Shown here: positions 1 through 64,000 of the stretch, piece after piece | Layout of the letters: each line of letters starts with the position of its first letter | Position numbering within the stretch: position 1 is the first letter of the stretch | DNA from: Methylovulum sp. | GTDB taxonomy: Bacteria; Pseudomonadota; Gammaproteobacteria; Methylococcales; Methylomonadaceae | Assembly: GCF_028687615.1 (NCBI RefSeq) | Contig: NZ_JAQTZU010000001.1 | Location: forward strand, 124,001 to 188,000 | Direction of reading: 5' to 3' | Length of the DNA stretch: 64,000 nucleotides | Made by a program: the position numbers and the translations under genes | Notes under the pieces: model-generated | Databases searched by the model: none | What the model was told of the DNA's origin: nothing | Seen by the model: only the letters and a program-made list of their open reading frames with translations

Positions 1-199
1 AGCCGCCAACACCGTCAGGGTCAATACCTTAATTCCCGGGCCAGTGGACTCGCCATTTAGAACACGCGCCTATCCTGCCGAAGATAAAAGCCGTTTGCCG
101 ACGATGGCATCCTTGGCCCCGGCTTACATCTACCTATTTGGCCCACAAAGCCTCGGCATCACCGGCCAAACCGTTGATGCCCGTACTTTTCATTTATAA
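1..199 (+). CDS. Short-chain dehydrogenase, C-terminal part (YciK-like)
   Basis: The window opens inside this gene; only about the last 65 residues are visible, read in the frame starting at base 2 and ending with TAA at 197-199. The segment VNTLIPGPVDSPFRTRAYP followed by YLFGPQSLGITGQTVDAR resembles the C-terminal end of SDR oxidoreductases of the YciK type, where the N-PG turn follows the catalytic Tyr/Lys region and the ITGQ strand closes the Rossmann fold. The catalytic and NAD(P)-binding parts lie outside the window, so the substrate cannot be judged. The gene ends 9 bases before sufT and may be cotranscribed with it. Confidence 0.7.
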   Translation, partial: AANTVRVNTLIPGPVDSPFRTRAYPAEDKSRLPTMASLAPAYIYLFGPQSLGITGQTVDARTFHL

Positions 200-208
200 A
201 CAACCATT

Positions 209-757
209 ATGGCTGATAAAGAGACCATTATTTTAAGCCGCGACGTCAATATCGTGACCATACCCGATGGCATGGCCGGCATGTTGCGCCAGGGTATGGA
301 AGTGACCCTCCATCAAGCGTTAGGCGATAATTTCACCGTGATCACCGATTACGGGCACATGGTGCGCATTGCAGGCAGTGACGCCGATGCCTTGGGCAAA
401 GAACCGCAACAACTGCAATCCTTGGTTTCTGACAACACCGCCGAAGCCATCGAACAGAATTGCTGGGAAGTGATGCGCACGGTTTATGACCCGGAAATTC
501 CGGTCAACATCGTCGAACTGGGCTTGGTTTACTACTGCAAAGTCAACCCGATAGCGGCAAACCAGTATGACGTGCAGATCATGATGACCTTGACTGCGCC
601 TGGTTGCGGCATGGGACCGGTCATCCAGGGCGACGTCGAAAAAGGCATCCGCGCCTTGCCGGGTGTCGCCCGTGTCAACGTGGAAGTCGTGCTGGATCCG
701 CCCTGGTCACGCGACATGATGTCGGAAGTGGCTAAATTGCAGTTGGGGCTATATTAA
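209..757 (+). CDS. sufT: SufT-type Fe-S cluster assembly protein
   Basis: This 182-residue protein has the two-part layout of the SufT family. The N-terminal ~80 residues (ISRDV-type strand, TVITDYGHMVRI) form the SufT-specific region, and a C-terminal DUF59/MIP18 domain starts near residue 88 (VMRTVYDPEIPVNIVELGLVY) with the conserved TAPGCGMG loop holding a Cys. Family members assist maturation of Fe-S proteins in the cytoplasm; usually they sit near suf genes, which are not seen here. The start is the ATG at 209, directly after the SDR stop. Assignment is by domain pattern; no biochemical detail can be read from the sequence. Confidence 0.85.
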   Translation: MADKETIILSRDVNIVTIPDGMAGMLRQGMEVTLHQALGDNFTVITDYGHMVRIAGSDADALGKEPQQLQSLVSDNTAEAIEQNCWEVMRTVYDPEIPVNIVELGLVYYCKVNPIAANQYDVQIMMTLTAPGCGMGPVIQGDVEKGIRALPGVARVNVEVVLDPPWSRDMMSEVAKLQLGLY

Positions 758-839
758 ACGCCTCCTCGAAACAGTTAGAAAAAAGCACAATATTTGTGAA
801 ACATTACCGTGCTTCTTGCTATTGTAACGAACAAATCCT

Positions 840-1274
840 AGGCTCTTAGCCATCTTCCGGCTTTAGTACAAAAATCCAATGTCCGCGCCAATGCTGGGAC
901 ATATCGGCGGTGATGATTTTATTGCCGTGCTCACCTGCACTCATTAGTTGCCGTGTTGCCAAGAAGTTCTATGATCAGGCAAGACTTGACATTTAACCGC
1001 TTTTGAAAATCAAGTGCCGGCCCATTACCGTGCCGAGGATGTTGAAACGGGCGGCATTTATGGCGAATACCGCTCAGGCGATCCCAATTTTTTCCCGCTG
1101 ATCAGCTTGTCGGTGGGCATCGTCGCCCCCGATGTTTGCAGCCGTTGCCAATCCCATGTCGATATTGCCGACCCGGCGGCAAGCGCGAAAAAATCCGCCA
1201 AAAAAATAACCGGCAACAGTTATTTTGTCGTCGGCGATAGCAACAAGGCAGCCTGCCAATGCAACCCTGAGTAA
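840..1274 (+). pseudogene. Decayed GGDEF (diguanylate cyclase) domain
   Basis: One reading frame (phase of base 891) encodes a GHIGGDDF motif at about 894-917, a recognisable GGDEF active-site loop, and further down HYRAEDVETGG, FPLISLSVGIV and a final SAKKSAKKITGNSYFV, which follow the order of the C-terminal half of a GGDEF domain. In-frame stops TAG at 945, TGA at 972 and TGA at 987 interrupt the frame, and no N-terminal half or start is seen. The surviving open stretch from GTG 1014 to 1274 is therefore a remnant and not an independent gene. An active enzyme would have made cyclic-di-GMP. Confidence 0.65.
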
Positions 1275-1445
1275 ACAGACTGCTTCACAAAAAGCCTCGC
1301 ATTTTCCATACTGTTAATTGTGTACGAGCATTCATAATTGCAACACTGATTATTACCCGAAAAAATTTCCTGTTATCATATTTGCATAAAACGACAATTC
1401 ATCTACAAATGATGAGATTTATTCATCAACATAGCACCGGAAAAC

Positions 1446-2459
1446 ATGACCAACTCTCTCCCTATCGGCCCAGTGATGCTCGATATTGCTGGCTTGACGC
1501 TGTCTTCACACGAGCAAGACCTTATCCAGCATCCGAACACGGGTGCAGTCATCCTGTTCTCACGCAATTATCAAACCCCGGAACAAGTCACCAAACTTAT
1601 CAATAACATCAGGGCCGCGCGTAATGGCGAAATCCTCATTGCCGTGGATCAAGAAGGCGGCAGGGTGCAACGTTTCCAAACCGGATTCACCCGCTTGCCG
1701 GCGGCGGCACGATTTGAACAGGAAAAACAGTTGGCACAATCGGCCGGCTGGTTGATGGCGGTGGAATTATTGGCGGTGGGTGTGGATTTCAGTTTTGCGC
1801 CCGTGCTCGATGTCGATTGCGGAGTCAGTGAAATTATCGGCAACCGCGCTTTTTCCCGCGACCACGAACAAGTCACCGTACTTGCCGGCCTGTTCAAACA
1901 AGGTATGAAAGTCGCTGGCATGGCGGCAAGCGGTAAACATTTTCCAGGACATGGTGCGGTGGCCTTAGATTCGCACCTGGCCCTGCCTATAGACGAACGT
2001 GATTTGGACAGCATCCGCAACCAAGACCTGCAACCCTTCAAACACCTGATTGCGGCAGGTTTGGAAGGCGTGATGCTGGCACATATTGTTTATCCGAATA
2101 TTGACGGACATGCGGCGGGATTTTCACCATTTTGGATACAAAAAATCCTGCGTGAAGAATTAAACTTCCAGGGTGCCGTGTTCAGCGATGATTTAAGCAT
2201 GGAAGGCGCGGCATCGGTGGGTGGTTTTGCTGAACGCGCCCGACTGGCGCAACAAGCAGGTTGCGATATGATCCTGGTCTGCAATAATCCGGCCGCCGCC
2301 GAACAGGTGCTGGAAGCCCTTCCCGTAAGCAATGATCCATTGCGTGAAGAACGCTTGTTACGCATGAAAGGCAGGCCGTTGATGAACAGGAGCCAATTGC
2401 ATCAATCGAAAAAATGGCAAACCATCAGCTCGCTGATCAAACTATTTAACCAACAATAA
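1446..2459 (+). CDS. nagZ: Beta-N-acetylhexosaminidase NagZ
   Basis: A 337-residue GH3-family enzyme of cytoplasmic peptidoglycan recycling that removes N-acetylglucosamine from GlcNAc-anhydroMurNAc muropeptides. The single TIM-barrel domain shows VDQEGGRVQR near residue 67, the substrate loop KHFPGHGAVALDSH near 160-175 with the Asp-His general acid/base dyad typical of NagZ, and the nucleophile region FSDDLSMEGA near 245. Length agrees with E. coli NagZ (341). There is no signal peptide. It lies 11 bases upstream of hpt, and the nagZ-hpt-MTIP order is also known in Pseudomonas, so the three are probably one transcript. Confidence 0.95.
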   Translation: MTNSLPIGPVMLDIAGLTLSSHEQDLIQHPNTGAVILFSRNYQTPEQVTKLINNIRAARNGEILIAVDQEGGRVQRFQTGFTRLPAAARFEQEKQLAQSAGWLMAVELLAVGVDFSFAPVLDVDCGVSEIIGNRAFSRDHEQVTVLAGLFKQGMKVAGMAASGKHFPGHGAVALDSHLALPIDERDLDSIRNQDLQPFKHLIAAGLEGVMLAHIVYPNIDGHAAGFSPFWIQKILREELNFQGAVFSDDLSMEGAASVGGFAERARLAQQAGCDMILVCNNPAAAEQVLEALPVSNDPLREERLLRMKGRPLMNRSQLHQSKKWQTISSLIKLFNQQ

Positions 2460-2470
2460 CAAGCAAAATC

Positions 2471-3022
2471 ATGCTCGACGAAATCAAACGTACCCAGGCC
2501 AACGCCGAATTACTCCATAGTGAACAGGAGATTGAAGCGGCACTGGACAGTATGGCGGTGCAAATCAACACCACCCTGGCGGACAGCAACCCGATAGTGC
2601 TCTGTGTCATAAACGGCGGTATCGTGGTTGCAGGCAAGCTACTGACCCGTTTGACCATGCCTTTGAATGTGGACTCCATCAATGCCAGCCGTTATCGGAA
2701 CCAAACGGCTGGCGGCGCCATTGAATGGCTATTCGAACCCCGAATGCCGCTGGATGGGCGCGTAGTCCTGGTCGTGGACGACATTCTCGACGAAGGTATC
2801 ACCTTGGCGGCGATCCATCAATATTGTTTGGAAAAAGGAGCCACCGCCGTTTACAGCGCCGTACTGCTGGACAAATTGTTAGGCCATGACAAACCCATTC
2901 GTGCCGATTTTGTCGGTTTGGAAGTCGCAAACCACTATTTATTTGGTTATGGCATGGATTACAAAGGCTATTTACGCAACGCCGCCGGCATTTATGCCTG
3001 CAAACTTGAAAACCAGGACTAA
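2471..3022 (+). CDS. hpt: Hypoxanthine-guanine phosphoribosyltransferase
   Basis: A 183-residue type I phosphoribosyltransferase that converts hypoxanthine or guanine plus PRPP into IMP or GMP. The PRPP-binding signature VVLVVDDILDEGITL lies near residue 97-111 and the base-binding YLFGYGMDY segment near the C-terminus (about 155). The position between nagZ and a methylthioinosine/methylthioadenosine phosphorylase gene fits purine salvage: the phosphorylase releases hypoxanthine, which this enzyme recaptures. The ATG at 2471 follows a purine-rich AACAAGCAAAATC stretch. Hypoxanthine is the likelier substrate from context; the sequence alone does not separate it from guanine. Confidence 0.9.
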   Translation: MLDEIKRTQANAELLHSEQEIEAALDSMAVQINTTLADSNPIVLCVINGGIVVAGKLLTRLTMPLNVDSINASRYRNQTAGGAIEWLFEPRMPLDGRVVLVVDDILDEGITLAAIHQYCLEKGATAVYSAVLLDKLLGHDKPIRADFVGLEVANHYLFGYGMDYKGYLRNAAGIYACKLENQD

Positions 3023-3036
3023 ATCAGGAATAAACC

Positions 3037-3783
3037 ATGACCAAATTGGCAATTATCGGCGGCACTGGCCTAACCCAACTTGAGGGCTTGGCCATCACCC
3101 GGCGAGAACAACTCAGCACCCCTTATGGCGCACCCTCCGCCGAGTTTATTACCGGTGAATTCAACCACCAGTCCGTGGTTTTCCTGGCACGGCATGGTAA
3201 TCCGCACACCATCGCGCCCCACAAAATCAATTACCGAGCCAATATCTGGGGACTAAAACAACTGGGGGTCGAAGACATTATCGCCGTCGCCGCCGTTGGC
3301 GGCATTACTGAAGCGATGATCCCCGCGCATATCGCCATTCCAGACCAGATCATCGATTACACCTACAGCCGCAAACACACTTTTTTTGAAGACGCCAACT
3401 ATCCGGTCACCCATATTGATTTCACTTTTCCTTACACCCCTAAATTACGCAACGCCTTGATCGCCGCTGCGGTACATGCAGGCATCAAAATCAGCCAACA
3501 TGGCACCTATGGCTGCACACAAGGCCCGCGCCTGGAAAGCATCGCCGAAATCAAACGCATGGAGCGTGATGGTTGCGATTTGGTGGGCATGACCGGGATG
3601 CCGGAGGCGGCCTTGGCCAAAGAGCTGGGTATGAATTATGCCTCCATTTCAGTAATCGCAAATTGGGCGGCGGGCAAAACTGACGGCGAAATCACGATGG
3701 CGGAAATTGAGCAAAACCTGCATGCAGGCATGGCAAACATTGCACAATTACTGCAAGCGTTTATTGCCCGCACCGTGATTTAG
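3037..3783 (+). CDS. S-methyl-5'-thioinosine (or thioadenosine) phosphorylase
   Basis: A 248-residue PNP/MTAP-family phosphorylase. The N-terminal AIIGGTGL motif binds phosphate, ARHGN and HKINYRANIWGLK are the expected next motifs, and the purine-site segment GLVGMTGMPEAALA-like (DLVGMTGMPEAALAKE, about 190-205) is present. In Pseudomonas the homologue downstream of nagZ and hpt is specific for methylthioinosine, and the same neighbourhood here favours that activity over methylthioadenosine; this is inference from context. Together with hpt it would recycle the nucleoside by-product of polyamine or autoinducer synthesis. It starts 14 bases after the hpt stop. Confidence 0.85.
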   Translation: MTKLAIIGGTGLTQLEGLAITRREQLSTPYGAPSAEFITGEFNHQSVVFLARHGNPHTIAPHKINYRANIWGLKQLGVEDIIAVAAVGGITEAMIPAHIAIPDQIIDYTYSRKHTFFEDANYPVTHIDFTFPYTPKLRNALIAAAVHAGIKISQHGTYGCTQGPRLESIAEIKRMERDGCDLVGMTGMPEAALAKELGMNYASISVIANWAAGKTDGEITMAEIEQNLHAGMANIAQLLQAFIARTVI

Positions 3784-3850
3784 CCTGAAATGCCTGTTAA
3801 AGCGGTAACAGGCGTTTCAAATCTAACTTCGCGTCAATCAAGCCACCAAC

Positions 3851-4483
3851 ATGAACACCCAAACACGCCAGGAAATATTTAAACGCCTCGCCGCCGCCAT
3901 ACCTGAACCTACCACGGAACTCAACTACAGCACCCCGTTTGAATTGCTGGTCGCCGTGGTCTTATCGGCCCAAGCGACCGACAAAGGCGTGAACAAAGCC
4001 ACCGCCCAATTGTTTCCTATCGCCAATACCCCGGAAAGCATTTTGGCACTGGGCTTGGATGGTTTAAAAACCTACATCAAAACCATCGGGCTGTTTAACA
4101 GCAAAGCGGCGAACATCATCACCCTATGCCAACAATTGCTCGATAAGCACGGCGGGCAAGTGCCGGACACCCGTGAACATCTGGAAGCCTTGGCGGGTGT
4201 CGGCCGGAAAACCGCCAATGTCATACTCAATACGGCATTTGGACAGGAAACTATTGCGGTCGATACGCATATCTTCCGCGTCGCCAACCGCACCCGCCTT
4301 GCACCTGGTAAAAATGTCCTGGAAGTGGAACAAAAATTGAACAAATGGACTCCCAAAGCCCACAAAAAAGCGGCGCATCATTTGTTGATACTGCATGGAC
4401 GCTACACTTGCATCGCCAGAAAACCCAAATGCGCCGAATGTGTGCTTGCTGATTTGTGCGAATACCCAGAGAAAACCTTATAA
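3851..4483 (+). CDS. nth: Endonuclease III (DNA glycosylase/AP lyase)
   Basis: A 210-residue base-excision repair enzyme that removes oxidised pyrimidines and nicks AP sites. The helix-hairpin-helix LAGVGRKTANVIL lies at 114-126, with the catalytic Lys at exactly position 120 and the catalytic Asp of VDTH at position 138, the same numbering as E. coli Nth. The C-terminal [4Fe-4S] loop C-X6-C-X2-C-X5-C is complete (CIARKPKCAECVLADLC). The start at 3851 is preceded by a 67-base gap from the salvage cluster. No rnf gene lies next to it, although nth often follows rnf in enterobacteria. Confidence 0.95.
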   Translation: MNTQTRQEIFKRLAAAIPEPTTELNYSTPFELLVAVVLSAQATDKGVNKATAQLFPIANTPESILALGLDGLKTYIKTIGLFNSKAANIITLCQQLLDKHGGQVPDTREHLEALAGVGRKTANVILNTAFGQETIAVDTHIFRVANRTRLAPGKNVLEVEQKLNKWTPKAHKKAAHHLLILHGRYTCIARKPKCAECVLADLCEYPEKTL

Positions 4484-4795
4484 TGTTAAATATAAATTTT
4501 CGGTTTTTGGAGCGCGGGCGGCTCGGGTGCAAGGCGCACGGAGCGCGAAAACCGGTGTGTACATGAGACCGCGCAACGCCGCAATCGAACCGCGTAATCG
4601 CTTTTAAAACACGTTCTAAGGAAAACAGACGAATAGCCGCCTGTATTTTAGATGGCTACTTAAACCGCAAAGATTGTAATTTTTTACAACGCAAGTATAT
4701 TTATACTGTGTCCGGTCATGCTTGGACATGCCACCCTGTGATGCGTACCCCGCATCATTTTTAGCCCCACAATAAACTCTTAGGAAGATACCACC
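4484..4795. other. Intergenic region with a palindrome remnant
   Basis: About 310 bases without a gene. Bases 4497-4552 hold a degenerate left half of the TIR family described at 46277-46396 (TTTTCGGTTTTTGGAGCGCG and an inverted GAGCGCGAAAAC). The right part carries the predicted promoter of the Cys-rich precursor gene and a short hairpin, GATGCG (4740-4745) with CGCATC (4751-4756), followed by ATTTTT, in the leader. Nothing else is recognised. Confidence 0.5.
4674..4701 (+). promoter_or_regulatory. Putative promoter and overlapping dyad of the precursor gene
   Basis: TTGTAA (4674-4679) and TATATT (4696-4701) are separated by 16 bases and could serve as -35 and -10 boxes. The -35 box is the left arm of a perfect dyad, TTGTAA-N4-TTACAA (4674-4689), which is a plausible operator. 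The regulator is unknown; MNIO metallophore clusters are often metal-responsive, but no metalloregulator consensus is clear here. Confidence 0.35.
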
Positions 4796-5473
4796 ATGAA
4801 AACAACTAATAAAAATCCGTTATTCGCCGCAATGAGCGTGGCGATCATGTCATCTTTGTCGGCAACTGCCGCCAATGCTGAAGCCAATCCATTCGGTATG
4901 ACAGAATTGTCTGCCGGTTATATGCAAATTGCCGAAGCCAAAGCCCCGGAAATGAAATGCGGCGCGTCCATGAACATGGGCGGCACCGCAAAAACGGCTG
5001 AAGGTGCTTGCGCCGGTGCCAAAACATCTGACAAAGCCGCCGCCGCTGAAGGCAAATGCGGAGACATGATGGACGGCGATAAAATGAAAAAAGGCATGGA
5101 ATCCGCTTGTGGCGCCATGATGAAAGGCAAGGAAGGCGCGTGTGGCGAAATGATGAAAGGCGAAAACATGAAAGGCAAAGAAGGGGCCTGCGGTGCCGGT
5201 ATGAAAATGCCAGAAGGCAAATGCGCGGCACAATGTGGCGAAGCCATGAAAAACTGTGCTGATGTAAAAGCCAAAGAAGGTAATTGCGGTGCGCAAATGA
5301 AAGGTTGCGGTGAAGCCATGCAAGGTTGTTCCGAAATGATGAAAGGCAAAGAAGGCACCTGTGCCGCAGCAGCAAAAACACCTGCCCCACAAACACCAGT
5401 TCCACAAACATCTGCTCCAAAAACACCTGCTCCAAAAGTTGCTGAACCCATCCACATCAAACCAGCAAATTAA
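4796..5473 (+). CDS. HvfA/bufferin-like Cys-rich RiPP precursor
   Basis: A 225-residue low-complexity protein. Residues 1-28 form a signal peptide ending ANA, followed by NPFGMTELSAGYMQIA, a segment typical of HvfA-type precursors. The central part (about 52-195) is made of repeats rich in Met, Lys, Gly and Cys with 13 cysteines; seven sit in EG-x-C contexts (two EGKC, three EGAC, one EGNC, one EGTC). The C-terminus is Pro/Thr rich. In characterised HvfA/bufferin systems an MNIO enzyme converts Cys of EGKCG motifs into oxazolone-thioamide or thiooxazole groups that bind copper. The next two genes encode the MNIO enzyme and its partner, so this is very probably their substrate, exported to the periplasm. 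The precursor is much longer and has more core motifs than the two-motif Haemophilus HvfA. Confidence 0.8.
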   Translation: MKTTNKNPLFAAMSVAIMSSLSATAANAEANPFGMTELSAGYMQIAEAKAPEMKCGASMNMGGTAKTAEGACAGAKTSDKAAAAEGKCGDMMDGDKMKKGMESACGAMMKGKEGACGEMMKGENMKGKEGACGAGMKMPEGKCAAQCGEAMKNCADVKAKEGNCGAQMKGCGEAMQGCSEMMKGKEGTCAAAAKTPAPQTPVPQTSAPKTPAPKVAEPIHIKPAN

Positions 5474-5502
5474 ACGGACTTTTCGTTAAAGCCGGTTAAA
5501 TC

Positions 5503-5535
5503 AGGAGGATATTTTTTATATCCTCCTTTTCTTTT
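5503..5535 (+). terminator. Hairpin with U-tract between precursor and MNIO gene
   Basis: A perfect 10-bp inverted repeat, AGGAGGATAT (5503-5512) and ATATCCTCCT (5518-5527), encloses a TTTTT loop and is followed by TTTTCTTTTACTTTT. This is the form of a Rho-independent terminator. It would allow much precursor mRNA and less enzyme mRNA from the same promoter, a common arrangement in RiPP operons. The left arm contains a Shine-Dalgarno-like AGGAGG but is too far from the next start to serve it. Confidence 0.75.
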
Positions 5536-5555
5536 ACTTTTGCACAGGTGTTCCT

Positions 5556-6407
5556 ATGGACACAACACTAAGACCCGTCCACGGTGCCGGCTTGGGCTTA
5601 AGGCGGAGTTTCTTGGGCGAAATCGTCGAGACGCCCCCTTCCGATGTTGATTTCTACGAAGTCGCCCCCGAAAACTGGATCACCATTGGCGGTAAATTCG
5701 GCAAACAATTCCGCGCCATGACCGAGCGGTTCAACTTTGTCTGCCACGGTTTGTCACTGTCACTGGGCAGCACCGACCCGCTGGATGAAACCTTTGTCCG
5801 TGCCGTCAAGCAATTCATGCACGACCACCAAATCAAGCTGTACAGCGAACATCTCAGCTATTGCAGCCAGGATGGGCATTTATACGATTTGCTGCCAATA
5901 CCGTTCACCTCCGAAGCCGTCAGCCATGTCGCCGCACGGATTAAGCGCGTACAAGACCTGCTCGAACAAAAAATCGCCATCGAAAATGTCTCATATTACG
6001 CCGTCCCCGGTCAGGAAATGACCGAACTGGACTTTTTTAACGCCGTCGTCCAAGAAGCCGATTGCGATGTCTTGCTGGACGTGAACAATATTTACGTCAA
6101 CAGCGTCAACCACGGCTACGATGCCGAAGCCTTCCTCAAGGCCGTACCCGCACAGCGCATCGTCTACGCGCATATCGCCGGACATTACGTCGAAGCCGAA
6201 GATTTTCTGGTGGACACCCACGGCGCGGAAATTATCGACCCGGTATGGAAGCTGCTGGGCAAAGCCTACGAATGGCACGGCGTGTTTCCGACTTTGCTGG
6301 AACGGGACTTCAACCTCCCGGAAATGTCCGAATTGATCCGCGAAGTCAACACCATCAAATCCATCCAAACGGCCTGGCACCACCACCATGCCCAACAATC
6401 CGCCTAA
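5556..6407 (+). CDS. MNIO (DUF692) iron-dependent RiPP-modifying enzyme
   Basis: A 283-residue TIM-barrel protein of the multinuclear non-heme iron oxidative enzyme family (HvfB/BufB). Metal-ligand motifs are visible in order: CHGLSLSLG (His, near 63), YSEHLSY (Glu-His, near 98), AIENVSYY (Glu, near 142), LLDVNNIYVN (Asp/Asn, near 175), YAHIAGH (His, near 206), VDTHGAEI (Asp-His, near 222) and LLERDFN (Glu, near 246). Homologues use two or three irons and O2 to oxidise Cys residues of precursor peptides. The gene lies 82 bases after the Cys-rich precursor, beyond a terminator, and overlaps the DUF2063 gene by 20 bases. Confidence 0.9.
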   Translation: MDTTLRPVHGAGLGLRRSFLGEIVETPPSDVDFYEVAPENWITIGGKFGKQFRAMTERFNFVCHGLSLSLGSTDPLDETFVRAVKQFMHDHQIKLYSEHLSYCSQDGHLYDLLPIPFTSEAVSHVAARIKRVQDLLEQKIAIENVSYYAVPGQEMTELDFFNAVVQEADCDVLLDVNNIYVNSVNHGYDAEAFLKAVPAQRIVYAHIAGHYVEAEDFLVDTHGAEIIDPVWKLLGKAYEWHGVFPTLLERDFNLPEMSELIREVNTIKSIQTAWHHHHAQQSA

Positions 6408-7161
6408 TCCGATGAACGTTGATTTTGCCGCCAAACAACGCGAATTTGTCGCTTATGTCAGGGATTCTGGACAAAATCCTCCACCCGCTGATGTGCCACT
6501 GCCGCGCATTGACATGTACCGGGAATTGCTGTTCAACAATATCGACAATTTCCTGGGCAGCAATTTTCCGGTCTTGCGGCAACTGCTCGATGACGGCCAG
6601 TGGTACGCAATGGCGCGGGATTTTTATGCCAGACACACCTGCACTTCCCCGTATTTTTCAGAAATTCCTGAAGAATTTATCGCCTATCTGCAAACCGAAC
6701 GCAAAAACGCCGATGATTTTCCGTTCATGCTGGAACTGGCGCATTACGAGTGGGTGGAAATGGCGGTCGCCATCGCCAAAGAAGAACCGCTAGACACTTC
6801 GTCCCCGCAGCAAGTGTTGGGCGGACACACGCTGGCACTTTCGCCGTTGGCTTGGCCGCTGGCGTACCAATACCCGGTACACAAAATCGCCCCGAACTTT
6901 TTACCCACCGAAGCCCCCGCGCAACCGACTTTTTTAATCGTCTACCGCAACCGGCAAGATGAAGTCCATTTTCTGGAAATCACCCCGATAACTTACCGCT
7001 TGCTGGAACTATTGCAGGACGAAACACCTGCCACGGCGATGGATTGTTTAAAGCAGATCGTAGCAGAAATGCAGCATCCACAACCGGAATTGGTTATTAA
7101 TGGCGGCTTGCAAATCTTGCAGGATCTGGTGGAAAAAGGGATTGTTAGTGTCGTCGCTTGA
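6388..7161 (+). CDS. DUF2063 partner protein of the MNIO enzyme (HvfC/BufC-like)
   Basis: A 257-residue protein with an N-terminal DUF2063 domain (about 10-105: RIDMYRELLFNNIDNFLGSNFP, then DFYARHTCTSPYFSEIP) and a HvfC-like C-terminal part. In MNIO clusters this protein acts as a scaffold that recognises the precursor and delivers it to the enzyme. It overlaps the 3' end of the MNIO gene, so the two are almost certainly translationally coupled. The ATG at 6388 is inside the preceding gene; ATG 6413 is out of frame, and MNVDF-in-frame (6412) is an alternative start. Confidence 0.85.
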   Translation: MPNNPPNPMNVDFAAKQREFVAYVRDSGQNPPPADVPLPRIDMYRELLFNNIDNFLGSNFPVLRQLLDDGQWYAMARDFYARHTCTSPYFSEIPEEFIAYLQTERKNADDFPFMLELAHYEWVEMAVAIAKEEPLDTSSPQQVLGGHTLALSPLAWPLAYQYPVHKIAPNFLPTEAPAQPTFLIVYRNRQDEVHFLEITPITYRLLELLQDETPATAMDCLKQIVAEMQHPQPELVINGGLQILQDLVEKGIVSVVA

Positions 7162-7177
7162 TTAGTTTATGGATTGA

Positions 7178-7282
7178 TTAGGAACGGGCATGAAATAATT
7201 TCCGCACCAGATCGTCAGACCTGTCAGGTTTTGAAAACCTGACAGGTCTTGATCCGCGAATTTATTCCATGCTCATTCCTTA
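7178..7282. repeat. TIR element family A, copy 1
   Basis: A 105-bp non-coding element whose ends are inverted copies related to GGAATGAGCATGAAATAA (left GGAACGGGCATGAAATAA at 7181-7198, right TTATTCCATGCTCATTCC at 7262-7279), bordered by TTA/TTAG. The centre is a palindrome, CCTGTCAGGTTTTGAAAACC, with its arms GACCTG/CAGGTC. A near-identical copy lies at 27994-28099 and a copy with another centre at 62670-62766. It encodes nothing and looks like a MITE. Confidence 0.7.
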
Positions 7283-7357
7283 GTTTGTAGATTGTTTGAA
7301 CAGCGGGAATAGCCGGAACGGGCAACAAACCCGTTCCGGCATGACTAAACAAAAAAG

Positions 7358-7600
7358 TTAAACCACCACAAAATCCATTCGTCAACGCCAAATTCACGCC
7401 CAGCGTGGCGATTTGCACATCGGCATCAGACCATTGCCGTCGGCATCATAAAACAATCCGCCAGTGGTTTTGTGGTGGACGATGAAATCATCGGCATCCA
7501 CCGCCACTAAGCCGATTTTGAAATAATCCCTATTCAGCTCACCCGTCGCCATCAACTTGGTGAAAATAGCGTTTTCTAACCGGATGGTGTCATGCACCAT
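7358..7600 (-). pseudogene. C-terminal remnant of an RTX/hemolysin-type calcium-binding protein
   Basis: Reading the minus strand, three frames together give the typical end of RTX proteins: DTIRLENAIFTKLMATGELN, IVHHKTTGGLFYDADGNG, then after a frameshift QIATLGVNLALTN, and after another shift MDFVVV and TAA at 7360-7358. In intact relatives these run without interruption (…YDADGNG…QIATLG…ALTNADFVVI). Only about 80 residues are preserved and no repeats or start remain. The remnant begins directly beside the attC-like site at 7603-7719. Confidence 0.7.
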
Positions 7601-7602
7601 CG

Positions 7603-7719
7603 GCCTAACAAGCCAACAAAATGGATGCGCCGCCCGTTGCCGGTTCTGGCATTTCGGTTTTATCAAGGTTCGGTGGCTTCGTTTCTCTTTCGTTAGCGGC
7701 GCCCCCTGTCACGTTAGGC
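7603..7719 (-). other. Integron attC-like recombination site
   Basis: On the minus strand the site begins GCCTAAC (7719-7713) and ends GTTAGGC (7609-7603), matching the RYYYAAC and GTTRRRY core sites of integron attC elements. GCGCCGC and GCGGCGC (7696-7702 and 7627-7633) pair in the stem, and the total length of 117 bp is in the known range (57-141 bp). It lies 12 bases after the stop codon of the marR gene in the same orientation, exactly where a gene cassette carries its attC. No integrase gene is in the window. Confidence 0.55.
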
Positions 7720-7730
7720 GTTCTCGTGGT

Positions 7731-8165
7731 TCATTGCGTAAGATTGTCTTGCATCACTTTAAGCAACGCCTCTAATTTCTCAATATCCTCAGCGGCTATT
7801 CCATTAACCATTTCCGCCACCAATTGCTGCTCTTTCACCATGAAACGGGTGACAATTTGCTGCACTTCCGCGCTGGGCTTGAGTAGGAAACTACGTTTAT
7901 CCAGCATATCCTGCGCTTTGCTCAATAGCCCTTGCTCGGCTAAAGAGTTGACCAAACGGGTGACTTGGGCTTTGTCCCTCGCCATTTTTTTGACCAGTAG
8001 ATTCTGGGGCATTTCACCTTCTTCCACCAGAATCCTAAGCACCAGAATTTGCATGGGGGATAACTTGGCCTCCGCCTCTTGAACCACGTCAAGCATTCGA
8101 CCACGAATTAAAAAGATAAGCCTGAACAGGAGTTCATGAAGTTGGAATGTCGGCGAAACTGGCAT
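7731..8165 (-). CDS. MarR-family winged-helix transcriptional regulator
   Basis: A 144-residue protein starting MPVSPTFQLHELL; the longer upstream reading (to 8477) runs through a carotenoid oxygenase fragment in antisense and is not coding. The winged-helix part includes LSPMQILVLRILVEEGEMPQN, the recognition-helix region KKMARDKAQVTRLVNSLAEQGLL (about 60-82) and the wing DMLDKRSFLLKPS, all typical of MarR repressors, which bind DNA as dimers and respond to small ligands. The gene is followed by an attC-like site and may be an integron-type cassette. No adjacent target gene can be named. Confidence 0.75.
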   Translation of the reverse strand: MPVSPTFQLHELLFRLIFLIRGRMLDVVQEAEAKLSPMQILVLRILVEEGEMPQNLLVKKMARDKAQVTRLVNSLAEQGLLSKAQDMLDKRSFLLKPSAEVQQIVTRFMVKEQQLVAEMVNGIAAEDIEKLEALLKVMQDNLTQ

Positions 8166-8217
8166 GTGTAAATTCCTGTCCTGTGCTTTCGGTTGGGCTT
8201 TATTATGAAAAATATAG

Positions 8218-8796
8218 TTGGTTGATGCTTTCTGGATTTGGCATTTTGTCAATGCGTTTGAGGACGGTGGGGATATTGTGGTGGATGCAATTCGGCACGA
8301 TGATTTTCGCGTGTTTGCCTCGCCAGTTGACTTGAACGCCAAGGTGAGTGGCGAACCTGCGTTGTGGCGGTTTCGCCTATCACCTAAACAGAGAGGGTTT
8401 TCCGGCGAACCGCTACGGCCATTCCCTTGCGAGTTTCCATCCGTACATCCGCGCCATGCGGGTGCGGAACATCGCACGGTCTGGCTGCAAACCTATACGA
8501 AAGCCGACGGTGGAGAAGGTGCGGGGGTTGGGCGTTTTGACATCCAAACAAGACAAACACAGTATTGGTATAACCCGGAAGGGCATTTAGGCTCAGAGCC
8601 TGTTTTTGTACCGGAACATGGGAATGCACCAGAAGGTTGGTTATTGCAATTATTGCAAGACCCAGAGGCAGAACGCAGTTACTTGGCGGTACTGGACTCA
8701 GAACGCCTTGACGCAGGGCCTATGGCAAAGGTTTGGTTTAATCAGGCAATCCCCATGACGTTTCATGGTGTTTTTGTGCCGGAAGCAAATAGATAA
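8218..8796 (+). pseudogene. 5'-truncated carotenoid oxygenase
   Basis: About 190 residues of the C-terminal part of a carotenoid cleavage oxygenase are preserved: FWIWHFVNAFEDG with an iron-binding His, HRTVWLQTYTKADG, GSEPVFVPEHG, PEGWLLQLL, YLAVLDSERLDAGP and the final PMTFHGVFVPEA with the last iron His. Intact enzymes are about 450-490 residues with four iron-binding His; the N-terminal 60% and two ligands are missing, and the homology starts abruptly where the marR segment ends. A stop at 8794-8796 ends the frame. It is most likely non-functional. Confidence 0.75.
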
Positions 8797-8799
8797 GCA

Positions 8800-8874
8800 G
8801 CCAAAAGCGATGGCTGAATTTTTATTTACCAATGCCGAAAAAACGATATTGGTATCAACAATAATCGACTTCAT
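8800..8874 (-). pseudogene. PIN-domain toxin fragment (N-terminus only)
   Basis: Minus-strand codons from ATG 8874 read MKSIIVDTNIVFSALVNKNSAIA, nearly the same as the start of the complete PIN gene at 9424-9849 (MNPIIVDTNIVFS...). The similarity stops after about 23 codons at the junction with the carotenoid oxygenase fragment. Only the first acidic residue (DTN) of the PIN active site remains, so no nuclease function is expected. Confidence 0.7.
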
Positions 8875-9059
8875 TGAATCTTGGCTAAAAAACGGGCTTG
8901 GTTTTGTTGCCACCAAGCCGTTTTTAACTCCTCGTCCAATGCCATCGCATCATCTGTGGCCATTTGGCTTTGGGACAGCAATTCTTTTATTCGCAAGATT
9001 TCGGGCGGGTGCAATAATTCGTCGGAATTTAAGTGTTCTTTGGAAAAAATTAAATTCAC
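8871..9059 (-). CDS. Antitoxin-like protein, shortened second copy
   Basis: A 62-residue reading frame (GTG start at 9059) closely matching residues 11-72 of the antitoxin at 9846-10064 (LNSDELLHPPEILRIKELLSQ..., ALDEELKTAWWQQNQARFLAKIQ). The N-terminal ten residues of the other copy are not preserved and the partner toxin is truncated, so this is probably a degenerate orphan copy. Its stop overlaps the start of the PIN fragment by four bases, as in the intact module. Confidence 0.5.
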   Translation of the reverse strand: MNLIFSKEHLNSDELLHPPEILRIKELLSQSQMATDDAMALDEELKTAWWQQNQARFLAKIQ

Positions 9060-9079
9060 CGTCTTTTCAATAGAGTATG

Positions 9080-9295
9080 TTACGCCGTCATTGCATATAA
9101 CGGTTTGGAAGGTTCCGGTACGGGGTCGCCGGATTTATTGCAAGCCGTAATCCATGCCGCCATTGCGTCGTGCAATTCGACAATTGCCTCTTGTTCCGTC
9201 CGACCCCAAGCGTTACAACTTGGCAAATCAGGAGTTACAGCAATATATCCTTCATCTTCATCGCTCCAAAAAATCTCAATGGGGTATTTATTCAT
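9080..9295 (-). CDS. HicB-family antitoxin-like protein
   Basis: A 71-residue protein with the partial RNase-H-like fold of HicB: a first strand IEIFWSDEDEGYIAVTPDLP, the conserved SCNAWGRTEQEAIVELHDAM and a short C-terminal tail without a recognisable DNA-binding domain. HicB proteins neutralise HicA ribonucleases. No HicA gene is adjacent; instead a 31-codon frame precedes it with a 4-base ATGA overlap. It may be an orphan antitoxin, or that small gene may be its partner. Confidence 0.7.
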   Translation of the reverse strand: MNKYPIEIFWSDEDEGYIAVTPDLPSCNAWGRTEQEAIVELHDAMAAWITACNKSGDPVPEPSKPLYAMTA

Positions 9296-9387
9296 GATTT
9301 TTCACCGTATTTGTTAAGCATTACCGCCAATTGTCTGGCCTGATACGGCAAAATAAAGCCGTTCCGGTTTTGGAAGTTTAACTGCAT
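9292..9387 (-). CDS. Unknown 31-residue ORF coupled to hicB-like gene
   Basis: The frame MQLNFQNRNGFILPYQARQL... runs from ATG 9387 to TGA 9294-9292, and its stop overlaps the start of the HicB-like gene (ATGA), which suggests translational coupling. It does not show the dsRNA-binding-like fold or the GSH motif of HicA. It could be a fragment of a longer lost gene or a genuine small protein; no family is recognised. Confidence 0.3.
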   Translation of the reverse strand: MQLNFQNRNGFILPYQARQLAVMLNKYGEKS

Positions 9388-9423
9388 CGGCTCACCCTTA
9401 CGCTTAAAAACACTATGCAATTT

Positions 9424-9849
9424 TCACGTCTTATGAAGGGCATTACTTTTAAAAAAAGAGCTAAAACCCTTTTTTTCAAGGCCTAGCCGCAATTTATTAT
9501 CGCCTGTCCAAAGCAAGCCATTCATCTCAATGGTTAAAGCTACAAAAAGCATGTCTTTCGGATCAATGTCTTTTACCAACAACCAAGCCTTTTGTAGTGC
9601 ATCGGTTGAAATGGCGTTTTCATCATAGAAATCAATATGCCGGATAAGCTCGTACAGGATTTCCAATATTTCATCCGGCGTGTGCTTACTGATTTTGCAG
9701 ATTTTTTCCTTGTGCTTAAACAATTCCACAAAGCCGAATTTGGGCATCAGCAATGTCTGTTGTGACTCCAGCAAAAACGAAGCGATGGCTGAATTTTTAT
9801 TTACTAATGCCGAAAATACGATATTGGTATCAACAATGATCGGATTCAT
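9424..9849 (-). CDS. PIN-domain ribonuclease toxin (VapC-like)
   Basis: A 141-residue PIN-domain protein. The start is taken at MNPIIVDTN (9849), whose ATG overlaps the antitoxin stop by 4 bases; a longer frame to 9891 would overlap the antitoxin further. Acidic active-site residues are visible: Asp of VDTN near 6, Glu of FVELFKHK near 41, Asp of KDIDPKDMLFVAL near 97-100 and Asp of LLWTGDNKL near 118. PIN toxins cut tRNA or other RNA when released from the antitoxin. The gene follows its antitoxin in the same operon. Confidence 0.75.
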   Translation of the reverse strand: MNPIIVDTNIVFSALVNKNSAIASFLLESQQTLLMPKFGFVELFKHKEKICKISKHTPDEILEILYELIRHIDFYDENAISTDALQKAWLLVKDIDPKDMLFVALTIEMNGLLWTGDNKLRLGLEKKGFSSFFKSNALHKT

Positions 9850-10064
9850 TGAATCTTGGCTAAAAAACGGGCTTGGTTTTGTTGCCACCAAGCCGTTTTT
9901 AACTCCTCGTCCAATGCCATCGCATCGTCTTCGGTCATTTGGCTTTGCGACAGCAATTCTTTAATCCGCAAAATTTCCAGCAGACGCAAGAGTTCTTGGG
10001 AATTTAAGTATTCTTTTGAGAAAGTTAAATTGACTGTTGTTTCAGTGGCTTGGTAGTTCAGCAT
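9846..10064 (-). CDS. Antitoxin of the PIN toxin
   Basis: A 72-residue mostly helical protein (LRLLEILRIKELLSQSQMTEDDAMALDEELKTAWWQQNQARF) directly upstream of and overlapping the PIN gene by ATGA. It has no clear AbrB or ribbon-helix-helix signature, so the assignment rests on its position and on the co-duplication with a PIN fragment at 8800-9059. It would act by binding the toxin and probably the shared promoter. Confidence 0.6.
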   Translation of the reverse strand: MLNYQATETTVNLTFSKEYLNSQELLRLLEILRIKELLSQSQMTEDDAMALDEELKTAWWQQNQARFLAKIQ

Positions 10065-10176
10065 ATTTGTTCCTACTTAAAGGTGTGAGTACGTATTGTG
10101 TACCCTACTACGAGTCTCTTTTTTAGTCATTTTTCGTTTTTTCTACAAAAATCGATATTTTCTTTGATTGACCAGT

Positions 10177-10252
10177 AATAGGATGAGTCGAGGTACGAGG
10201 CGCATCGGTCGCGAACGATGCGCTTCACTTTGTTCAGCGCATCCTATAGCCC
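10177..10252. repeat. Palindromic intergenic element
   Basis: TAGGATGAG near 10181 and the inverted GCGCATCCTATAG near 10240 enclose GGCGCATCGGTCGCGAACGATGCGC, itself nearly palindromic. It belongs to the same style of small palindromes as the GTAGGATGGGCTG family elsewhere in the window. It sits between the TA operon and the AT-rich orphan gene. Confidence 0.5.
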
Positions 10253-10264
10253 CTCTCTATCGAG

Positions 10265-11050
10265 CTAGTCCATCGGAAAATTAAATTCAGCGGAACTAAG
10301 CAATGAATTAATCTTATCCGATTCGATTTTTACGCAAAAAGGCTTTATGTCCTCAATCTTTATTTTGATTGGTTTTTTGTCTCTTGTTTTTTGATAAAAA
10401 CAAATCCTAAATTCTTTTTGGTAGCTAAATCTTTTGTGCTTTTTAAACGGAACGTCTTGTTCTTCTATCCGACCACTAAAAAGCTCATCATCATAATAGT
10501 CAACTAATCTCCCAACACAACTATATCCTTGGTCTTGAAAAGCTTGTTGTGATTGACGTATTTTATTTAGAAAATTGGACGCAAGCATAATGACGGCGAA
10601 TTTACCAAACTTAAAACACTGCTCATCGATTTTAAATTGCTCTTTAAATTTAATAACCTCTTCTTCTGTATATATAATTTCACCATTTATGGTTTTGAAG
10701 GGTGTTACACTGATCGCATACATACAAAATACATGTAAAAAATCACTATCATTCCTAGACATAGATACAGGTTCAATCAAATCTTCTCCAGCTATGTCCA
10801 AATGCGGATTTGCTGGAAATGACATTGAAATAAAATCCTTAGGTTGACACCATATTTCAACCGCTTCATGCCTATCTGCACGACCATCATCACAATTTTT
10901 CTCAACTTTCTTAAAATAAGCCAAGCTATTTAAATACAATTCTCCAGAAATAAATTGATCTGCGTAGCATTCCTTTTCAAAAAATTTAACAAAGTATACA
11001 GGCACAAGCTTGAGTATATTTTCAGCATCAGTAATTAAATTTTTAGACAT
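10265..11050 (-). CDS. Unknown AT-rich 261-residue protein
   Basis: No family is recognised. The protein begins MSKNLITDAENILKLVPVYF and contains a segment CYADQFISGELYLNSLAYFKK (the run is split here by its central Gly-Glu) that looks like a conserved loop of short accessory-genome proteins, several Lys/Glu-rich helices and no signal peptide or membrane span. Its base composition is clearly richer in A+T than its neighbours (ilvD is GC-balanced), and it lies at the border of an accessory zone with toxin-antitoxin genes, so recent transfer is likely. A role in defence or mobile-element biology is possible but not shown. Confidence 0.6.
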   Translation of the reverse strand: MSKNLITDAENILKLVPVYFVKFFEKECYADQFISGELYLNSLAYFKKVEKNCDDGRADRHEAVEIWCQPKDFISMSFPANPHLDIAGEDLIEPVSMSRNDSDFLHVFCMYAISVTPFKTINGEIIYTEEEVIKFKEQFKIDEQCFKFGKFAVIMLASNFLNKIRQSQQAFQDQGYSCVGRLVDYYDDELFSGRIEEQDVPFKKHKRFSYQKEFRICFYQKTRDKKPIKIKIEDIKPFCVKIESDKINSLLSSAEFNFPMD

Positions 11051-11127
11051 AATTTTATTTTAAATGCGTAGGAAGATTTAATATTTATGCTGGGTTACGC
11101 TGTCGCTAATCCAGCATAAATTAATCA

Positions 11128-12840
11128 TTAATCCAAATTATCCGTAACCGCCCCCAAAGAAGCCGAACTCACCAACTTGGCATATTTCGCCAACACGCCA
11201 CGGGTATATTTCGGCGCGGGCTGTTGCCAACGCTCCATACGCCGCGCCATTTCATGCTCGTTGATATGCAAGGTCAAGGCGTTGTTTTCGGCGTCAATGG
11301 CAATGGTGTCGCCGTTTTCGACGAGGGCCAAGGGGCCGCCGACGTAGGCTTCGGGGGTGATGTGGCCTACCACGAAACCGTGGGTGCCGCCGGAGAAACG
11401 CCCGTCGGTGATCAGCGCGACTTCTTTACCTAAGCCTTTGCCCATGATGGCGGAGGTGGGGGAGAGCATTTCGCGCATTCCGGGGCCGCCTTTGGGGCCT
11501 TCGTAGCGTATGACGATGACATCGCCTTTGACGATGTCGCCGTGCAGTATGCTGTGCAAGGCTTGTTCTTCCGTATCAAATACTTTCGCCGTGCCTATAA
11601 AACGCAGGCCTTCCTTACCGGTGATTTTCGCCACCGCACCGCCTGGCGCGAGGTTGCCGTATAACACAACTAAATGGCTGTCTTTTTTGATCGGGCGGGT
11701 TAGGTCATGGATCATGTCTTGACCGTCTGGATACGGGGCGACATCGGCGAGGTTTTCCGCCAGCGTTAAGCCGGTGACGGTCAAGCAATCGCCGTGCAAC
11801 AAACCTGCGTCCAACAACACTTTCATCAATGGCTGGATGCCGCCAATTTCGACCAGTTCCGCCATTTGGTATTTACCACTCGGCTTCAAATCGGCCAGCA
11901 TGGGCACTCGTTTGCCGATGCGGGTGAAATCGTCCAAGCTTAAATCGATTTTCGCGGCGTTCGCCATTGCCAATAAGTGCAGCACGGCGTTGGTGGAACC
12001 GCCCAGCGCGATGACCACGGTGATGGCGTTTTCAAAGGCTTCCTTGGTCATGATGTCGCTAGGTTTGATGCCTTTTTCGATCAGGTTCATGACCGCCGCG
12101 CCCGCGCGTTCGCAGTCCAGACGTTTGTCGTTGGAAATCGCGGCTTGCGCTGAGCTGTTCGGCAAGCTCATGCCTAATGCTTCAATCGCCGAGGCCATCG
12201 TGTTGGCGGTGTACATGCCGCCGCACGAACCTGCGCCAGGGATGGCTTTGGCTTCAATTTCCGCCAGTTCGGCATCGTCGATTTTATTGTTGGCGCGGGC
12301 GCCGACCGCTTCAAAGACTGACACGACATCGAGCTTTTTATCTTTGTGGCAACCCGGCATAATCGTGCCGCCGTAGACGAAAATCGCCGGACGGTTAAGG
12401 CGCGAGAGGGCGATCATGCAACCGGGCATGTTTTTGTCGCAACCGCCGATGGCGACCACGCCGTCAAAACCTTGGCAACCCACTACGGTTTCAATCGAAT
12501 CAGCGATGACTTCGCGTGACACCAGCGAGTATTTCATGCCTTCCGTACCCATCGAGATGCCGTCGGAAATGGTGATGGTGTTGAACACCACGGCTTTGCC
12601 ATCGGCGTTGTTTACGCCAATCGCCGCATCATCGGCTAGTTTGTTGATGTGCATATTGCAGGGCGTGACCATGCTCCAGGTTGACGCGATGCCGATTTGC
12701 GGTTTCTTGAAATCTTCGTTGGAAAAACCGACCGCGTGGAGCATGGCGCGGCTGGGTGCGCGTTCCATGCCGTCTACGACTTGGGATGAAAATGAACGGC
12801 TGCTTGGTTTTGAATTAGGGGTATCGCCTGAATTGGTCAT
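11128..12840 (-). CDS. ilvD: Dihydroxy-acid dehydratase
   Basis: A 570-residue IlvD/Edd-family enzyme that dehydrates 2,3-dihydroxy-isovalerate and -methylvalerate to 2-oxo acids in valine and isoleucine synthesis. Fe-S cluster cysteines are visible in [10 protein letters not shown] (two, near 130) and [15 protein letters not shown] (near 203); the C-terminal swivelling domain holds [17 protein letters not shown] and [19 protein letters not shown]. Length and motifs fit the shorter [2Fe-2S]-type dehydratases. It stands alone, transcribed opposite to the region on its right side by about 270 bases. Confidence 0.95.
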
Positions 12841-13108
12841 GTAAGGATTCCTTTTGATTTTCGAGTAAGTGGAATAAGGGTTGTTATGAGGTGTTTTTAG
12901 CGGGAGGGATTTATCAAAGACCAGCCTTCAATTCGGCCTGTCCTCAAACGTATAGGGATTACGAAAATCCAGAATGATAGATGTGCCCACAAATACCGTT
13001 CATGGTTGTCGGGATTATGGCAATCCATGCCGGCATAAGGATGTCGTAACTTGTGTGGGTATTTGTATTTGCAGCGGGTAAACAGCAATAAAGCCATAGC
13101 CGCTATAC
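12841..13108. other. Intergenic region, no feature recognised
   Basis: The 268 bases between ilvD and the SH3-domain gene show only weak inverted repeats around 12965-13065 (GTGGGTATTTGT and ACAAATACC). A 75-codon minus frame here has no family features and is not called. Confidence 0.4.
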
Positions 13109-13777
13109 TCAGTACATATCCCAACTGCTTTTGCGCCGCCAGCCCAATTTAGGCAGGATAAAACCTAAAATCACGCTAAAAAAGACCAGGATGCCGCCAT
13201 ATAAAAACCAATCCTGGTCACTGGTGTTTTTAAGTCCGGCATTTTCCCGCTCAAGCTGCTCTTGTTTACGTTCTGCATTGACAACACGTTCTTGCAATTC
13301 GTCACGTTCATTTTTTAACTGCACCACACCTGCCGCCGCTTGCTTCAATTCATTGAGTTCCAGGCTCAGTTTGTCCCGCTCCATCGCCAAGGATTTTTCC
13401 AGCGACGTGCCGGGTGTGATGGAATCCTTGACCATTTTTAGCTCGGCTTTTAAAGACAGATTTTCCGACTGCAAGGCTTTGAGGGTTTTATTGTTGGTCT
13501 CTATTTGCTCCCGCGCGGGCGGCTCTTTCATGGTCTGGCGGGTTTGGATAAAACCTTCGACACCGTCGCTAGTACGCACAGGCGTGAAACCGGATTTGGT
13601 TTTTTCACCGACGACGGTCAACTCAGTGCCGGTGGGGATGAGTTTGACGACTTTCGCTTCATTATCAGGCGCACTTCTGATAGATAAATTAAGATTATCG
13701 GTGACATAGACTGTTTCCGCCCGTGCCGCGCCGACAGCAAGCATGAGCATAACTAGCGAGGATATTAATTTTTTCAC
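13109..13777 (-). CDS. SH3b-domain membrane protein with coiled coil (TIGR04211/YgiM type)
   Basis: A 222-residue envelope protein: signal peptide (1-20), a bacterial SH3 domain (about 22-85: YVTDNLNLSIRSAPDNEAKVVKLIPTG split by several Gly), a long coiled coil (about 95-185, rich in Glu, Lys and Leu) and one C-terminal membrane span (WFLYGGILVFFSVILGFI) with a basic tail. The order matches the YgiM/TIGR04211 family, of unclear function at the inner membrane facing the periplasm. It is followed by argF, 41 bases away in antisense order, and may share transcription with it. Confidence 0.85.
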   Translation of the reverse strand: MKKLISSLVMLMLAVGAARAETVYVTDNLNLSIRSAPDNEAKVVKLIPTGTELTVVGEKTKSGFTPVRTSDGVEGFIQTRQTMKEPPAREQIETNNKTLKALQSENLSLKAELKMVKDSITPGTSLEKSLAMERDKLSLELNELKQAAAGVVQLKNERDELQERVVNAERKQEQLERENAGLKNTSDQDWFLYGGILVFFSVILGFILPKLGWRRKSSWDMY

Positions 13778-13818
13778 AAGATTCCCTGCTTTAGCCGTTT
13801 AATGGGGCGATTTTAACG

Positions 13819-14721
13819 TTATTTCTGGCAGAGCAGAAATTCCAGTAAGGCTTTTTGGGCATGAAGGCGGTTTTCAGCTTCTTGGAAAACGACGCTTTGC
13901 ACACCGTCAATGACTTCAGCGCTGACTTCTTCTCCGCGATGGGCTGGCAAGCAGTGCATGAACAAGGCATCAGGATGCGCCGCCGACATGACCTTGGTGT
14001 CAACCTGATAATCCTTAAAGGCGCAAACGCGTTGCCTTTGCTCTTCTTCCTGACCCATACTGGCCCACACATCAGTGACGACCAAATCGGCATTTTGTGC
14101 CGCCGCAACCGTTTGGGTGAAAAATTTCACCCGTTCGCCTACCGTGGCAACGATTTCCGGCGATGGTTCGTATCCATTCGGGCAAGCGATGTGCAAGGTA
14201 AAATCCAGCATCATCGCGGCGTGGATATAAGAATGGCACATGTTGTTGCCGTCACCTATCCAGGCTACCGTTTTGCCTTGAATATCGCCACGCAATTCAA
14301 AAAAAGTCTGCATGTCGGCGAGCAACTGGCAAGGATGCTGTTGATCGGTCAAACCATTAATGACGGGTACGCTGGAATGCTCGGCAAACGTGGTGACGGT
14401 TTCATGCTTGTCGGTCCGTAACATGATGCAATCAACCATGCTGGAAATGACTTTGGCACTGTCGCGTAGCGGTTCGCCTCGCCCCAACTGGGTGTCACGC
14501 GGTGACAAAAACAACGCGCTGCCGCCAAAATGCGCCATGCCAGTTTCAAAGGAAATACGGGTGCGGGTCGATGATTTTTCAAAAATCATCGCCATGACGC
14601 GGCCTTTTAACGGTTGGTAATCCACATCGCGGTGGTTTTTCAGTTCGATGGCACGATGGAGCAATGCGCGGAGTTCATCACTGGAAACATCGAGCAGGCT
14701 GGTAAAATGTCTAGGATTCAT
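13819..14721 (-). CDS. argF: Ornithine carbamoyltransferase
   Basis: A 300-residue enzyme joining ornithine and carbamoyl phosphate to citrulline in arginine synthesis. Carbamoyl-phosphate motifs [10 protein letters not shown] (near 50) and HPCQLLAD (near 130) and the ornithine-site [11 protein letters not shown] (near 264) are complete. It lies 8 bases downstream of argD on the same strand, so argD-argF form an operon. The ATG at 14721 gives the expected N-terminus ([11 protein letters not shown]). Confidence 0.95.
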
Positions 14722-14729
14722 AGCTCTTC

Positions 14730-15908
14730 CTACAACGTGGCGGTAAACGCTAAAATTAAAGAGGATAAGGTGCCGACAAGCAACTGGATTTGTGGCTCGT
14801 CCATAACTAACGGCGGCAACAGGCGGATGTTTTTTTCATAGGTGACGTTAATCAACAGACCCGCATCCAAGGCTTGCCCGACCAATCCGGTGCAAGCTGT
14901 GTCGAGTTCGATACCGATCATCATGCCTTTGTGGCGGATGTCCACGATATGCGGATTGCCTTGCAATTGCCCGCTGAATCCCGCCCAAATCGCCGCACCT
15001 TTGCTGGTCGCCGCCGCCATTAAATCATCGGCATCCAGGGTTGCCAACACCGCCAGGGCCGCACTACACGCCAAGGGATTGCCGCCGAAGGTCGAGCCAT
15101 GTGCGCCTGCCGTCAACACCTCGGCGGCCTTGCCCCGCGCCAGGCACGCGCCTATCGGTACGCCATTGCCCAAGGCTTTGGCGACGGTGCAGACATCAGG
15201 CAAGATACCGTTGTGCTGGTAAGCCAAGAACTTTCCCGTCCGGCCTATTCCGGTTTGGATTTCATCGAGCATCAACAATAATTGGTGTTGGTCACACAAA
15301 CCGCGCAATTGATTGAGATAATCCGCCGCCGGAATATTCACCCCGCCTTCGCCTTGAATCGGCTCGACCAACACCGCAACGACATTGCGGTTCCCGCTGA
15401 TGGCTTGTTCCACCGCGCCAATATCGTTGTACGGCACGCGGATAAAACCTTCGACCAGCGGCCCGAAACCTTGCTGGACTTTGGGGTTGCCCGTCGCACT
15501 GAGTGTCGCCAGCGTCCGCCCGTGGAAACTTTTTTCCATGACAATGATGGCAGGTTTTTCAATGCCTAAACCATGACCATATTTCCGCGCTAACTTAATC
15601 GCCGCTTCGTTCGCTTCCGCGCCGGAATTGCTGAAAAAAACATTGTCCATGCCGCTTTTTTCAATCAGGCGGTTAGCTAATTGTTCCTGCAAAGCTATCC
15701 GGTAAATATTGGAGGTATGGACCAGTTTGCGGCTTTGTCCGCACAGGGCTTCATGTACTGCCGGATGCGCGTGGCCTAGATTGCACACGGCGATACCGGA
15801 CAGCGCGTCCAAATAGCGTTTGCCCTGGTCATCCCAGAGCCACGCACCCTCACCGCGCTCAAAAGTGACAGCTAAACGTCCGTACGTTGGCATAATGTGA
15901 CTGGTCAT
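14730..15908 (-). CDS. argD: Acetylornithine aminotransferase
   Basis: A 392-residue class III PLP aminotransferase. Visible are GLGHAHP-like [13 protein letters not shown] (near 42), [23 protein letters not shown] near 130, the PLP-binding [11 protein letters not shown] (near 215) and the Schiff-base Lys in [15 protein letters not shown] (near 245). It transfers an amino group to N-acetylglutamate semialdehyde and in many bacteria also serves lysine synthesis. It is the promoter-proximal gene of the argD-argF pair. Confidence 0.93.
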
Positions 15909-16079
15909 AAGGTCTGCCTATCAACAAAACAATGGGTTGTGCCACCCGATAAAAAAACGCTCGATTATAAGTTTCAATTTCACCTTAGGCAAGTCCATGA
16001 TTTTAATATTTGCTTTTTTAACTGCTTTAAAATTGATAAAATCGCCAGGAATTAATTTAACAAACGAGTGAAGATGATT

Positions 16080-16403
16080 ATGAACGTATTAGAAAGAATT
16101 AAAGACCAAATCGACAATAATCCTGTTGTGTTGTACATGAAAGGGACGCCGGACTTCCCGCAATGCGGGTTTTCCGGGCAAACCGTGCAAATTCTGGATT
16201 TGTGCCAAGCCCAATATATGTTCGTCAATATTTTTGAAGACACTGAATTGCGTGAAGCACTGAAAGAATATTCCAACTGGCCGACTTACCCCCAACTTTA
16301 TGTCAACGGTGAGTTGGTCGGGGGCTGTGATATTGTTGTGGATTTGTACAAAAAAGGCGAACTATTGCCTATGCTGTCCGCTGTGGGTAGTATTGCCCAG
16401 TAA
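16080..16403 (+). CDS. grxD: Monothiol glutaredoxin Grx4
   Basis: A 107-residue CGFS-type monothiol glutaredoxin that transfers [2Fe-2S] clusters, often with BolA. The motif PQCGFSG places the active Cys at position 29, and the TYPQLYVNGELVGGCDIV segment binds glutathione. GTG 16068 and ATG 16074 are possible earlier starts in the same frame; ATG 16080 aligns best with E. coli GrxD and has a GAAG-rich leader. Confidence 0.92.
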   Translation: MNVLERIKDQIDNNPVVLYMKGTPDFPQCGFSGQTVQILDLCQAQYMFVNIFEDTELREALKEYSNWPTYPQLYVNGELVGGCDIVVDLYKKGELLPMLSAVGSIAQ

Positions 16404-16630
16404 CAAAAAAGTCCCACGCCAAAAGCTTGGCCAGACCACGCCACTTAATTGTTTGGGCAAGCTTTTCGGACAACCTAAGGTTTTTGGCTAGCAGGAAACA
16501 AGGGGCGAATTGCCGCTTAACTTGTCATGAGCGATTGCTTAATGAATAGGTTATAATGTCGCCCTATTCAAGGGCTTCATAGTTATCACTATGAAAAACA
16601 ACCAAAACTTTAGACCTATAACACTCAATA

Positions 16631-17641
16631 ATGGCATCGCACGCACCATCCCCATCGAACTTATCGACACCTATTGACTTTGATTCTATTAAAAATTTAA
16701 CGCAAACCGAAGCCAAAGCCGTCGACCAGCTCATTATTGACGAGTTAAGTTCCGATGTGATTTTAATCAACCAAATGGGGCATTACATCGTCGGCAATGG
16801 CGGCAAGCGTTTACGTCCCATGCTGTTATTGCTCGCCGCCAAAGCTTTGGGTGGCGTGACAGACAAACACCTGATCCTCGCCGCCGTCATCGAATTTATC
16901 CATACGGCAACATTACTGCACGACGATGTCGTCGACGAATCCGATTTGCGCCGTGGCAAAGAATCCGCCAACGCCGTCTGGGGCAACGCCGCCAGTGTCT
17001 TGGTCGGTGATTACCTGTACTCGCGGACTTTTGAGATGATGGTGCGCACGGGCAATATGCGCGTCATGGAAATCCTCTCCAAAACCACCACCGCAATCGC
17101 CGAAGGTGAGGTATTGCAGCTTTTAAACTGCAATAACCCAGAAACCACAGAAGCCAAATACTTGGAAGTCATTGCCAGAAAAACGGCAATTTTATTCAGT
17201 GCCGCCACCCGCTTGGGGGCGGTCATTGCCGGTGTTCCTGCTGATATGGAAGAAAACCTCGCCCAATACGGGCAGCATTTAGGCATAGCATTCCAATTGA
17301 TTGACGACGCGCTGGATTACAAAGCCAATCAAGACGACTTGGGCAAAAATCTCGGCGATGATTTGGCAGAGGGCAAGCCAACGTTACCGCTGATTTACGC
17401 CATCCAAAACGGTAGCGAAAGCGAAGCCGCGATTATTATTGAAGCGATTAAAAACGGTGACCGCGAGGCTTTCAACCAAGTCTATGCCATTGTCCAAAGC
17501 ACCCAAGCCATCATCTACACCGAACAACGCGCCGATGAAGAAGCACGAAAAGCCATCAACGCCCTCGCCTGCCTGCCTGAATCCGAATACAAAGACGCAT
17601 TGATTTTATTGGCTAAATTTTCCGTACAGCGGAATTATTAA
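16631..17641 (+). CDS. ispB: Octaprenyl/polyprenyl diphosphate synthase
   Basis: A 336-residue trans-prenyltransferase that builds the side chain of ubiquinone. The first Asp-rich motif HDDVVDESDLRRG (near 97) and the second IDDALDY (near 220) coordinate Mg2+ and diphosphate, and GNGGKRLRPMLLLLAA is the usual N-terminal motif. The product chain length cannot be read with certainty; octaprenyl is inferred from gammaproteobacterial relatives. A TATAAT at 16552-16557 could be its -10 box, though no good -35 is at standard spacing. Confidence 0.92.
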   Translation: MASHAPSPSNLSTPIDFDSIKNLTQTEAKAVDQLIIDELSSDVILINQMGHYIVGNGGKRLRPMLLLLAAKALGGVTDKHLILAAVIEFIHTATLLHDDVVDESDLRRGKESANAVWGNAASVLVGDYLYSRTFEMMVRTGNMRVMEILSKTTTAIAEGEVLQLLNCNNPETTEAKYLEVIARKTAILFSAATRLGAVIAGVPADMEENLAQYGQHLGIAFQLIDDALDYKANQDDLGKNLGDDLAEGKPTLPLIYAIQNGSESEAAIIIEAIKNGDREAFNQVYAIVQSTQAIIYTEQRADEEARKAINALACLPESEYKDALILLAKFSVQRNY

Positions 17642-17807
17642 TTTGCACAACTAGACAAAACCTCCCATTCCGCAACATCCCGTTTTTCACCAGCGGCAGG
17701 CAAATATCCGCTTAACGATTAAACTGAGGATATTTCGATGAGGAAAGCGGGTTGTTTATAACACATCATTGCTGAGGGAGAACCATTTGACAAATAGCAC
17801 CAGCCCC

Positions 17808-18539
17808 CTATCCAGGTTTTCTGGAAAAAAACCACATCTGATAAACGCTAAGTAAAATCTGTAGCCCCATTGATAAGCCCATTAATGCGCCACTGATGAC
17901 CACCACATAAGCAAAAGACGGCGTGGATTTGGTAATAAACCAAGACACCACATCCAGCAACATCGCCGCAAACGGAATGACCACGGCAACACGCTTGACA
18001 TAAACGCTAAGCTCACACAGCAAAAAGATTTTGCCGATAAAAAATAGGATAAAAGCAATACCAAACAAATGGATATGCGACACCCGCACAAGGGTCGGGA
18101 TAGTCGCGCCACCGCCGTGGGCAACTTCCGCTACGCCCTTGTAATTAGTCAAGTCCGGCAACGAAGGGTTGACGCTAGGCGTGTGGCAGATAATGCAGTC
18201 GCGGTTTAGGATAGGGGCGACCTTGTCATTATAGCCGGACTCTTCCGCTCCCGACCTGATCCATTCCAAAATCACCGCCTGGTCGGAGGCATATCTCAGA
18301 TTTGGTTTCATAATACCCATGACCGCCGTACCTAAACGGGTTTGGGTCGTAGAACCGTGATAACTGATGACGACATCTTCAATGGAAAGACCCGCCTTAC
18401 CGTCCAGCCCTTGATGGGTGTAATAAAGATTGGCCAGGGCGGCCAAATATCCAAGCCCGATGGTGAGCAGGAACACGGTGTTTAAAATGCGTTCACTGAC
18501 GGAAATGTCTTTAAAGCGTCTGAAGCGTTCGGGTTTCAT
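17808..18539 (-). CDS. Membrane-anchored monoheme c-type cytochrome
   Basis: A 243-residue protein with an N-terminal membrane span (about 18-38), a periplasmic part with one heme-c motif CIICH near residue 120 followed by PDLTNYKG, and three further spans (about 150-170, 180-200, 212-235). It lies 172 bases downstream of the Cyc2-like porin-cytochrome on the same strand, and the two may form an electron route between inner and outer membrane. The family has no established function that I can name. Between the two genes is a hairpin (GCTACG near 18663 with CGTAGC near 18692) that could limit read-through. Confidence 0.7.
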   Translation of the reverse strand: MKPERFRRFKDISVSERILNTVFLLTIGLGYLAALANLYYTHQGLDGKAGLSIEDVVISYHGSTTQTRLGTAVMGIMKPNLRYASDQAVILEWIRSGAEESGYNDKVAPILNRDCIICHTPSVNPSLPDLTNYKGVAEVAHGGGATIPTLVRVSHIHLFGIAFILFFIGKIFLLCELSVYVKRVAVVIPFAAMLLDVVSWFITKSTPSFAYVVVISGALMGLSMGLQILLSVYQMWFFSRKPG

Positions 18540-18711
18540 AAAGATGACAGGAGTGGAAGGTTGGCAGTTTCGGGATAATGGTTATTGGCTTTGATACGGC
18601 TTTATACGGGATGCTCCATGAAGCAGGCAAACCTGTTGGAGACGGGATACATTTAATATTATGGCTACGAAACGGGCTAGGTCCGTTCCGTAGCGTTTCT
18701 AGCGGCGTGGT

Positions 18712-20070
18712 TTAAAACGCCAACCAGCCGTTCAGCATAAAGGTATTGTTACCATTGACAAATTGCGTTGCACCATCAAATTGCGAATAGCCAATATACT
18801 GCAAGCTGGTGCGTAAGTTAAGCCAAGGCGCCCAGGTCGAACCGGATTTGCCAAACGGCACATAAACCAATTCGGCAGTGTAGTATTCACTATTCGGTTT
18901 AAAAGAGACCGAATCGGGGTAAACATTGCCATTACGCGAACCGTAAAGCTTGTTATAAGCAAAAGTCACACCGTAAGTTTGGTCAAACGTGTACGCGGCA
19001 TTGAATTTGTAAGTATCTAAATCGGTGTTGCCAGTACCGCCACTGCGGCTGACCGAGAGGCTTTGATTTTCGTGGATGAACGTGGTTTTCACTTCAAAGA
19101 TATGTTTGGGATTTGCCATGTATTGGTAGGTGGCGTCAAACGCAATATCAGTGTAATGGTCAGCCCCGTTGCCGGCATCACCCAAGGTGTTCGGCAACAA
19201 TACATCCGCGCTCATGCCGTAATGGCCTATGGCAAAAAAATGGCCTTTCGTGTCATATTGCAAGGCAGTACGCCAATAAGGTGCCGGACCGTCCAGTTTG
19301 ATATAGCCACCCGGAGTCGCGCCTGCCAACGCGCCTTGCAGATTATTTGAGAAGGAGTCATAAGCCCCCGCTTCCAAATACACCAAGTTGTTAATCATAG
19401 TGTAGGCGGTCGCGCCACCAACTTGTGAGGTTCCCAGTCCACCATCAATTAACGCGGCGGTCGCTACGCCGGGCTGTAGTGCAGAACCATTGTAAGGGAA
19501 GCCCCAGGCTGAGGTGGTGTTCCACAAATCTTGCACGGTCGGGCTGTTATTTAACGAAATCCCATAAGTTATAGGCGTATCGACCAATTCAGTTTGGTCA
19601 GCATAACGAATATCCGCGTTATCCCATGCTACACCATCGGCATAGCCATCATAAGTGAACTGGCTAAATGCACCGACTTTGCCGTAAACCTTTCCGGCAT
19701 AAAACAAAGACGCCTGATCAAAGGTAAAGTTATCGTTTTTGTTGTAACCTGATTGATCAAAATTGGCGGGGTCTTGATCTTTGTCCGTATGCGTCAGAGA
19801 GCCTTCAATCATGGCACTGATAGGCGGGAGCTTGGCATCGGCGCCACCGCCACTCAGGGTATAACCACCCAACTTAAAGCCACGACCAAAAGGCGTCAGG
19901 TTAGGACCGAACGATTGGGTATGGCACTGGCTACAGGCTGCGCCGGTTTGCCTGGTAAAACTGGGCACCGCTTGGGCATCTGAACTGCTAAATAGAACGA
20001 TAGAAGTCAGCGTTGCCGATAAAGCTAAAAGAAAAGCTGACGGGTAAAAGGGTTTAACAAAAAATTGCAT
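18712..20070 (-). CDS. Cyc2-like outer-membrane porin-cytochrome
   Basis: A 452-residue protein starting MQFFVKPFYP at 20070, which is preceded by AGGTG at good distance; the longer frame to 20124 lacks this. A signal peptide (to AQA) is followed by PSFTRQTGAACSQCHTQS, one heme-c motif near the mature N-terminus, then LTPFGRGFKLGGYTLSGG. The rest alternates polar and aromatic residues, ends in a Phe and contains many Tyr/Gly-rich strands, as in a beta barrel of about 16 strands. This is the architecture of Cyc2-type fused porin-cytochromes, some of which oxidise Fe(II) at the cell surface. The substrate here is unknown. A sigma-54-type promoter is seen just upstream. Confidence 0.7.
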   Translation of the reverse strand: MQFFVKPFYPSAFLLALSATLTSIVLFSSSDAQAVPSFTRQTGAACSQCHTQSFGPNLTPFGRGFKLGGYTLSGGGADAKLPPISAMIEGSLTHTDKDQDPANFDQSGYNKNDNFTFDQASLFYAGKVYGKVGAFSQFTYDGYADGVAWDNADIRYADQTELVDTPITYGISLNNSPTVQDLWNTTSAWGFPYNGSALQPGVATAALIDGGLGTSQVGGATAYTMINNLVYLEAGAYDSFSNNLQGALAGATPGGYIKLDGPAPYWRTALQYDTKGHFFAIGHYGMSADVLLPNTLGDAGNGADHYTDIAFDATYQYMANPKHIFEVKTTFIHENQSLSVSRSGGTGNTDLDTYKFNAAYTFDQTYGVTFAYNKLYGSRNGNVYPDSVSFKPNSEYYTAELVYVPFGKSGSTWAPWLNLRTSLQYIGYSQFDGATQFVNGNNTFMLNGWLAF

Positions 20071-20106
20071 AGTGACACCTGATAATTGAATGGATGTAAT
20101 TATTTT

Positions 20107-20124
20107 AAGCAAAAATTGCACCAT
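20107..20124 (-). promoter_or_regulatory. Putative sigma-54 promoter of the porin-cytochrome gene
   Basis: On the minus strand TATGGTGCAATTTTTGCTT has GG at -24 (complement of 20121-20122), exactly ten bases, and GC at -12 (20109-20110), with TTTGCTT fitting the -12 element. The -24 element deviates (TGGTGC instead of TGGCAC). The start codon lies about 40 bases downstream of the -12 GC. A sigma-54 activator gene is encoded at 23580-24947. Confidence 0.45.
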
Positions 20125-20272
20125 ATTAACAAGGTTATATAAAAAGCTATTACCAATGGTTTTTCGATGACTAACTCATAAATAAAACACAAGTCTGCAA
20201 AAAACGTATGGCTTTAAGAAAATATCCAACCATTCTTGCGGGATTGGGTGAAAATCATACCCAATCCGATCA

Positions 20273-20731
20273 TTAAGCCCCCGTATTACAATAAAGTTTT
20301 AGGTCGTACTTAGTTGTGACCTTAAAGACCACTTTGACACGCCCATCTAAATGGCAAGGCAGGATATAGCCGATGGCGCCACGCGTACCGGCTACGAAAC
20401 GCAACATCGCTTCTTCGGAAGCCACCACATAAGGCGGGGCAATACCCTGAAAGTATTGCTCATTCCAGTATGGCTCCAAAGCTTCTGGAGGAAGATTAAA
20501 CAGCGTTCGGGAAAAAGCCAACCTGATCGGATCATCCGCGTTCAAATTGAGCGGAATCCAACCACCCCCTGCTTCGTTCAGCAAGGTTTTACGCAAAAAG
20601 ATGTTTTTTACCCGCTTGCTGCTGAAGTTCTTAAACGATGTATCATGCCCAGTGATTACCAGAATATCATCAGCCCTGGCCTGCGATGACAGCATGACTA
20701 ACAGCAGGGTTAAAATTCGTACATTCATCAT
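20273..20731 (-). CDS. Small periplasmic PstS-like binding protein
   Basis: A 152-residue protein with a signal peptide (cleavage after ARA) and a fold reminiscent of one lobe of phosphate-binding-like proteins: KRVKNIFLRKTLLNEAGGGWIP, then RLAFSRTLFNLPPEALEPYW and a GAIGYI strand. Such short PstS-like proteins often accompany sensor kinases or porins and have no fixed ligand. The ATG at 20731 overlaps the stop of the upstream porin gene (TGATG), so they are coupled. Function remains unassigned. Confidence 0.6.
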   Translation of the reverse strand: MMNVRILTLLLVMLSSQARADDILVITGHDTSFKNFSSKRVKNIFLRKTLLNEAGGGWIPLNLNADDPIRLAFSRTLFNLPPEALEPYWNEQYFQGIAPPYVVASEEAMLRFVAGTRGAIGYILPCHLDGRVKVVFKVTTKYDLKLYCNTGA

Positions 20732-21774
20732 CAAAAAAACATGGAAATGGACGTAAAAAAACCGCTGGGAGCCACCAGGCCATTTTGTGAACCAAACCGA
20801 TATTCGGCCTTAAACACTAATGGTACATAGGGGCGCCACGCCAAACCAGCGACACCAACATGCGTGTCCAAATCGATAAAATGATGCGTACCGATCAGGT
20901 ATTCATAACGCGCAATGCCAAAAAGATGTTCGGTCAACGGCGCAATGCCTTGAACAAACAAACCTTTTTCCTGCCCTTGGCTATCGCCGGCATGACGGTA
21001 AATCGCTTCTGCCGCGACTTCGTAACCATCTTTTTTCCACAGAAAATCCACGCCCAACAAATCATTGCGATCAGCTTTGGGAGCAATTTCGTTGTTAAAA
21101 TCAATAAAAGACAAGCCTATTTGCGCCGTTTCAGACAGATCGAAATTGACACGCCCACCAAATCCCGTGTCAAAACCGGATGTGCCACTATCGAAGACAT
21201 TCAAACGACCAGAATGATCTGAATAAACCGACATATCCAGATTCCGTTCATTAAACTGCCACCGCTGGGTCAACATAACGCCGTTAATGTGCGGGCTAAA
21301 CAGCATTTCGTCAGTGACCAACGGGCGGGTGCTGGTCCAGATGAGCGGCGCGGCGTGGATAACGTTCCAGCGGCCTATCGGGGTCAGGAATTTTCCGAAC
21401 CGCACCGTCGCCGCCTCCGTTGCCAACAAGTCGACATACAAACGTTCCGCCCTTAAGGCGTGGGCAAAGCTATCAGAATTCCGGGTAGACTGCCAATCAT
21501 CGACTTCAACTTCAGAAAAAAAACGCACCCGCTGATGTGGAGACCACGTCAGAAACAAGCTCAATTCATCCAGTTTGAGCTGATTGGCTTTTTTTTCAGG
21601 ATATTGGTATGAGACATTGATGTATCCACCCAAATTGAAATCGGCATCCGGCCAACTGATTCCGCGCCCCCAATGGTAGGATGGCGGTATACTGGTGTCC
21701 GCCCAACTGCAACACCACATGCTTTGCCCCAACGCCAGCAACAGCGTGATTCCTGATTGTAAACGCCTAGACAT
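20731..21774 (-). CDS. Outer-membrane porin-like beta-barrel protein
   Basis: A 347-residue exported protein starting MSRRLQSGITLLLALGQSM; the longer frame to 21834 would overlap the kinase gene start. After the signal peptide it shows strand patterns of phosphate/anion-selective porins (FNLGGYINVSYQY, DELSLFLTWSPHQRVRFFSEVEVDD, RFGKFLTPIGRWN) and ends in SMFF, a typical barrel terminus. Its start lies 29 bases from the divergent kinase gene, which suggests that the two-component system controls it. The transported compound is unknown. Confidence 0.7.
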   Translation of the reverse strand: MSRRLQSGITLLLALGQSMWCCSWADTSIPPSYHWGRGISWPDADFNLGGYINVSYQYPEKKANQLKLDELSLFLTWSPHQRVRFFSEVEVDDWQSTRNSDSFAHALRAERLYVDLLATEAATVRFGKFLTPIGRWNVIHAAPLIWTSTRPLVTDEMLFSPHINGVMLTQRWQFNERNLDMSVYSDHSGRLNVFDSGTSGFDTGFGGRVNFDLSETAQIGLSFIDFNNEIAPKADRNDLLGVDFLWKKDGYEVAAEAIYRHAGDSQGQEKGLFVQGIAPLTEHLFGIARYEYLIGTHHFIDLDTHVGVAGLAWRPYVPLVFKAEYRFGSQNGLVAPSGFFTSISMFF

Positions 21775-21803
21775 AGTGTATTTGAGCCACCTAGAGGGAA
21801 CGA

Positions 21804-23576
21804 ATGACAATTCGCTATACTTTATTGATGTCATATTTGCTGATTAGTCTAGCATCGGCCTTGCTGATTACATTAATGATTTCCGTCCATCTCCGCGAAA
21901 TCCTGCGCTTGGAAATTGACAATAAACTCAAATCCCAGGCCACTACGATTATGCAACAAATTGACACATCCTTATTTGAGCGATTCGAAAACATGGCGCT
22001 CTGGAGCCAGTTGGAGGTGATGCAAGAGATTCGTGTCAGGGATGTCGATAAACGCCTGTCACACTTCCTCAACGGATTGCACAGCGGTTATGGTGGCATT
22101 TATGAGCAGATTTTTGCCGTCAACCAACAAGACGAGGCCATTTCCGCCAGCGACATGAAAATGCTTGGTCAAGTGTATCCGCATACCCAACCCTGGCTCA
22201 GCATCTCCCATAAGCAGCACACCCATTCGCTACAATATCTGGATACGCCAACGACACAGCTCTATTTTTCGATTGCCATCCCTGATGCCTTTAAATCTGG
22301 TGAACTAGGCCGCCTGTATGCCAGATTTAACTGGAAAGAAATTGTCAGGTTGCTGGACGCGCCGCTGCCCTTCAGCTCTAAAGACTCACCCACTTATGCT
22401 TTGCTGGTCGATGGCAGCGGTCAAATCATTGCAACCTCGTCCACGCTCAATGATAGAAAACTGCAATTTGCCCGCTTGCCGGACATCTTGCAGCAAATGA
22501 CCGCCAGCACTGGCCCCCTGGTGAGCACCATTGATTTCCTGAAGAATGAAGAAGCCTTGGTCGGCTACGCCAATTCCCAAGGTTACCGCACGTTTAGTGG
22601 CTTTGGCTGGCATGTGTTGATTCTACAACCCAGCAAAAACGCATTGACGCCGGTTTGGAACTTGTGGGTGGCGATACTGGTGTTTTTAGGCCTGACTTTA
22701 TTGCTAGGTGTCGCCGTTTCTTTTTGGATGTCGGCAAGAATAGCAAGGCCGATTGTACAGTTGGCGCAATTTACCCGTGACTTTATGCAGGGCAAACCCG
22801 TCATTCCGCCGTTAGTAAAATCCAGCCGGGAAATTACCGAATTAAGCACCCAGTTTTCGCTGATGATGATCCATCTTGAACGCTCACACCAAGATTTGGA
22901 GCGCGTCGCCAAACTCGCGGTGATTGGCGAAATGGCGGCGAGCATGGCGCATGAAGTCAGGACACCGCTGGGGATTTTGCGCTCCTCCGCACAAATTCTG
23001 CAACGCGAACCCCAACTGAGCGACATCGGCCGGGAAATGACCGAATTCATCCTCAGCGAAACCCAACGCTTGAACGGCTTGGTGGCGACGATGCTGGAAT
23101 GTGCCAAACCCAGGCCGCCCCAGTTCGCCCGGCACGATGCCCATGAAATCATCGGACACACGTTGGAGCTTTTGCAAAACCATGCCCAAACGCGGCATGT
23201 CCAAATCACTACGCAATTGTATGCCAAAAATTCACAGCTTGAATGTGATAAAGATCACATCATCCAAGTGTTTTTAAATTTACTATTAAACGCTATACAA
23301 CACGTCAAAGAAGGCGGGCATGTCGAAGTGGGCAGTATCGCCCACGGCCAAACCTTGGAATTTTGTGTCCGCGATGACGGTGCGGGCATTAGCGGCGCCA
23401 ACAAAAGCAAAGTCTTCGATCCCTTTTTTACCCAACGTCAAGATGGCATAGGCCTGGGCCTGACCGTTGTCCAGCAAATCGTGCTGGCGCATCAGGGCAA
23501 AATATTTATCACCGACAGCCCTTATGGCGGCGCGTGTTTCCATGTCATTCTGCCGATTATCCATCAGGAACCTTAA
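21804..23576 (+). CDS. Sensor histidine kinase
   Basis: A 590-residue inner-membrane sensor: span 1 (about 5-27), a periplasmic sensing domain of about 240 residues, span 2 (near 285-305), HAMP (SARIARPIVQLAQFTRDF), a HisKA domain with the phosphoacceptor in MAHEVRTPLGIL, and a HATPase with N box NLLLNAIQHV, DDGAGI and GIGLGLTVV. It is followed after 3 bases by the NtrC-type regulator gene. The signal is unknown; the neighbouring binding protein and porin suggest an envelope or transported ligand. Confidence 0.9.
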   Translation: MTIRYTLLMSYLLISLASALLITLMISVHLREILRLEIDNKLKSQATTIMQQIDTSLFERFENMALWSQLEVMQEIRVRDVDKRLSHFLNGLHSGYGGIYEQIFAVNQQDEAISASDMKMLGQVYPHTQPWLSISHKQHTHSLQYLDTPTTQLYFSIAIPDAFKSGELGRLYARFNWKEIVRLLDAPLPFSSKDSPTYALLVDGSGQIIATSSTLNDRKLQFARLPDILQQMTASTGPLVSTIDFLKNEEALVGYANSQGYRTFSGFGWHVLILQPSKNALTPVWNLWVAILVFLGLTLLLGVAVSFWMSARIARPIVQLAQFTRDFMQGKPVIPPLVKSSREITELSTQFSLMMIHLERSHQDLERVAKLAVIGEMAASMAHEVRTPLGILRSSAQILQREPQLSDIGREMTEFILSETQRLNGLVATMLECAKPRPPQFARHDAHEIIGHTLELLQNHAQTRHVQITTQLYAKNSQLECDKDHIIQVFLNLLLNAIQHVKEGGHVEVGSIAHGQTLEFCVRDDGAGISGANKSKVFDPFFTQRQDGIGLGLTVVQQIVLAHQGKIFITDSPYGGACFHVILPIIHQEP

Positions 23577-23579
23577 GCA

Positions 23580-24947
23580 ATGCCCAAACAAACCATTCTG
23601 GTCGTCGATGACGAACCGAAAATGCGCCGCTTATTGGAAATCATGCTGACGCAAATGGAATACTGCGTTTTGCAGGCGGCGGACGGGCGCGAAGCGTTTG
23701 ATATTCTCAGCGAGTGCACCGCCGATTTGGTGATCACCGATTTACGGATGCCAAATCTGGACGGTATCGCCTTGCTACGGCAATTGCGCGAAAACAATAA
23801 CGACATTCCGGTCATTGTCGTCACGGCCTATGGCACGGTAGAAAGTGCGGTGGATGCGATGAAATATGGCGCGAGCGATTATATCGTGCGGCCTTTTGAA
23901 CTGGACGCCGTGGAAGCGGCGGTGCAACGGGCCTTAAGACTGGGCAAGGTGCAGCGCGAAAACCGCTACCTGCGCCAACAAGTCGAACAAGGCTGGCACG
24001 GCTTTATCGGCACCAGCCCGGTCATGCAGCAAATTTACACGCAAATCCAGCAAGTCGCGGCGACCAAAACCAGTGTGCTGATCCAAGGCGAAACGGGCAC
24101 CGGCAAAGAACTGGTGGCACGGGCGATACACAATGCGTCCAACCGTGCCAAATCGCTGTTTGTGTCCATCAATTGTGCGGCGATTCCGGCTGACATTTTA
24201 GAAAGCGAATTGTTTGGCTATAGCAAAGGGGCGTTTACCGGCGCAAACAAGGAACGCATCGGCAAATTTGAACTGGCTGATGGCGGTACGCTGTTTCTCG
24301 ACGAAATCACCGAAATGGATTTTAATTTGCAGGCCAAATTATTGCGGGTGCTACAGGAACGCACCCTGGAACGCCTGGGCAGCAACCGCACTATCGCCGT
24401 GGACGTGCGCGTGATAGCCGCCTCCAACCGCAACCCACGGCAGGCGATTGTTGACCAGAAATTGCGCGAAGATTTGTTCTACCGCCTGAACGTGTTCACC
24501 ATCTCCTTGCCACGCTTACGCGAGCGGCGCGAGGATATCCTGCCGCTGGCGCATTATTTTCTGGAAAAACACGCCCGCGATTTTGGTTTTGGTTGTAACG
24601 GTATCGAAGCGGATGCCGAAGCCTGCCTGATAGCTTATCAATGGCCCGGCAATGTCCGTGAGCTGGAAAACATGATGGAACGCGCCATCGTTATGAGTAG
24701 CGGCAAAACCATCGGCATCGGGCATTTGCCCAGTGATGTCCTTTACGATGCCTTACCTACCCAAGCCCCCTTACCTGACCAACTAGAAACCGGCTGCGGC
24801 ACAGGAATGATCCAGCAAGTTGAACAATTGGAAAAACAATTGATCCAACAGGCTTTGATAAAAACCGGCGATAATAAGGCAAAAGCCGCGCAATTATTAG
24901 AAATTAGCGAACGCTCCTTATGGTACAAAATTAAAAAATATTTTTGA
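23580..24947 (+). CDS. Sigma-54-dependent response regulator (NtrC family)
   Basis: A 455-residue activator: receiver domain (1-120) with phospho-Asp in DLVITDLRMP, an AAA+ domain (about 140-375) with Walker A GETGTGKE, the sigma-54 contact loop GAFTGA, Walker B GGTLFLDE and the R-finger region, and a Fis-type helix-turn-helix at the C-terminus (NKAKAAQLLEISERSLWYKI). It is the partner of the preceding kinase. Sigma-54 targets could include the porin-cytochrome gene, whose upstream region has a GG-N10-GC promoter; this link is inferred. Confidence 0.93.
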   Translation: MPKQTILVVDDEPKMRRLLEIMLTQMEYCVLQAADGREAFDILSECTADLVITDLRMPNLDGIALLRQLRENNNDIPVIVVTAYGTVESAVDAMKYGASDYIVRPFELDAVEAAVQRALRLGKVQRENRYLRQQVEQGWHGFIGTSPVMQQIYTQIQQVAATKTSVLIQGETGTGKELVARAIHNASNRAKSLFVSINCAAIPADILESELFGYSKGAFTGANKERIGKFELADGGTLFLDEITEMDFNLQAKLLRVLQERTLERLGSNRTIAVDVRVIAASNRNPRQAIVDQKLREDLFYRLNVFTISLPRLRERREDILPLAHYFLEKHARDFGFGCNGIEADAEACLIAYQWPGNVRELENMMERAIVMSSGKTIGIGHLPSDVLYDALPTQAPLPDQLETGCGTGMIQQVEQLEKQLIQQALIKTGDNKAKAAQLLEISERSLWYKIKKYF

Positions 24948-24989
24948 CTTGGCTGCATTAAACCAGTTTAAAATCGATAATCCTAAAAA

Positions 24990-25135
24990 CCACAGCCAGT
25001 CCACGACCCGCAGAGCGCGAAGCGAAAAGCACGAAAAAAATCAGAATGTTGTGTTGACCTAGCTATCCACCCTTTGGGTGACGGCCTACAGTTCTGTCTC
25101 TCTTTGAAAATTTTCGTGCTTTTCGTGGATGAAAT
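24990..25135. repeat. CACGAAA palindromic element (family H)
   Basis: GTCCACGACCCGC...AAAAGCACGAAAAAA (25000-25053) and the inverted TTTTCGTGCTTTTCGTGGAT (25106-25129) flank about 50 bases of unrelated sequence. Other members with the arm CCACGAAAGACACGAAAAG occur at 27918-28272, 36805-36958 and 41121-41512. No coding content. Confidence 0.55.
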
Positions 25136-25182
25136 GATTTTTCTAGGATAATTAAGCACTAAACCCATTCAATGAGGTGATT

Positions 25183-26688
25183 ATGATAAAGCTGTTAAAA
25201 ATACTCGGATTGCTTGCGTGTTATCTCCCTGCCCTCCTTTTTGCAGCTCCGCTGTCCGGCGAAGACATCAAATGGCTTAACCGCGTGACTTACGGTATCG
25301 ACAACGTCACATTAAATGCTTATGTCACTGAAGGCAGGGCGGGATACCTGAAAAGGCAATTGGACAACCGCGTCGATGACCGCCTGCCCGCCAGGGTTGC
25401 AGAGTTGATAGGCGGGATGCGTATTTCCACCGAACCCGTAAAAATGACGGTATCCGCTTTTCAGGAAGCACACAAACGCTTGAAAAGTTTACCCGTTGAG
25501 CAACGGAACGAGCTGAAAAAAGCAACCAACCAACCGCTCAACCAACGTATCAATGAAACCATGCAACGGCATCTGCTCAGGGCCATGTATTCGCCAGCGC
25601 AAATTAAAGAGCAATTGGTCTGGTTTTGGTTTAATCATTTCAATGTCTCTAAAGATAAAGGGGCATTGAATAAGATACTGGTGTCCGACTATGAAGAACG
25701 CGCCATACGGCCCTATGTGCTCGGCAAATTCCGCGATTTGCTGATGGCGACCTTACGCCATCCTGCCATGTTGGTTTATTTGGACAATGTCCAAAATGCC
25801 AACGGCAAAATTAACGAAAACTATGCCCGCGAACTGATGGAACTGCACACCCTGGGCGTCGATGGAGGCTACTCGCAACAAGATGTGCAGGAATTGGCGC
25901 GTATCCTGACTGGCGCGGGCATGAATTGGACGGACAACTATCCTAGGTTGAACGCCAAACTCGAAACCTATTACCTGCATGACGGCGGGTTTGAATTTAA
26001 TCCTAAACGCCATGATTTCGGCGAGAAACTTTTTCTCGGCAAAAAAATTGCCGGCAACGGGTTTGCCGAAATTGAACAAGTGGTCGATATGTTGGCGCGC
26101 CATCCATCGACAGCACGGTTTATCAGCACTAAGCTGGCGATGTTTTTTGTTGCCGATGTGCCGCCGCCGGATTTGGTCGGACGTATGGGCAAAGCTTTTC
26201 TGGCTAGCGATGGTGACATCTCCGCCACCTTGCGCGTCTTGTTCGATTCCAAAGAATTTATCGCATCGCTAGGCAGCAAGGCCAAAGACCCCTTGCATTA
26301 TATCGTCTCGGCCCTACGTTTTGCCTACGAGGACCGCCCCATTTCGGATATGCTCCCGGCCATCCATTGGCTGATCAACTTGGGCGAACCCTTGTATAGC
26401 CATCCCACCCCGGATGGCTACGGCATGAACGAAAAAGACTGGCTAAGCCCTGAGCAATTGACCCGACGTTTTGAAATCGCCAAAATCATCGCTAGCGGCA
26501 AAGCCAAATTGACCGGCGGTGACGTAGACCCCAAAACGCTGGTCACGCCGGTATTGGCAAACAAATTGTCTTATCAGGCATTGGAGCCTAGTTTGTCGGT
26601 ACAAACCAAAAACGCCCTGGCAAAATCGGTGTCCCAGCCAGAATGGAACACCTTTTTCCTGTCATCGCCAGAATTTCTTTACCGCTAG
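25183..26688 (+). CDS. DUF1800 family exported protein
   Basis: A 501-residue protein; ATG 25183 is preferred over the in-frame GTG 25177 because GAGG (25174-25177) then lies 5 bases before it. It has a signal peptide (LLACYLPALLFAAPLSG) and the DUF1800 features WLNRVTYGI, YSPAQIKEQLVWFWFNHFNVS, ENYARELMELHTLGVDGGY, HDFGEKLFLGK and TPDGYGMNEKDW. DUF1800 genes are regularly paired with DUF1501 genes, as here (next gene 9 bases away). The pair is found in many soil and water bacteria; its biochemical function is not established. Confidence 0.85.
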   Translation: MIKLLKILGLLACYLPALLFAAPLSGEDIKWLNRVTYGIDNVTLNAYVTEGRAGYLKRQLDNRVDDRLPARVAELIGGMRISTEPVKMTVSAFQEAHKRLKSLPVEQRNELKKATNQPLNQRINETMQRHLLRAMYSPAQIKEQLVWFWFNHFNVSKDKGALNKILVSDYEERAIRPYVLGKFRDLLMATLRHPAMLVYLDNVQNANGKINENYARELMELHTLGVDGGYSQQDVQELARILTGAGMNWTDNYPRLNAKLETYYLHDGGFEFNPKRHDFGEKLFLGKKIAGNGFAEIEQVVDMLARHPSTARFISTKLAMFFVADVPPPDLVGRMGKAFLASDGDISATLRVLFDSKEFIASLGSKAKDPLHYIVSALRFAYEDRPISDMLPAIHWLINLGEPLYSHPTPDGYGMNEKDWLSPEQLTRRFEIAKIIASGKAKLTGGDVDPKTLVTPVLANKLSYQALEPSLSVQTKNALAKSVSQPEWNTFFLSSPEFLYR

Positions 26689-26697
26689 GAGACCCTC

Positions 26698-27888
26698 ATG
26701 AACCGTCGATTATTTCTACAATCATTAGCGGCGGCAAGCGGGATGCTGGCCTTTCGTTCCAATTTTTGGGCCGCCCCCGCTAGCGATGCACGTTTTTTAC
26801 TGGTGTTTTTGCGTGGCGGCTACGATGCCGCCAATATTTTAATCCCCCATAGCAGCGATTTTTATTATCAGGTACGTCCGCAAATCGCCATAGCCAAACC
26901 TGATCCTGCCAACATCCATGCCGCCCTGCCGATTAATGCCGATTGGGGTTTGCATCCGGCCTTAAAAACCAGTGTATGGCCTTTGTTTCAACAAGGCCAA
27001 GCCGCGTTTATCCCCTTTGCCGGTACTGACGATTTATCGCGCAGCCATTTTGAAACCCAGGACAGCATTGCGTTTGGCCAACCCTTAACCGGGCCCAAAG
27101 ACTACCGCTCCGGCTTTTTGAACCGCTTAGCCGGTGTGTTGTCCGGCCGCCATGCCGTTAGCTTCACCGATGATTTGCCAATCATTTGCAAGGGGGAGGC
27201 GACAATTCCCAATATTTCCCTTAAAAAACACGGCAAACCTGTGTTTGCCGGACGGCAGGCAGATATTTTGTCGGAAATGTATAAAGGTCGTGCCCTCAAC
27301 ACCTATGTCCAAGAAGGCATGGAATTGCGTGCGGAAGTCGCCCAGGATTTAGAACAGGAAATGATCCAGGCCAACCGTGGCGCCATCCCATCCAAAGGCT
27401 TTGAAGACGAAGCCCAACGCATGGCGCATTTGATGCGTGATAAATTCAACATCGGTTTTGTCGATATTGGCGGCTGGGACACCCATCTTAACGAAGGCGG
27501 CGCAGAAGGCCAGCTTGCCAATAAAATCGGCAGCCTGGGAAATGGCCTGGCGGCCTTCGCCACGGCGATGGGGCCATTGTGGCAAAAAACCACCGTGCTG
27601 GTCATCTCCGAATTTGGCCGGACATTTCGGGAAAATGGCAATCGCGGCACTGACCACGGTCATGGCACAGTGTACTGGGTACTGGGCGGCGGCATCAAAG
27701 GCAAACGCGTGGTCGGTGAACAACTGCGCGTCGAACAGAAAAACTTGTTTCAAGACCGCGACTATCAGGTATTGAACGAGTACCGCAACATTATGGGCGG
27801 ATTATTCCAAGCCCAATTTGGCTTGTCCGCCAAGCAAGTGCAAACCGTGTTTCCGAACACCAAACCTGTGCAGTTGGGCTTGTTGTAA
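26698..27888 (+). CDS. DUF1501 family protein with Tat signal
   Basis: A 396-residue protein with an N-terminal twin-arginine-like signal (NRRLFLQSLAAASGMLAF). The DUF1501 domain, related to sulfatase/alkaline-phosphatase-fold proteins, shows FLRGGYDAANILIPH, DDLSRSHFETQDS, FVDIGGWDTHLNEGG, LVISEFGRTFRENGN and TDHGHGTVYWVLGG; the Asp/His residues in the last three are candidate metal ligands. It is cotranscribed with the DUF1800 gene. Export by Tat suggests a folded metal-containing periplasmic enzyme. Confidence 0.85.
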   Translation: MNRRLFLQSLAAASGMLAFRSNFWAAPASDARFLLVFLRGGYDAANILIPHSSDFYYQVRPQIAIAKPDPANIHAALPINADWGLHPALKTSVWPLFQQGQAAFIPFAGTDDLSRSHFETQDSIAFGQPLTGPKDYRSGFLNRLAGVLSGRHAVSFTDDLPIICKGEATIPNISLKKHGKPVFAGRQADILSEMYKGRALNTYVQEGMELRAEVAQDLEQEMIQANRGAIPSKGFEDEAQRMAHLMRDKFNIGFVDIGGWDTHLNEGGAEGQLANKIGSLGNGLAAFATAMGPLWQKTTVLVISEFGRTFRENGNRGTDHGHGTVYWVLGGGIKGKRVVGEQLRVEQKNLFQDRDYQVLNEYRNIMGGLFQAQFGLSAKQVQTVFPNTKPVQLGLL

Positions 27889-28475
27889 GGGTTTTGTTAA
27901 AAATTGATGTGACGCATCTGTCCACGAAAGACACGAAAAAGAGTCACTGACGCCATCGTGGGCGGATAAACCGCAACTTGAAATGACTCCCACTTAAGGA
28001 ATGTGCATAAAATAATTTCCGCACCGGCTTGTCAGACCTGTCAGGTTTTGAAAACCTGACAGGTCTTGATCCGCGAATTTATTCCATGCACATTCCTAAC
28101 CTTTTTCCGCTTTGCAAGCCCTCATAAACAAGTTGTGGTTTCTTTCCGGGCCGATTTTATGGCAACAAATTATGCCCGGTTTATGCCCGGAGGATACCCT
28201 GCCCAAGAAACCGAAAACTTGACCATTCAAAACCTAATAAATGATCAGGTTTTTTCGTATTTTTCGTGGATAGCAATTCAGGAACAATGGCTTAACGATT
28301 TTATAAATTTCAACTACTTAAATTTGTTATCAACTATTTCTAACCCGCCTTCGCGGCAGTTTAAATAATTTCTTGCCGGCCTTGTATCCCGTGTAAAATA
28401 GTTCCAGAAATGTCCTAAAATGATTTCCACTGGTTTCAAAAATCCTCAATAAAACAAACACTTTCACATCCCCTG
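27889..28475. other. Intergenic region filled by nested repeats
   Basis: The 587 bases between the DUF1501 gene and the glucan synthase hold a family H element (arms near 27918-27944 and 28250-28272) into which a family A element (27994-28099) appears to be inserted. Bases 28100-28249 and 28273-28475 show no gene; the short open frames have no family features. Confidence 0.5.
27994..28099. repeat. TIR element family A, copy 2
   Basis: The ends GGAATGTGCATAAAATAA (27998-28015) and TTATTCCATGCACATTCC (28079-28096) are inverted copies, and the centre is the same GACCTGTCAGGTTTTGAAAA palindrome as in copy 1 at 7178-7282. The two copies share almost their whole length. The flanks are TTAA and TAA. 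Confidence 0.7.
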
Positions 28476-31082
28476 ATGAAAACAAAAATAGTTACTGTAT
28501 TGGCACTCACCTTGCTGGTCATGATCAATTTCAGCATTTGGAGCTTTGTCAACAACCCCTTGCAATTACAGACGTGGACAAAAACCACGATGGGCTTGAC
28601 TTACGATCCCACCCGCAAAACGGATGATCCCCGTGACAATATCTTTATTAAAGAAGAAGATATTGACAAAGATTTGGCCTTGTTGGAGAACAAAGTCCAC
28701 GCCATCCGTACTTACAGTATGTTGCGGGGCCAAAACAAGATCCCCGAAATCGCCGCCAAACACAATTTGAACGTGACGATGGGCGCGTGGATAGACGGCA
28801 ATCTGGAAAAGAACCGCCAGGAGCTGGAAACCCTGATTAACGTCAGCCGCCAGAACAACCCCAAAATCATCCGCGTCATGGTCGGCAACGAGGTCATGTT
28901 GCGGGCCGATATTCCTGAAGATGCGTTGATTGAATATATCCGCGAAGTTAAAAAACGTAACTGGCGTCCGGTCAGCACCTCCGAAACCTGGGCCCAATGG
29001 CTGAAACATCCCAAATTGGCTGCGGAAGTCGATTTTATCGCCGTACATATCCTGCCGTATTGGGAAGGCATCGCCGCCGAGGATGCGGTGGACTATATTT
29101 TTGACCGCTATCATGAGGTACAAAAAGCCTATCCCGACAAGCCCGTCATCATCACCGAATTGGGTTGGCCTTCCGATGGCCAACCCGCCCGCCACGCCAC
29201 GGCATCGGTGTCCAACCAAGCTAAAGTCTTGCGCGAATTCTTAAACCGCGCCGACCAGGAAAAAGTCACTTATTACATTGTTGAAGCCTTTGACCAACCG
29301 TGGAAACAATCCATCGAAGGTTCGGCAGGCGCTTATTGGGGTGTTTTCAATGCCGACCGGCAAGCGAAATATCCTATGGACGGCGATGTCCTGACCTTGC
29401 CAAGCTGGGGCAACTGGGCAATGGCGGCGGCGATATTGAGTGCGGCGTTGATGGCCTTGTTCTTGTTGACCCGCCGGAGCATGAAATTACCCGGCATGGT
29501 GTTTTTTGGCCTGATCACCAACTTGGCGGTATCGACTATTTTCTGGTCGCTGTCGATAGGCGCACAACAATACCAAACGCCGCTGACCATCCTGTTCTGG
29601 GTGGTGTTGATTTTGATGCAAATACTCGCGGCGATTATTTTGCTGATCGAATCACTGGAAATTGCCGAGATTATCTGGCACCGCAAAACCGCCCGCACCT
29701 TCCAGCCGCTCACGCCATCGCCGGAATTTAAGTATCCCAAAGTCTCCCTGCATTTGCCCATCCATAACGAACCGCCGATGATGGTGCGCAAGACCTTGGA
29801 AGCCTTGGCAAAAGTCGATTATCCCAATCTGGAAGTGCTGGTGATGGACAACAACACCAAAGACCCTGCCGTTTGGGAACCCGTTAGAGATGATTGTGAA
29901 CGGCTGGGGTCGATGTTCCGGTTCTTCCATTTGGAAAATTGGCCCGGCTTTAAGGCGGGGGCGATCAACCATGCGTTGGAGCAAACCGCCGCCGATGCGG
30001 AAATCATCGCCGTCATCGACAGCGATTATATTTTGTCGCCGGATTGGCTGAACTGCATGGTGCCGTATTTTGATAATGAAAACGTCGGTTTCGTGCAATC
30101 GCCGCAAGATTACCGCGACCGCCAGCAAAGCACATTCAAAGACATTTGCTACTGGGAATATGCCGGATTCTTCAACATCGGCATGGTGCAGCGCAACGAG
30201 TACAACGCCATCATCCAACATGGCACGATGACCATGATCCGCAAATCGGCGTTGCTGGAAGTCGGGCGTTGGTCGGAATGGTGTATTTGTGAGGACAGCG
30301 AATTGGGTCTGCGCCTGTATGAAGCCGGTTATGATTCGGTTTACGTCAAAGATTCGTTCGGTCGCGGCCTGATGCCGGACACTTTCTCCGGTTATATGAC
30401 GCAACGTTTCCGCTGGGTGTATGGCGCGATGCAAATCATCAAAGCCCATTGGCGCAGTTTCTTGCCAACCAAAAAATCCCCGCTCACCGCCGCGCAACGT
30501 TATTATTTTGTTGCGGGTTGGTTACCGTGGTTTTCGGATGCGTTGGCCTTGGTGTTCACCGTCACCAGTTTGCTGCTGACCGCGATCATCGTCTACGATC
30601 CCATCCACAGTGAATTGCCGATCAACGCCTTCTTGCTGCCCACTATCGGCCTGTTCACGTTCAAAGTCTTGCGCGGGCTGTGGTTGTACCAGGCGCGTGT
30701 CCCGTGTTCGTTCTGGCAATCTTTGGGTGCGGCTTTGACCGGTTTATCGCTGACCCATACCGTCGCCAAAGGCACTTGGCAAGGCTTGCTCACGTCCGGC
30801 AAGCCATTCATGCGCACCCCCAAGTATGAAAAACAAGGCCCCTTGTTCGCCGGCATGATGGTCATCAGGCAGGAAGTGATTTTGCTGCTGTTTTTGGGCC
30901 TGGCGATTTTCGCTATGGCTTCGCTGGAGCACTTTGACAATCTCAGCGGACGGTTGTGGATTTCGATCCTGTCGGTACAAGCCGTGCCATATCTTGCCAC
31001 CCTGGCGACATTGTTGATCAGCATCGCCCCCCATTATGGTAAAAATGCCAAATTGGCTGAAGAGCTGGACGAAGAGGTGTGA
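28476..31082 (+). CDS. GH17-GT2 fusion, cyclic/linear beta-1,3-glucan synthase (NdvB-like)
   Basis: An 868-residue membrane protein. After one N-terminal span, residues about 40-290 form a GH17-like domain (MGLTYDPTR, AIRTYSMLRG, VGNEVMLR with the catalytic-type Glu, VHILPYWEG, ITELGWPSDG). Two or more spans follow (about 305-395), then a GT2 domain with HNEPPMMVRKTLEAL, VMDNNTKD, VIDSDYILSP, the acceptor/base region EDSELGLRLYEAGYDS and the QxxRW motif QRFRWVYG, and a C-terminal membrane bundle. Relatives in Pseudomonas (NdvB) make periplasmic beta-1,3-glucans. The gene stands alone and ends in a hairpin. Confidence 0.85.
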   Translation: MKTKIVTVLALTLLVMINFSIWSFVNNPLQLQTWTKTTMGLTYDPTRKTDDPRDNIFIKEEDIDKDLALLENKVHAIRTYSMLRGQNKIPEIAAKHNLNVTMGAWIDGNLEKNRQELETLINVSRQNNPKIIRVMVGNEVMLRADIPEDALIEYIREVKKRNWRPVSTSETWAQWLKHPKLAAEVDFIAVHILPYWEGIAAEDAVDYIFDRYHEVQKAYPDKPVIITELGWPSDGQPARHATASVSNQAKVLREFLNRADQEKVTYYIVEAFDQPWKQSIEGSAGAYWGVFNADRQAKYPMDGDVLTLPSWGNWAMAAAILSAALMALFLLTRRSMKLPGMVFFGLITNLAVSTIFWSLSIGAQQYQTPLTILFWVVLILMQILAAIILLIESLEIAEIIWHRKTARTFQPLTPSPEFKYPKVSLHLPIHNEPPMMVRKTLEALAKVDYPNLEVLVMDNNTKDPAVWEPVRDDCERLGSMFRFFHLENWPGFKAGAINHALEQTAADAEIIAVIDSDYILSPDWLNCMVPYFDNENVGFVQSPQDYRDRQQSTFKDICYWEYAGFFNIGMVQRNEYNAIIQHGTMTMIRKSALLEVGRWSEWCICEDSELGLRLYEAGYDSVYVKDSFGRGLMPDTFSGYMTQRFRWVYGAMQIIKAHWRSFLPTKKSPLTAAQRYYFVAGWLPWFSDALALVFTVTSLLLTAIIVYDPIHSELPINAFLLPTIGLFTFKVLRGLWLYQARVPCSFWQSLGAALTGLSLTHTVAKGTWQGLLTSGKPFMRTPKYEKQGPLFAGMMVIRQEVILLLFLGLAIFAMASLEHFDNLSGRLWISILSVQAVPYLATLATLLISIAPHYGKNAKLAEELDEEV

Positions 31083-31415
31083 TTTAATGCCTTCGGCTTG
31101 GTGAAACGTTGGGGCAAGTTTTACAAACAGGCGTGGAACGGGCTTAAAAACCCGTTCCGGCTAGTTTAACGATGTATTAAAAGATCAAGCTTCGTTTTTT
31201 CCGCCCGCTTTGTCCTTCCGCCCCCCTATTTTTTAACATCGGAATATCAAGGTAATACAGGGGCTTAACGCCATCTTACCATCCCTTCTTTAAACACTGG
31301 ACATCCCGCCTTTAACACACTTAGCTTTGGCGCCATCCCGTTCCGCCCGACAAACACAACCCCAGCCGTCGCCGCCATATCACCAGACAATCCATCACAT
31401 AGCGCGTAACTTGAC
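31083..31415. other. Intergenic region with one hairpin
   Basis: Apart from the hairpin at 31135-31158, the 333 bases before ureE show no gene or recognised repeat. A 116-codon minus frame (31265-31615) overlaps ureE and has no family features. Confidence 0.5.
31135..31158 (+). terminator. Hairpin after the glucan synthase gene
   Basis: GGAACGGG (31135-31142) and CCCGTTCC (31151-31158) form a perfect 8-bp stem around CTTAAAAA, 53 bases after the stop. No T-run follows, so it may act with Rho or only as an mRNA end. The GGAACGGG...CCCGTTCC motif also occurs near 7326-7346. Confidence 0.4.
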
Positions 31416-31847
31416 ATGTTGAAACTAACCGAACTCGCACCACCTGAAACCTTGGCTGATGATGTCCTGACTTTACCTTTTGAAGCCCGCCAAAAAAGCC
31501 GCTTGCCTGCTTGTACCGATGGTGGCGTAAAAGTCGGCTTGTTTTTACAGCGCGGGCAATATTTACGCTCCGGTGTCGTGTTGACGGGAACTGAAAAGTT
31601 TAACGTCATGATCAAGGCCGCGCCGGAATCTTTGTCGGTCGTCCATACTGACGATGCTTTGCTGTTTGCGCGGGCTTGTTACCATCTCGGCAACCGCCAT
31701 ATCGCCCTGCAAATTATGCCAGGCGAATTGCGGTTTTTGAGCGACCACGTCCTCGACCATCTGGTCGAAGGCTTAGGCTTAACTGTCACGCATGAAGACC
31801 TGCCCTTCGAACCCGAAGCGGGCGCGTATCACGGTCATGGCCACTGA
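31416..31847 (+). CDS. ureE: Urease accessory protein UreE
   Basis: A 143-residue nickel metallochaperone for urease activation. The N-terminal peptide-binding domain (LTLPFEARQKSRLPACTDGG split at Arg) includes the GVKVGLFLQRGQYLRSG barrel, and the C-terminal metal-binding domain shows YHLGNRHIALQI and LRFLSDHVLDHLV with the metal-site His. The C-terminus ends AYHGHGH, a short His-rich nickel-binding tail. It overlaps ureF by 11 bases. Confidence 0.93.
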   Translation: MLKLTELAPPETLADDVLTLPFEARQKSRLPACTDGGVKVGLFLQRGQYLRSGVVLTGTEKFNVMIKAAPESLSVVHTDDALLFARACYHLGNRHIALQIMPGELRFLSDHVLDHLVEGLGLTVTHEDLPFEPEAGAYHGHGH

Positions 31848-32511
31848 CCTGGCTTTATTGCGTTTGCTGCAACTGGCCAGCCCTGGCTTGCCGATTGGCA
31901 TGTACAGCTATTCGCAAGGCTTGGAGCGGGCGGTGGATGATGGTTTGCTCAACACCGCCGAAACCGCCCGTGAGTGGATCGGCGGCGTGTTGCAGCAAAG
32001 CATGACGCGGGTGGATGTGCCGGTTTTATTCCGACTGTTTGCCGCATGGCAAAACCACGACCACGCGGCGGTGACACACTGGAGCAAAACCCTGGCCGCT
32101 TGCCGCGAAACCAGCGAGTTACGAGCGGAAGATAGGCAAACCGGACAGGCCTTGGCAAAATTATTGGTCAAACTGGACCTGCCGGAGGCGGAAGCCTGGC
32201 AACGCCAACCCGAAACCACATTGGCAACGCTATTCAGCCTCGCCGCCGCGCGTTGGGGCATAGACCTGCGCCATGCCGCGATGGGCTATATCTGGGGCTG
32301 GCTGGAAAACCAAGTGTTGTGTGCCGTCAAACTCGTGCCGCTAGGACAGGTCGCCGGACAGCAATTATTGCAAGCCTTGGCGACGCAAATCCCCGCGCAA
32401 GTCGATGCGGCGGCGTTGATTGATGATGACGGCATTGGCGGCAGTGCGTTTGGCTTGGCTTTGGCAAGTAGCCGCCATGAAATGCAATATTCACGCTTGT
32501 TTCGGTCTTGA
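31837..32511 (+). CDS. ureF: Urease accessory protein UreF
   Basis: A 224-residue all-helical protein that works with UreG and UreD/H in GTP-dependent nickel insertion. The start at ATG 31837 (MATDLALLRLLQLASPGLPIG) is preferred; the frame opens earlier at 31792 inside ureE. Family motifs include SPGLPIGMYSYSQGLE near residue 14, ETSELRAEDRQTG near 88 and the C-terminal DDDGIGGSAFGLALASSRHE. It lies between ureE and ureG; a palindromic element separates it from ureG. Confidence 0.93.
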   Translation: MATDLALLRLLQLASPGLPIGMYSYSQGLERAVDDGLLNTAETAREWIGGVLQQSMTRVDVPVLFRLFAAWQNHDHAAVTHWSKTLAACRETSELRAEDRQTGQALAKLLVKLDLPEAEAWQRQPETTLATLFSLAAARWGIDLRHAAMGYIWGWLENQVLCAVKLVPLGQVAGQQLLQALATQIPAQVDAAALIDDDGIGGSAFGLALASSRHEMQYSRLFRS

Positions 32512-32525
32512 GAATGAATTGCTAA

Positions 32526-32602
32526 TGTAGGATGGACTGACACAAGAGAACCCATCATCACCAACAAACTCATAATGGGTTTCGTACCTCAGCCCATCCA
32601 CG
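32526..32602. repeat. GTAGGATGGGCTG palindrome (family E), copy 1
   Basis: GTAGGATGGACTGACAC (32526-32542) and the inverted CTCAGCCCATCCAC (32588-32601) flank a centre with AACCCATC...ATGGGTT. It lies in the ureF-ureG intergenic space and may form a large hairpin in the operon mRNA. Other copies are at 35861-35936 and 51731-51809. Confidence 0.65.
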
Positions 32603-32627
32603 CAAACCCTAAATTAGGAATGTCCCC

Positions 32628-33254
32628 ATGAATGACAAACCCGTCTTAAGAATCGGCATCGGCGGCCCGGTCGGTTCCGGCAAAACCGCCTTGGTCGATG
32701 CCTTGTGCAAACGTATGCGTGGTCAATTTGAAATCGCCGTCGTCACTAACGATATTTACACCCGCGAAGACCAGCAATTTTTAATCCGTAGCCAAGCCTT
32801 GCCCGAAGAGCGGATTTTGGGCGTGGAAACGGGGGGATGCCCGCACACCGCCATCCGCGAAGATGCGTCGATGAATTTGGCGGCGGTCGATGAGTTGTGC
32901 GGACGCTGGGAGAACCTCGACTTCATCATGGTGGAAAGCGGCGGCGATAATTTGAGCGCAACGTTCAGCCCTGAGCTTGCCGACTTGACCATTTATGTGA
33001 TCGACGTCTCGGCGGGTGACAAAATCCCGCGCAAAGGCGGCCCCGGCATCACCCGCTCGGATTTGCTGGTCATCAATAAAATAGACCTCGCCCCTTATGT
33101 CGGCGCGTCTTTGGAAGTGATGGGCAGGGATGCAAAAAAAATGCGCGGCGAACGGCCTTTTGTGTTCAGTAATTTAAAAACAGGTACGGGGCTTGCCGAT
33201 ATTGAAGCGTTTATTATTGAAGCGGGGATGTTGGATACGGTGGTTGCCGAATAA
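32628..33254 (+). CDS. ureG: Urease accessory GTPase UreG
   Basis: A 208-residue SIMIBI GTPase of urease maturation. The P-loop [17 protein letters not shown] lies at about 9-25, the metal-binding motif region [12 protein letters not shown] with CPH near 72, [18 protein letters not shown] as switch and [11 protein letters not shown] (NKxD, near 146) as guanine-specificity motif. It completes ureEFG. The structural genes ureABC and ureD are not within the window. Confidence 0.95.
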
Positions 33255-33383
33255 TTTTGAGTGCGACGACAATGTTAGGCATTGTTGTTGTACCGAAAGC
33301 CGCCAGTTCATTAAACCATCAAACCAACGTGATTCGCGGCAGTCCAGGCGGAGCGCACTAAATGGGCGCCCGCCTAGCCATCT

Positions 33384-33956
33384 TTATCGCGGAAGATACT
33401 TGTATTTCTCTATCAGGGATTTGACCTGGCGACGGTCAATTGAAGGCTTTTTAGTGAATACACCCAGCGTATCGACTTCAACCTGGGTCTCCAGAAACGA
33501 CAGCACGATGTGGTAATGCGGGCGGTTCCAAAAATCGTGGATCAGGATCTTGCAGTTTTCGGGCGTGTTCAATATGGTGTTGAGCGTACAGGCAACCCGG
33601 AAGCGTCCGTCTATCAAAACCAAATCATGCTCGCTTTTTTGCCGAAAAATGCGGAACGAATAATCCGGCCAAAGATGTTTTTTACAAAAACTGGCGGGAT
33701 AACCCCAATAAAACGTCTTGCCTATGTCAATGATATGGAACAGCAAACGTCCGGCGGATACCGCTTCGGAAATCACCGGATTGGGCTTTAAATTTTCATT
33801 GACAAATTCCACGGATGATTCAACCGAATCGATTTGTTTGATTGACGGTACGCTGGCGGCATACAAGGTGCTGGCTCCGGCGCCAAATTCCAGAAACTTC
33901 GTGGAGGTATCAATATGGCTGTGCAGGATGTCAAGTTCTGAGGCGGTCATGGTCAT
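33384..33956 (-). CDS. SAM-dependent methyltransferase-like protein
   Basis: A 190-residue protein with class I methyltransferase features: motif I FLEFGAGASTLYAA (near 22), a second acidic strand IDSVESSVEFV, LVLIDGRFRVACTL (near 112) and a following HDFWNRPHYHIV. The FGAGxSTL form is typical of small putative methyltransferases in surface-polysaccharide or glycosylation loci. No neighbouring pathway gives a substrate. It could also have lost methyltransfer activity. Confidence 0.6.
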   Translation of the reverse strand: MTMTASELDILHSHIDTSTKFLEFGAGASTLYAASVPSIKQIDSVESSVEFVNENLKPNPVISEAVSAGRLLFHIIDIGKTFYWGYPASFCKKHLWPDYSFRIFRQKSEHDLVLIDGRFRVACTLNTILNTPENCKILIHDFWNRPHYHIVLSFLETQVEVDTLGVFTKKPSIDRRQVKSLIEKYKYLPR

Positions 33957-34144
33957 GGCTTAACTCCCTGTATGCCGGTTAAGATGATGGGGTTTACGGA
34001 ATCTGTACATTATTGCTTTATTTGATATAAAAATCATATTTTTCAACCGGTTATAATACTTAATTATCCTTATCCCCAACCCGCTTTGGTACGGTGCTTA
34101 CTTTGTACCGCTTACTTTGTACAAAGCCCGACAAGCTGAAAATA

Positions 34145-35233
34145 TTAACTCACCACGAGCATATTATCCAACGCCTTTTTCGCCAGCCCTGCAACCTCAG
34201 CCGGTACGGCAATTTGGTTGATGACTTCACCCGCCACCAAATTCTCCAGCACCCAGGCCAAATGCTGCGGGTCGGTGCGGAACATGGTCGAACACATGCA
34301 CAAAGTCGGCGACATGAAATGCACATTTTTGCCCTGCCCTTTGCATTCTTCGTGCAGGCGGTTGACCAGATTCAACTCCGTTGCCACCAGCCAGCGCGTG
34401 TTCGGTTCTGCGGCGCGGACGGTTTTTAGGATATATTCGGTCGAGCCGATATAGTCGGCCTTTTGGCAGACTTCAAAACAGGCTTCGGGGTGGGCAATGA
34501 CTTGGGTTTCGGGGTAACGCGCCAAAAAGTTGTCGATGTGTCCGGGCTTAAACGCTTGATGCACCGAGCAATGCCCGTTCCAGAGTATCATTTTCGCGTT
34601 ATGGATTTGCGCCTCGCTCAAGCCGCCCAGTGGCTGGTTAAAATCCCAAGTGACCATTTCCTCCAAGGCTATGCCCATGCGGTAGCCGGTGTTGCGCCCT
34701 AAATGCTGGTCAGGGAAAAATAACACCTTAGCTTTTTGGGCAAAACTCCATTCGAGGATTTTTTGCGCGTTCGATGACGTGCAGACAATACCATCATGTT
34801 TGCCACAAAAAGCTTTCAGATCGGCAGCGGAATTGATATAGGTGACTGGCGTGATTTGGCTTTCCACATCAATCACCTGCGCCAACTCTTCCCAGCATTT
34901 TTGCACTTTGACCAAGTTCGCCATATCCGCCATCGAACAGCCCGCCGCCAAATCCGGCAAGATGGCGATTTGCTCAGGGCGCGACAGAATATCGGCGACT
35001 TCCGCCATAAAATGCACACCGCAGAAGACGATGTATTCTGCTTCCGATTCGGCGGCATTGCGGGACAATTTTAAAGAATCACCGGAAAAATCGGCGTGTT
35101 TGAACACTTCATCGCGTTGATAATGATGGCCTAATATCACACAGCGCGTACCAAGCTTGGCTTTGGCGGCAATAATCCGGGCATCGCATTCATCATCATC
35201 GAGCAGCGCGTAATCTTGAATAGGGAAAGGCAT
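34145..35233 (-). CDS. nadA: Quinolinate synthase
   Basis: A 362-residue [4Fe-4S] enzyme condensing iminoaspartate and dihydroxyacetone phosphate to quinolinate in NAD synthesis. The start is placed at ATG 35233 (MPFPIQDYALLDDDECD); an in-frame TTG 35248 is possible. Cluster Cys candidates lie in FCGVHFMAE (near 108), ACFEVCQKAD and LCMCSTMFRTD (near 320); GHHYQRDEVFKHADFSGDSLKL is the N-terminal active-site segment. nadB and nadC are not adjacent. Confidence 0.93.
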   Translation of the reverse strand: MPFPIQDYALLDDDECDARIIAAKAKLGTRCVILGHHYQRDEVFKHADFSGDSLKLSRNAAESEAEYIVFCGVHFMAEVADILSRPEQIAILPDLAAGCSMADMANLVKVQKCWEELAQVIDVESQITPVTYINSAADLKAFCGKHDGIVCTSSNAQKILEWSFAQKAKVLFFPDQHLGRNTGYRMGIALEEMVTWDFNQPLGGLSEAQIHNAKMILWNGHCSVHQAFKPGHIDNFLARYPETQVIAHPEACFEVCQKADYIGSTEYILKTVRAAEPNTRWLVATELNLVNRLHEECKGQGKNVHFMSPTLCMCSTMFRTDPQHLAWVLENLVAGEVINQIAVPAEVAGLAKKALDNMLVVS

Positions 35234-35424
35234 GTCAATAAATCTCAAAAATAATTCAATGTGCCGCCATTTTAAAAGTTTATGGCGGGGATGACTAATC
35301 CTGATTTTATTCTTGGCCTAAAGATTTTCGCGTTTATACAGAAAGCAATGGGGAGTACCTTAGAGGAGGTGTGGAAAGGATGTCATCTGAACAGTGATCT
35401 TGCCCTAATTTTACGGACATTCTG

Positions 35425-35586
35425 CCAAGGATTTGGCAAAAAATAACGTCCTTGAATGTTGACGGGTACATTTTTGTAGGGGCGATTTTAATCGACCAGG
35501 CGAATGAATCCGCCCCAGCTTGGTTCCTGTATCTTAGTTCCTGTATTCTATGTAAATCGGAACGTTATTTTTTGCCCAATCCTTAG
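35425..35586. repeat. TIR element family B, copy 1
   Basis: The left end AAGGATTTGGCAAAAAATAAC begins at 35427 and the right end, an inverted copy (GTTATTTTTTGCCCAATCC), ends at 35586. They enclose about 110 bases with two copies of TTCCTGTAT. The right terminal repeat overlaps the stop codon of rnfH (TAA, complement of 35583-35585). A second copy is at 46087-46203. Confidence 0.65.
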
Positions 35587-35843
35587 CGTCTGCGCCGTTG
35601 CACCGTTTGCGGATCAACGGTGATTTGCCGGTAAATCTCCACCCTATCGCCATCTTTTACCGGCGTGTCCAGCGCGGCAATTTTGCCGAAGATACCGACT
35701 TTTTGGCTGCCCAGATTGATTTCTGGGTAGAGTTTTAAAACCCCGGACAGATTAATGGCTTCTTCTATGGTGCTGTTGTCCGGCACTTCCAGACGCATCC
35801 ACAACTGCCTATCGACTTCTGCATAACAAACGCCAACGTTCAT
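35583..35843 (-). CDS. rnfH: RnfH family protein
   Basis: An 86-residue ubiquitin-like-fold protein (MNVGVCYAEVDRQLWMRLEV, ALDTPVKDGDRVEIYRQIT) of the RnfH family, commonly the last gene of rnf operons. The start is taken at ATG 35843; the frame open to 35939 runs through a palindromic repeat. The last residues are four Arg and the stop codon comes from the end of a family B repeat, so the original C-terminus may have been changed. Its role in the complex is not known. Confidence 0.8.
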   Translation of the reverse strand: MNVGVCYAEVDRQLWMRLEVPDNSTIEEAINLSGVLKLYPEINLGSQKVGIFGKIAALDTPVKDGDRVEIYRQITVDPQTVQRRRR

Positions 35844-35860
35844 AAAGACTCCTAATTTAT

Positions 35861-35936
35861 GTAGGATGGGCTGAACGAAGGGAAGCCCATCAATGGCTAC
35901 AGATACAATGGGCTTGCCTTCGTTCAGCCCATCCTG
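35861..35936. repeat. GTAGGATGGGCTG palindrome (family E), copy 2
   Basis: GTAGGATGGGCTGAACGAAG and its inverse CTTCGTTCAGCCCATCCTGC face each other with AAGCCCAT/ATGGGCTT inside. It fills the rnfE-rnfH junction almost completely. Confidence 0.7.
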
Positions 35937-35939
35937 CAT

Positions 35940-36623
35940 TTACTCCGCAGAAACCGGTGTTAATGCCGTGGCGGTTTTGCGCCTCGCCAGTTGTTGATCA
36001 ATCAACCGCTTACCGACAATCAAAAATGCCACCATAATAAAACCGCCTGGCGGCAAGGCCATCAACAAAAAGCCTTTGTAATTGGGGATGACGGTGACTT
36101 CCAAAAACCGGAACGATTCGCCCAGCAATAGCGACGCATTGGCGAACAGCGTACCCGTCGAGCTGATTTCCCGCGCCGCACCCAAAGCCACCAGGACCAG
36201 TAAAAATCCCAAACCCATCATCAGGCCGTCCCATAACGCTTCCTTGACGGGCTGCTTGGAAGCGAAGGCTTCGGCACGGCCTAGCAAGGCGCAGTTGGTG
36301 ACGATCAGGGCGATGAACAGGCCTAAGACTTTGTAAAGCTCATGCGCCCAGGCGTTCATCAAAATATCCACCAGCGTCACCAGCGCGGCAATCAGCAACA
36401 CGAAAATGGGGATACGGATTTCGCCGGGGATCAGATGCCGTGTCACCGAAATCAGGCCGTTGGAGGCAATGATGACCACCAGCGTCGCCAAGCCCATGCC
36501 TAAGCCGTTGGTGGCAGTCCCAGTGACGGCGAGCAAGGGGCATAAGGCCAGGTTCTGCCCGAACACGATGTTGTTGTTCCAAATGCCATCGGCGGCAATT
36601 TTGCGGTAAGTTTCTGATAACAT
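35940..36623 (-). CDS. rnfE: Rnf electron-transport complex subunit E
   Basis: A 227-residue integral membrane subunit with six predicted spans, homologous to RnfA/NqrD/NqrE. The segment NIVFGQNLALCPLLAVTG with a conserved Cys and LIVTNCALLGRAEAFA with a second Cys is diagnostic; in the related complexes these Cys pairs hold an intramembrane Fe-S centre. It continues the rnfA-B-C-D-G order on the minus strand. Confidence 0.93.
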   Translation of the reverse strand: MLSETYRKIAADGIWNNNIVFGQNLALCPLLAVTGTATNGLGMGLATLVVIIASNGLISVTRHLIPGEIRIPIFVLLIAALVTLVDILMNAWAHELYKVLGLFIALIVTNCALLGRAEAFASKQPVKEALWDGLMMGLGFLLVLVALGAAREISSTGTLFANASLLLGESFRFLEVTVIPNYKGFLLMALPPGGFIMVAFLIVGKRLIDQQLARRKTATALTPVSAE

Positions 36624-36641
36624 GGCTAGCTCCTTTGGCGT

Positions 36642-36793
36642 TATATACTCTGAACGGTCAAGTTTTCGGTTTTTTTAGGTAGGGTACGCTGTGCGTACCT
36701 ATAAAAATCATCATAAAATCAATGCAAAAGGTACGCACAGCGTACCCTACGATGGATTGCAAAAACCGAAAACGTGACCGTTTGAAGTATATG
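36642..36793. repeat. TIR element family C with family D centre
   Basis: Terminal repeats related to TATACTTCAAACGGTCACG and GTTTTCGGTTTTT lie at 36642-36676 and inverted at 36760-36793. Inside sits a complete GGGTACGCTGTGCGTACC palindrome (family D) facing its inverse GGTACGCACAGCGTACCC. It stands in the rnfG-rnfE junction. Confidence 0.75.
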
Positions 36794-36804
36794 TAAATTT
36801 TTCA

Positions 36805-36958
36805 TTATCCACGAAAGGCACGAAATACACGAAAAATGCAAAACCATTAACCTTGCAAGCCCATCGAATTTGGATAGGCAGTTAGCTATTCAGGCACTAC
36901 CGATAATTTCGCGGCCATTTTCGTGTCGCCTAATGCGCCTACTGTTGGCTTTCGTGGA
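36805..36958. repeat. CACGAAA palindromic element (family H), rnfG-rnfE junction
   Basis: ATCCACGAAAGGCACGAAAT (36806-36825) and the inverted TTTCGTGTCGCC (36919-36930) with CTTTCGTGGAC (36949-36959) form the arms. The inner ~90 bases have no recognised content. It follows directly on the family C element. Confidence 0.55.
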
Positions 36959-36963
36959 CAAAA

Positions 36964-37671
36964 TCAAGGTTTAATCAACTCAGCTTGGTGCGCCTTGAAC
37001 AACTGCAAGCCACGATAAATCGCCTGCACCGATTTGCGCGGCGTGATGGTGGCTCCGGCAAATTGGTCAAATTCGCCGCCGTCTTTTTTCACCGCCCATT
37101 GCGCGGGGGTCAGATTGTCCAGCGAGCGACCGACAAAATTCAATATCCAATTGGATTTGGCGACTTCGATCTTATCGCCCAAGCCTGGCGTTTCTTTGTG
37201 GCTTAACACCCGCACACCCAAGACATTGCCGTCCCGGTCTACGCCCATAATCATATTGATTGCGCCGGAATAGCCATCGGGCGCGGTAAATTTGAAACAC
37301 ACGGCGGTGACTTGCCCGGCTTTCTTGGCGATATACACGGTGGTCTCGTCGGCGGCGATGTTGTACCCGGCGGACGGGATGATGCGTGTGTCTTGCAGCA
37401 TATCGTTGTCATGCAGCTCGGCAGGGACGACTTCCGCCAGCGAGTTTTGCAAATCTTCCGCCAGGCGTTGCTGGATAGTGCCTTCGGTGCTGCAATTGGT
37501 CACGCCCAGCAAGACGCTGGCGAGCAGCGCGAAACCGGCCAACACGCCGGTCTGGAACTCCAGCTTGGGGCGCAGTTGGGCAAGGTTGGCGGGTTCTAGC
37601 CAACGTTTTAGCCAGTCCAGATAATGCAGAGCTTGGGCTTTTAAATGGTCGATGGTGGGGTTGGGTTTCAT
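36964..37671 (-). CDS. rnfG: Rnf complex subunit G (covalent FMN)
   Basis: A 235-residue subunit with one N-terminal span (about 46-66) and a periplasmic domain. The flavinylation motif is FAGATITPRKSV near residue 208, where the Thr carries FMN through a phosphoester bond. Compared with E. coli RsxG (206) the N-terminus is extended by a basic amphipathic stretch (LKAQALHYLDWLKRW). It lies between rnfD and rnfE, separated from both by palindromic repeats. Confidence 0.93.
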   Translation of the reverse strand: MKPNPTIDHLKAQALHYLDWLKRWLEPANLAQLRPKLEFQTGVLAGFALLASVLLGVTNCSTEGTIQQRLAEDLQNSLAEVVPAELHDNDMLQDTRIIPSAGYNIAADETTVYIAKKAGQVTAVCFKFTAPDGYSGAINMIMGVDRDGNVLGVRVLSHKETPGLGDKIEVAKSNWILNFVGRSLDNLTPAQWAVKKDGGEFDQFAGATITPRKSVQAIYRGLQLFKAHQAELIKP

Positions 37672-37754
37672 CGGTTATTCCCTGGATTTATTTATTCGCT
37701 CTTGTTTAATCGTTCCCATACTCCGGTGCACATCGTTACACCCGTCTCGACGTA

Positions 37755-37877
37755 GACGTAGGCAGGAATAAGACAGTCCGCGCTCGCGCAGGACTGGTGT
37801 TTCCGGCATTTCAACGCTACGTCTTGCCGGAAACACCTGCCCTCGCTAACGCTGGGCAGGCTTATTCCGGCCTACAA
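37755..37877. repeat. Palindromic element in the rnfD-rnfG junction
   Basis: GTAGGCAGGAATAAG (37758-37772) faces CTTATTCCGGCCTAC (37860-37876), and inside TGGTGTTTCCGGCA faces TGCCGGAAACACC. The element fills most of the 211-base gap between the two genes. Confidence 0.6.
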
Positions 37878-37882
37878 AGGAT

Positions 37883-38956
37883 TCACAGCTTAGGAATCTC
37901 CAAGGGCTTGCCCTGACGGTCACGCCCGTAAATCCGTGGACGGATGTAATGGTCGATCAGCGGTGTCGCCGAATTCATCAGCAAGATGGCGAAGCCCGCG
38001 CCTTCAGGGTACGCGCCCCAAGTGCGGATAACGAATATCAACAGTCCGCAACCCGCGCCGAACACCAGTTGTCCGGTCGGCGTGTTCGGTGACGTGACAT
38101 AATCGGTGGCGATAAAAAACGCCACGCACAGCATCGCGCCGGAATTCAGGTGCAAAAACGGGCTGATATAATGGTCGCCGTCGATCAAATGGAACAGGCT
38201 GGCCAACACCGCCACCGTCACCAACAAGGACACGGGGATCTGCCATTGGATGATTTTTTCGCGGATCAGCCAAACACCACCCAAGCCCATCAACACGGTG
38301 GAGGTTTCACCCAAACTGCCGCGTGTCCAGCCAATAAAATTCAGCGCAGGCGAATAATCTTTCAAAATGTCCGGCAACAGACGGTTTTGCGAAAATTCGG
38401 TTTTGATATAGCCCAGCATGGTCGCGCCTGTGTAAGCGTCGAGGTTTTGCAAGCCGGAAAAGGTGATGTGCCAACTTTCGGCAAAGCCAGGCGAATTGGC
38501 AAAAAACAGCGGCGAGACATTCGCCCAAGTGGTCATTTCAATCGGGAAGGAAATCAGCAAAGCAACCCTTGCCAACATCGCCGGATTGAACAGGTTCTGG
38601 CCCAAACCGCCATAGACTTGTTTGCCTAACACAATCGCCAAACCCGCTCCAACAACGCCTATCCACCAAGGTGCCCACGGTGGCAAAGTCATCGCCAACA
38701 GCCAACCCGTCAACAATGCGGAACCGTCCATAATCACCGGCTTGACGGGGCGGCCTCTGAGACGGACGCAAAAAGCCTCAAACAGCACAGCCGAGGAAAT
38801 GGTGATGAGGAACAAAAATACCGCCGGCCAGCCGAACAGCCACAGGCCAAACGCGGTGGCGGGCGATAAAGCCAAGACCACGCGCCACATGATTTGGCTG
38901 ACGCTAAGGTTCGCCCCGACATGTGCGCCGCTGGCGGGTTTGTGGTGGATCATCAT
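37883..38956 (-). CDS. rnfD: Rnf complex subunit D (covalent FMN)
   Basis: A 357-residue integral membrane subunit homologous to NqrB. The covalent FMN site is AYTGATMLG near residue 178. HHKPASGAHVGANLSVSQIM at the N-terminus and DGSALLTGWLLAMTLPPWAPWW split by its repeats are typical. The C-terminal ATDYVTSPNTPTGQ is a conserved quinone/flavin loop in NqrB-like proteins. Gene order and length agree with RnfD of Azotobacter and E. coli. Confidence 0.94.
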   Translation of the reverse strand: MMIHHKPASGAHVGANLSVSQIMWRVVLALSPATAFGLWLFGWPAVFLFLITISSAVLFEAFCVRLRGRPVKPVIMDGSALLTGWLLAMTLPPWAPWWIGVVGAGLAIVLGKQVYGGLGQNLFNPAMLARVALLISFPIEMTTWANVSPLFFANSPGFAESWHITFSGLQNLDAYTGATMLGYIKTEFSQNRLLPDILKDYSPALNFIGWTRGSLGETSTVLMGLGGVWLIREKIIQWQIPVSLLVTVAVLASLFHLIDGDHYISPFLHLNSGAMLCVAFFIATDYVTSPNTPTGQLVFGAGCGLLIFVIRTWGAYPEGAGFAILLMNSATPLIDHYIRPRIYGRDRQGKPLEIPKL

Positions 38957-38967
38957 TCAGCCCCCCC

Positions 38968-39043
38968 GTAGGGTACGCTGTGCGTACCTTTTGACCATTC
39001 CCAACGCGACAGGCAGTAAAATGGCACGCACAGCGTACCCTAC
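38968..39043. repeat. GGGTACGCTGTGCGTACC palindrome (family D), rnfC-rnfD junction
   Basis: The arm GTAGGGTACGCTGTGCGTAC (38968-38987) faces GCACGCACAGCGTACCCTAC (39024-39043). The 95-base junction consists almost only of this element. Confidence 0.75.
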
Positions 39044-39051
39044 ACATCTAT

Positions 39052-40539
39052 TCATACCACCGCCTCCTGTTCCGCTTTCAAACGGTCACGTTCTTTTTTA
39101 GCCGCAATCCGCGCTTCCTCTTCTAAACGCTGTTGTTCGGCGATACGATCTAAACGCGCTTGCCGCGCTTCCATCAATTTTTTGGTCTGTTCCGACTTGT
39201 GCTGCGCCTGTTGCCTTGCGGCGACCTCGCCGGAAGCATATTTGAAATACTGCACCAACGGGATATTCGACGGGCAAATATACGAACAGCAACCGCAACT
39301 GATGCAGTCTTTCAGGCCAATATCGACGGCGGCATCCAATTGGTTGACGCGGATATTGTTCGCCATGTCCAAAGGCCGCAAGCCGGCAGGGCACACGCCC
39401 ACGCAACTGGCGCAACGGATGCAGGGTTGCTCGTCAGTGCTTTTCAGCTCATTTTGCGTCAAGGCCAAGATGCCACTGGTGGCTTTGACGGTAGGCAAGC
39501 CAGAATGCGGTAACGAATCGCCCATCATCGGCCCGCCCATGACGATGCGTGCGGTTTGCGCGGCATCGACTTCGCAAAACGCGAACAATTCGGAAATCAA
39601 GGTTCCTAGCGGCACTTCAACATTCATCGGTTTGCCGACCGCGCCGCCGGAGACGGTGATCACGCGGCTGACCAAAGGTTGCCCGTGGCGTATCGCTTTA
39701 TGCGTGGCATACGCCGTGCCGACATTGTGGATGGTCACGCCAATTTCCGATGAACGGCAACCCACCGGCACTTCACGACCCGTGACATACCGTATCAATT
39801 GCCGGTCCCAGCCCATAGGATAGCGGGTCGGGATTTGCATGACCTTGATTTCTGGAAATAACCGCGCCGCAGCCGCCATCGCATAAAAGGCCTGCGGCTT
39901 GTTGTCTTCAATCGCCACCACGGCATGATGGGTCTCCATGCCATGCAGCATCAGGCGCACACCGTCGATGATTTGTTCGCTACGTTCCTGCATCTGCCGG
40001 TCATCGCAGCTTAAATAAGGCTCGCATTCCGCGCCGTTGATAATCAAGGTGTCGATATGATTTTCGCGCCCCATGTTCAGTTTGACGGCGGTCGGAAACG
40101 TTGCACCGCCCAAACCGACGATGCCCGCCGCACCGACGCGCAAACTGATGTCTTCGGGGCTTAACTGAAACGGGTCGTCAATTTCCGGCGTATCGACCCA
40201 CTGGTCTTTGCCGTCGGTTTCCAACACGATCATGCGGATAGGCAACGCGGACGGATGCGGTGCAGGATAATCGTTGACATCGAGGATAACACCCGAACTT
40301 GGTGCATGGACAGGTGCGGAAATCATCCCTTGGCTGTAAGCCAACAATTGGCCTTTCAACACCGTATCACCAACACGGATCAACGGCTCGGCGGGTTTGC
40401 CGACATGTTGTTGCAAGGGGATATAAAGTTTTTCCGGCAGAGGGAAACGATTGACTATCGCCTGGGTCGATGTGCTGGCTTTGCGCTCATCGGCATGGAC
40501 GCCACCACGGATGCGCTGCGGTTTTAACCAACTCAACAT
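39052..40539 (-). CDS. rnfC: Rnf complex subunit C
   Basis: A 495-residue peripheral subunit. The N-terminal part has a RnfC barrel-sandwich domain, then NADH/FMN-binding motifs GAAGIVGLGGATFPTAVKL (near 132) and EPYLSCDDRQM, a SLBB domain, and two [4Fe-4S] motifs, CIRCASCVGVCP (near 375) and CISCGCCSYICP (near 415). The Ala/Lys/Glu/Arg-rich C-terminal helix is normal in gammaproteobacterial RnfC. It overlaps rnfB by 7 bases, the only junction of this operon without an inserted repeat. Confidence 0.95.
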   Translation of the reverse strand: MLSWLKPQRIRGGVHADERKASTSTQAIVNRFPLPEKLYIPLQQHVGKPAEPLIRVGDTVLKGQLLAYSQGMISAPVHAPSSGVILDVNDYPAPHPSALPIRMIVLETDGKDQWVDTPEIDDPFQLSPEDISLRVGAAGIVGLGGATFPTAVKLNMGRENHIDTLIINGAECEPYLSCDDRQMQERSEQIIDGVRLMLHGMETHHAVVAIEDNKPQAFYAMAAAARLFPEIKVMQIPTRYPMGWDRQLIRYVTGREVPVGCRSSEIGVTIHNVGTAYATHKAIRHGQPLVSRVITVSGGAVGKPMNVEVPLGTLISELFAFCEVDAAQTARIVMGGPMMGDSLPHSGLPTVKATSGILALTQNELKSTDEQPCIRCASCVGVCPAGLRPLDMANNIRVNQLDAAVDIGLKDCISCGCCSYICPSNIPLVQYFKYASGEVAARQQAQHKSEQTKKLMEARQARLDRIAEQQRLEEEARIAAKKERDRLKAEQEAVV

Positions 40540-41087
40540 GGCACACCCTCCGCCACGGGAACCCTAGGTTTCGTCCATCGCCAATTCCGCAACGTGACTT
40601 CAATCGGGTGCATTTGCAGGCATTCGGTCGGGCAGACTTCCACACAACGTTTGCAGGCGATGCAAGCATCGGCAACCACGGCGTGGATTTGTTTGGGTGC
40701 GCCGACGATGGCATCGGTGGGGCAAACTTTAAAGCAACGGGTGCAACCCGTGCAGGTGGCTTCGCTGACACGGGCGACTAACAATTCCGGCTCCTGCACA
40801 TCTTTCAAATCCAAGTCCAAGCCCAATAACGCGGCGATTTGTTCCGCCAAGGTACTGCCGCCGGGAGGACAAACCGTTGCCGGGGCTTTGCCTTCCGCCA
40901 AAGCTTCGGCAGCGGGCCGGCAACCAGGAAACCCGCATTGCCCGCACTGCGAACCGGGCAGCATCGCTTCCAATTCATCAACTATCGGGCTGCTTTCGAC
41001 TTTTAAATATTTACCGGCAATACCCAGCAACAAGCCCAGCAACAAGCCCAATCCGGTTAAACTGACAATAGCGTAGAAAACGTACAT
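40533..41087 (-). CDS. rnfB: Rnf complex subunit B (ferredoxin-like)
   Basis: A 184-residue subunit: one N-terminal span, a Cys-rich Fe-S domain CGQCGFPGCRPAAEA...CPPGG, and two [4Fe-4S] ferredoxin motifs CTGCTRCFKVCP and CIACKRCVEVCP. It receives electrons between RnfC and the membrane subunits. The start codon is separated from rnfA by 437 bases of nested repeats, so it may depend on read-through or have its own promoter. Confidence 0.95.
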   Translation of the reverse strand: MYVFYAIVSLTGLGLLLGLLLGIAGKYLKVESSPIVDELEAMLPGSQCGQCGFPGCRPAAEALAEGKAPATVCPPGGSTLAEQIAALLGLDLDLKDVQEPELLVARVSEATCTGCTRCFKVCPTDAIVGAPKQIHAVVADACIACKRCVEVCPTECLQMHPIEVTLRNWRWTKPRVPVAEGVPC

Positions 41088-41524
41088 GGTGTTTCCTGTT
41101 AATCCTAAAAAAATGTGTTGTCCACGAAAGACACGAAAAGCACGAAAAAATAAGGCAATGTTTTATCGATTTCATCGTTCCCACGCCGGAGCGCCACTGC
41201 CATTAAGTTAAGAGATAAATATTAATAATCAAAAGATTAGAATTGTGTAGGTTGGGTTAGCGATAGCGTAACCCAACATTTACCGTTCCGATGTTGTCGG
41301 GTTACGCTATCGCTAACCCGACCTACGATTGAAGCGCATCACAAAAACAATCGTAACCACATGAATATTAAATTTATTCCTTAACTTAATGGCAGTGACG
41401 CTCCGGCGTGGGAATGTAGGGCTAGACGCTTCAGCGTCCCGTACCACCACGCCGGAGCGTGGGAACGATGCAAATACAAGCTGTTCGTGCCTTTCGTGTT
41501 TTTCGTGGACAAATCCTTTTATGC
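41088..41524. repeat. Three-layer nested palindromes between rnfA and rnfB
   Basis: Outer layer: GTCCACGAAAGACACGAAAAG (41121-41140) with its inverse CTTTCGTGTTTTTCGTGGAC (41493-41512). Middle layer: CGTTCCCACGCCGGAGCG with CACTGCCATTAAG (41177-41209), inverted at 41380-41412, plus another CGCCGGAGCGTGGGAACG at 41452-41469. Inner layer: GTAGGTTGGGTTAGCGATAG (41247-41266) facing CTATCGCTAACCCGACCTAC at 41307-41326. The layers look like successive insertions into one another. Confidence 0.75.
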
Positions 41525-42106
41525 CTATTTGGTATAAAGCCCTGCAAAGCCCATGAACGCCAGCGACAAAATCCCTGCGGTGATGAACGCTATCGGCGTA
41601 CCGGCGAACAAGGCCGGAACCGCCATCAAAGCCAGCCGTTCGCGTAGGCCGGCAAACAACACCATCACTAGCGTAAACCCAAGCGCCGAACCAAAGCCAA
41701 AAATCAGGCTTTGCATAAAACCGTATTTTTCCTGCACGTTCAGCAAGGCCACGCCCAACACCGCGCAATTGGTGGTGATCAAGGGCAAAAATATCCCCAA
41801 AATCTGGTATAGGACAGGTGACGTCTTATGCACGACCATTTCGGTAAACTGCACCACGGCGGCAATCACCAAGATAAACGCCAATATCCGTAAAAATTCG
41901 ATGTGCAAAGGGACGAGGATGAAATGCTCCAGCAACCAACTGGTCATCGCCGCCAAGGTCAACACAAACGTGGTCGCCAAACCCATGCTCAAGGCCGAAT
42001 CGAGTTTTTTCGACACGCCCATAAACGGACATAGGCCAAGGAATTTCACCAGCACTACGTTGTTGACCAGAGCCGTGCCCAAGAGAAGGAGAAGGTATTC
42101 ACTCAC
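41525..42106 (-). CDS. rnfA: Rnf complex subunit A
   Basis: A 193-residue membrane subunit with six spans and the two conserved Cys motifs [13 protein letters not shown] (near 27) and [14 protein letters not shown] (near 110). It is the first gene of rnfABCDGEH. The Rnf complex couples NADH or ferredoxin redox steps to ion transport; beside nifLA it is expected to supply low-potential electrons for nitrogenase, as Rnf1 in Azotobacter does. A sigma-54 promoter and two NifA-type sites precede it. Confidence 0.95.
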
Positions 42107-42145
42107 TGTTATTTCCAGACAGTTTTAGGACTTTTGCAAGGTGAC

Positions 42146-42162
42146 AGCATCAATTATGCCAA
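42146..42162 (-). promoter_or_regulatory. Predicted sigma-54 promoter of the rnf operon
   Basis: Minus-strand TTGGCATAATTGATGCT has GG (complement of 42159-42160), exactly ten bases and GC (42147-42148), matching TTGGCAC-N5-TTGCW at most positions. The expected transcription start is near 42135, about 29 bases before rnfA. Two TGT-N10-ACA sites lie about 100 and 140 bases upstream of that start. Confidence 0.7.
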
Positions 42163-42225
42163 CCCTATAAATAGCTTGTTGCCAGCCAAATACCGGTGAA
42201 ATCCCCCGAATACACATACATCGAC

Positions 42226-42241
42226 TGTGGCAATTCATACA
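42226..42241. promoter_or_regulatory. NifA upstream activator site 1
   Basis: TGTGGCAATTCATACA fits the NifA consensus TGT-N10-ACA exactly. Its centre is about 98 bases upstream of the predicted rnfA transcription start, a normal distance for a sigma-54 activator site, and about 250 bases from the nifL promoter. Confidence 0.6.
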
Positions 42242-42266
42242 TCATATTGCATTAGAAAAATTATTT

Positions 42267-42282
42267 TGTCGCAAACCTGACA
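42267..42282. promoter_or_regulatory. NifA upstream activator site 2
   Basis: TGTCGCAAACCTGACA also fits TGT-N10-ACA. It is 41 bases from site 1, close to four helical turns, so dimers on both sites would face the same side of the helix. It lies about 210 bases upstream of the predicted nifL start. Confidence 0.6.
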
Positions 42283-42425
42283 AAATGATAGTTAAATACC
42301 TGCTCCAAATTTAATACCCGTTACACCCGGCACTTCGGCATAAAAACCATAAAACCATGTGCTTTTTGTTTTGCTTTTTGTTTTATTGAACGGCTTTAAA
42401 ATTACTGGCATTAAACCTAGTCTAC

Positions 42426-42466
42426 CGTTACTGGCGTTACTGGCGTTACTGGCGTTACTGGCGTTA
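42426..42466. repeat. 9-bp tandem repeat at the nifL promoter
   Basis: Four perfect copies of CGTTACTGG (42426-42434, 42435-42443, 42444-42452, 42453-42461) and a partial fifth CGTTA (42462-42466). The last GG is the -24 GG of the predicted nifL promoter. Just upstream, GCTTTTTGTTTT occurs twice in tandem (42361-42385). Copy number could vary by slippage. Confidence 0.85.
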
Positions 42467-42474
42467 AAATTGCT
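42458..42474 (+). promoter_or_regulatory. Predicted sigma-54 promoter of nifLA
   Basis: CTGGCGTTAAAATTGCT has GG at 42460-42461, exactly ten bases and GC at 42472-42473; TGGC and TTGCT agree with the consensus. The transcription start would be near 42485, 25 bases before the nifL ATG. The -24 half is formed by the last unit of the tandem repeat. Confidence 0.6.
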
Positions 42475-42509
42475 TATTAAATTTAAAGCACCCCATTCCA
42501 GGCCGTAAT

Positions 42510-44129
42510 ATGAAAAAAACGTCATTACAATTCTTACAGGCGCATGCCAACCTAGCAAACGTTATGGACGAACTGACACCGACTTTATTTGGCGAAGCGT
42601 ATCGGGAAAATGGCGGACAGATGCCTTATGATTTGTTTATTGAAGCGGTTGAACAAGTGCCGATAGCGATTTCCATCACCGATAAAAAAGCCAGAATCCT
42701 TTACGTCAACGAGGAATTCACCCGCGTTACCGGCTACCAAGCCGAAGACATTCTCGGAGAAAACGAATCGGTCTTATCGGACAAACGCACACCCAGGGAA
42801 GTCTATTACGAACTATGGCATACCATCCGTAGCAAAAAAGTCTGGCGCGGCACTTTGTGCAACCGCCATAAATTCGGCCATCGCTATATTGCCGATTTGA
42901 CCATCGCCCCGATGTTGAACGGACAAGGCAAGATTACGCACTACATAGGGATGCACCGCGACATCACACTAGCGCATGAGGCGGAAAAACGGGTCATCAA
43001 CCAAAAATTGTTGATTGAATCGGTGATTAATTCCTCGCCGATGGCGATGGTGGTGATAGACGACCAAAACAAGGTGATTTTGGACAACCATAATTACAAA
43101 GCCTTGGTCAGCGATTTGGACAAAGGCGAACCCGCGACATATTTTTTGCACAAACTCCGCGATGAAATGGGGGAATTATGGGGCCAGCTACAGAGCAAGG
43201 AACAAGGCTTCAATAACCGCGAATTCAGGGTCGAAGGCAAAGGCAGCCGCAGGGCGCGGTGGTTTTCTTGTGCGGGCAACTGGTTCAAGGAAAATGAAGT
43301 GCACGTCGATGCGTTTTTTGAAAACGCCACCAAGCAGTATCTGATCCTGACCATCACCGACATCACCCGGCAGCGCCGGCAAATGGAAGAGCTGCATATC
43401 CAGACCCTTAAAACGCTCATGGCGGAGGATGAACGGGTGCGCAGTATCCGCGAAACCTTGCTGGGCGCGATACATCAAACCCAAATGCCCATGAACCAAA
43501 TCAAGGCCGCCGAACAGATACTGAAACACAAAGGCGACGGGCAAAACGCCGGCTTATTGCATATCTTGCAACAGATACAGCAATCCGGTGAAGAGGCCAT
43601 TGCGACCATGCAAAAATGTATCCCCGACATTGTGCAGGCCACGCTGATTTCGGTCAACCTCAACCAAATCCTGCATGAAGTGCTGTTGTTGAGCGACCAA
43701 CGCATCTGGGGCCTGGGCATAGAGGTGCAGTGGCAACCGCTCACCGAACTGCCCTCCATGCCTGGCTCGGAAAACCGCCTGCGCATTTTATTCAAGCAAT
43801 TGATCGACAATGCCATTGATGCCATCAGTTCGGCGGAAACGGGCGAACAGCGCATTAAAATCAGCACCGACACCGACGATGAGCTGATTTATGTCTGCAT
43901 TGAAGACAGCGGCCCAGGAATCCCTTTGGAAAAACGCAGTAAAGTCTTTGAACCTTTTTATACCACACGGCCTACGGGCGGCAGCCAGGCGGGCATGGGG
44001 CTGGTGATGGCGAAGGAGATTGTCACCCAGCATCACGGGTTTATTGACATTGACCCCAATTACGACCAAGGCTGCCGGTTCAAAATCAGCTTCCCTTTGC
44101 ACCGGCAGGAGCCGAGGAGGTTAGCGTAA
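42510..44129 (+). CDS. nifL: Nitrogen-fixation regulatory protein NifL
   Basis: A 539-residue anti-activator that inhibits NifA in the presence of oxygen or fixed nitrogen. PAS1 (about 40-150: EAVEQVPIAISITDKKARILYVNEEF, split by its core) is the FAD redox sensor in Azotobacter NifL; PAS2 follows (about 165-285), then a linker helix, a His-kinase-like region and a GHKL ATPase domain with DNAIDA, EDSGPGIP and GMGLVMAK. The kinase H region reads GAIHQTQMPMNQ, with a His as in Azotobacter NifL. It shares the ATG/TAA junction base with nifA (overlap of one base), so both are coupled. Confidence 0.9.
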   Translation: MKKTSLQFLQAHANLANVMDELTPTLFGEAYRENGGQMPYDLFIEAVEQVPIAISITDKKARILYVNEEFTRVTGYQAEDILGENESVLSDKRTPREVYYELWHTIRSKKVWRGTLCNRHKFGHRYIADLTIAPMLNGQGKITHYIGMHRDITLAHEAEKRVINQKLLIESVINSSPMAMVVIDDQNKVILDNHNYKALVSDLDKGEPATYFLHKLRDEMGELWGQLQSKEQGFNNREFRVEGKGSRRARWFSCAGNWFKENEVHVDAFFENATKQYLILTITDITRQRRQMEELHIQTLKTLMAEDERVRSIRETLLGAIHQTQMPMNQIKAAEQILKHKGDGQNAGLLHILQQIQQSGEEAIATMQKCIPDIVQATLISVNLNQILHEVLLLSDQRIWGLGIEVQWQPLTELPSMPGSENRLRILFKQLIDNAIDAISSAETGEQRIKISTDTDDELIYVCIEDSGPGIPLEKRSKVFEPFYTTRPTGGSQAGMGLVMAKEIVTQHHGFIDIDPNYDQGCRFKISFPLHRQEPRRLA

Positions 44130-45670
44130 TGGTCGAACGCACCCAGCTTATTGAGGCCGAACTGGACACCCTGTACCTGATCAGCCAAGTGCTGAACAGC
44201 ACCCATGATTTACACGCCAAATTACGGGCGGTTTTGGAGATATTGCATAAACGCTCTGGAATGCGTTCCGGCATGATTACGCTACGTGAAATTGAAAGCA
44301 ACAGCATGATCGTCAGCGTCGTCTTCAGCAACGATGCCGACAAATTGACCGGGGCGATCCGCTACAACCCGGGCGAAGGTTTGATGGGCGCGATACTGGA
44401 TGCAGGCTGCACCATCGTCGTGGACAAGGTGTCGGAAGAACCGCGTTTTCTAGGCCGCTTGGGCTTGTATGACCCTGGACTGCCGTTTATCGGCTCGCCC
44501 ATTTATATCGAAGAAGGCGACACCATCGGGGTGCTCGCGGCGCAACCCGACAATAACCTGTTTTTGGGCGAACGCGCCCGCTTCATGGAAATGATCGCCA
44601 ACCTGATCGCGCAAAGCGTCAAAATGTTGCGGCTCATCGAACGCAAACAGCGCAACTTGCTCAGCGAACGTGACCAGCTCAAACAGGCCTTGATCAAAAA
44701 CTACAGCTTTGAAAACATCATCGGGCATTCGCCGCCGATGCTAAAAGTGTTTGAAGTCATCCGCCAAGTCGCCAAATGGAACACCACTGTGCTGATACGC
44801 GGCGAATCCGGCACGGGCAAGGAAGTGGTCGCCAATGCCATACACTTCAATTCCGGCTGCGCCAGCGGGCCGTTCCTGAAACTCAATTGCGCCGCCCTGC
44901 CCGACACCTTATTGGAATCGGAATTGTTCGGCCATGAAAAAGGCGCGTTCAGCGGCGCGGTCAGCCAGCGCAAAGGCCGCTTTGAACTGTCCGACAACGG
45001 CACGCTGTTCCTAGATGAAATCGGCGAAATTTCCGCGTCCTTCCAAGCCAAGCTCTTGCGCGTCTTGCAGGAAGGCGAATTTGAACGGGTCGGCGGGACG
45101 CAAACCATCAAAGTCAATGTCCGCATCATCGCCGCCACCAACCGCAACCTTGAGGAACAAGTCACCGAAGGCAAGTTCCGCGAGGATTTGTATTACCGGC
45201 TCAATGTGATGCCCATCCAAATGCCGCCCTTACGCGACCGCAGCGAAGACATCCCGCAATTATCCGAATTCCTGCTCGGCAGGATTTCAAGCCAACAGGG
45301 CGGGCGGCCTTTGGAAATCAAGGAAAGCGCGATACGCATCCTGATGAAACACGATTGGCCCGGCAATGTCCGCGAACTTGCCAACCGCCTGGAACGCGCC
45401 GCCATCATGAGTTCCAACGGCATCATAGACCGCGATGTCATGGTCAGCACCGGGCTGGAAGATGAAATCGGCAACGGCATCAACCATAAAATCCAAAAAA
45501 CGCCCGTGATTGATTTTAACGATGAAAACATGGATGACCGCGAACGCGTGATCGCCGCGCTGGAGCAAAGCGGCTGGGTGCAAGCCAAAGCCGCCCGTTT
45601 GTTAAATATGACCCCTAGGCAGATTGCTTACCGCATTTTGACCTTGGATATCACTATGAAGCAAATTTAA
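44129..45670 (+). CDS. nifA: Nif-specific sigma-54 activator NifA
   Basis: A 513-residue activator: GAF domain (about 25-170), AAA+ domain (about 200-430) with Walker A GESGTGKE, Walker B GTLFLDEIGE and a C-terminal Fis-type helix-turn-helix (VQAKAARLLNMTPRQIAYRI). The sigma-54 contact loop reads GAFSGA instead of the usual GAFTGA. The Cys-rich interdomain linker of oxygen-sensitive rhizobial NifA is absent, consistent with control by NifL. It should activate nif genes (not in this window) and, from the sites seen, rnf and its own operon. Confidence 0.93.
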   Translation: MVERTQLIEAELDTLYLISQVLNSTHDLHAKLRAVLEILHKRSGMRSGMITLREIESNSMIVSVVFSNDADKLTGAIRYNPGEGLMGAILDAGCTIVVDKVSEEPRFLGRLGLYDPGLPFIGSPIYIEEGDTIGVLAAQPDNNLFLGERARFMEMIANLIAQSVKMLRLIERKQRNLLSERDQLKQALIKNYSFENIIGHSPPMLKVFEVIRQVAKWNTTVLIRGESGTGKEVVANAIHFNSGCASGPFLKLNCAALPDTLLESELFGHEKGAFSGAVSQRKGRFELSDNGTLFLDEIGEISASFQAKLLRVLQEGEFERVGGTQTIKVNVRIIAATNRNLEEQVTEGKFREDLYYRLNVMPIQMPPLRDRSEDIPQLSEFLLGRISSQQGGRPLEIKESAIRILMKHDWPGNVRELANRLERAAIMSSNGIIDRDVMVSTGLEDEIGNGINHKIQKTPVIDFNDENMDDRERVIAALEQSGWVQAKAARLLNMTPRQIAYRILTLDITMKQI

Positions 45671-45680
45671 GCCCGTAATA

Positions 45681-45737
45681 GTAGGGTACGCTGTGCGTAC
45701 CTTTAATAGCCAAGAAGGTACACACAGCGTAGCCTAC
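45681..45737. repeat. GGGTACGCTGTGCGTACC palindrome (family D), after nifA
   Basis: GTAGGGTACGCTGTGCGTAC (45681-45700) faces the inverted GGTACACACAGCGTAGCCTAC arm, which differs at two bases. It begins 11 bases after the nifA stop and may protect the 3' end of the mRNA. Confidence 0.7.
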
Positions 45738-45786
45738 AAAATTCCGACGGACTGTACAGGCATACCCTAAAGCATTTGGAGCAACC

Positions 45787-46047
45787 ATGACCATTTTATA
45801 TGTGCAACACGATTACGCCGTCTTCGGTTTCGGCGAAACCCGCGAAGCCGCCATCGCGATGGCGGCACAATGGCTAAAAGATGCCAGTGGCAAACAAGGC
45901 TGTTCGATAGAATATGCAGAAAGTTTATTGGTCAGCGATCCTAGACCTGGACAAATGACGCTCTATAAATCGGCTGAAACCATCCCGGCCCATGCTGAAA
46001 TCTGGGGAGGGGAAGAGCTTTTGGATTGGTACCATGATGTCAATTGA
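45787..46047 (+). CDS. Unknown 86-residue protein downstream of nifA
   Basis: The frame follows a good ribosome site (GGAGCAACC-ATG). The protein starts MTILYVQHDYAVFGFGETREAA and has a single Cys, an alternating beta-alpha pattern and no signal peptide. No family is recognised. Its position directly after nifLA and before a transporter and mod genes suggests a role in or near nitrogen fixation, but this is inference from context. Confidence 0.6.
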   Translation: MTILYVQHDYAVFGFGETREAAIAMAAQWLKDASGKQGCSIEYAESLLVSDPRPGQMTLYKSAETIPAHAEIWGGEELLDWYHDVN

Positions 46048-46086
46048 TTGGGCAACACCATAATTAAGCCCCACTTTTTCTATACC

Positions 46087-46203
46087 CCTAAGGATTTGGC
46101 TAAAAATAACTTCATTGAACCATTCTTGTAACCCTAGACCTGACAGGTTTCAAAAACCTGTCAGGTCTTAATATCGGGAAGTTATTAATGGCCAAATCCT
46201 AAG
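46087..46203. repeat. TIR element family B, copy 2
   Basis: The left end CTAAGGATTTGGCTAAAAAT begins at 46088 and the inverted right end ATTAATGGCCAAATCCTAAG ends at 46203. The centre is the GACCTGACAGGTTTC palindrome also seen in family A copies 1 and 2, so one palindrome occurs within two TIR families. Confidence 0.7.
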
Positions 46204-46276
46204 CGTGTTGTCACCGCCCGCCAGGTAAACCATCAAGGCTGACGCCATTTTTGGCAATTATCAAAAAAGCCCTTCT

Positions 46277-46396
46277 TGTATATACTCTGAACGGTCACGT
46301 TTTCGGTTTTGGAGCGCGGGCAGGATGCCTTTATGCCCCGGAGGGTACGCGCTCCCATCAACTAAAACCGAAAACGTGACCGTTTGAAGTATATAC
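46277..46396. repeat. TIR element family C, copy with GGAGCGCGGG centre
   Basis: TATATACTCTGAACGGTCAC and GTTTTCGGTTTT (46278-46310) face AAAACCGAAAACGTGACCG and TTTGAAGTATATA (46363-46396). The centre carries GGAGCGCGGGCAGGATGCC and GCGCTCC. Similar elements are at 36642-36793, 57688-57862 and 58935-59066. Confidence 0.75.
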
Positions 46397-46635
46397 ACAA
46401 GGGGAAACTTAAGTTTATACACCTTTTTCACGGTTAATCGAGTTTATCCCACCCATCCTGTCACGTTTTCAATGCTTATCGATGCTTCATCAAGGCTTTT
46501 ATAACAGGATGGGACGACAATGCTTGATTTGCAATTTATTATATAGTTAAATAAATAATGGATACCATTGGCATCACAAGAACCCCCACAACCCTAATTT
46601 CTAATTGCCTCCCCATACTCCAACCTGCCGATTTT

Positions 46636-47421
46636 ATGAAAAATAATAACTTTGCCGTATTCAGTAGCGGTGCAGTGATCGGTACGTTGGGTGGTTTAAT
46701 CGGCCTAGGCGGGGCTGAATTCCGTTTACCTTTGTTGATTGGACTATTCGCTTTCGCCTCATTGGAAGCCGTCATCGTGAACAAGGCCATCAGCCTTATT
46801 GTCGTGGCTTCCGCATTGCTGTTCCGCGCAGGCACAATCCCGCTTAACGCCCTTATGGCGTATTGGGATGTGATCCTGAACCTATTGGCAGGAAGCCTTT
46901 TGGGGGCTTGGTTCGGAGCGGGATGGGCAATCCGGCTCAGGACAGAAACCCTTTATAAGGTCATTGCCGTATTGCTATTGTTAATCGCCCTCTTGCTGGT
47001 GTTTGCCCATAACCCGACGGCCTCAACTATGCCTTTATTTTCAGGCACAACCCAAGTCACCGTCGGGGTGGCGGCGGGGTTTGGCATCGGCGTGGTGGCT
47101 TCGCTTTTGGGCGTGGCTGGCGGGGAATTGCTGATCCCCACGCTGGTATTGCTGTTTGGCGCGGACATTAAACTGGCGGGCAGCCTGTCTTTGGCGGTCA
47201 GTTTACCGACTATGCTAGTAGGCTTCACCCGCTACAGCACAGACCAAAGCTTTGCCGTGCTGGGACAAAACCAACGTTTCGTCTGGGTGATGGCGACTGG
47301 GTCTTTGTGCGGTGCTTTTCTGGGCGGGCAGTTGCTTGGTATCGTCCCAACAAAAATATTGTTACCCATGCTGGCTCTGATACTGGGAGTCTCGGCGATT
47401 AAAGTCTGGCGGCACGGGTAA
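46636..47421 (+). CDS. TauE/SafE-family membrane exporter
   Basis: A 261-residue membrane protein with about eight spans in two related halves, each starting with a Gly-rich segment (IGTLGGLIGLGGAEFRLPLL and GFGIGVVASLLGVAGGELLIPTL). ATG 46636 is chosen over ATG 46558 because the longer N-terminus lacks family resemblance. TauE/SafE proteins move sulfite, sulfoacetate or other organic/inorganic anions. The position in front of modABC suggests an anion connected to molybdate or sulfate, but the substrate is unknown. Confidence 0.75.
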   Translation: MKNNNFAVFSSGAVIGTLGGLIGLGGAEFRLPLLIGLFAFASLEAVIVNKAISLIVVASALLFRAGTIPLNALMAYWDVILNLLAGSLLGAWFGAGWAIRLRTETLYKVIAVLLLLIALLLVFAHNPTASTMPLFSGTTQVTVGVAAGFGIGVVASLLGVAGGELLIPTLVLLFGADIKLAGSLSLAVSLPTMLVGFTRYSTDQSFAVLGQNQRFVWVMATGSLCGAFLGGQLLGIVPTKILLPMLALILGVSAIKVWRHG

Positions 47422-47498
47422 TCCGGCTTTGCCCCAACAACAGTTTTAAGCAATTTGATCCGACCCGGCAACACATCGTTTAACCTTTGGAGAATTTT

Positions 47499-48275
47499 AT
47501 GCACCGTAACCATTTTTTTCGCACTTTATTTATCATTTGGCTGGCCTCGCTGGCTCCCGCTGCTTGGGCAGAAAGCACAATGGTCGCCGTCGCCTCCGAT
47601 TTCACCAAACCCATGACCGAAATTGCCGCCGAATTTGAAAAAGCCACGGGGCACACCGCTAAATTGTCTTTCGGTTCCTCCGGCAAAGCTTTTGCACAAA
47701 TTCAAAGTGGGGCGCCGTTCGACGTGTATTTGTCAGCCAGTGAAAAATACCCGCTAGAACTGGAAAAGTCAGGTTTTGCGGTAGCTGGCAGCCATTTCGT
47801 TTTCGCCATCGGCAAACTGGTGTTGTGGTCGAAAATTGAAAACTATGTGGATGCCCAAGGCCAGATTTTGGCAAAAGGCGGCTTCAAACATCTTGCCATT
47901 GCCGATCCCAGTCACGCGCCTTATGGGGTCGTTGCCGTGGAGGTGTTAAAAAACTTAGGTCTTTTGGACAAACTGCAACCGCTGTTTGTGCAAGGTGAAA
48001 ACATCTCCCAAACCTTTCAATTTGTCAGCACAGGCAATGCCGAATTGGGTTTCATCGCTCTTGCCCAAATTATTGACATTAAGACTGGAAAAATCGGCAG
48101 TGGCTCCGGCTGGTTAGTGCCTGACAACCTGCACCACCCCTTTGAGCAAATGGCGGTGTTGCTGAAAACTGGGGATAAAAATCCAGCCGCCCATGCCCTG
48201 CTGGATTTCCTTAAATCGCCACCTGCATTGGCGATTATAGAAAAATACGGTTTCGGGTTGCCTGCTCATAAATGA
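47499..48275 (+). CDS. modA: Molybdate-binding periplasmic protein
   Basis: A 258-residue substrate-binding protein with a signal peptide (cleavage after AWA). ATG 47499 has GGAG at the correct distance; the frame opens at 47487. Molybdate-binding features include AVASDFTKPMTEIA (near 30), FGSSGKAFAQIQSGAPFDVYLSA (split at its Gly) and GFIALAQI. It binds molybdate or tungstate outside the inner membrane and hands it to ModB. Molybdenum is needed for the FeMo cofactor of nitrogenase, which fits the nifLA neighbours. Confidence 0.9.
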   Translation: MHRNHFFRTLFIIWLASLAPAAWAESTMVAVASDFTKPMTEIAAEFEKATGHTAKLSFGSSGKAFAQIQSGAPFDVYLSASEKYPLELEKSGFAVAGSHFVFAIGKLVLWSKIENYVDAQGQILAKGGFKHLAIADPSHAPYGVVAVEVLKNLGLLDKLQPLFVQGENISQTFQFVSTGNAELGFIALAQIIDIKTGKIGSGSGWLVPDNLHHPFEQMAVLLKTGDKNPAAHALLDFLKSPPALAIIEKYGFGLPAHK

Positions 48276-48396
48276 GGCCAGGTCTAGTAAGACGGGATTT
48301 GTAACCCCGTCCTTAAGCTTTTAGACACCCAAAACATTACGGAACGGGATGAAACCCCGTCCCCGCCCATGTTCACCTCGCCTTAAATAGTCAAAA

Positions 48397-49089
48397 ATGC
48401 CCATGCTAACCACCGCCGACCTAGACACCCTGCTCCTCACCTTCCAAGTCGCCAGCATCGCCACCGTGCTGATGCTGCTGTTCGGCACCCCGCTGGCGTG
48501 GTGGCTGGCCCGCACCCACTCTACTTGGAAAGGCATCATCAACGCCGTGGTGGCGTTGCCGCTGGTGTTGCCGCCGACGGTGTTGGGTTTTTACTTGCTG
48601 GTGCTGATGGGGCCAGCGGGTGTGGTAGGGCAATTCACGCAATGGCTGGGCATCGGCACATTGCCGTTCACCTTTGCCGGATTGGTCGTCGCCTCTGTCT
48701 TGTATTCCTTGCCGTTTGTCGTGCAACCTTTGCAAACCGCCTTTGCCGCCATCGGCGAACAGCCTTTGGAGGCGGCGGCGACCTTACGCGCCAGCCCTTG
48801 GGACACATTTTTCAGCGTCGTCGTGCCGCTGGCGAAACCTGGCTTCATGACCGCCACCATTTTAGGCTTCGCCCATACCGTCGGTGAGTTCGGCGTGGTG
48901 CTGATGGTGGGCGGCAATATCCCCGACAAGACCCGCGTCGTGTCGGTGCAAATCTACAATCATGTCGAAGCCCTAGAATACAGCGAAGCGCACTGGCTGG
49001 CGGGCGGCTTGCTGGTGTTCTCGTTCAGCGTCTTGCTGGTCTTGTACACCGCGCTAAAATCGCAACCCTCCGCCCACCCGCTGAAATGA
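48397..49089 (+). CDS. modB: Molybdate ABC transporter permease
   Basis: A 230-residue permease with five to six spans and the ABC-contact EAA loop [19 protein letters not shown] near 125. [19 protein letters not shown] is characteristic of ModB. It is separated from modA by 121 bases containing an inverted GACGGG/CCCGTC repeat, and from modC by 13 bases. Confidence 0.93.
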
Positions 49090-49102
49090 CCTGATCACGA
49101 CC

Positions 49103-50179
49103 ATGACCAACATCCTAGCCCGCTTCCGGCTCGACTACGGCGATTTTAACCTGGACGTCGGCCTGCAACTGCCCGCAACCGGCATCACCGTGTTGTTCGG
49201 TCATTCCGGTTCCGGCAAGACCACGTTGCTCCGCTGCATCGCTGGGCTGCAACACGCGCCGCAAGGCTTTCTGGAAATCAACGGCAAGGTCTGGCAAGAC
49301 AGCGGACGCGGCATATTCCTGCCCACCCACAAACGCCCGCTGGGCTATGTGTTCCAAGAAGCCAACCTGTTCCCGCATCTGACGGTCAGTGAAAACCTAC
49401 ACTATGGCTTGAAGCGCATCAAACACAATTCGGGCGCGGTCAAACTCGACCAAACCCTTGACCTGCTAGGCATAGGCCACTTGCTGGATCGCCGCCCCGC
49501 ACACTTGTCCGGCGGCGAACGCCAGCGGGTCGCCATCGCCCGCGCGTTGGCGCTCAACCCCGAAATTTTGCTAATGGACGAACCGCTGGCCTCGCTGGAT
49601 TTCAAGCGCAAACAGGAAATCCTGCCCTTCCTCAGCCGTCTGCATGAACAACTGGCGATCCCGGTGTTGTACGTCACGCATTCCCAACAGGAAGTCGCGC
49701 AACTGGCTGATTTTCTGGTGATTATGGAGGAAGGCCGGACACTGGCGACGGGGCCGCTGTCGGAAACCTTAAGCCGTATCGACTTGCCGCTGGCGCAGGA
49801 CAAACAAGCCGCCACGGTTTGGCAGGTCACCATCACGGAACAGGAAACCGATTACCAACTCACCCACGTCGCCTTTGCGGGCCATTCACTCAGCTTGCCG
49901 ATGGTCGATGCGGCTATCGGCACCCCGCTACGGCTGCAAATCTACGCCCGCGATGTCAGCATCACTTTAGAAGCCCCCGCCGCCACCAGCATACTCAATG
50001 TGTTGCCCGCCACCATCTCCGGCATCGCCGACGGCCACAGCGGGCAATGCGTCGTGTCTGTGCAAGTCGGCAAGCAGCCGCTGTTGGCGCACATCACCCG
50101 CAAATCGGTGTTGTTGCTGGGCCTGCAAGTTGGCATGGCGGTTTATGTGCAGATTAAAGGCACGTCGATATTGAATTAA
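49103..50179 (+). CDS. modC: Molybdate ABC transporter ATP-binding protein
   Basis: A 358-residue ATPase: Walker A GHSGSGKTTLLR (near 34), Q-loop FQEANLFPHL, signature LSGGERQRVAIARAL (near 135), Walker B ILLMDEPLASLD and H-loop VTHSQQE. The C-terminal third (about 290-355) is a TOBE/Mop domain (NVLPATISGIADG), which binds oxyanion and can give feedback. The length agrees with E. coli ModC (352). Confidence 0.95.
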   Translation: MTNILARFRLDYGDFNLDVGLQLPATGITVLFGHSGSGKTTLLRCIAGLQHAPQGFLEINGKVWQDSGRGIFLPTHKRPLGYVFQEANLFPHLTVSENLHYGLKRIKHNSGAVKLDQTLDLLGIGHLLDRRPAHLSGGERQRVAIARALALNPEILLMDEPLASLDFKRKQEILPFLSRLHEQLAIPVLYVTHSQQEVAQLADFLVIMEEGRTLATGPLSETLSRIDLPLAQDKQAATVWQVTITEQETDYQLTHVAFAGHSLSLPMVDAAIGTPLRLQIYARDVSITLEAPAATSILNVLPATISGIADGHSGQCVVSVQVGKQPLLAHITRKSVLLLGLQVGMAVYVQIKGTSILN

Positions 50180-50328
50180 TACCAACAACGGTAGGAATCC
50201 CCAGCCATCAAAACACCTAAAACACGTTCTAACATTCCTATTTGCTATAGATTACACCTCAGTATTGTTATCATAAGCCATTGAATGATGGCAGTTCGCC
50301 GCCATTCGCGTGACTAAAAGAGCCTTTT

Positions 50329-51711
50329 GTGAATACTGCCGAATTTTCATCCTTACCGCTAGAACCCGCCCTGCTCGAAAACATCGCCTCCTTAGGCTAC
50401 ACCCACCTGACCCCCATCCAAGCCGAAGCCCTGCCGCACATCCTTGACGGCAAGGACATCATTGCCCAAGCCAAAACCGGCAGCGGCAAAACCGCCGCGT
50501 TTGGCATCGGTTTGCTGTCACGCATCGACTTTAGCCGTTTCAGCGTCCAGGCTTTGGTGATTTGCCCGACCCGCGAGTTAGCTGACCAAGTCTGCAAAGA
50601 ATTGCGCCTGCTGGCGCGGTATACCCAAAACGTCAAAATCCTGTCCTTATGCGGCGGCGTACCGAGCAGGCCGCAAGTGGATTCTTTGGAACATGGCGTG
50701 CATATCGTCGTCGGTACGCCAGGCCGTTTGCAGGAACATCTACGCAAACGCAATCTGCGCCTGAACCATTTGCAAACGCTAGTGCTGGACGAAGCCGACC
50801 GCATGTTGGACATGGGCTTTGCCGAAGCCATTTCCGACGTGATTTCCTACGCGCCCAAACAGCGGCAAACCCTGCTGTTTTCCGCCACCTACTCCGACCC
50901 AATCCGGGAAATCAGCAAACGCTTCCAAGACCAACCGATCACCGTCAGCATCGACAGCCACCACCACGACAGCGTGATTGAGCAGCATTTCTACCACACC
51001 GAAAAATCCAAACGCCTCAGTGCCTTGGGTTATTTGCTGGCCTACCACCGCCCCGAATCGACGGTGATTTTTTGCAACACCAAACGCGAATGCCAAGACA
51101 TCGCCGCAGCCTTGGACAATTGCGGGTTTTCCGTGCAAGCCTTGCACGGCGATTTGGAACAAAAACACCGCGACCAAGTGCTGGTGCGTTTCGCCAACAA
51201 AAGCTGTTCAATTTTAGTCGCCACCGATGTCGCCGCACGCGGTTTGGACATCAAAGACCTGCAAGCCGTGATCAATTACGAATTGCCGTGGGATCCTGAA
51301 ATCTACGTCCACCGCATCGGCCGCACCGGACGCGCGGGCAAACAAGGCCTGGCGTTGAGCCTGTGCATAGCAGCGGAAATGGACCGCGTCAAAGCCATTG
51401 AAGAATATAAAAACATGACCGCCAAGTGGGACGAACTCGCCCCCTTCAAAATGGTTTACGAAGAACGCTTCCAACCGCCCATGGCGACTTTATGGATAGA
51501 CGGCGGCCGTAAAAACAAACTCCGCCCAGGCGATATATTGGGCGCCTTGACTGGCGAAGGCGGCATTGCTGGCAGCGACATCGGCAAAATTGATATTTTT
51601 GACGACCAAGCTTATGTGGCAATCAAACAAGAAAGCGTCGATATGGCTTTGGCTTGGCTGAAAAAAGGCAAGATTAAGGGCAAGAGTTTTATGGTGCGGA
51701 AGTCTAAATAA
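50329..51711 (+). CDS. dbpA: ATP-dependent RNA helicase DbpA
   Basis: A 460-residue DEAD-box helicase beginning with GTG. Motif Q (YTHLTPIQAEALP), I AKTGSGKT, Ia PTRELADQV, II DEADRMLD, III FSATYSD, V ATDVAARGLDIK and VI HRIGRTGRAG are complete. The C-terminal ~75 residues (TLWIDGGRKNKLRPGDILGAL) form the DbpA RNA-binding domain that recognises hairpin 92 of 23S rRNA. It acts in large ribosomal subunit assembly. Confidence 0.95.
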   Translation: MNTAEFSSLPLEPALLENIASLGYTHLTPIQAEALPHILDGKDIIAQAKTGSGKTAAFGIGLLSRIDFSRFSVQALVICPTRELADQVCKELRLLARYTQNVKILSLCGGVPSRPQVDSLEHGVHIVVGTPGRLQEHLRKRNLRLNHLQTLVLDEADRMLDMGFAEAISDVISYAPKQRQTLLFSATYSDPIREISKRFQDQPITVSIDSHHHDSVIEQHFYHTEKSKRLSALGYLLAYHRPESTVIFCNTKRECQDIAAALDNCGFSVQALHGDLEQKHRDQVLVRFANKSCSILVATDVAARGLDIKDLQAVINYELPWDPEIYVHRIGRTGRAGKQGLALSLCIAAEMDRVKAIEEYKNMTAKWDELAPFKMVYEERFQPPMATLWIDGGRKNKLRPGDILGALTGEGGIAGSDIGKIDIFDDQAYVAIKQESVDMALAWLKKGKIKGKSFMVRKSK

Positions 51712-51730
51712 AGGTTGGGGTTGCCTAAAT

Positions 51731-51809
51731 GTAGGATGGGCTGACGCAAGGAAGCCCATCAAATTCGACAATACCCAATGATGGGCTTCCCTTCGTTCAG
51801 CCCATCTAC
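51731..51809. repeat. GTAGGATGGGCTG palindrome (family E), copy 3
   Basis: GTAGGATGGGCTGACGCAAG (51731-51750) and CTTCGTTCAGCCCATCTACG (51791-51810) are inverted, with GGAAGCCCATC/GATGGGCTTCC inside. It lies between the convergent ends of dbpA and the HicA gene and could form a terminator-like structure in both directions. Confidence 0.65.
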
Positions 51810-51814
51810 GAGTT

Positions 51815-52012
51815 TTAAATTTTCGTTTTCAAACCAGCTTGTTTGAGTATGGCATTAGCCGTTGGTTTGGACTTAATGGTAAATGGTACACAGAAAATTT
51901 TCTGATTGACTGGGCTACGCCAAATTTCATGGCTACCCTTGCCTTGGCGTACAAAAACACAACCCGAAGAACGTAATATTTCTACCAGTTGCGGATAGAG
52001 GGTTGAAACCAT
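51815..52012 (-). CDS. HicA-family mRNA interferase toxin, copy 1
   Basis: A 65-residue double-stranded-RNA-binding-like toxin of the HicA/YcfA family. The catalytic His lies in GKGSHEIWRSP (near 28), and the C-terminal PTANAILKQAGLK helix is typical. Its ATG overlaps the stop of the upstream DUF1902 gene by one base. The order antitoxin-toxin is reversed relative to classical hicAB. A copy with nine residue differences is at 54874-55071. Confidence 0.8.
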   Translation of the reverse strand: MVSTLYPQLVEILRSSGCVFVRQGKGSHEIWRSPVNQKIFCVPFTIKSKPTANAILKQAGLKTKI

Positions 52013-52374
52013 TAAGCCGTCACCGGATGCGTTGTTTGTTCATGAGAAAAACGCAAACGGAGATTATCAGCATCGACACCCAAATTATTTAGTTCCGTCA
52101 GTTCAGGTGCAATCTGCCAAACCCGCGCAATCAAATCATCATAACCCTCCGCCTCAGTGACTAAACCTAACGAGTCACATTCAGCCATCCAAATCCCATC
52201 AAGAACTGAAACGTCAACCACGAAAACGTTATCAGATGGTATAAATAAAGCTACAGGTTGATGGGCTTGTGCCGCCAAAGCGGTTTTTAAGGTGTTTAGT
52301 ACAAACATATTGATGTTTTTGATCCCCGCCAGTTGGTCGTTCATTTCGTCAGGGATTTCAATGGTAATGTTCAT
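52012..52374 (-). CDS. DUF1902 (HicB-like) antitoxin, intact copy
   Basis: A 120-residue protein. Residues 1-40 are a short helical N-terminus (MNITIEIPDEMNDQLAGI) and residues about 45-105 are the DUF1902 domain with VFVVDVSVLDGIWMAECDSLG and LVTEAEGYDDLIARVWQIAPE, a HicB-type partial RNase-H fold. It is cotranscribed with the HicA toxin and presumably binds it. It lies downstream of the OLD nuclease gene on the same strand. Confidence 0.8.
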   Translation of the reverse strand: MNITIEIPDEMNDQLAGIKNINMFVLNTLKTALAAQAHQPVALFIPSDNVFVVDVSVLDGIWMAECDSLGLVTEAEGYDDLIARVWQIAPELTELNNLGVDADNLRLRFSHEQTTHPVTA

Positions 52375-52448
52375 GTTTTTACCCTATTGATTGTATTAAA
52401 AGCTTATATTTTCCTGCGGCAATAATATCTACAAATCAAGCTGTTCGA

Positions 52449-54419
52449 CTAAATAACAGCGTTTACTTTTTTAAACAGCTCTTCAAAGCGTTTCAGTGTA
52501 TTTTCATCCAACGAATCGGGTGGATTGCTTGCGAAATATGATGCGACGGCATAATGGTTAAAACCACCACTCGGTCTAAGTTCAATTTTTTTATCTTTCA
52601 AATAGCTTTCAAGGCGTTGAATAATTCGGTCGCGCTTTGGAAGTTCGGATTCTTTGATAGCCACATCACTTAACTGTTTGGAAAACGTCCGATTAAAATA
52701 ATCGAGATAAAATACTGTCTCAAAAAGGTCTTCAGTGTCGCTAGCTTGTCCTTCTTTACCTAATTGATCCAGATTTCTAAATTGGGAAGCGTTTAGTACA
52801 AATTTTGGATGTACTATTTTTGCTTTCACCATATCCTCTAGCTTCTGCTCTGGACTGCCCTTGTAATCATGAAGCACAGCAATTTTTAAATCATTCGCGC
52901 TTAATAAAGCCAAAAATGTAACAACATTATCAAGCCCGCCAACCGGAACAATCGTAATATCTTCGCGCAATCCTATTTTGCCTGCTTTTTCAAGAAGCGA
53001 GGAAATGGTTTTAAGGTAAATGAGATCGGAAGCCCCTTCGACCAATAGATTGCATGGTGAAATAAACAAATTTTGGGCGATAGTCCAACCCAATGCCGCT
53101 TGCAAAGGAAAAATTGTGCGTGGGTCTGAACCGGATAGATTGTCAGATATGATGGTACCGACTTTAGGCTTATCTTCAACCATTCTGACTTGATGGAGTC
53201 GACGAGAATGCACCATGAAAGGTGAATGTGTTGTGTAAATAACTTGATGTTTTTGGGCTAGATCATCTATGTAATGCAAAAAATCAGCTTGCGCTAAAGC
53301 GTGTAATGCTAACCCAGGCTCATCCAGTAAAAGGATAATCTCCCTTTTTGAACCAATTTGTTCCTTAACACTATCGAACCAGACTAAAAAGCTAAAAAAC
53401 CAGATAAAGCCACGACTACGTTGGTCAAAAGGAGTTTCAACTCCTAGGTGACGACGATCCATAGTACGAAGATAAATATTTGACCCATTATTATAAGGAG
53501 CTACATCGCCTGAATTAGATTTAATATCGACTTTAACCCATATATTTTCGTTCTGCTTCCAAAACTCCAGAATATTCTCGGTAAGGTTCATTGAAACGCT
53601 TCCTAAAATTGCGTTTTGCGTTTCGTAGTCATTGAGTTCTGAAAAATCATCAATTGAAATACCTGCTTTCCGAAGCAAAGCCAAAGCAGAGCGATGTTGG
53701 GAGGTAAGTTGTTCTGGATCATTTACAGCTTGTCTAACACGAGCAGCTAAGTCAGTAAGGTTTATTTTGCTGGGTAAGATATTGTAATCACTAAAATAAA
53801 GAAACTGTGGTGTTCTAGATTCTAGCCATTCCCAAACTTCGTATTCTACAACGGAATCCCTCGTTGCCTTGGTTATACGGCTTTTAATTTTTTCTAAAAA
53901 CTGTTTATCTTCTTCTGTAGGACTAATGTCTACAAAGCTTTCTGGGATAGAGCGGAATGATTGAGCTTTTTTTAAGGCTGTTTTTGCATCTGTACTTAAC
54001 GCTGATTCGGCAAGTAGTGCCTTAAGTACGGGTTGCTCATCAACATTAATACTAACTTGACTAGTGTTGTCATAAAGATGGGTAATAGAAAATGTAAACT
54101 CTGCTGGTATCTCCGTATGAAGCTCAGCGTTTAAATCACTAACCTCATCGCCAGTAAGCCGGTAAGTAAGTACTGTTGCTTTGGCTGGATTTTTTGCATG
54201 TTGCTTTAGATAATCTGTATATCCTTTTTTGGGATAGTCATGCACTGGATCGAATTTAGCCAAGCCTTGTGCATCATTGGATTTTTCTAACGCTTTTAAA
54301 AACACGGTTTTTCCCGCTTCATTCATACCGACTAATACGGTGACTTCATCATCAATGAATACAGTTTGCGGCGTATTGATTGATTTAAACGATTTTATTT
54401 TTGCTGATATAAGAAACAT
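52449..54419 (-). CDS. OLD-family ATP-dependent nuclease
   Basis: A 656-residue protein with an ABC-type ATPase part split by a long insertion: Walker A VGMNEAGKTVFL near 32, then Walker B ILLLDEPG near 365, D-loop ALHALAQ and H-switch TTHSPF near 400. A TOPRIM domain follows (about 455-600) with LLVEGASDLIYLK and AVLHDYKGS; the usual second Asp of the DxD motif appears to be Lys here. OLD proteins include the P2 phage Old exclusion nuclease and GajA of the Gabija defence system, but no GajB-like helicase gene is adjacent. The gene is richer in A+T than its surroundings. A defence role is likely but unproven. Confidence 0.8.
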   Translation of the reverse strand: MFLISAKIKSFKSINTPQTVFIDDEVTVLVGMNEAGKTVFLKALEKSNDAQGLAKFDPVHDYPKKGYTDYLKQHAKNPAKATVLTYRLTGDEVSDLNAELHTEIPAEFTFSITHLYDNTSQVSINVDEQPVLKALLAESALSTDAKTALKKAQSFRSIPESFVDISPTEEDKQFLEKIKSRITKATRDSVVEYEVWEWLESRTPQFLYFSDYNILPSKINLTDLAARVRQAVNDPEQLTSQHRSALALLRKAGISIDDFSELNDYETQNAILGSVSMNLTENILEFWKQNENIWVKVDIKSNSGDVAPYNNGSNIYLRTMDRRHLGVETPFDQRSRGFIWFFSFLVWFDSVKEQIGSKREIILLLDEPGLALHALAQADFLHYIDDLAQKHQVIYTTHSPFMVHSRRLHQVRMVEDKPKVGTIISDNLSGSDPRTIFPLQAALGWTIAQNLFISPCNLLVEGASDLIYLKTISSLLEKAGKIGLREDITIVPVGGLDNVVTFLALLSANDLKIAVLHDYKGSPEQKLEDMVKAKIVHPKFVLNASQFRNLDQLGKEGQASDTEDLFETVFYLDYFNRTFSKQLSDVAIKESELPKRDRIIQRLESYLKDKKIELRPSGGFNHYAVASYFASNPPDSLDENTLKRFEELFKKVNAVI

Positions 54420-54463
54420 ATTTCTTCCGTTAATTGATTGAAATATAAATAACTAAGCGTAAC

Positions 54464-54712
54464 TCATTCCGCAAACAGCTCGTCCACATGTTGATCGACG
54501 CTGTCTTTAGTAAACCGCCCCGCTGCAACATCGTGCTGGGCTTCATATAGCGCCGCTTCTAATTCCATTTCACGCAGGTAATGGTAATGGTCAATTTTCA
54601 TGACCACGAAGGATTCTTTGCCGTCTACAGAAATAACAGCCTCTGGTTGTGTAGCTAGGCTTTCTTCCAAACAGGCAATGCCTTTAGTTTTTAAATCGTT
54701 GGCGGTAATCAT
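54464..54712 (-). CDS. Phd/YefM-like antitoxin-type protein
   Basis: An 82-residue protein with the N-terminal Phd/YefM fold (MITANDLKTKGIACLEESLA, then EAVISVDGKESFVVMKIDHYHYL) and a short acidic C-terminus that could bind a toxin. No toxin follows; the next gene on the strand, 44 bases away, is the OLD nuclease. Either its toxin was lost or it regulates or restrains the OLD protein, which would be a novel pairing. Confidence 0.7.
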   Translation of the reverse strand: MITANDLKTKGIACLEESLATQPEAVISVDGKESFVVMKIDHYHYLREMELEAALYEAQHDVAAGRFTKDSVDQHVDELFAE

Positions 54713-54873
54713 TTGCTTGGCCTAAGTTTATGTCCGTTTAACTATAGGACTGAGTGGATGCCAGGTCAAATCCTATCTACACAGGGGTGAAACAGCACCA
54801 TGGTGTGCTGAGGCACAAAGCGTATCTGTCGGGTTATGTCCAAATCCAGGCTGAACAGTAAAACCCGTGCCAC

Positions 54874-55071
54874 TTAAATTTTCGGTTTCAAACCAGCTTG
54901 TTTGAGTATGGCATTAGCCGTTGGTTTGGACTTAATGGTAAAAGGCACACAGAAAATTTTCTGTTTGATTGGGCTACGCCAAATTTCATGGCTGCCCTTG
55001 CCTTGGCGGACAAAAACACAACTAGAAGCGCGTAACAGCTCAATCAACTGCGGATAGGGCATTGAAACCAT
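54874..55071 (-). CDS. HicA-family mRNA interferase toxin, copy 2
   Basis: A 65-residue protein with 56 residues identical to copy 1 at 51815-52012, including GKGSHEIWRSP and the C-terminal PTANAILKQAGLK. It is preceded by a frameshifted DUF1902 gene, so it may be expressed without a complete antitoxin or neutralised by the intact copy. The ATG again touches the upstream stop. Confidence 0.75.
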   Translation of the reverse strand: MVSMPYPQLIELLRASSCVFVRQGKGSHEIWRSPIKQKIFCVPFTIKSKPTANAILKQAGLKPKI

Positions 55072-55449
55072 TAAGCTTTCACCGGATGCGTGGTTTGTTC
55101 ATGGGAAAAACGCAAACGGAGATTATCGGCATCGACACCCAAATCATTCAGTTCCGCCAGTTCAGGCGCAATCTGCCAAACCCGCGCAAGCAAATCATCA
55201 TAACTCTCCACCTCAGTGACCACGCCTAAGGGGCTACATTCAGCCGTCCAAATCCCGCCAAGAACTGAAACGTCAACCACGAAGATTTTTTCCGCTGATA
55301 TAAATAAATCCGCTGATTCATGGGCTTGTGCCGCCAAAGCGGTTTTTAAGGTGCGCGGTTTTTAAGGTGTTGTGTACAAACACATTGATATTTTTGATTC
55401 CCGCCAGTTGGACGTTCATTTCGTCAGGGATTTCAATGGTAATGTTCAT
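55071..55449 (-). pseudogene. DUF1902 antitoxin copy broken by a 16-base tandem duplication
   Basis: The gene would start at ATG 55449 (MNITIEIPDEMNVQLAGI) like the intact copy. GCGGTTTTTAAGGTG occurs twice in tandem (55339-55354 and 55355-55370) where the other copy has it once; the 16 extra bases shift the frame. The downstream part is open only from an internal start (MAAQAHESADLF) and still encodes the whole DUF1902 domain, so a shortened 88-residue antitoxin could be made. Confidence 0.75.
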
Positions 55450-55730
55450 GTTTTCACTTTATTGATTGTTTTATTGATAGGGAATTTGAAAATATAGTTA
55501 AATAATCGGATATAAAGAAGGCTAGCTGTTATAGTTTCCAGCTTTTTTCAATCCGACCAAAGACGAGGAAGCGGTCATGCACAAGCGGAATCATCGCCCA
55601 CGAAAAACACGCAATGACCCAACACCCTATGCGGGTTTTTTTTGCTGAAACAGGGCAAGAGGCCGCATGATACCTTGGATTGCACTTCGAAGTTGAATCC
55701 ACATTTTTTTAGTTTGAGAAATAACACACG

Positions 55731-57620
55731 ATGAGTAACGACTATAACGCCGCTGCGATAGAAGTATTGAGCGGTTTGGAACCAGTGCGCAAACGCCCGG
55801 GCATGTACACGGACACCACCCGCCCCAACCATTTGGTGCAGGAAGTGGTGGATAACAGCGTTGATGAAGCGATGGCAGGACACGCCACCCGCATCGAAGT
55901 GGTTTTATTGAAAGACGGCGGCGTGTCGGTATCTGACAATGGGCGCGGGATGCCGGTTGACCTGCATCCCGAACAAGGCATCCCTGGCGTGGAAGTGATT
56001 TTGACCCAGCTCCATGCGGGCGGCAAGTTTTCCAATAAAAACTACCAGTTTTCCGGGGGCCTACATGGGGTTGGCGCGTCGGTGGTCAATGCCTTGTCGG
56101 CAAAATTGGAAGTGGAAGTCAAGCGCAATGGCAAGGTCTACCGTATGACGTTTGCCGATGGTGACAAACAAAGCGAGTTGGCGGAAATCGGCACGGTGGG
56201 CAAAAACAATACCGGCACAATGGTCAAATTCTGGCCTAACGAAAAATATTTTGATTCCAACAAAATCTCTGTATCGCGGCTAAAACACAATCTACGCGCC
56301 AAGGCGGTGTTATGCCCTGGCCTGAAAGTGATTTTAAAAATCGAAGCGAGCGAAGAACATGTCGAGTGGTATTACCAAGACGGCTTAAAAGATTATTTGC
56401 TGGACAGGATCGGTCAGGTGGAATTTTTCCCCGAACAACCGTTTATGGGCAATAGCGCCGCCAATCATGAAGCGGTGGAATGGGGCGTGGTGTGGGCGGT
56501 GGAGAATGACTCGGAAGTGTTGGCGGAAAGTTACGTCAATCTGGTGCCGACCGCGCAAGGCGGCACCCACGTCAACGGTTTGCGGGCGGGTTTGACCGAG
56601 GCGATGCGCGAGTTTTGCGATTTGCGCAATATCCTGCCGCGTGGCGTGAAAGTCGCCCCGGAAGATGTCTGGGAAAATTGCCATTTCGTCTTGTCGGTGA
56701 AATTGCAAGACCCGCAGTTTTCAGGGCAGACCAAAGAACGGTTAAGCTCGCGGGAATGCGTCGCCTTTGTCTCCGGCGTGGCGAAGGACACGTTCAGTTT
56801 GTGGCTGAACCAACATCCTGCGGAAGGTGAAAAAATCGCCGAAGTGATTATCGCCAGTGCACAAAAACGCCTGCGCTCGAATAAAAAAATCATCCGCAAA
56901 AAAATCACCGCCGGGCCCGCGTTGCCAGGCAAATTGGCGGATTGTTCGGCGCAGGACATAGCCCGCACTGAATTGTTTTTGGTCGAAGGCGACTCGGCGG
57001 GCGGTTCGGCGAAACAAGCCCGCGAACGCGACTTCCAGGCCATCATGCCTTTGCGCGGCAAGATTTTGAACACCTGGGAAGTGGAATCCACCCAAGTCAT
57101 GGCTTCGCAAGAAGTGCATGACATTGCCGTGGCCTTGGGCATTGAACCGGGTTCGGATGATTTGCACAACCTGCGTTACGGCAAAGTCTGCATCCTCGCC
57201 GATGCCGATTCCGACGGCAACCATATCGCCACCTTGATTTGCGCCTTGTTTTACCAGCATTTCCAACCGCTGGTCAAAGCCGGGCATGTGTTTGTCGCGA
57301 TGCCGCCTTTGTATCGGATTGATGTCGGCAAGCGGGTGTTTTACGCGCTGGACGAATCGGAACGTTTGGGGGTTTTGGACAGGATCAAGGCGGAAAAATT
57401 GAAAGGGACTATCAATGTCCAGCGTTTTAAAGGTTTGGGCGAGATGAACCCGTCACAATTGCGGGAAACCACGATGAACCCCGACACCCGCCGCTTGGTG
57501 CAATTGACGATTGCCGAAGATGACGAAACCAGCGGGCAATTGGATTTGTTGCTGGCGAAAAAACGCTCTCAAGATCGGAAAGCGTGGTTGGAAATCAAGG
57601 GCAATTTGGCGGATGTGTGA
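55731..57620 (+). CDS. parE: DNA topoisomerase IV subunit B
   Basis: A 629-residue type IIA topoisomerase subunit that powers decatenation. GHKL ATPase motifs are HLVQEVVDNSVDEAMAGHA (near 40), SDNGRGMPV and GGLHGVGASVVNALS; the TOPRIM part shows LVEGDSAGGSAKQAR (near 417), PLRGKILN and DADSDGNHIATL. The ParE-like C-terminus ends without the long GyrB insertion. The length matches E. coli ParE (630). parC is not within the window. Confidence 0.95.
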   Translation: MSNDYNAAAIEVLSGLEPVRKRPGMYTDTTRPNHLVQEVVDNSVDEAMAGHATRIEVVLLKDGGVSVSDNGRGMPVDLHPEQGIPGVEVILTQLHAGGKFSNKNYQFSGGLHGVGASVVNALSAKLEVEVKRNGKVYRMTFADGDKQSELAEIGTVGKNNTGTMVKFWPNEKYFDSNKISVSRLKHNLRAKAVLCPGLKVILKIEASEEHVEWYYQDGLKDYLLDRIGQVEFFPEQPFMGNSAANHEAVEWGVVWAVENDSEVLAESYVNLVPTAQGGTHVNGLRAGLTEAMREFCDLRNILPRGVKVAPEDVWENCHFVLSVKLQDPQFSGQTKERLSSRECVAFVSGVAKDTFSLWLNQHPAEGEKIAEVIIASAQKRLRSNKKIIRKKITAGPALPGKLADCSAQDIARTELFLVEGDSAGGSAKQARERDFQAIMPLRGKILNTWEVESTQVMASQEVHDIAVALGIEPGSDDLHNLRYGKVCILADADSDGNHIATLICALFYQHFQPLVKAGHVFVAMPPLYRIDVGKRVFYALDESERLGVLDRIKAEKLKGTINVQRFKGLGEMNPSQLRETTMNPDTRRLVQLTIAEDDETSGQLDLLLAKKRSQDRKAWLEIKGNLADV

Positions 57621-57687
57621 ACATAGGACGCGGATGAGAAATCTGGGGGGTGAAGTTTCTGCTCCCCCAGCTTGCAACGTCCCACTA

Positions 57688-57862
57688 AAAACCGAAAACT
57701 TGGGCGTTTGAAGTATGTACTTCAAACGGTCACGTTTTTGGTTTTTGCAATCTATCGTAGGGTACGCTGTGCGTACCTTTTGCATTGATTTTATGATGAT
57801 TTTTAAAGGTACGCACAGCGTACCCTACCTAAAAACCAAAAACTTGAGCGTTTGCAGTATAT
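57688..57862. repeat. Adjoining family C elements with family D centre
   Basis: A right terminal repeat alone (AAAACCGAAAACTTGGGCG and TTTGAAGTATG, 57688-57718) touches a complete element (57717-57862) whose left end is TACTTCAAACGGTCACG. Inside sit GGGTACGCTGTGCGTACC and its inverse, as in the copy at 36642-36793, and the shared centre ATTGATTTTATGATGATTTTT, inverted, shows that the two copies have one origin. Confidence 0.75.
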
Positions 57863-57864
57863 CC

Positions 57865-58542
57865 TCAAGCCAAGACCAATAACGATGAAACCACATCAAA
57901 ATACACATCCAGCAGGGATGACAAGGTATTGCGGTACAGTGCCTGGAAAGTCGCTGACGGTTGCGCCATCAACAAACTGAAAAAATCCGCCAACGCATAG
58001 TAACTGCCGGTCAAAACCGCTTCCGCCTCGTCGCTAAGCGAGCTTAGGTAAGCGGTTATGGGCGCGAAGGTCGTGCTGACAAACAATTCAGGATTTTCCA
58101 TGAACGCTTGCCAATAGCGTGCTGATTGATCGGCAACATCCGCCACATAACGGCTTACCGGTTCAAACGTAGCCACCGTCACCTGTTCGGGATTATCCCA
58201 AAAAGCTTGCAAATATTGCCCCGCCTGTTCCTTGCCCGCACTCAGCTTGACTTGCCAGTCCTGATAAATGGGTGACACCGTGCCTTGGACTTGGGCATAC
58301 AAAACCTTGCTAGAATTGGCGGATTGTTCATACCAAGCGGTCAGCGTGGGTATCGGTTGCTCGTAAACCTGTTTGGCGGCGCCCGCGACAAAACGATGGG
58401 CATCAATCAACGCGTTACGAATATCCTGGTACAAACTGTTAAGCTGGAAACTGACTTGGCTCAACAGCTTTTGAGTCGGCAAAATGAGCTTGTTGTCCAG
58501 GTCTAGCTGGCGAAAAGCCAAAAAATCCGATGGATTCCACAT
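57865..58542 (-). CDS. Unknown helical protein
   Basis: A 225-residue protein starting MWNPSDFLAFRQLD at ATG 58542, preceded by GAGGGA at 7 bases; the TTG at 58557 is less likely. It is almost entirely helical with repeated aromatic-Pro patterns: FWDNPEQVTVATFEPVSRYV and FMENPELFVSTTFAPITAYL are internal repeats about 40 residues apart. No signal peptide or clear membrane span. The pattern recalls phasin-like or apolipoprotein-like lipid- or granule-surface proteins, but no family is recognised. Confidence 0.65.
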   Translation of the reverse strand: MWNPSDFLAFRQLDLDNKLILPTQKLLSQVSFQLNSLYQDIRNALIDAHRFVAGAAKQVYEQPIPTLTAWYEQSANSSKVLYAQVQGTVSPIYQDWQVKLSAGKEQAGQYLQAFWDNPEQVTVATFEPVSRYVADVADQSARYWQAFMENPELFVSTTFAPITAYLSSLSDEAEAVLTGSYYALADFFSLLMAQPSATFQALYRNTLSSLLDVYFDVVSSLLVLA

Positions 58543-58756
58543 GAATATGTCCCTCAATTAATAAAGTGTGTACAAAACGGCTGTGTACAAAACGGCTGCG
58601 CGTCCCGATTGCCACGTTCCGTCCGCGACGTTTAGCACGTCCTAAACAATAATCCGTTAGATTCTAGCTTGCCTAGAGGAAATTAAATATGCGACATGAT
58701 GCCGCGCGACAAAATGTCCCAGAAAAACGCGGTGGGGAATCGGTAGGCAAAAAAAA

Positions 58757-58896
58757 TGCGGTTAATACAAATTAACCGCACAAAAACTCTTAAACCCTTT
58801 TAGGAGGTGGTGTTTCATTAAGAGTGGGCAGATTTTAGCTTGCGCCCACCCTAATGAAAATATGGCATATTGCCGCGCGGCAGCTTGTCGCAGCCA
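58757..58896 (+). repeat. Conserved structured block, copy 1 (cytochrome operon)
   Basis: About 140 bases with high identity to 62914-63051. It can fold: TGCGGTTAAT/ATTAACCGCA (58757-58766 with 58771-58780), TTTCATTA/TAATGAAA (58813-58820 with 58852-58859) enclosing GTGGGC/GCCCAC (58824-58829 with 58844-58849), and TGCCGCGCGGCA. Conserved single-strand parts are ACTCTTAAA and TTTTAGCTTGCGCC. It may be promoter-associated DNA or an RNA. Confidence 0.65.
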
Positions 58897-58934
58897 AAAC
58901 CTTTACTAAAGCCCCATTCCTGCCACAGCCAATC

Positions 58935-59066
58935 CATACTTTTAAACGGTCACGTTTTCGGTTTTTGGAGCGCGGCCATCTTGGCCGCTTGGCGGGCAGG
59001 ATGCCCGCGCTCCGAGTTGTTGCGCCCTCATTTTAAAAAACCGAAAACGTGACCGTTTGAAGTATA
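58935..59066. repeat. TIR element family C inside the cytochrome regulatory region
   Basis: ATACTTTTAAACGGTCACG and GTTTTCGGTTTTT (58936-58966) face AAAAACCGAAAACGTGACC and GTTTGAAGTAT (59037-59065). The centre is GGAGCGCGGCCATCTTGGCC with GCGCTCC. It separates the conserved block from the activator site, a separation that is 132 bases shorter in the mmoX copy. Confidence 0.7.
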
Positions 59067-59105
59067 GCCCAGCGTCTATTTTATGGTCAGTGTGGTTTTA
59101 TTGAA

Positions 59106-59118
59106 CGTCCATTAATTG
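59106..59118. promoter_or_regulatory. Candidate activator site of the cytochrome operon
   Basis: CGTCCATTAATTG matches 11 of 13 bases of TGTCCATTATTTG at 63120-63132 upstream of mmoX. It begins 101 bases before the -24 GG of its promoter; in front of mmoX the distance is 96. Confidence 0.5.
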
Positions 59119-59204
59119 CCGCTTCAAACACGCCCGCCAAGAAGTCCCGGCCCAGTCCAGCCGCCAAGCCATGCCCTGGAAAATATCGGGTATTTTTTCA
59201 TACA

Positions 59205-59221
59205 AAGGCACAGTTATTGCC
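59205..59221 (+). promoter_or_regulatory. Predicted sigma-54 promoter of the cytochrome operon
   Basis: AAGGCACAGTTATTGCC has GG at 59207-59208, exactly ten bases and GC at 59219-59220, and contains both GGCAC and TTGC of the consensus. Transcription would start near 59232, leaving an 80-base leader before the ATG at 59312. Confidence 0.65.
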
Positions 59222-59311
59222 TAATCACCCGATGTTGTCATGCCGCCGGTTAATTAACCGGACTTAACGCGATGGCGACGGGCTTATTTATTTTATAACT
59301 ACGGGGTAGCC

Positions 59312-60763
59312 ATGGATTTTCCCATTTTTCATATCGATTTTATCGGTAATCGCCTGTTGATTGCCGTCGATGCCATTTTACATGTCCTTATCAACCACGC
59401 TTTCGCGGTCGGCGCATTGCCGGTGGTTGCCTTGCTTGAATTTTTGGGTATGCGTAGCCAAGACCCGCGTTGGGACAATCTGGCGTACCGCCTGTTAAAA
59501 ATCATTTTTATCCTCACCACCACGGTCGGCGCGTTGACCGGCGTCGGCATCTGGTTTTCGGCGGCGCTGGTCAATCCGGCGGCGATAGGCAGTTTGATCC
59601 GGGTGTTTTTCTGGGGCTGGTTTGTCGAATGGCTCGTGTTTGTCTGTGAAGTCAGCCTGATCATGGCGTATTTTTTGAGCTGGCAAACGGCAAACCGCTC
59701 ACCCGAAACCAAGTTAAAACACCTGCGCCTGGGGATTTTCCTGGCAGTTTTCTCATGGATCACTATGGCGATTATCGTCGCCATCCTCGGCTTTATGATG
59801 GACCCGGGCAATTGGCTGACCGAACGGACCTTACTGTCCGGTCTGTTCAACCCCATGTATTTTCCGCAATTGGCACTGCGAACTACATTGGCTATGGTGA
59901 TGGGCGGCATCACGATGATTTGCCTAAGCTATTGGCACACCCGGGATGACCGTGGCTTCCGCGCGACGGTTACGGAAGTTTTGTCGAAATGGTCGGGGAT
60001 CTGGATGCTGGGCCTGATCGTCGCTTCGGTCTGGTATTATCGCGTGATACCGGAACTTATGCTGGCGAACATCCCGGTGGCCTTCGCCACGCAGGAATAT
60101 GCCGGCTGGAACGGCAGGTTAAAAGTGCTGCTGATAGTCGGCTTGATGTATGTCAGCCGGATTTTATGGGTGTCGGTCAAACGCCCAGGCCAAGTGCATG
60201 GCGCAAAGTACCTGGTTTCGGCGCTGCTGCTGTTTGCGATGCTGGGGCAATTCGAGCGGGTGCGGGAATTTATCCGCAAGCCCTTCATCATCGGCAATTA
60301 CATGTATGCCAATGGCATCCGTGTCGAAGATTACCCGCTGTTGCAACGCGACGGCATCCTGCAACATGCCACTTACGCCAGTATCCGCGAAGTGACCGCC
60401 GACAACCAGCCCGCTGCCGGCCGCGAGGTGTTTGAACAAGCCTGCACTCGTTGCCATACCGTCAACGGCGTCAACAGCATACGCGGCCAGTTGAAAAACA
60501 TGTACGGCGATAAGCCCTGGCAGTCTGAAGCCATTGCCGCCTACATTGAAAACATGCACGGCGCCCGTTATTTCATGCCGCCGTTTCCTGGCAATAAGGC
60601 CGAGCTGAACGCGCTTTCTGTTTATTTGGCTTCGTTGCAAAAACGGGCCGCCCCGTTCAACGGCGCGCAAATCAACGGCATCCCCAAACCCGATCACATT
60701 TCCACGGCAATCAGTTACGGAATTTTGCCCAATCTGGGCATTCACCACGGAGAACAACGCTAA
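59312..60763 (+). CDS. CydA-like membrane protein fused to a monoheme cytochrome c
   Basis: A 483-residue protein. Residues 1-340 form about eight spans resembling the N-terminal part of cytochrome bd subunit I (NRLLIAVDAILHVLINHAFAVG, GVGIWFSAAL, FFWGWFVEWLVFVCEV), with several membrane His that could bind heme b. Residues about 370-450 are a cytochrome c domain with CTRCHTVNG near 386 and a distal Met in RYFMPPFPG. The quinol Q-loop of true CydA is not evident. It probably transfers electrons between quinones and periplasmic cytochromes. It overlaps the next gene by one base. Confidence 0.7.
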   Translation: MDFPIFHIDFIGNRLLIAVDAILHVLINHAFAVGALPVVALLEFLGMRSQDPRWDNLAYRLLKIIFILTTTVGALTGVGIWFSAALVNPAAIGSLIRVFFWGWFVEWLVFVCEVSLIMAYFLSWQTANRSPETKLKHLRLGIFLAVFSWITMAIIVAILGFMMDPGNWLTERTLLSGLFNPMYFPQLALRTTLAMVMGGITMICLSYWHTRDDRGFRATVTEVLSKWSGIWMLGLIVASVWYYRVIPELMLANIPVAFATQEYAGWNGRLKVLLIVGLMYVSRILWVSVKRPGQVHGAKYLVSALLLFAMLGQFERVREFIRKPFIIGNYMYANGIRVEDYPLLQRDGILQHATYASIREVTADNQPAAGREVFEQACTRCHTVNGVNSIRGQLKNMYGDKPWQSEAIAAYIENMHGARYFMPPFPGNKAELNALSVYLASLQKRAAPFNGAQINGIPKPDHISTAISYGILPNLGIHHGEQR

Positions 60764-62067
60764 TGACCGCCCCTATCCCCCGCGATATTCCTTTACCCTT
60801 GCCGGCCCCGGAAGGCTTTCTGGAAATCCTGCTGATTGCATCATTCCTGCTGCATATTATTTTTGTGCATTTAATGGTCGGCGGCTCGCTGTTCAGCCTG
60901 GCGTGTCAAATCAAGGGCCTGAAAGCGCCGGATTATGAAAAGCTGGCTTACCGCATCATGCAGACGGTCACGGTCAATAAAAGCCTGGCCGTGGTCATGG
61001 GCGTCGCGCCGCTGCTGATTATCAACACGCTCTACGCGCCGCAGTTTTATGCGTCCAGCGCGCTGATCGGCGATATGTGGATGGCGATTATCCCGATGGT
61101 GACGCTGGCATTTTTATTGGCTTACCTGCATAAATTCTGGTGGCATCATTTTATCAACTTACCCGAACTGCACATCGGTATTGCCGCTTTGGAGACCGGG
61201 CTGTTTTTATTCATCCCGCTGATTTTCATGACCAATGTCAACCTGATGCTGTTTCCTGAATATTGGCCGGAAGTCAAAGGCTTCCTATCTGCCATGCTGC
61301 TGCCGAATGTGTTGCAACGTTATCTGCATTTTCTGTCGGCCAGCGTTTTGTTCACGGCCTTGTTTTTTGTTGGCTGGACGGGGCGCAAACGCTTTCAGGA
61401 AGAGGCGGGATTCAACGAACTGAAAATCATCACGGTACGCCGCTTTTTTTATGCCTACGCCTTCGGGGCCGCTATTTTTCAAATCCTGACCGGACTAATG
61501 GCCTTGGCCTCCTTGCCGACCCAGGGCATGGGCTGGAATTTTATTCTGATATTGACCTTCGGCGGCGCGTTGGCATTGCCGGCCTTGTGGTGGATGTGGC
61601 GTAACCTGACCCAACCCAGCCATTTGCTGGATGATGATTTTAAGCGGATTATCGCCTGCTTTGCTTGCGCCGCCATTTTTATGGGCATCGCCCGTCATGA
61701 GTACCGCGAAAACGCCTTGGCTGACCATAAAACCGCCATCAGCGAAAAAACCGCCAACTATCAGGCCGCCGTTAAAGAAGCCGGCGAACAGGCGCGACAA
61801 ACGGCCAAAAAACCGGAAGGCATCGTCTCAGCCCCAGGAGAAAGCGCGTTTAACAAAAACTGCGCGGCATGCCACCACGCCACATTGCCCACCGTAGGGC
61901 CGGCCTTGCAGGAAATTAAAACCCTCTACGCGGACAATCCGTCCGGCATTGTGGTTTGGACTAAAGCGCCCGGCAAAAAACGCGCGGACAGCATGACCAT
62001 GCCCGGCTTTCCCCAATTAAGCGATGAGGAGTTGACCGCTATCAGCCAATACATACTCAAGCATTGA
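60763..62067 (+). CDS. Polytopic membrane protein with C-terminal cytochrome c
   Basis: A 434-residue partner of the preceding gene: about eight spans (first at 20-45, ILLIASFLLHIIFVHLMVGG, with His) followed by an Ala/Lys-rich linker (about 310-345) and a cytochrome c domain with CAACHH near 363 and a Met in SMTMPGFPQLSDEE near 412. The two proteins share the order membrane bundle then c-heme, so they may form a heterodimer. No CydB or CydX gene is seen. Its function is not established. Confidence 0.7.
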   Translation: MTAPIPRDIPLPLPAPEGFLEILLIASFLLHIIFVHLMVGGSLFSLACQIKGLKAPDYEKLAYRIMQTVTVNKSLAVVMGVAPLLIINTLYAPQFYASSALIGDMWMAIIPMVTLAFLLAYLHKFWWHHFINLPELHIGIAALETGLFLFIPLIFMTNVNLMLFPEYWPEVKGFLSAMLLPNVLQRYLHFLSASVLFTALFFVGWTGRKRFQEEAGFNELKIITVRRFFYAYAFGAAIFQILTGLMALASLPTQGMGWNFILILTFGGALALPALWWMWRNLTQPSHLLDDDFKRIIACFACAAIFMGIARHEYRENALADHKTAISEKTANYQAAVKEAGEQARQTAKKPEGIVSAPGESAFNKNCAACHHATLPTVGPALQEIKTLYADNPSGIVVWTKAPGKKRADSMTMPGFPQLSDEELTAISQYILKH

Positions 62068-62183
62068 CAAACTGGACTCCATTTTTAGGCGGGCTTATCC
62101 CGCCTAAAGCAGATGGCCGACAAACGACAGCGGGAACGCTAAGGATTGGTGCCCACCTACCCCTACAAACTTTAGGCGAACTT

Positions 62184-62492
62184 ATGAGCAGACTTAAACT
62201 TTTACAAGAACAAGCAAACCGCACGGTTGCTAAAACGGCTGAATGTAACAATTCACTAAAGGACGTCCCATCAGACGGACTGCCGCTGACCCAGTATTTC
62301 CAAATCCATTTTCAGCATATTCATGAAAATACCCGGCTTATGCAGGACGAGCTGGTACAGTTTCGGCATCATATCGCAGACCTGAACCTGAAAGTGGAGC
62401 AACTCACGGCATTGTTAATCGAGCAGCAAGCCATGCTCTCAGGCAAGTCTTATCCTCTCGGACAACGAAATGGCAGACATTCAGGACACTGA
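62184..62492 (+). CDS. Small coiled-coil protein of unknown function
   Basis: A 102-residue protein starting MSRLKLLQEQANRTVAKTAE at ATG 62184 with AGGCGAA before it; the frame opens earlier at a TTG inside the end of the cytochrome gene. The middle (LMQDELVQFRHHIADLNLKVEQL) is a coiled coil. It follows the cytochrome pair by 116 bases and may be in the same transcript. No family is recognised. Confidence 0.55.
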   Translation: MSRLKLLQEQANRTVAKTAECNNSLKDVPSDGLPLTQYFQIHFQHIHENTRLMQDELVQFRHHIADLNLKVEQLTALLIEQQAMLSGKSYPLGQRNGRHSGH

Positions 62493-62669
62493 GCCTGGCA
62501 GGCTTGCTGATTTGCCACAGCAGCCTGGTGCGGGCGAGACGCCCGCGCTCCCAGGCTTATTGCCCTAAAATGGCTAGGATTCTGAATAATTATGCAAAAA
62601 CTTGCACGATTATTGCCTTATTATTGGGGATTACATAAAAACACCGCCTAGCGGTAGGCGAAAATTGGC

Positions 62670-62766
62670 TTAGGAATGAGCATGAAATAACTTATGCAAA
62701 TGCGTTCGGTGTAGATGCGGATAAATCCGCGCCTACATCTCGAACTTATTTCATGCTCATTACTTA
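62670..62766. repeat. TIR element family A, copy 3
   Basis: GGAATGAGCATGAAATAA (62673-62690) faces TTATTTCATGCTCATTAC (62746-62763). The centre differs from copies 1 and 2: GTGTAGATGCGG...GCGCCTACATC with GGATAAATCC. The ends are thus conserved while the cargo is exchanged. Confidence 0.7.
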
Positions 62767-62882
62767 GCGGGCATAAGCATCTACACAAGTTTTATTGCTC
62801 GTCATTCTGGCAGGGAGAGCGTAGCGAGGGTTGGCCGGAATGTCGGTGTTCAAGACTTGTGTAGATACCTATGCTTAGCGGG
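62764..62882. repeat. Palindromic element with 8-bp flanking direct repeats
   Basis: TTAGCGGG occurs at 62764-62771 and 62875-62882. Just inside, GCATAAGCATCTACACAAGT faces ACTTGTGTAGATACCTATGC. The interior contains TTCTGGCAGGGAGAGCG and GGCCGGAATG. The direct repeats have the form of a target-site duplication. Confidence 0.55.
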
Positions 62883-62913
62883 AGAACGTTTTCAAGGCTG
62901 TCCCTATAAAAAC

Positions 62914-63051
62914 GCGGCCAATAAGCATTGACCGCATAAAGACTCTTAAAACCCTTTAGGAAGTGGCACTGATTAAGACTACGTTTATTTTAGCTTGCGC
63001 CATCCCTTAAGAAAATACGACATTTTGCCGCGCGGCAGCTTGTCGCAGCCA
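62914..63051 (+). repeat. Conserved structured block, copy 2 (mmoX)
   Basis: About 138 bases similar to 58757-58896: CCGCATAAAGACTCTTAAAA, TTTTAGCTTGCGCCATCCC and TTTTGCCGCGCGGCAGCTTG are nearly the same. The first stem is GCGGCCAAT/ATTGACCGC (62914-62922 with 62927-62935); relative to copy 1 one base pair is changed on both sides (T-A to C-G). It ends 165 bases before the -24 element of the mmoX promoter. Confidence 0.65.
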
Positions 63052-63119
63052 CGCTTTTCCCACCCCGCGCCAATGCCCAAACCCCTTTCCTGCAAACTGG
63101 ACGTTTACTATTTAAACAG

Positions 63120-63136
63120 TGTCCATTATTTGGACA
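63120..63136. promoter_or_regulatory. Candidate activator dyad of mmoX
   Basis: TGTCCATTATTTGGACA is a perfect dyad, TGTCCA-N5-TGGACA, centred near 63128, about 113 bases upstream of the expected transcription start. A further half-site TGGACG is at 63098-63103. In known methanotrophs the sigma-54 activator MmoR drives mmoX; whether it binds this dyad is inference. Confidence 0.55.
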
Positions 63137-63213
63137 GTTTTCAGATCAGCCCCGGTTTCCTCTGTTTGCATCCACCTTATTGTTTTATTTAAAGAAACAA
63201 ACTATCAACATGC

Positions 63214-63230
63214 TTGGCACGAGGCTTGCA
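63214..63230 (+). promoter_or_regulatory. Sigma-54 promoter of mmoX
   Basis: TTGGCACGAGGCTTGCA matches the sigma-54 consensus TTGGCACRNNNNTTGCW at every defined position, with GG at 63216-63217 and GC at 63228-63229. The transcription start would be near 63241, giving a leader of about 146 bases. Sigma-54 promoters of mmoX are established in Methylosinus and Methylococcus. Confidence 0.9.
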
Positions 63231-63386
63231 CCAGGCAAATCAGGTCATCATCCAGCCATTGGGAACCCGCATTAAGACGTGCCAAGCCAAGGTTTACAAA
63301 ATTTTGCAAAGTTTTACAACGTTTTGCAAAGTGATGATGGCCTATTTAACTTTTGTCTAAAACAATAAACATCAGGAGTAGTCTCT

Positions 63387-64000
63387 ATGGCTATCAGTGC
63401 AGCAACAAAAGCGGCGACGGATGCTCTCGCCGTCAACCGCGCACCCGTCAGTGTGGGCGCGCAAGAAGTCCACAGATGGATGCAAAGCTTTACTTGGGAT
63501 TTTGAAAAAAACCGCACCAAGTATTCGACCAAATACAAAATGGCGAATGACACCAAAGAGCAGTTCAAGCTGATCGCTAAAGAATATGCGCGTATGGAGT
63601 CGGTTAAGGACGAACGCCAATTCGGCAGCTTGCAAGACGTATTGACCCGCGTTGACGCCGCCAACCGTGTGCATCCAAAATGGAATGAGTCCATGAAAGT
63701 GATTTCCAACTTTTTGGAAGTGGGCGAATACAACGCGATTGCCGGAACCGGCATGTTATGGGATTCGGCGACTGCGCCTGAACAAAAAAATGGTTATTTA
63801 GGCCAGGTGTTGGATGAAATCCGCCACACTAACCAATGCGGTTACGTCAACTATTACTTCGCCAAACAAGGCCAGGATGCCGCCGGACATAACGATGCCC
63901 GCCGCACCCGCGCCATCGGCCCGTTGTGGAAAGGCATGAAACGGGTGTTTTCTGACGGTTTCATTTCCGGTGATGCCGTGGAATGTTCCATCAACTTGCA
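63387..64000 (+). CDS. mmoX: Soluble methane monooxygenase hydroxylase alpha subunit (5' part)
   Basis: The first 204 codons are in the window. The protein (MAISAATKAATDALAVNRAP...) follows Methylococcus MmoX closely and without gaps. Di-iron ligands Glu114 (FLEVGEYNAIA), Glu144 and His147 (LDEIRHTNQC) are present, as is the active-site Cys151. The second half-site (Glu209, Glu243, His246) lies beyond the end. The enzyme oxidises methane to methanol with O2 and NADH under copper limitation. AGGAG (63374-63378) stands 8 bases before the ATG. mmoYBZDC are expected to follow. Confidence 0.97.
   Translation, partial: MAISAATKAATDALAVNRAPVSVGAQEVHRWMQSFTWDFEKNRTKYSTKYKMANDTKEQFKLIAKEYARMESVKDERQFGSLQDVLTRVDAANRVHPKWNESMKVISNFLEVGEYNAIAGTGMLWDSATAPEQKNGYLGQVLDEIRHTNQCGYVNYYFAKQGQDAAGHNDARRTRAIGPLWKGMKRVFSDGFISGDAVECSINL

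Follow-up and report, generated by a model that had tools for sequence, protein, structure and literature searches.

A cytochrome bd-like gene pair with candidate sMMO-type control sites, and two predicted small-RNA genes, upstream of mmoX in Methylovulum

Results

The cytochrome pair resembles a cbd oxidase

We analyzed a 64,000-nucleotide stretch of a Methylovulum sp. genome (contig NZ_JAQTZU010000001.1, here C43, positions 124,001–188,000), termed the window. Its end carries a pair of cytochrome genes followed by mmoX, and mmoG and mmoR lie downstream of the sMMO genes in this genome:

59312–60763, plus strand: cytA, encoding a protein like subunit I of cytochrome bd, with a C-terminal c-type heme domain (Pfam cytochrome c)
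60763–62067, plus strand: cytB, second bd-fold subunit with a C-terminal c-type heme domain (Pfam cytochrome c)
62184–62492, plus strand: 102-aa open reading frame that follows cytB, with conserved counterparts in several relatives
63387–64000, plus strand: mmoX (PF02332), continuing past the window; the full reading frame (L021) has 527 aa

CytA matched bd subunit I (5doq_A, E 6.9e-9) and, by Foldseek, 6rx4_A (E 2.9e-5); the Pfam CydA model was not reported for it. In a hand-read alignment, H24, E106 and E113 of CytA fell opposite H21, E101 and E108 of 5doq, whereas F189 stood opposite H186, the residue known as His186 being lost. The active-site ligands His19, Glu99 and Glu108 (published E. 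coli numbering) are kept, and the C-terminal CXXCH was likewise found, occurring in 50 of 50 CytA proteins. The fold match of CytB was weak (best E 6.9e-4, TM 0.44). The 102-aa frame showed 44–57% identity to its counterparts beside cytB in relatives and had no match in Pfam or NCBIfam. By homology, the pair is a bd-like, c-heme 'cbd' oxidase, its oxidase activity being presumed from this relationship.

The arrangement is reminiscent of MCA1187-1186-1185, described as 'cytochrome cbd' in Methylococcus capsulatus Bath, with a bd-like protein, a C-terminal c heme and a position near the sMMO genes (PMC4831470); the same report gives a 28.3-fold increase of MCA1187 when copper is limiting and sMMO is produced. 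G099 and G063 show an operon order consistent with the published one, and from such an order together with mmoX we infer that G063, G075, G078, G093 and G099 (f4/g32) are Methylococcus. Window CytA, however, shares only 29% identity with the G099 protein, window CytB has a c heme whereas the G099 counterpart lacks CXXCH, and the window pair is preceded by mmoX-type sites whereas the G099 operon carries the small-RNA dyad described below.

A repeated block is predicted to encode small RNAs

The first-pass annotation had described a block of ~140 bases upstream of both the cytochrome pair and mmoX and had treated it as a shared part of their upstream regions. The similarity itself was confirmed by local alignment: 58752–58896 and 62908–63051 are ~79% identical with a local alignment score of 140, far above the maximum of 31 over 200 dinucleotide shuffles. 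Beyond the block the two upstream regions could not be aligned (score 20, equalled by 93 of 200 shuffles). A third full copy (C45:3073-3213, 73–77% identical) occupies the gap between two converging open reading frames, giving three full copies in 3.49 Mb.

A promoter role for the block did not hold. The block is predicted to be a minus-strand small-RNA gene, present twice in the window and facing away from the cytochrome pair and mmoX, a gene model drawn from conservation. On the minus strand, an upstream dyad is followed by a -10 box, a C-rich anti-Shine-Dalgarno loop and an intrinsic terminator:

57865–58557, minus strand: 230-aa gene of no known family, the small RNA's neighbour in many relatives (synteny)
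58661–58666, minus strand: -10-like TAGAAT of the 230-aa gene, read from the sequence; the relatives whose sequences were inspected are arranged likewise
58691–58720, minus strand: small-RNA-type dyad before the 230-aa gene (C43 sites 182691–182711, plus, and 182700–182720, minus)
58749–58829, minus strand: predicted small RNA 1, with a 5' stem-loop (loop CACCUCCUAAAAGG) followed by an intrinsic terminator; approximate ends
58832–58837, minus strand: -10 box TAAAAT of small RNA 1
58871–58891, minus strand: dyad GCGACA-N3-TGCCGCGCGGCA upstream of small RNA 1
58935–59066, no strand assigned: dispersed palindromic repeat between the block and cytA
62905–62985, minus strand: predicted small RNA 2, paralogue of small RNA 1; ends approximate
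62987–62992, minus strand: -10 box TAAAAT of small RNA 2
63026–63046, minus strand: dyad upstream of small RNA 2

Model R1 matched small RNA 1 at 93.8 bits and small RNA 2 at 72.8 bits (C43:186905-186984), both copies being among the model's own 17 rows; the fold z values were -3.89 and -2.04, respectively. All 33 members from related genomes share the same plan, including TANNNT at most 9 nt from the RNA start (33 of 33). Because these members were found through similarity to the block, the dyad common to them is not independent evidence. Among 17 members, 96.0% of the cells were paired (reached by none of 500 shuffles) and 7 of 21 pairs had changed on both sides (reached by 4 of 500), while the statistic for further pair types was equalled by 85 of 500. 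This covariation supports the terminator stem, where it almost entirely lies. The marks of a trans-acting small RNA, namely its own promoter, a conserved structure and an intrinsic terminator, are thus all predicted from the sequence.

All members found came from genomes of the window's own family (32 of 201), with several copies per genome, in some cases in tandem. Such multiple copies would suit a repeat that is mobile or selfish and has no part in regulation, yet just three full copies occur in this genome against 76 matches of the insert repeat, the position beside the 230-aa gene or mmoX is conserved, and compensatory changes are present, making such an origin highly improbable. Scarcely better placed is a shared cis element, serving the cytochrome and mmoX operons as an enhancer or within their promoters. 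It would account for the block upstream of both operons in the window and within 637 nt at 15 of 38 mmoX loci, where the small RNA is divergent from mmoX and 369–637 nt upstream; against this, no copy was found in the flank examined at 23 of the 38 loci (at least two flanks being cut by contig ends), and M. tundripaludum has none before cytA. The third copy between converging frames, the ordering of dyad, -10 box and terminator on the opposite strand, and the mmoX loci lacking a copy led us to reject a promoter element, and mmoX promoters without the small RNA keep their sigma-54 site. We therefore retain the small-RNA gene as the preferred reading of the block.

Searches of Rfam gave no gathering-level match to the family in the regions searched; the matches listed for 57600–64000 (miRNA families, L20_leader) scored far under their gathering values and were discarded. 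For suhB/MmgR (RF00519), an RNA known from alphaproteobacteria (PMC8401924), two copies of one relative gave full-length matches of 27.5 and 24.7 bits, below the gathering score of 41, and no match was listed on the window copies, so that we do not assign the family to it. A 'phasin' label of the 230-aa protein was dropped for want of family support, together with the parallel to MmgR and phasins that it implied: at a threshold of 0.001 neither Pfam nor NCBIfam gave a match, and Pfam matches up to E 10 were at chance level. As described for Neisseria, NmsRA/B are short homologous sibling RNAs with anti-Shine-Dalgarno stretches, in tandem in some genomes (PMC5362039); the window RNAs share these traits but have a different promoter dyad, and we imply no common descent. 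Pairing to 58 local gene starts (approximate) showed no preference for cytA (rank 23), cytB (39), mmoX (26) or the 230-aa gene (48).

The regulator binding the small-RNA dyad may be of the RegA/RoxR type. A RegR motif loosened from its published form GNGRCRTTNNGNCGC (NNNN for TTNN; PMC5506826) lies within 26 of the 33 small-RNA promoters, and one full-length RegA-like protein adjoins a kinase on contig C31. We give even odds to a different protein, for example a CRP/FNR-like one. The dyad core TTGYCGCGCGRCAA is a palindrome with a 5-4-5 layout, which we take to resemble FNR-type sites, and the best RegA-like protein reached 192 bits, below the 250-bit cut-off. RegA-type motifs are described as degenerate, with none derivable in Acidithiobacillus (PMC5506826).

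The cytochrome pair carries mmoX-type upstream sites

Four sites were delineated upstream of the two operons:

59082–59110, plus strand: candidate MmoR site of the cytochrome pair, mmoX-type (rank 4 of 127,944)
59205–59221, plus strand: candidate sigma-54 promoter of the cytochrome pair, GG-N10-GC
63111–63139, plus strand: mmoX upstream site (rank 1 of 127,944)
63214–63230, plus strand: mmoX sigma-54 promoter (rank 2 of 127,962)

The motif originally proposed to link the two regions, GTCCATTA, is present at 59107 and 63121, yet it is one of two 8-mers common to both, whereas shuffled sequences share 2.06 on average and at least one in 78% of cases. Since shared 8-mers are at chance level, the motif was rejected, and it carries no weight as written, nor does the spacing argument built on it. 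Subtracting the insert 58935–59066 in that argument was nevertheless reasonable, because it is a dispersed palindromic repeat.

Both sigma-54 strings of the earlier proposal are present, although the rank of the cytochrome site was modest: scored by a matrix that drew on the mmoX promoters in 17 other genomes, it came 13th of 127,962 window positions, 11 non-mmoX positions scoring above it. Its score was matched by 5 of 300 shuffles of its own upstream region, and GG-N10-GC keeps its position in every one of the 10 close cytA loci, the window counted. For the upstream site, a 29-base matrix was built from mmoX promoters only, in 15 other genomes of 25 considered; six of the 25 had no sigma-54 call (G029, G129, G155, G200, G232, G216), G161 and fen_1212 had no dyad call, and G034 and G242 were also left out of the dyad matrix. 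It picked 59082–59110 as the best non-mmoX site in the window, ranks 1–3 all being the mmoX site itself. All 10 close cytA loci (window counted) have this type of dyad, by a regular expression composed after the sequences were seen and with the count inflated by near-identical pairs (G198 and M. psychrophilus; STB140 and C3a). Some orthologues scored weakly, both for sigma-54 (WBIL19, 57 of 300 shuffles; STB140, 8 of 300) and for the dyad (fen_1212, 25 of 500; koyamae, 68 of 500).

Of the 237 family genomes, 16 have cytA; mmoX accompanies it in 13 of these and in all 10 that are near-complete; overall, mmoX occurs in 54 of 237 family genomes and 45 of 173 near-complete ones. The genomes are related, and this co-occurrence does not therefore amount to 10 independent events. 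In G198, G112 and G129, cytA and mmoX lie on one contig, far apart.

The earlier conclusion that the cytochrome pair belongs to the sMMO regulon and serves at low copper is accordingly supported, not proven, albeit on other grounds than the block and GTCCATTA: the mmoX-derived model finds 59082–59110, both sites recur in cytA loci, cytA co-occurs with mmoX, and the pair is bd-oxidase-like, with the related MCA1187 being induced. The counterexample is M. buryatense 5G, where cytA lies beside mmoX and neither site was found by the sigma-54 and dyad matrices. That case would fit a genuine sigma-54 promoter answering to another enhancer-binding protein, or a pair serving another role, with the link to sMMO arising from shared inherited clusters, as would the roughly 20-base difference in the distance from site to promoter between the window's cytA and mmoX, and the wide distribution of homologous pairs in bacteria, for example in Bacteroidota. 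We regard this as unlikely, as a site model derived from mmoX singles out the cytochrome site, the co-occurrence holds where the two loci are far apart, and the related operon is reported as induced in sMMO cells (PMC4831470).

Discussion

Taken together, we assign a probability of roughly 0.7 to the joint reading that the block is a small-RNA gene and that, separately, the cbd pair is under sigma-54/MmoR control with sMMO. The control sites, which are distinct from the block and weaker, point to joint activation of a copper-free oxidase and the low-copper sMMO. Compared with the mmoX system as described (PMC5874634), the -24/-12 motif and the type of upstream site agree, whereas here the control would extend to an oxidase operon with a candidate MmoR site.

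Mechanistically, given a candidate sigma-54 promoter of its own and an mmoX-type site, the pair would most likely be turned on by MmoR and sigma-54 alongside sMMO at low copper. As the cbd oxidase is of a kind needing no copper, cells that have moved from the copper-dependent pMMO to the iron-dependent sMMO could then respire without copper oxidases, if the pair is active as presumed. A binder of the GCGRCA-type dyad would drive transcription of the small RNA from the -10 box to the terminator, and its CCUCC loop could pair with Shine-Dalgarno sequences.

The genomes taken for Methylococcus have the small-RNA dyad in front of their cbd operon, as found with a pattern loosened after sight of one such site, hinting at one low-copper/redox network. 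More tentatively, and with the balance against it, gammaproteobacterial methanotrophs may share a network in which one dyad regulator, perhaps of the RegA/RoxR type, controls the sibling anti-Shine-Dalgarno RNAs and the Methylococcus cbd oxidase, the oxidase of the window's family having moved under the sMMO activator with the RNA genes settled alongside. If so, the RNAs would re-tune translation at the switch to copper-free methane oxidation and respiration.

Less is understood about the rebuilding of electron transport in copper-starved methanotrophs than about the exchange of the methane enzyme itself. A conserved pair of sites linking a copper-free oxidase to sMMO allows their joint control to be tested directly, and the multi-copy small-RNA family next to mmoX offers a candidate post-transcriptional arm of the copper switch.

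A repeated block encodes a predicted small RNA

The first-pass annotation had described matching upstream regions for the cytochrome pair and mmoX, built around a block of ~140 bases. This block was confirmed at both positions and is slightly longer (58752–58896 and 62908–63051), with a local alignment score of 140 versus a maximum of 31 in 200 shuffles. The match does not extend outside the block, where the score of 20 was equalled by 93 of 200 shuffles. The regions have two 8-mers in common, including the proposed motif GTCCATTA; shuffles average 2.06 such 8-mers and yield at least one in 78% of cases. The impression of matching upstream regions arises because of the synteny of the following elements:

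57865–58557, minus strand: gene of 230 amino acids, no known family
58752–58896, minus strand: block, predicted small-RNA gene
58935–59066: insert repeat
59312–60763, plus strand: cytA
60763–62067, plus strand: cytB
62908–63051, minus strand: block, second predicted small-RNA gene
63387, plus strand: start of mmoX

The insert, which the annotation had subtracted, matches 76 places across the genome; it and 57685–57865 belong to a family of dispersed palindromic repeats with conserved ends.

We interpret the block as a predicted small-RNA gene on the strand opposite the cytochrome pair and mmoX, which would be transcribed and act on presumptive RNA targets. The genome (3.49 Mb, 56 contigs) contains three full copies, the third between two converging ORFs. 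On the opposite strand they follow a common plan, in which a dyad GCGRCA-N3-TGNCGCGCGRCA precedes a −10 box (TANNNT), a stem-loop (CUCUUAA...UUAAGAG, with ACCUCCUAAAGG in the loop), a GC-rich hairpin and a U run. The −10 box lies at most 9 nt from the RNA start in 33/33 members. Of these, 25 fit a strict form of the dyad, and 31 contain any of four C-rich strings; as members were collected via block similarity, these counts are descriptive.

Across 17 aligned members 96.0% of the cells pair, matched by none of 500 shuffles, and slid versions of the alignment reach only 31–53%. Two-sided changes occur at 7 of 21 pairs (matched by 4/500 shuffles), the covariation sitting almost wholly in the terminator stem; further pair types are unexceptional (equalled by 85/500). 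Single-sequence folds of six members gave z-scores of −1.97 to −4.74. A second type of small-RNA gene occurs in tandem arrays with a UAUCCUUCUC linker (loci L044, L035, L050, L288).

In a covariance-model survey of 201 sampled genomes from the order, with stricter filters, 32 contained the RNA, every one within the family of the window. DNA searches gave some match in 40/101 genomes, many to the dyad part only. Rfam yielded no gathering-level match for 57600–64000 or for the six relatives' loci searched; two copies from a single relative gave a sub-threshold match to suhB/MmgR. The family was not found in the portions of the literature searched.

Association with sMMO loci

The small RNA and the 230-amino-acid gene are often found together, often beside sMMO. 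The RNA is divergent from mmoX at 15 of 38 mmoX loci in five genera, its 5′ end 369–637 nt from the start codon; it was not found at the other 23, at least two of which have flanks cut by contig ends. The window's gene order, from the 230-amino-acid gene through the first RNA, the cytochrome pair and the second RNA to mmoX, is shared with Methylobacter fen_1212. M. psychrophilus has the same locus without the second RNA, and in M. tundripaludum OWC-G53F the cytochrome pair lies on the other side of the 230-amino-acid gene. Genome G158 has two mmoX copies (C105:31944 and C17:44762), with the RNA upstream of the C17 copy only. Genome G022 gave no mmoX match in the survey of family genomes; beside its small RNA and 230-amino-acid gene lies a short mmoX-like remnant (L090 8796–9080; 75% identity over <100 aa), possibly a decayed sMMO locus.

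Among 237 family genomes, cytA is present in 16 and mmoX in 54. Thirteen of the 16 also have mmoX, the remaining three being 75–83% complete. For near-complete genomes, mmoX is present in 10/10 with cytA versus 45/173 overall (6e-7 assuming independent genomes, which these are not). In G198, G112 and G129 both loci lie far apart on one contig.

The cytochrome pair resembles bd-type oxidases

CytA gave a profile match to bd oxidase subunit I (5doq_A, E 6.9e-9), and the predicted structures (mean pLDDT 79.0 for CytA and 83.1 for CytB) both match cytochrome bd structures, CytB weakly. Read by hand, CytA H24, E106 and E113 align with 5doq H21, E101 and E108, and the position of H186 is occupied by F189. 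Pfam detected above threshold only the cytochrome c part of either protein; CXXCH is present in 50/50 CytA and 36/47 aligned CytB homologues, and absent from 11.

In M. capsulatus a cbd oxidase and its response are already known: MCA1187 is proposed to be a 'cytochrome cbd' that does not depend on copper, and it is raised 28.3-fold in cells producing sMMO, in which expression of caa3 declines (PMC4831470). CytA fits the pattern described for MCA1187. In five presumed Methylococcus genomes a CytA homologue lies 7.6–19.5 kb from mmoX, and MCA1187-1186-1185 fits the operon order in both genomes inspected; CytA shares 29% identity with the G099 protein. In the window's lineage, the pair would be a putative cbd oxidase. 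Pairs at ~50% identity also occur in Bacteroidota, Alphaproteobacteria and others (L145–L224).

Dyad sites and a candidate regulator

Dyad sites with at most one mismatch occur at six places in the window's genome: the three block-type RNAs, the 230-amino-acid gene, and contigs C10 and C9, where they belong to two further RNA-like genes as judged by eye. In each of four presumed Methylococcus genomes, a slightly relaxed version of the pattern, adopted only after the first such site had been seen, has exactly two perfect matches. One lies upstream of the cbd operon, the other upstream of an RNA-like gene that is rich in C and carries a hairpin resembling a terminator (by eye). The cbd-operon site also occurs in the fifth genome and was not found at the G084 locus examined; one-mismatch sites there are partly chance, as reversed-pattern controls gave 0–4 matches per strand. 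In three genomes (G000 C9:7241–7270, L285, L295) a dyad and terminator-like hairpin lie upstream of a gene with a AIHEAGHAAAIYLGNKQK-like start. The dyad is similar to the RegR motif of PMC5506826, compared in loosened form only, and a candidate RegA-like regulator with an adjacent kinase is encoded on C31 (192 bits versus a curated cut-off of 250).

Probable control shared with mmoX

With a sigma-54 matrix derived from the mmoX promoters of 17 other genomes, the mmoX site took rank 2 and the cytochrome site rank 13 among 127,962 positions of the window. A matrix for the upstream site, 29 bases long and built on 15 other genomes, placed mmoX's own site at ranks 1–3 in overlapping or reversed registers, and 59082–59110 at rank 4 of 127,944. 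Both sites are found at the same place in 10/10 close cytA loci, counting the window and some nearly identical loci. Of the more distant loci, those of M. lenta, M. koyamae and OWC_0100 each match the sigma-54 matrix well, at differing distances, the upstream dyad match being good in M. lenta and OWC_0100 and poor in M. koyamae; with both matrices, neither site was found at the M. buryatense 5G locus. The literature portions searched contained no mmoX-type control of cbd oxidase.

The first-pass proposal that the cytochrome pair belongs to the sigma-54/MmoR, copper-controlled regulon of sMMO is probably right, on grounds other than the conspicuous block, which represents a predicted small-RNA family. 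Judging from the promoter and upstream sites, the cytochrome pair is probably under control shared with sMMO, with its regulators and a copper response in this lineage as presumptive parts of that control.
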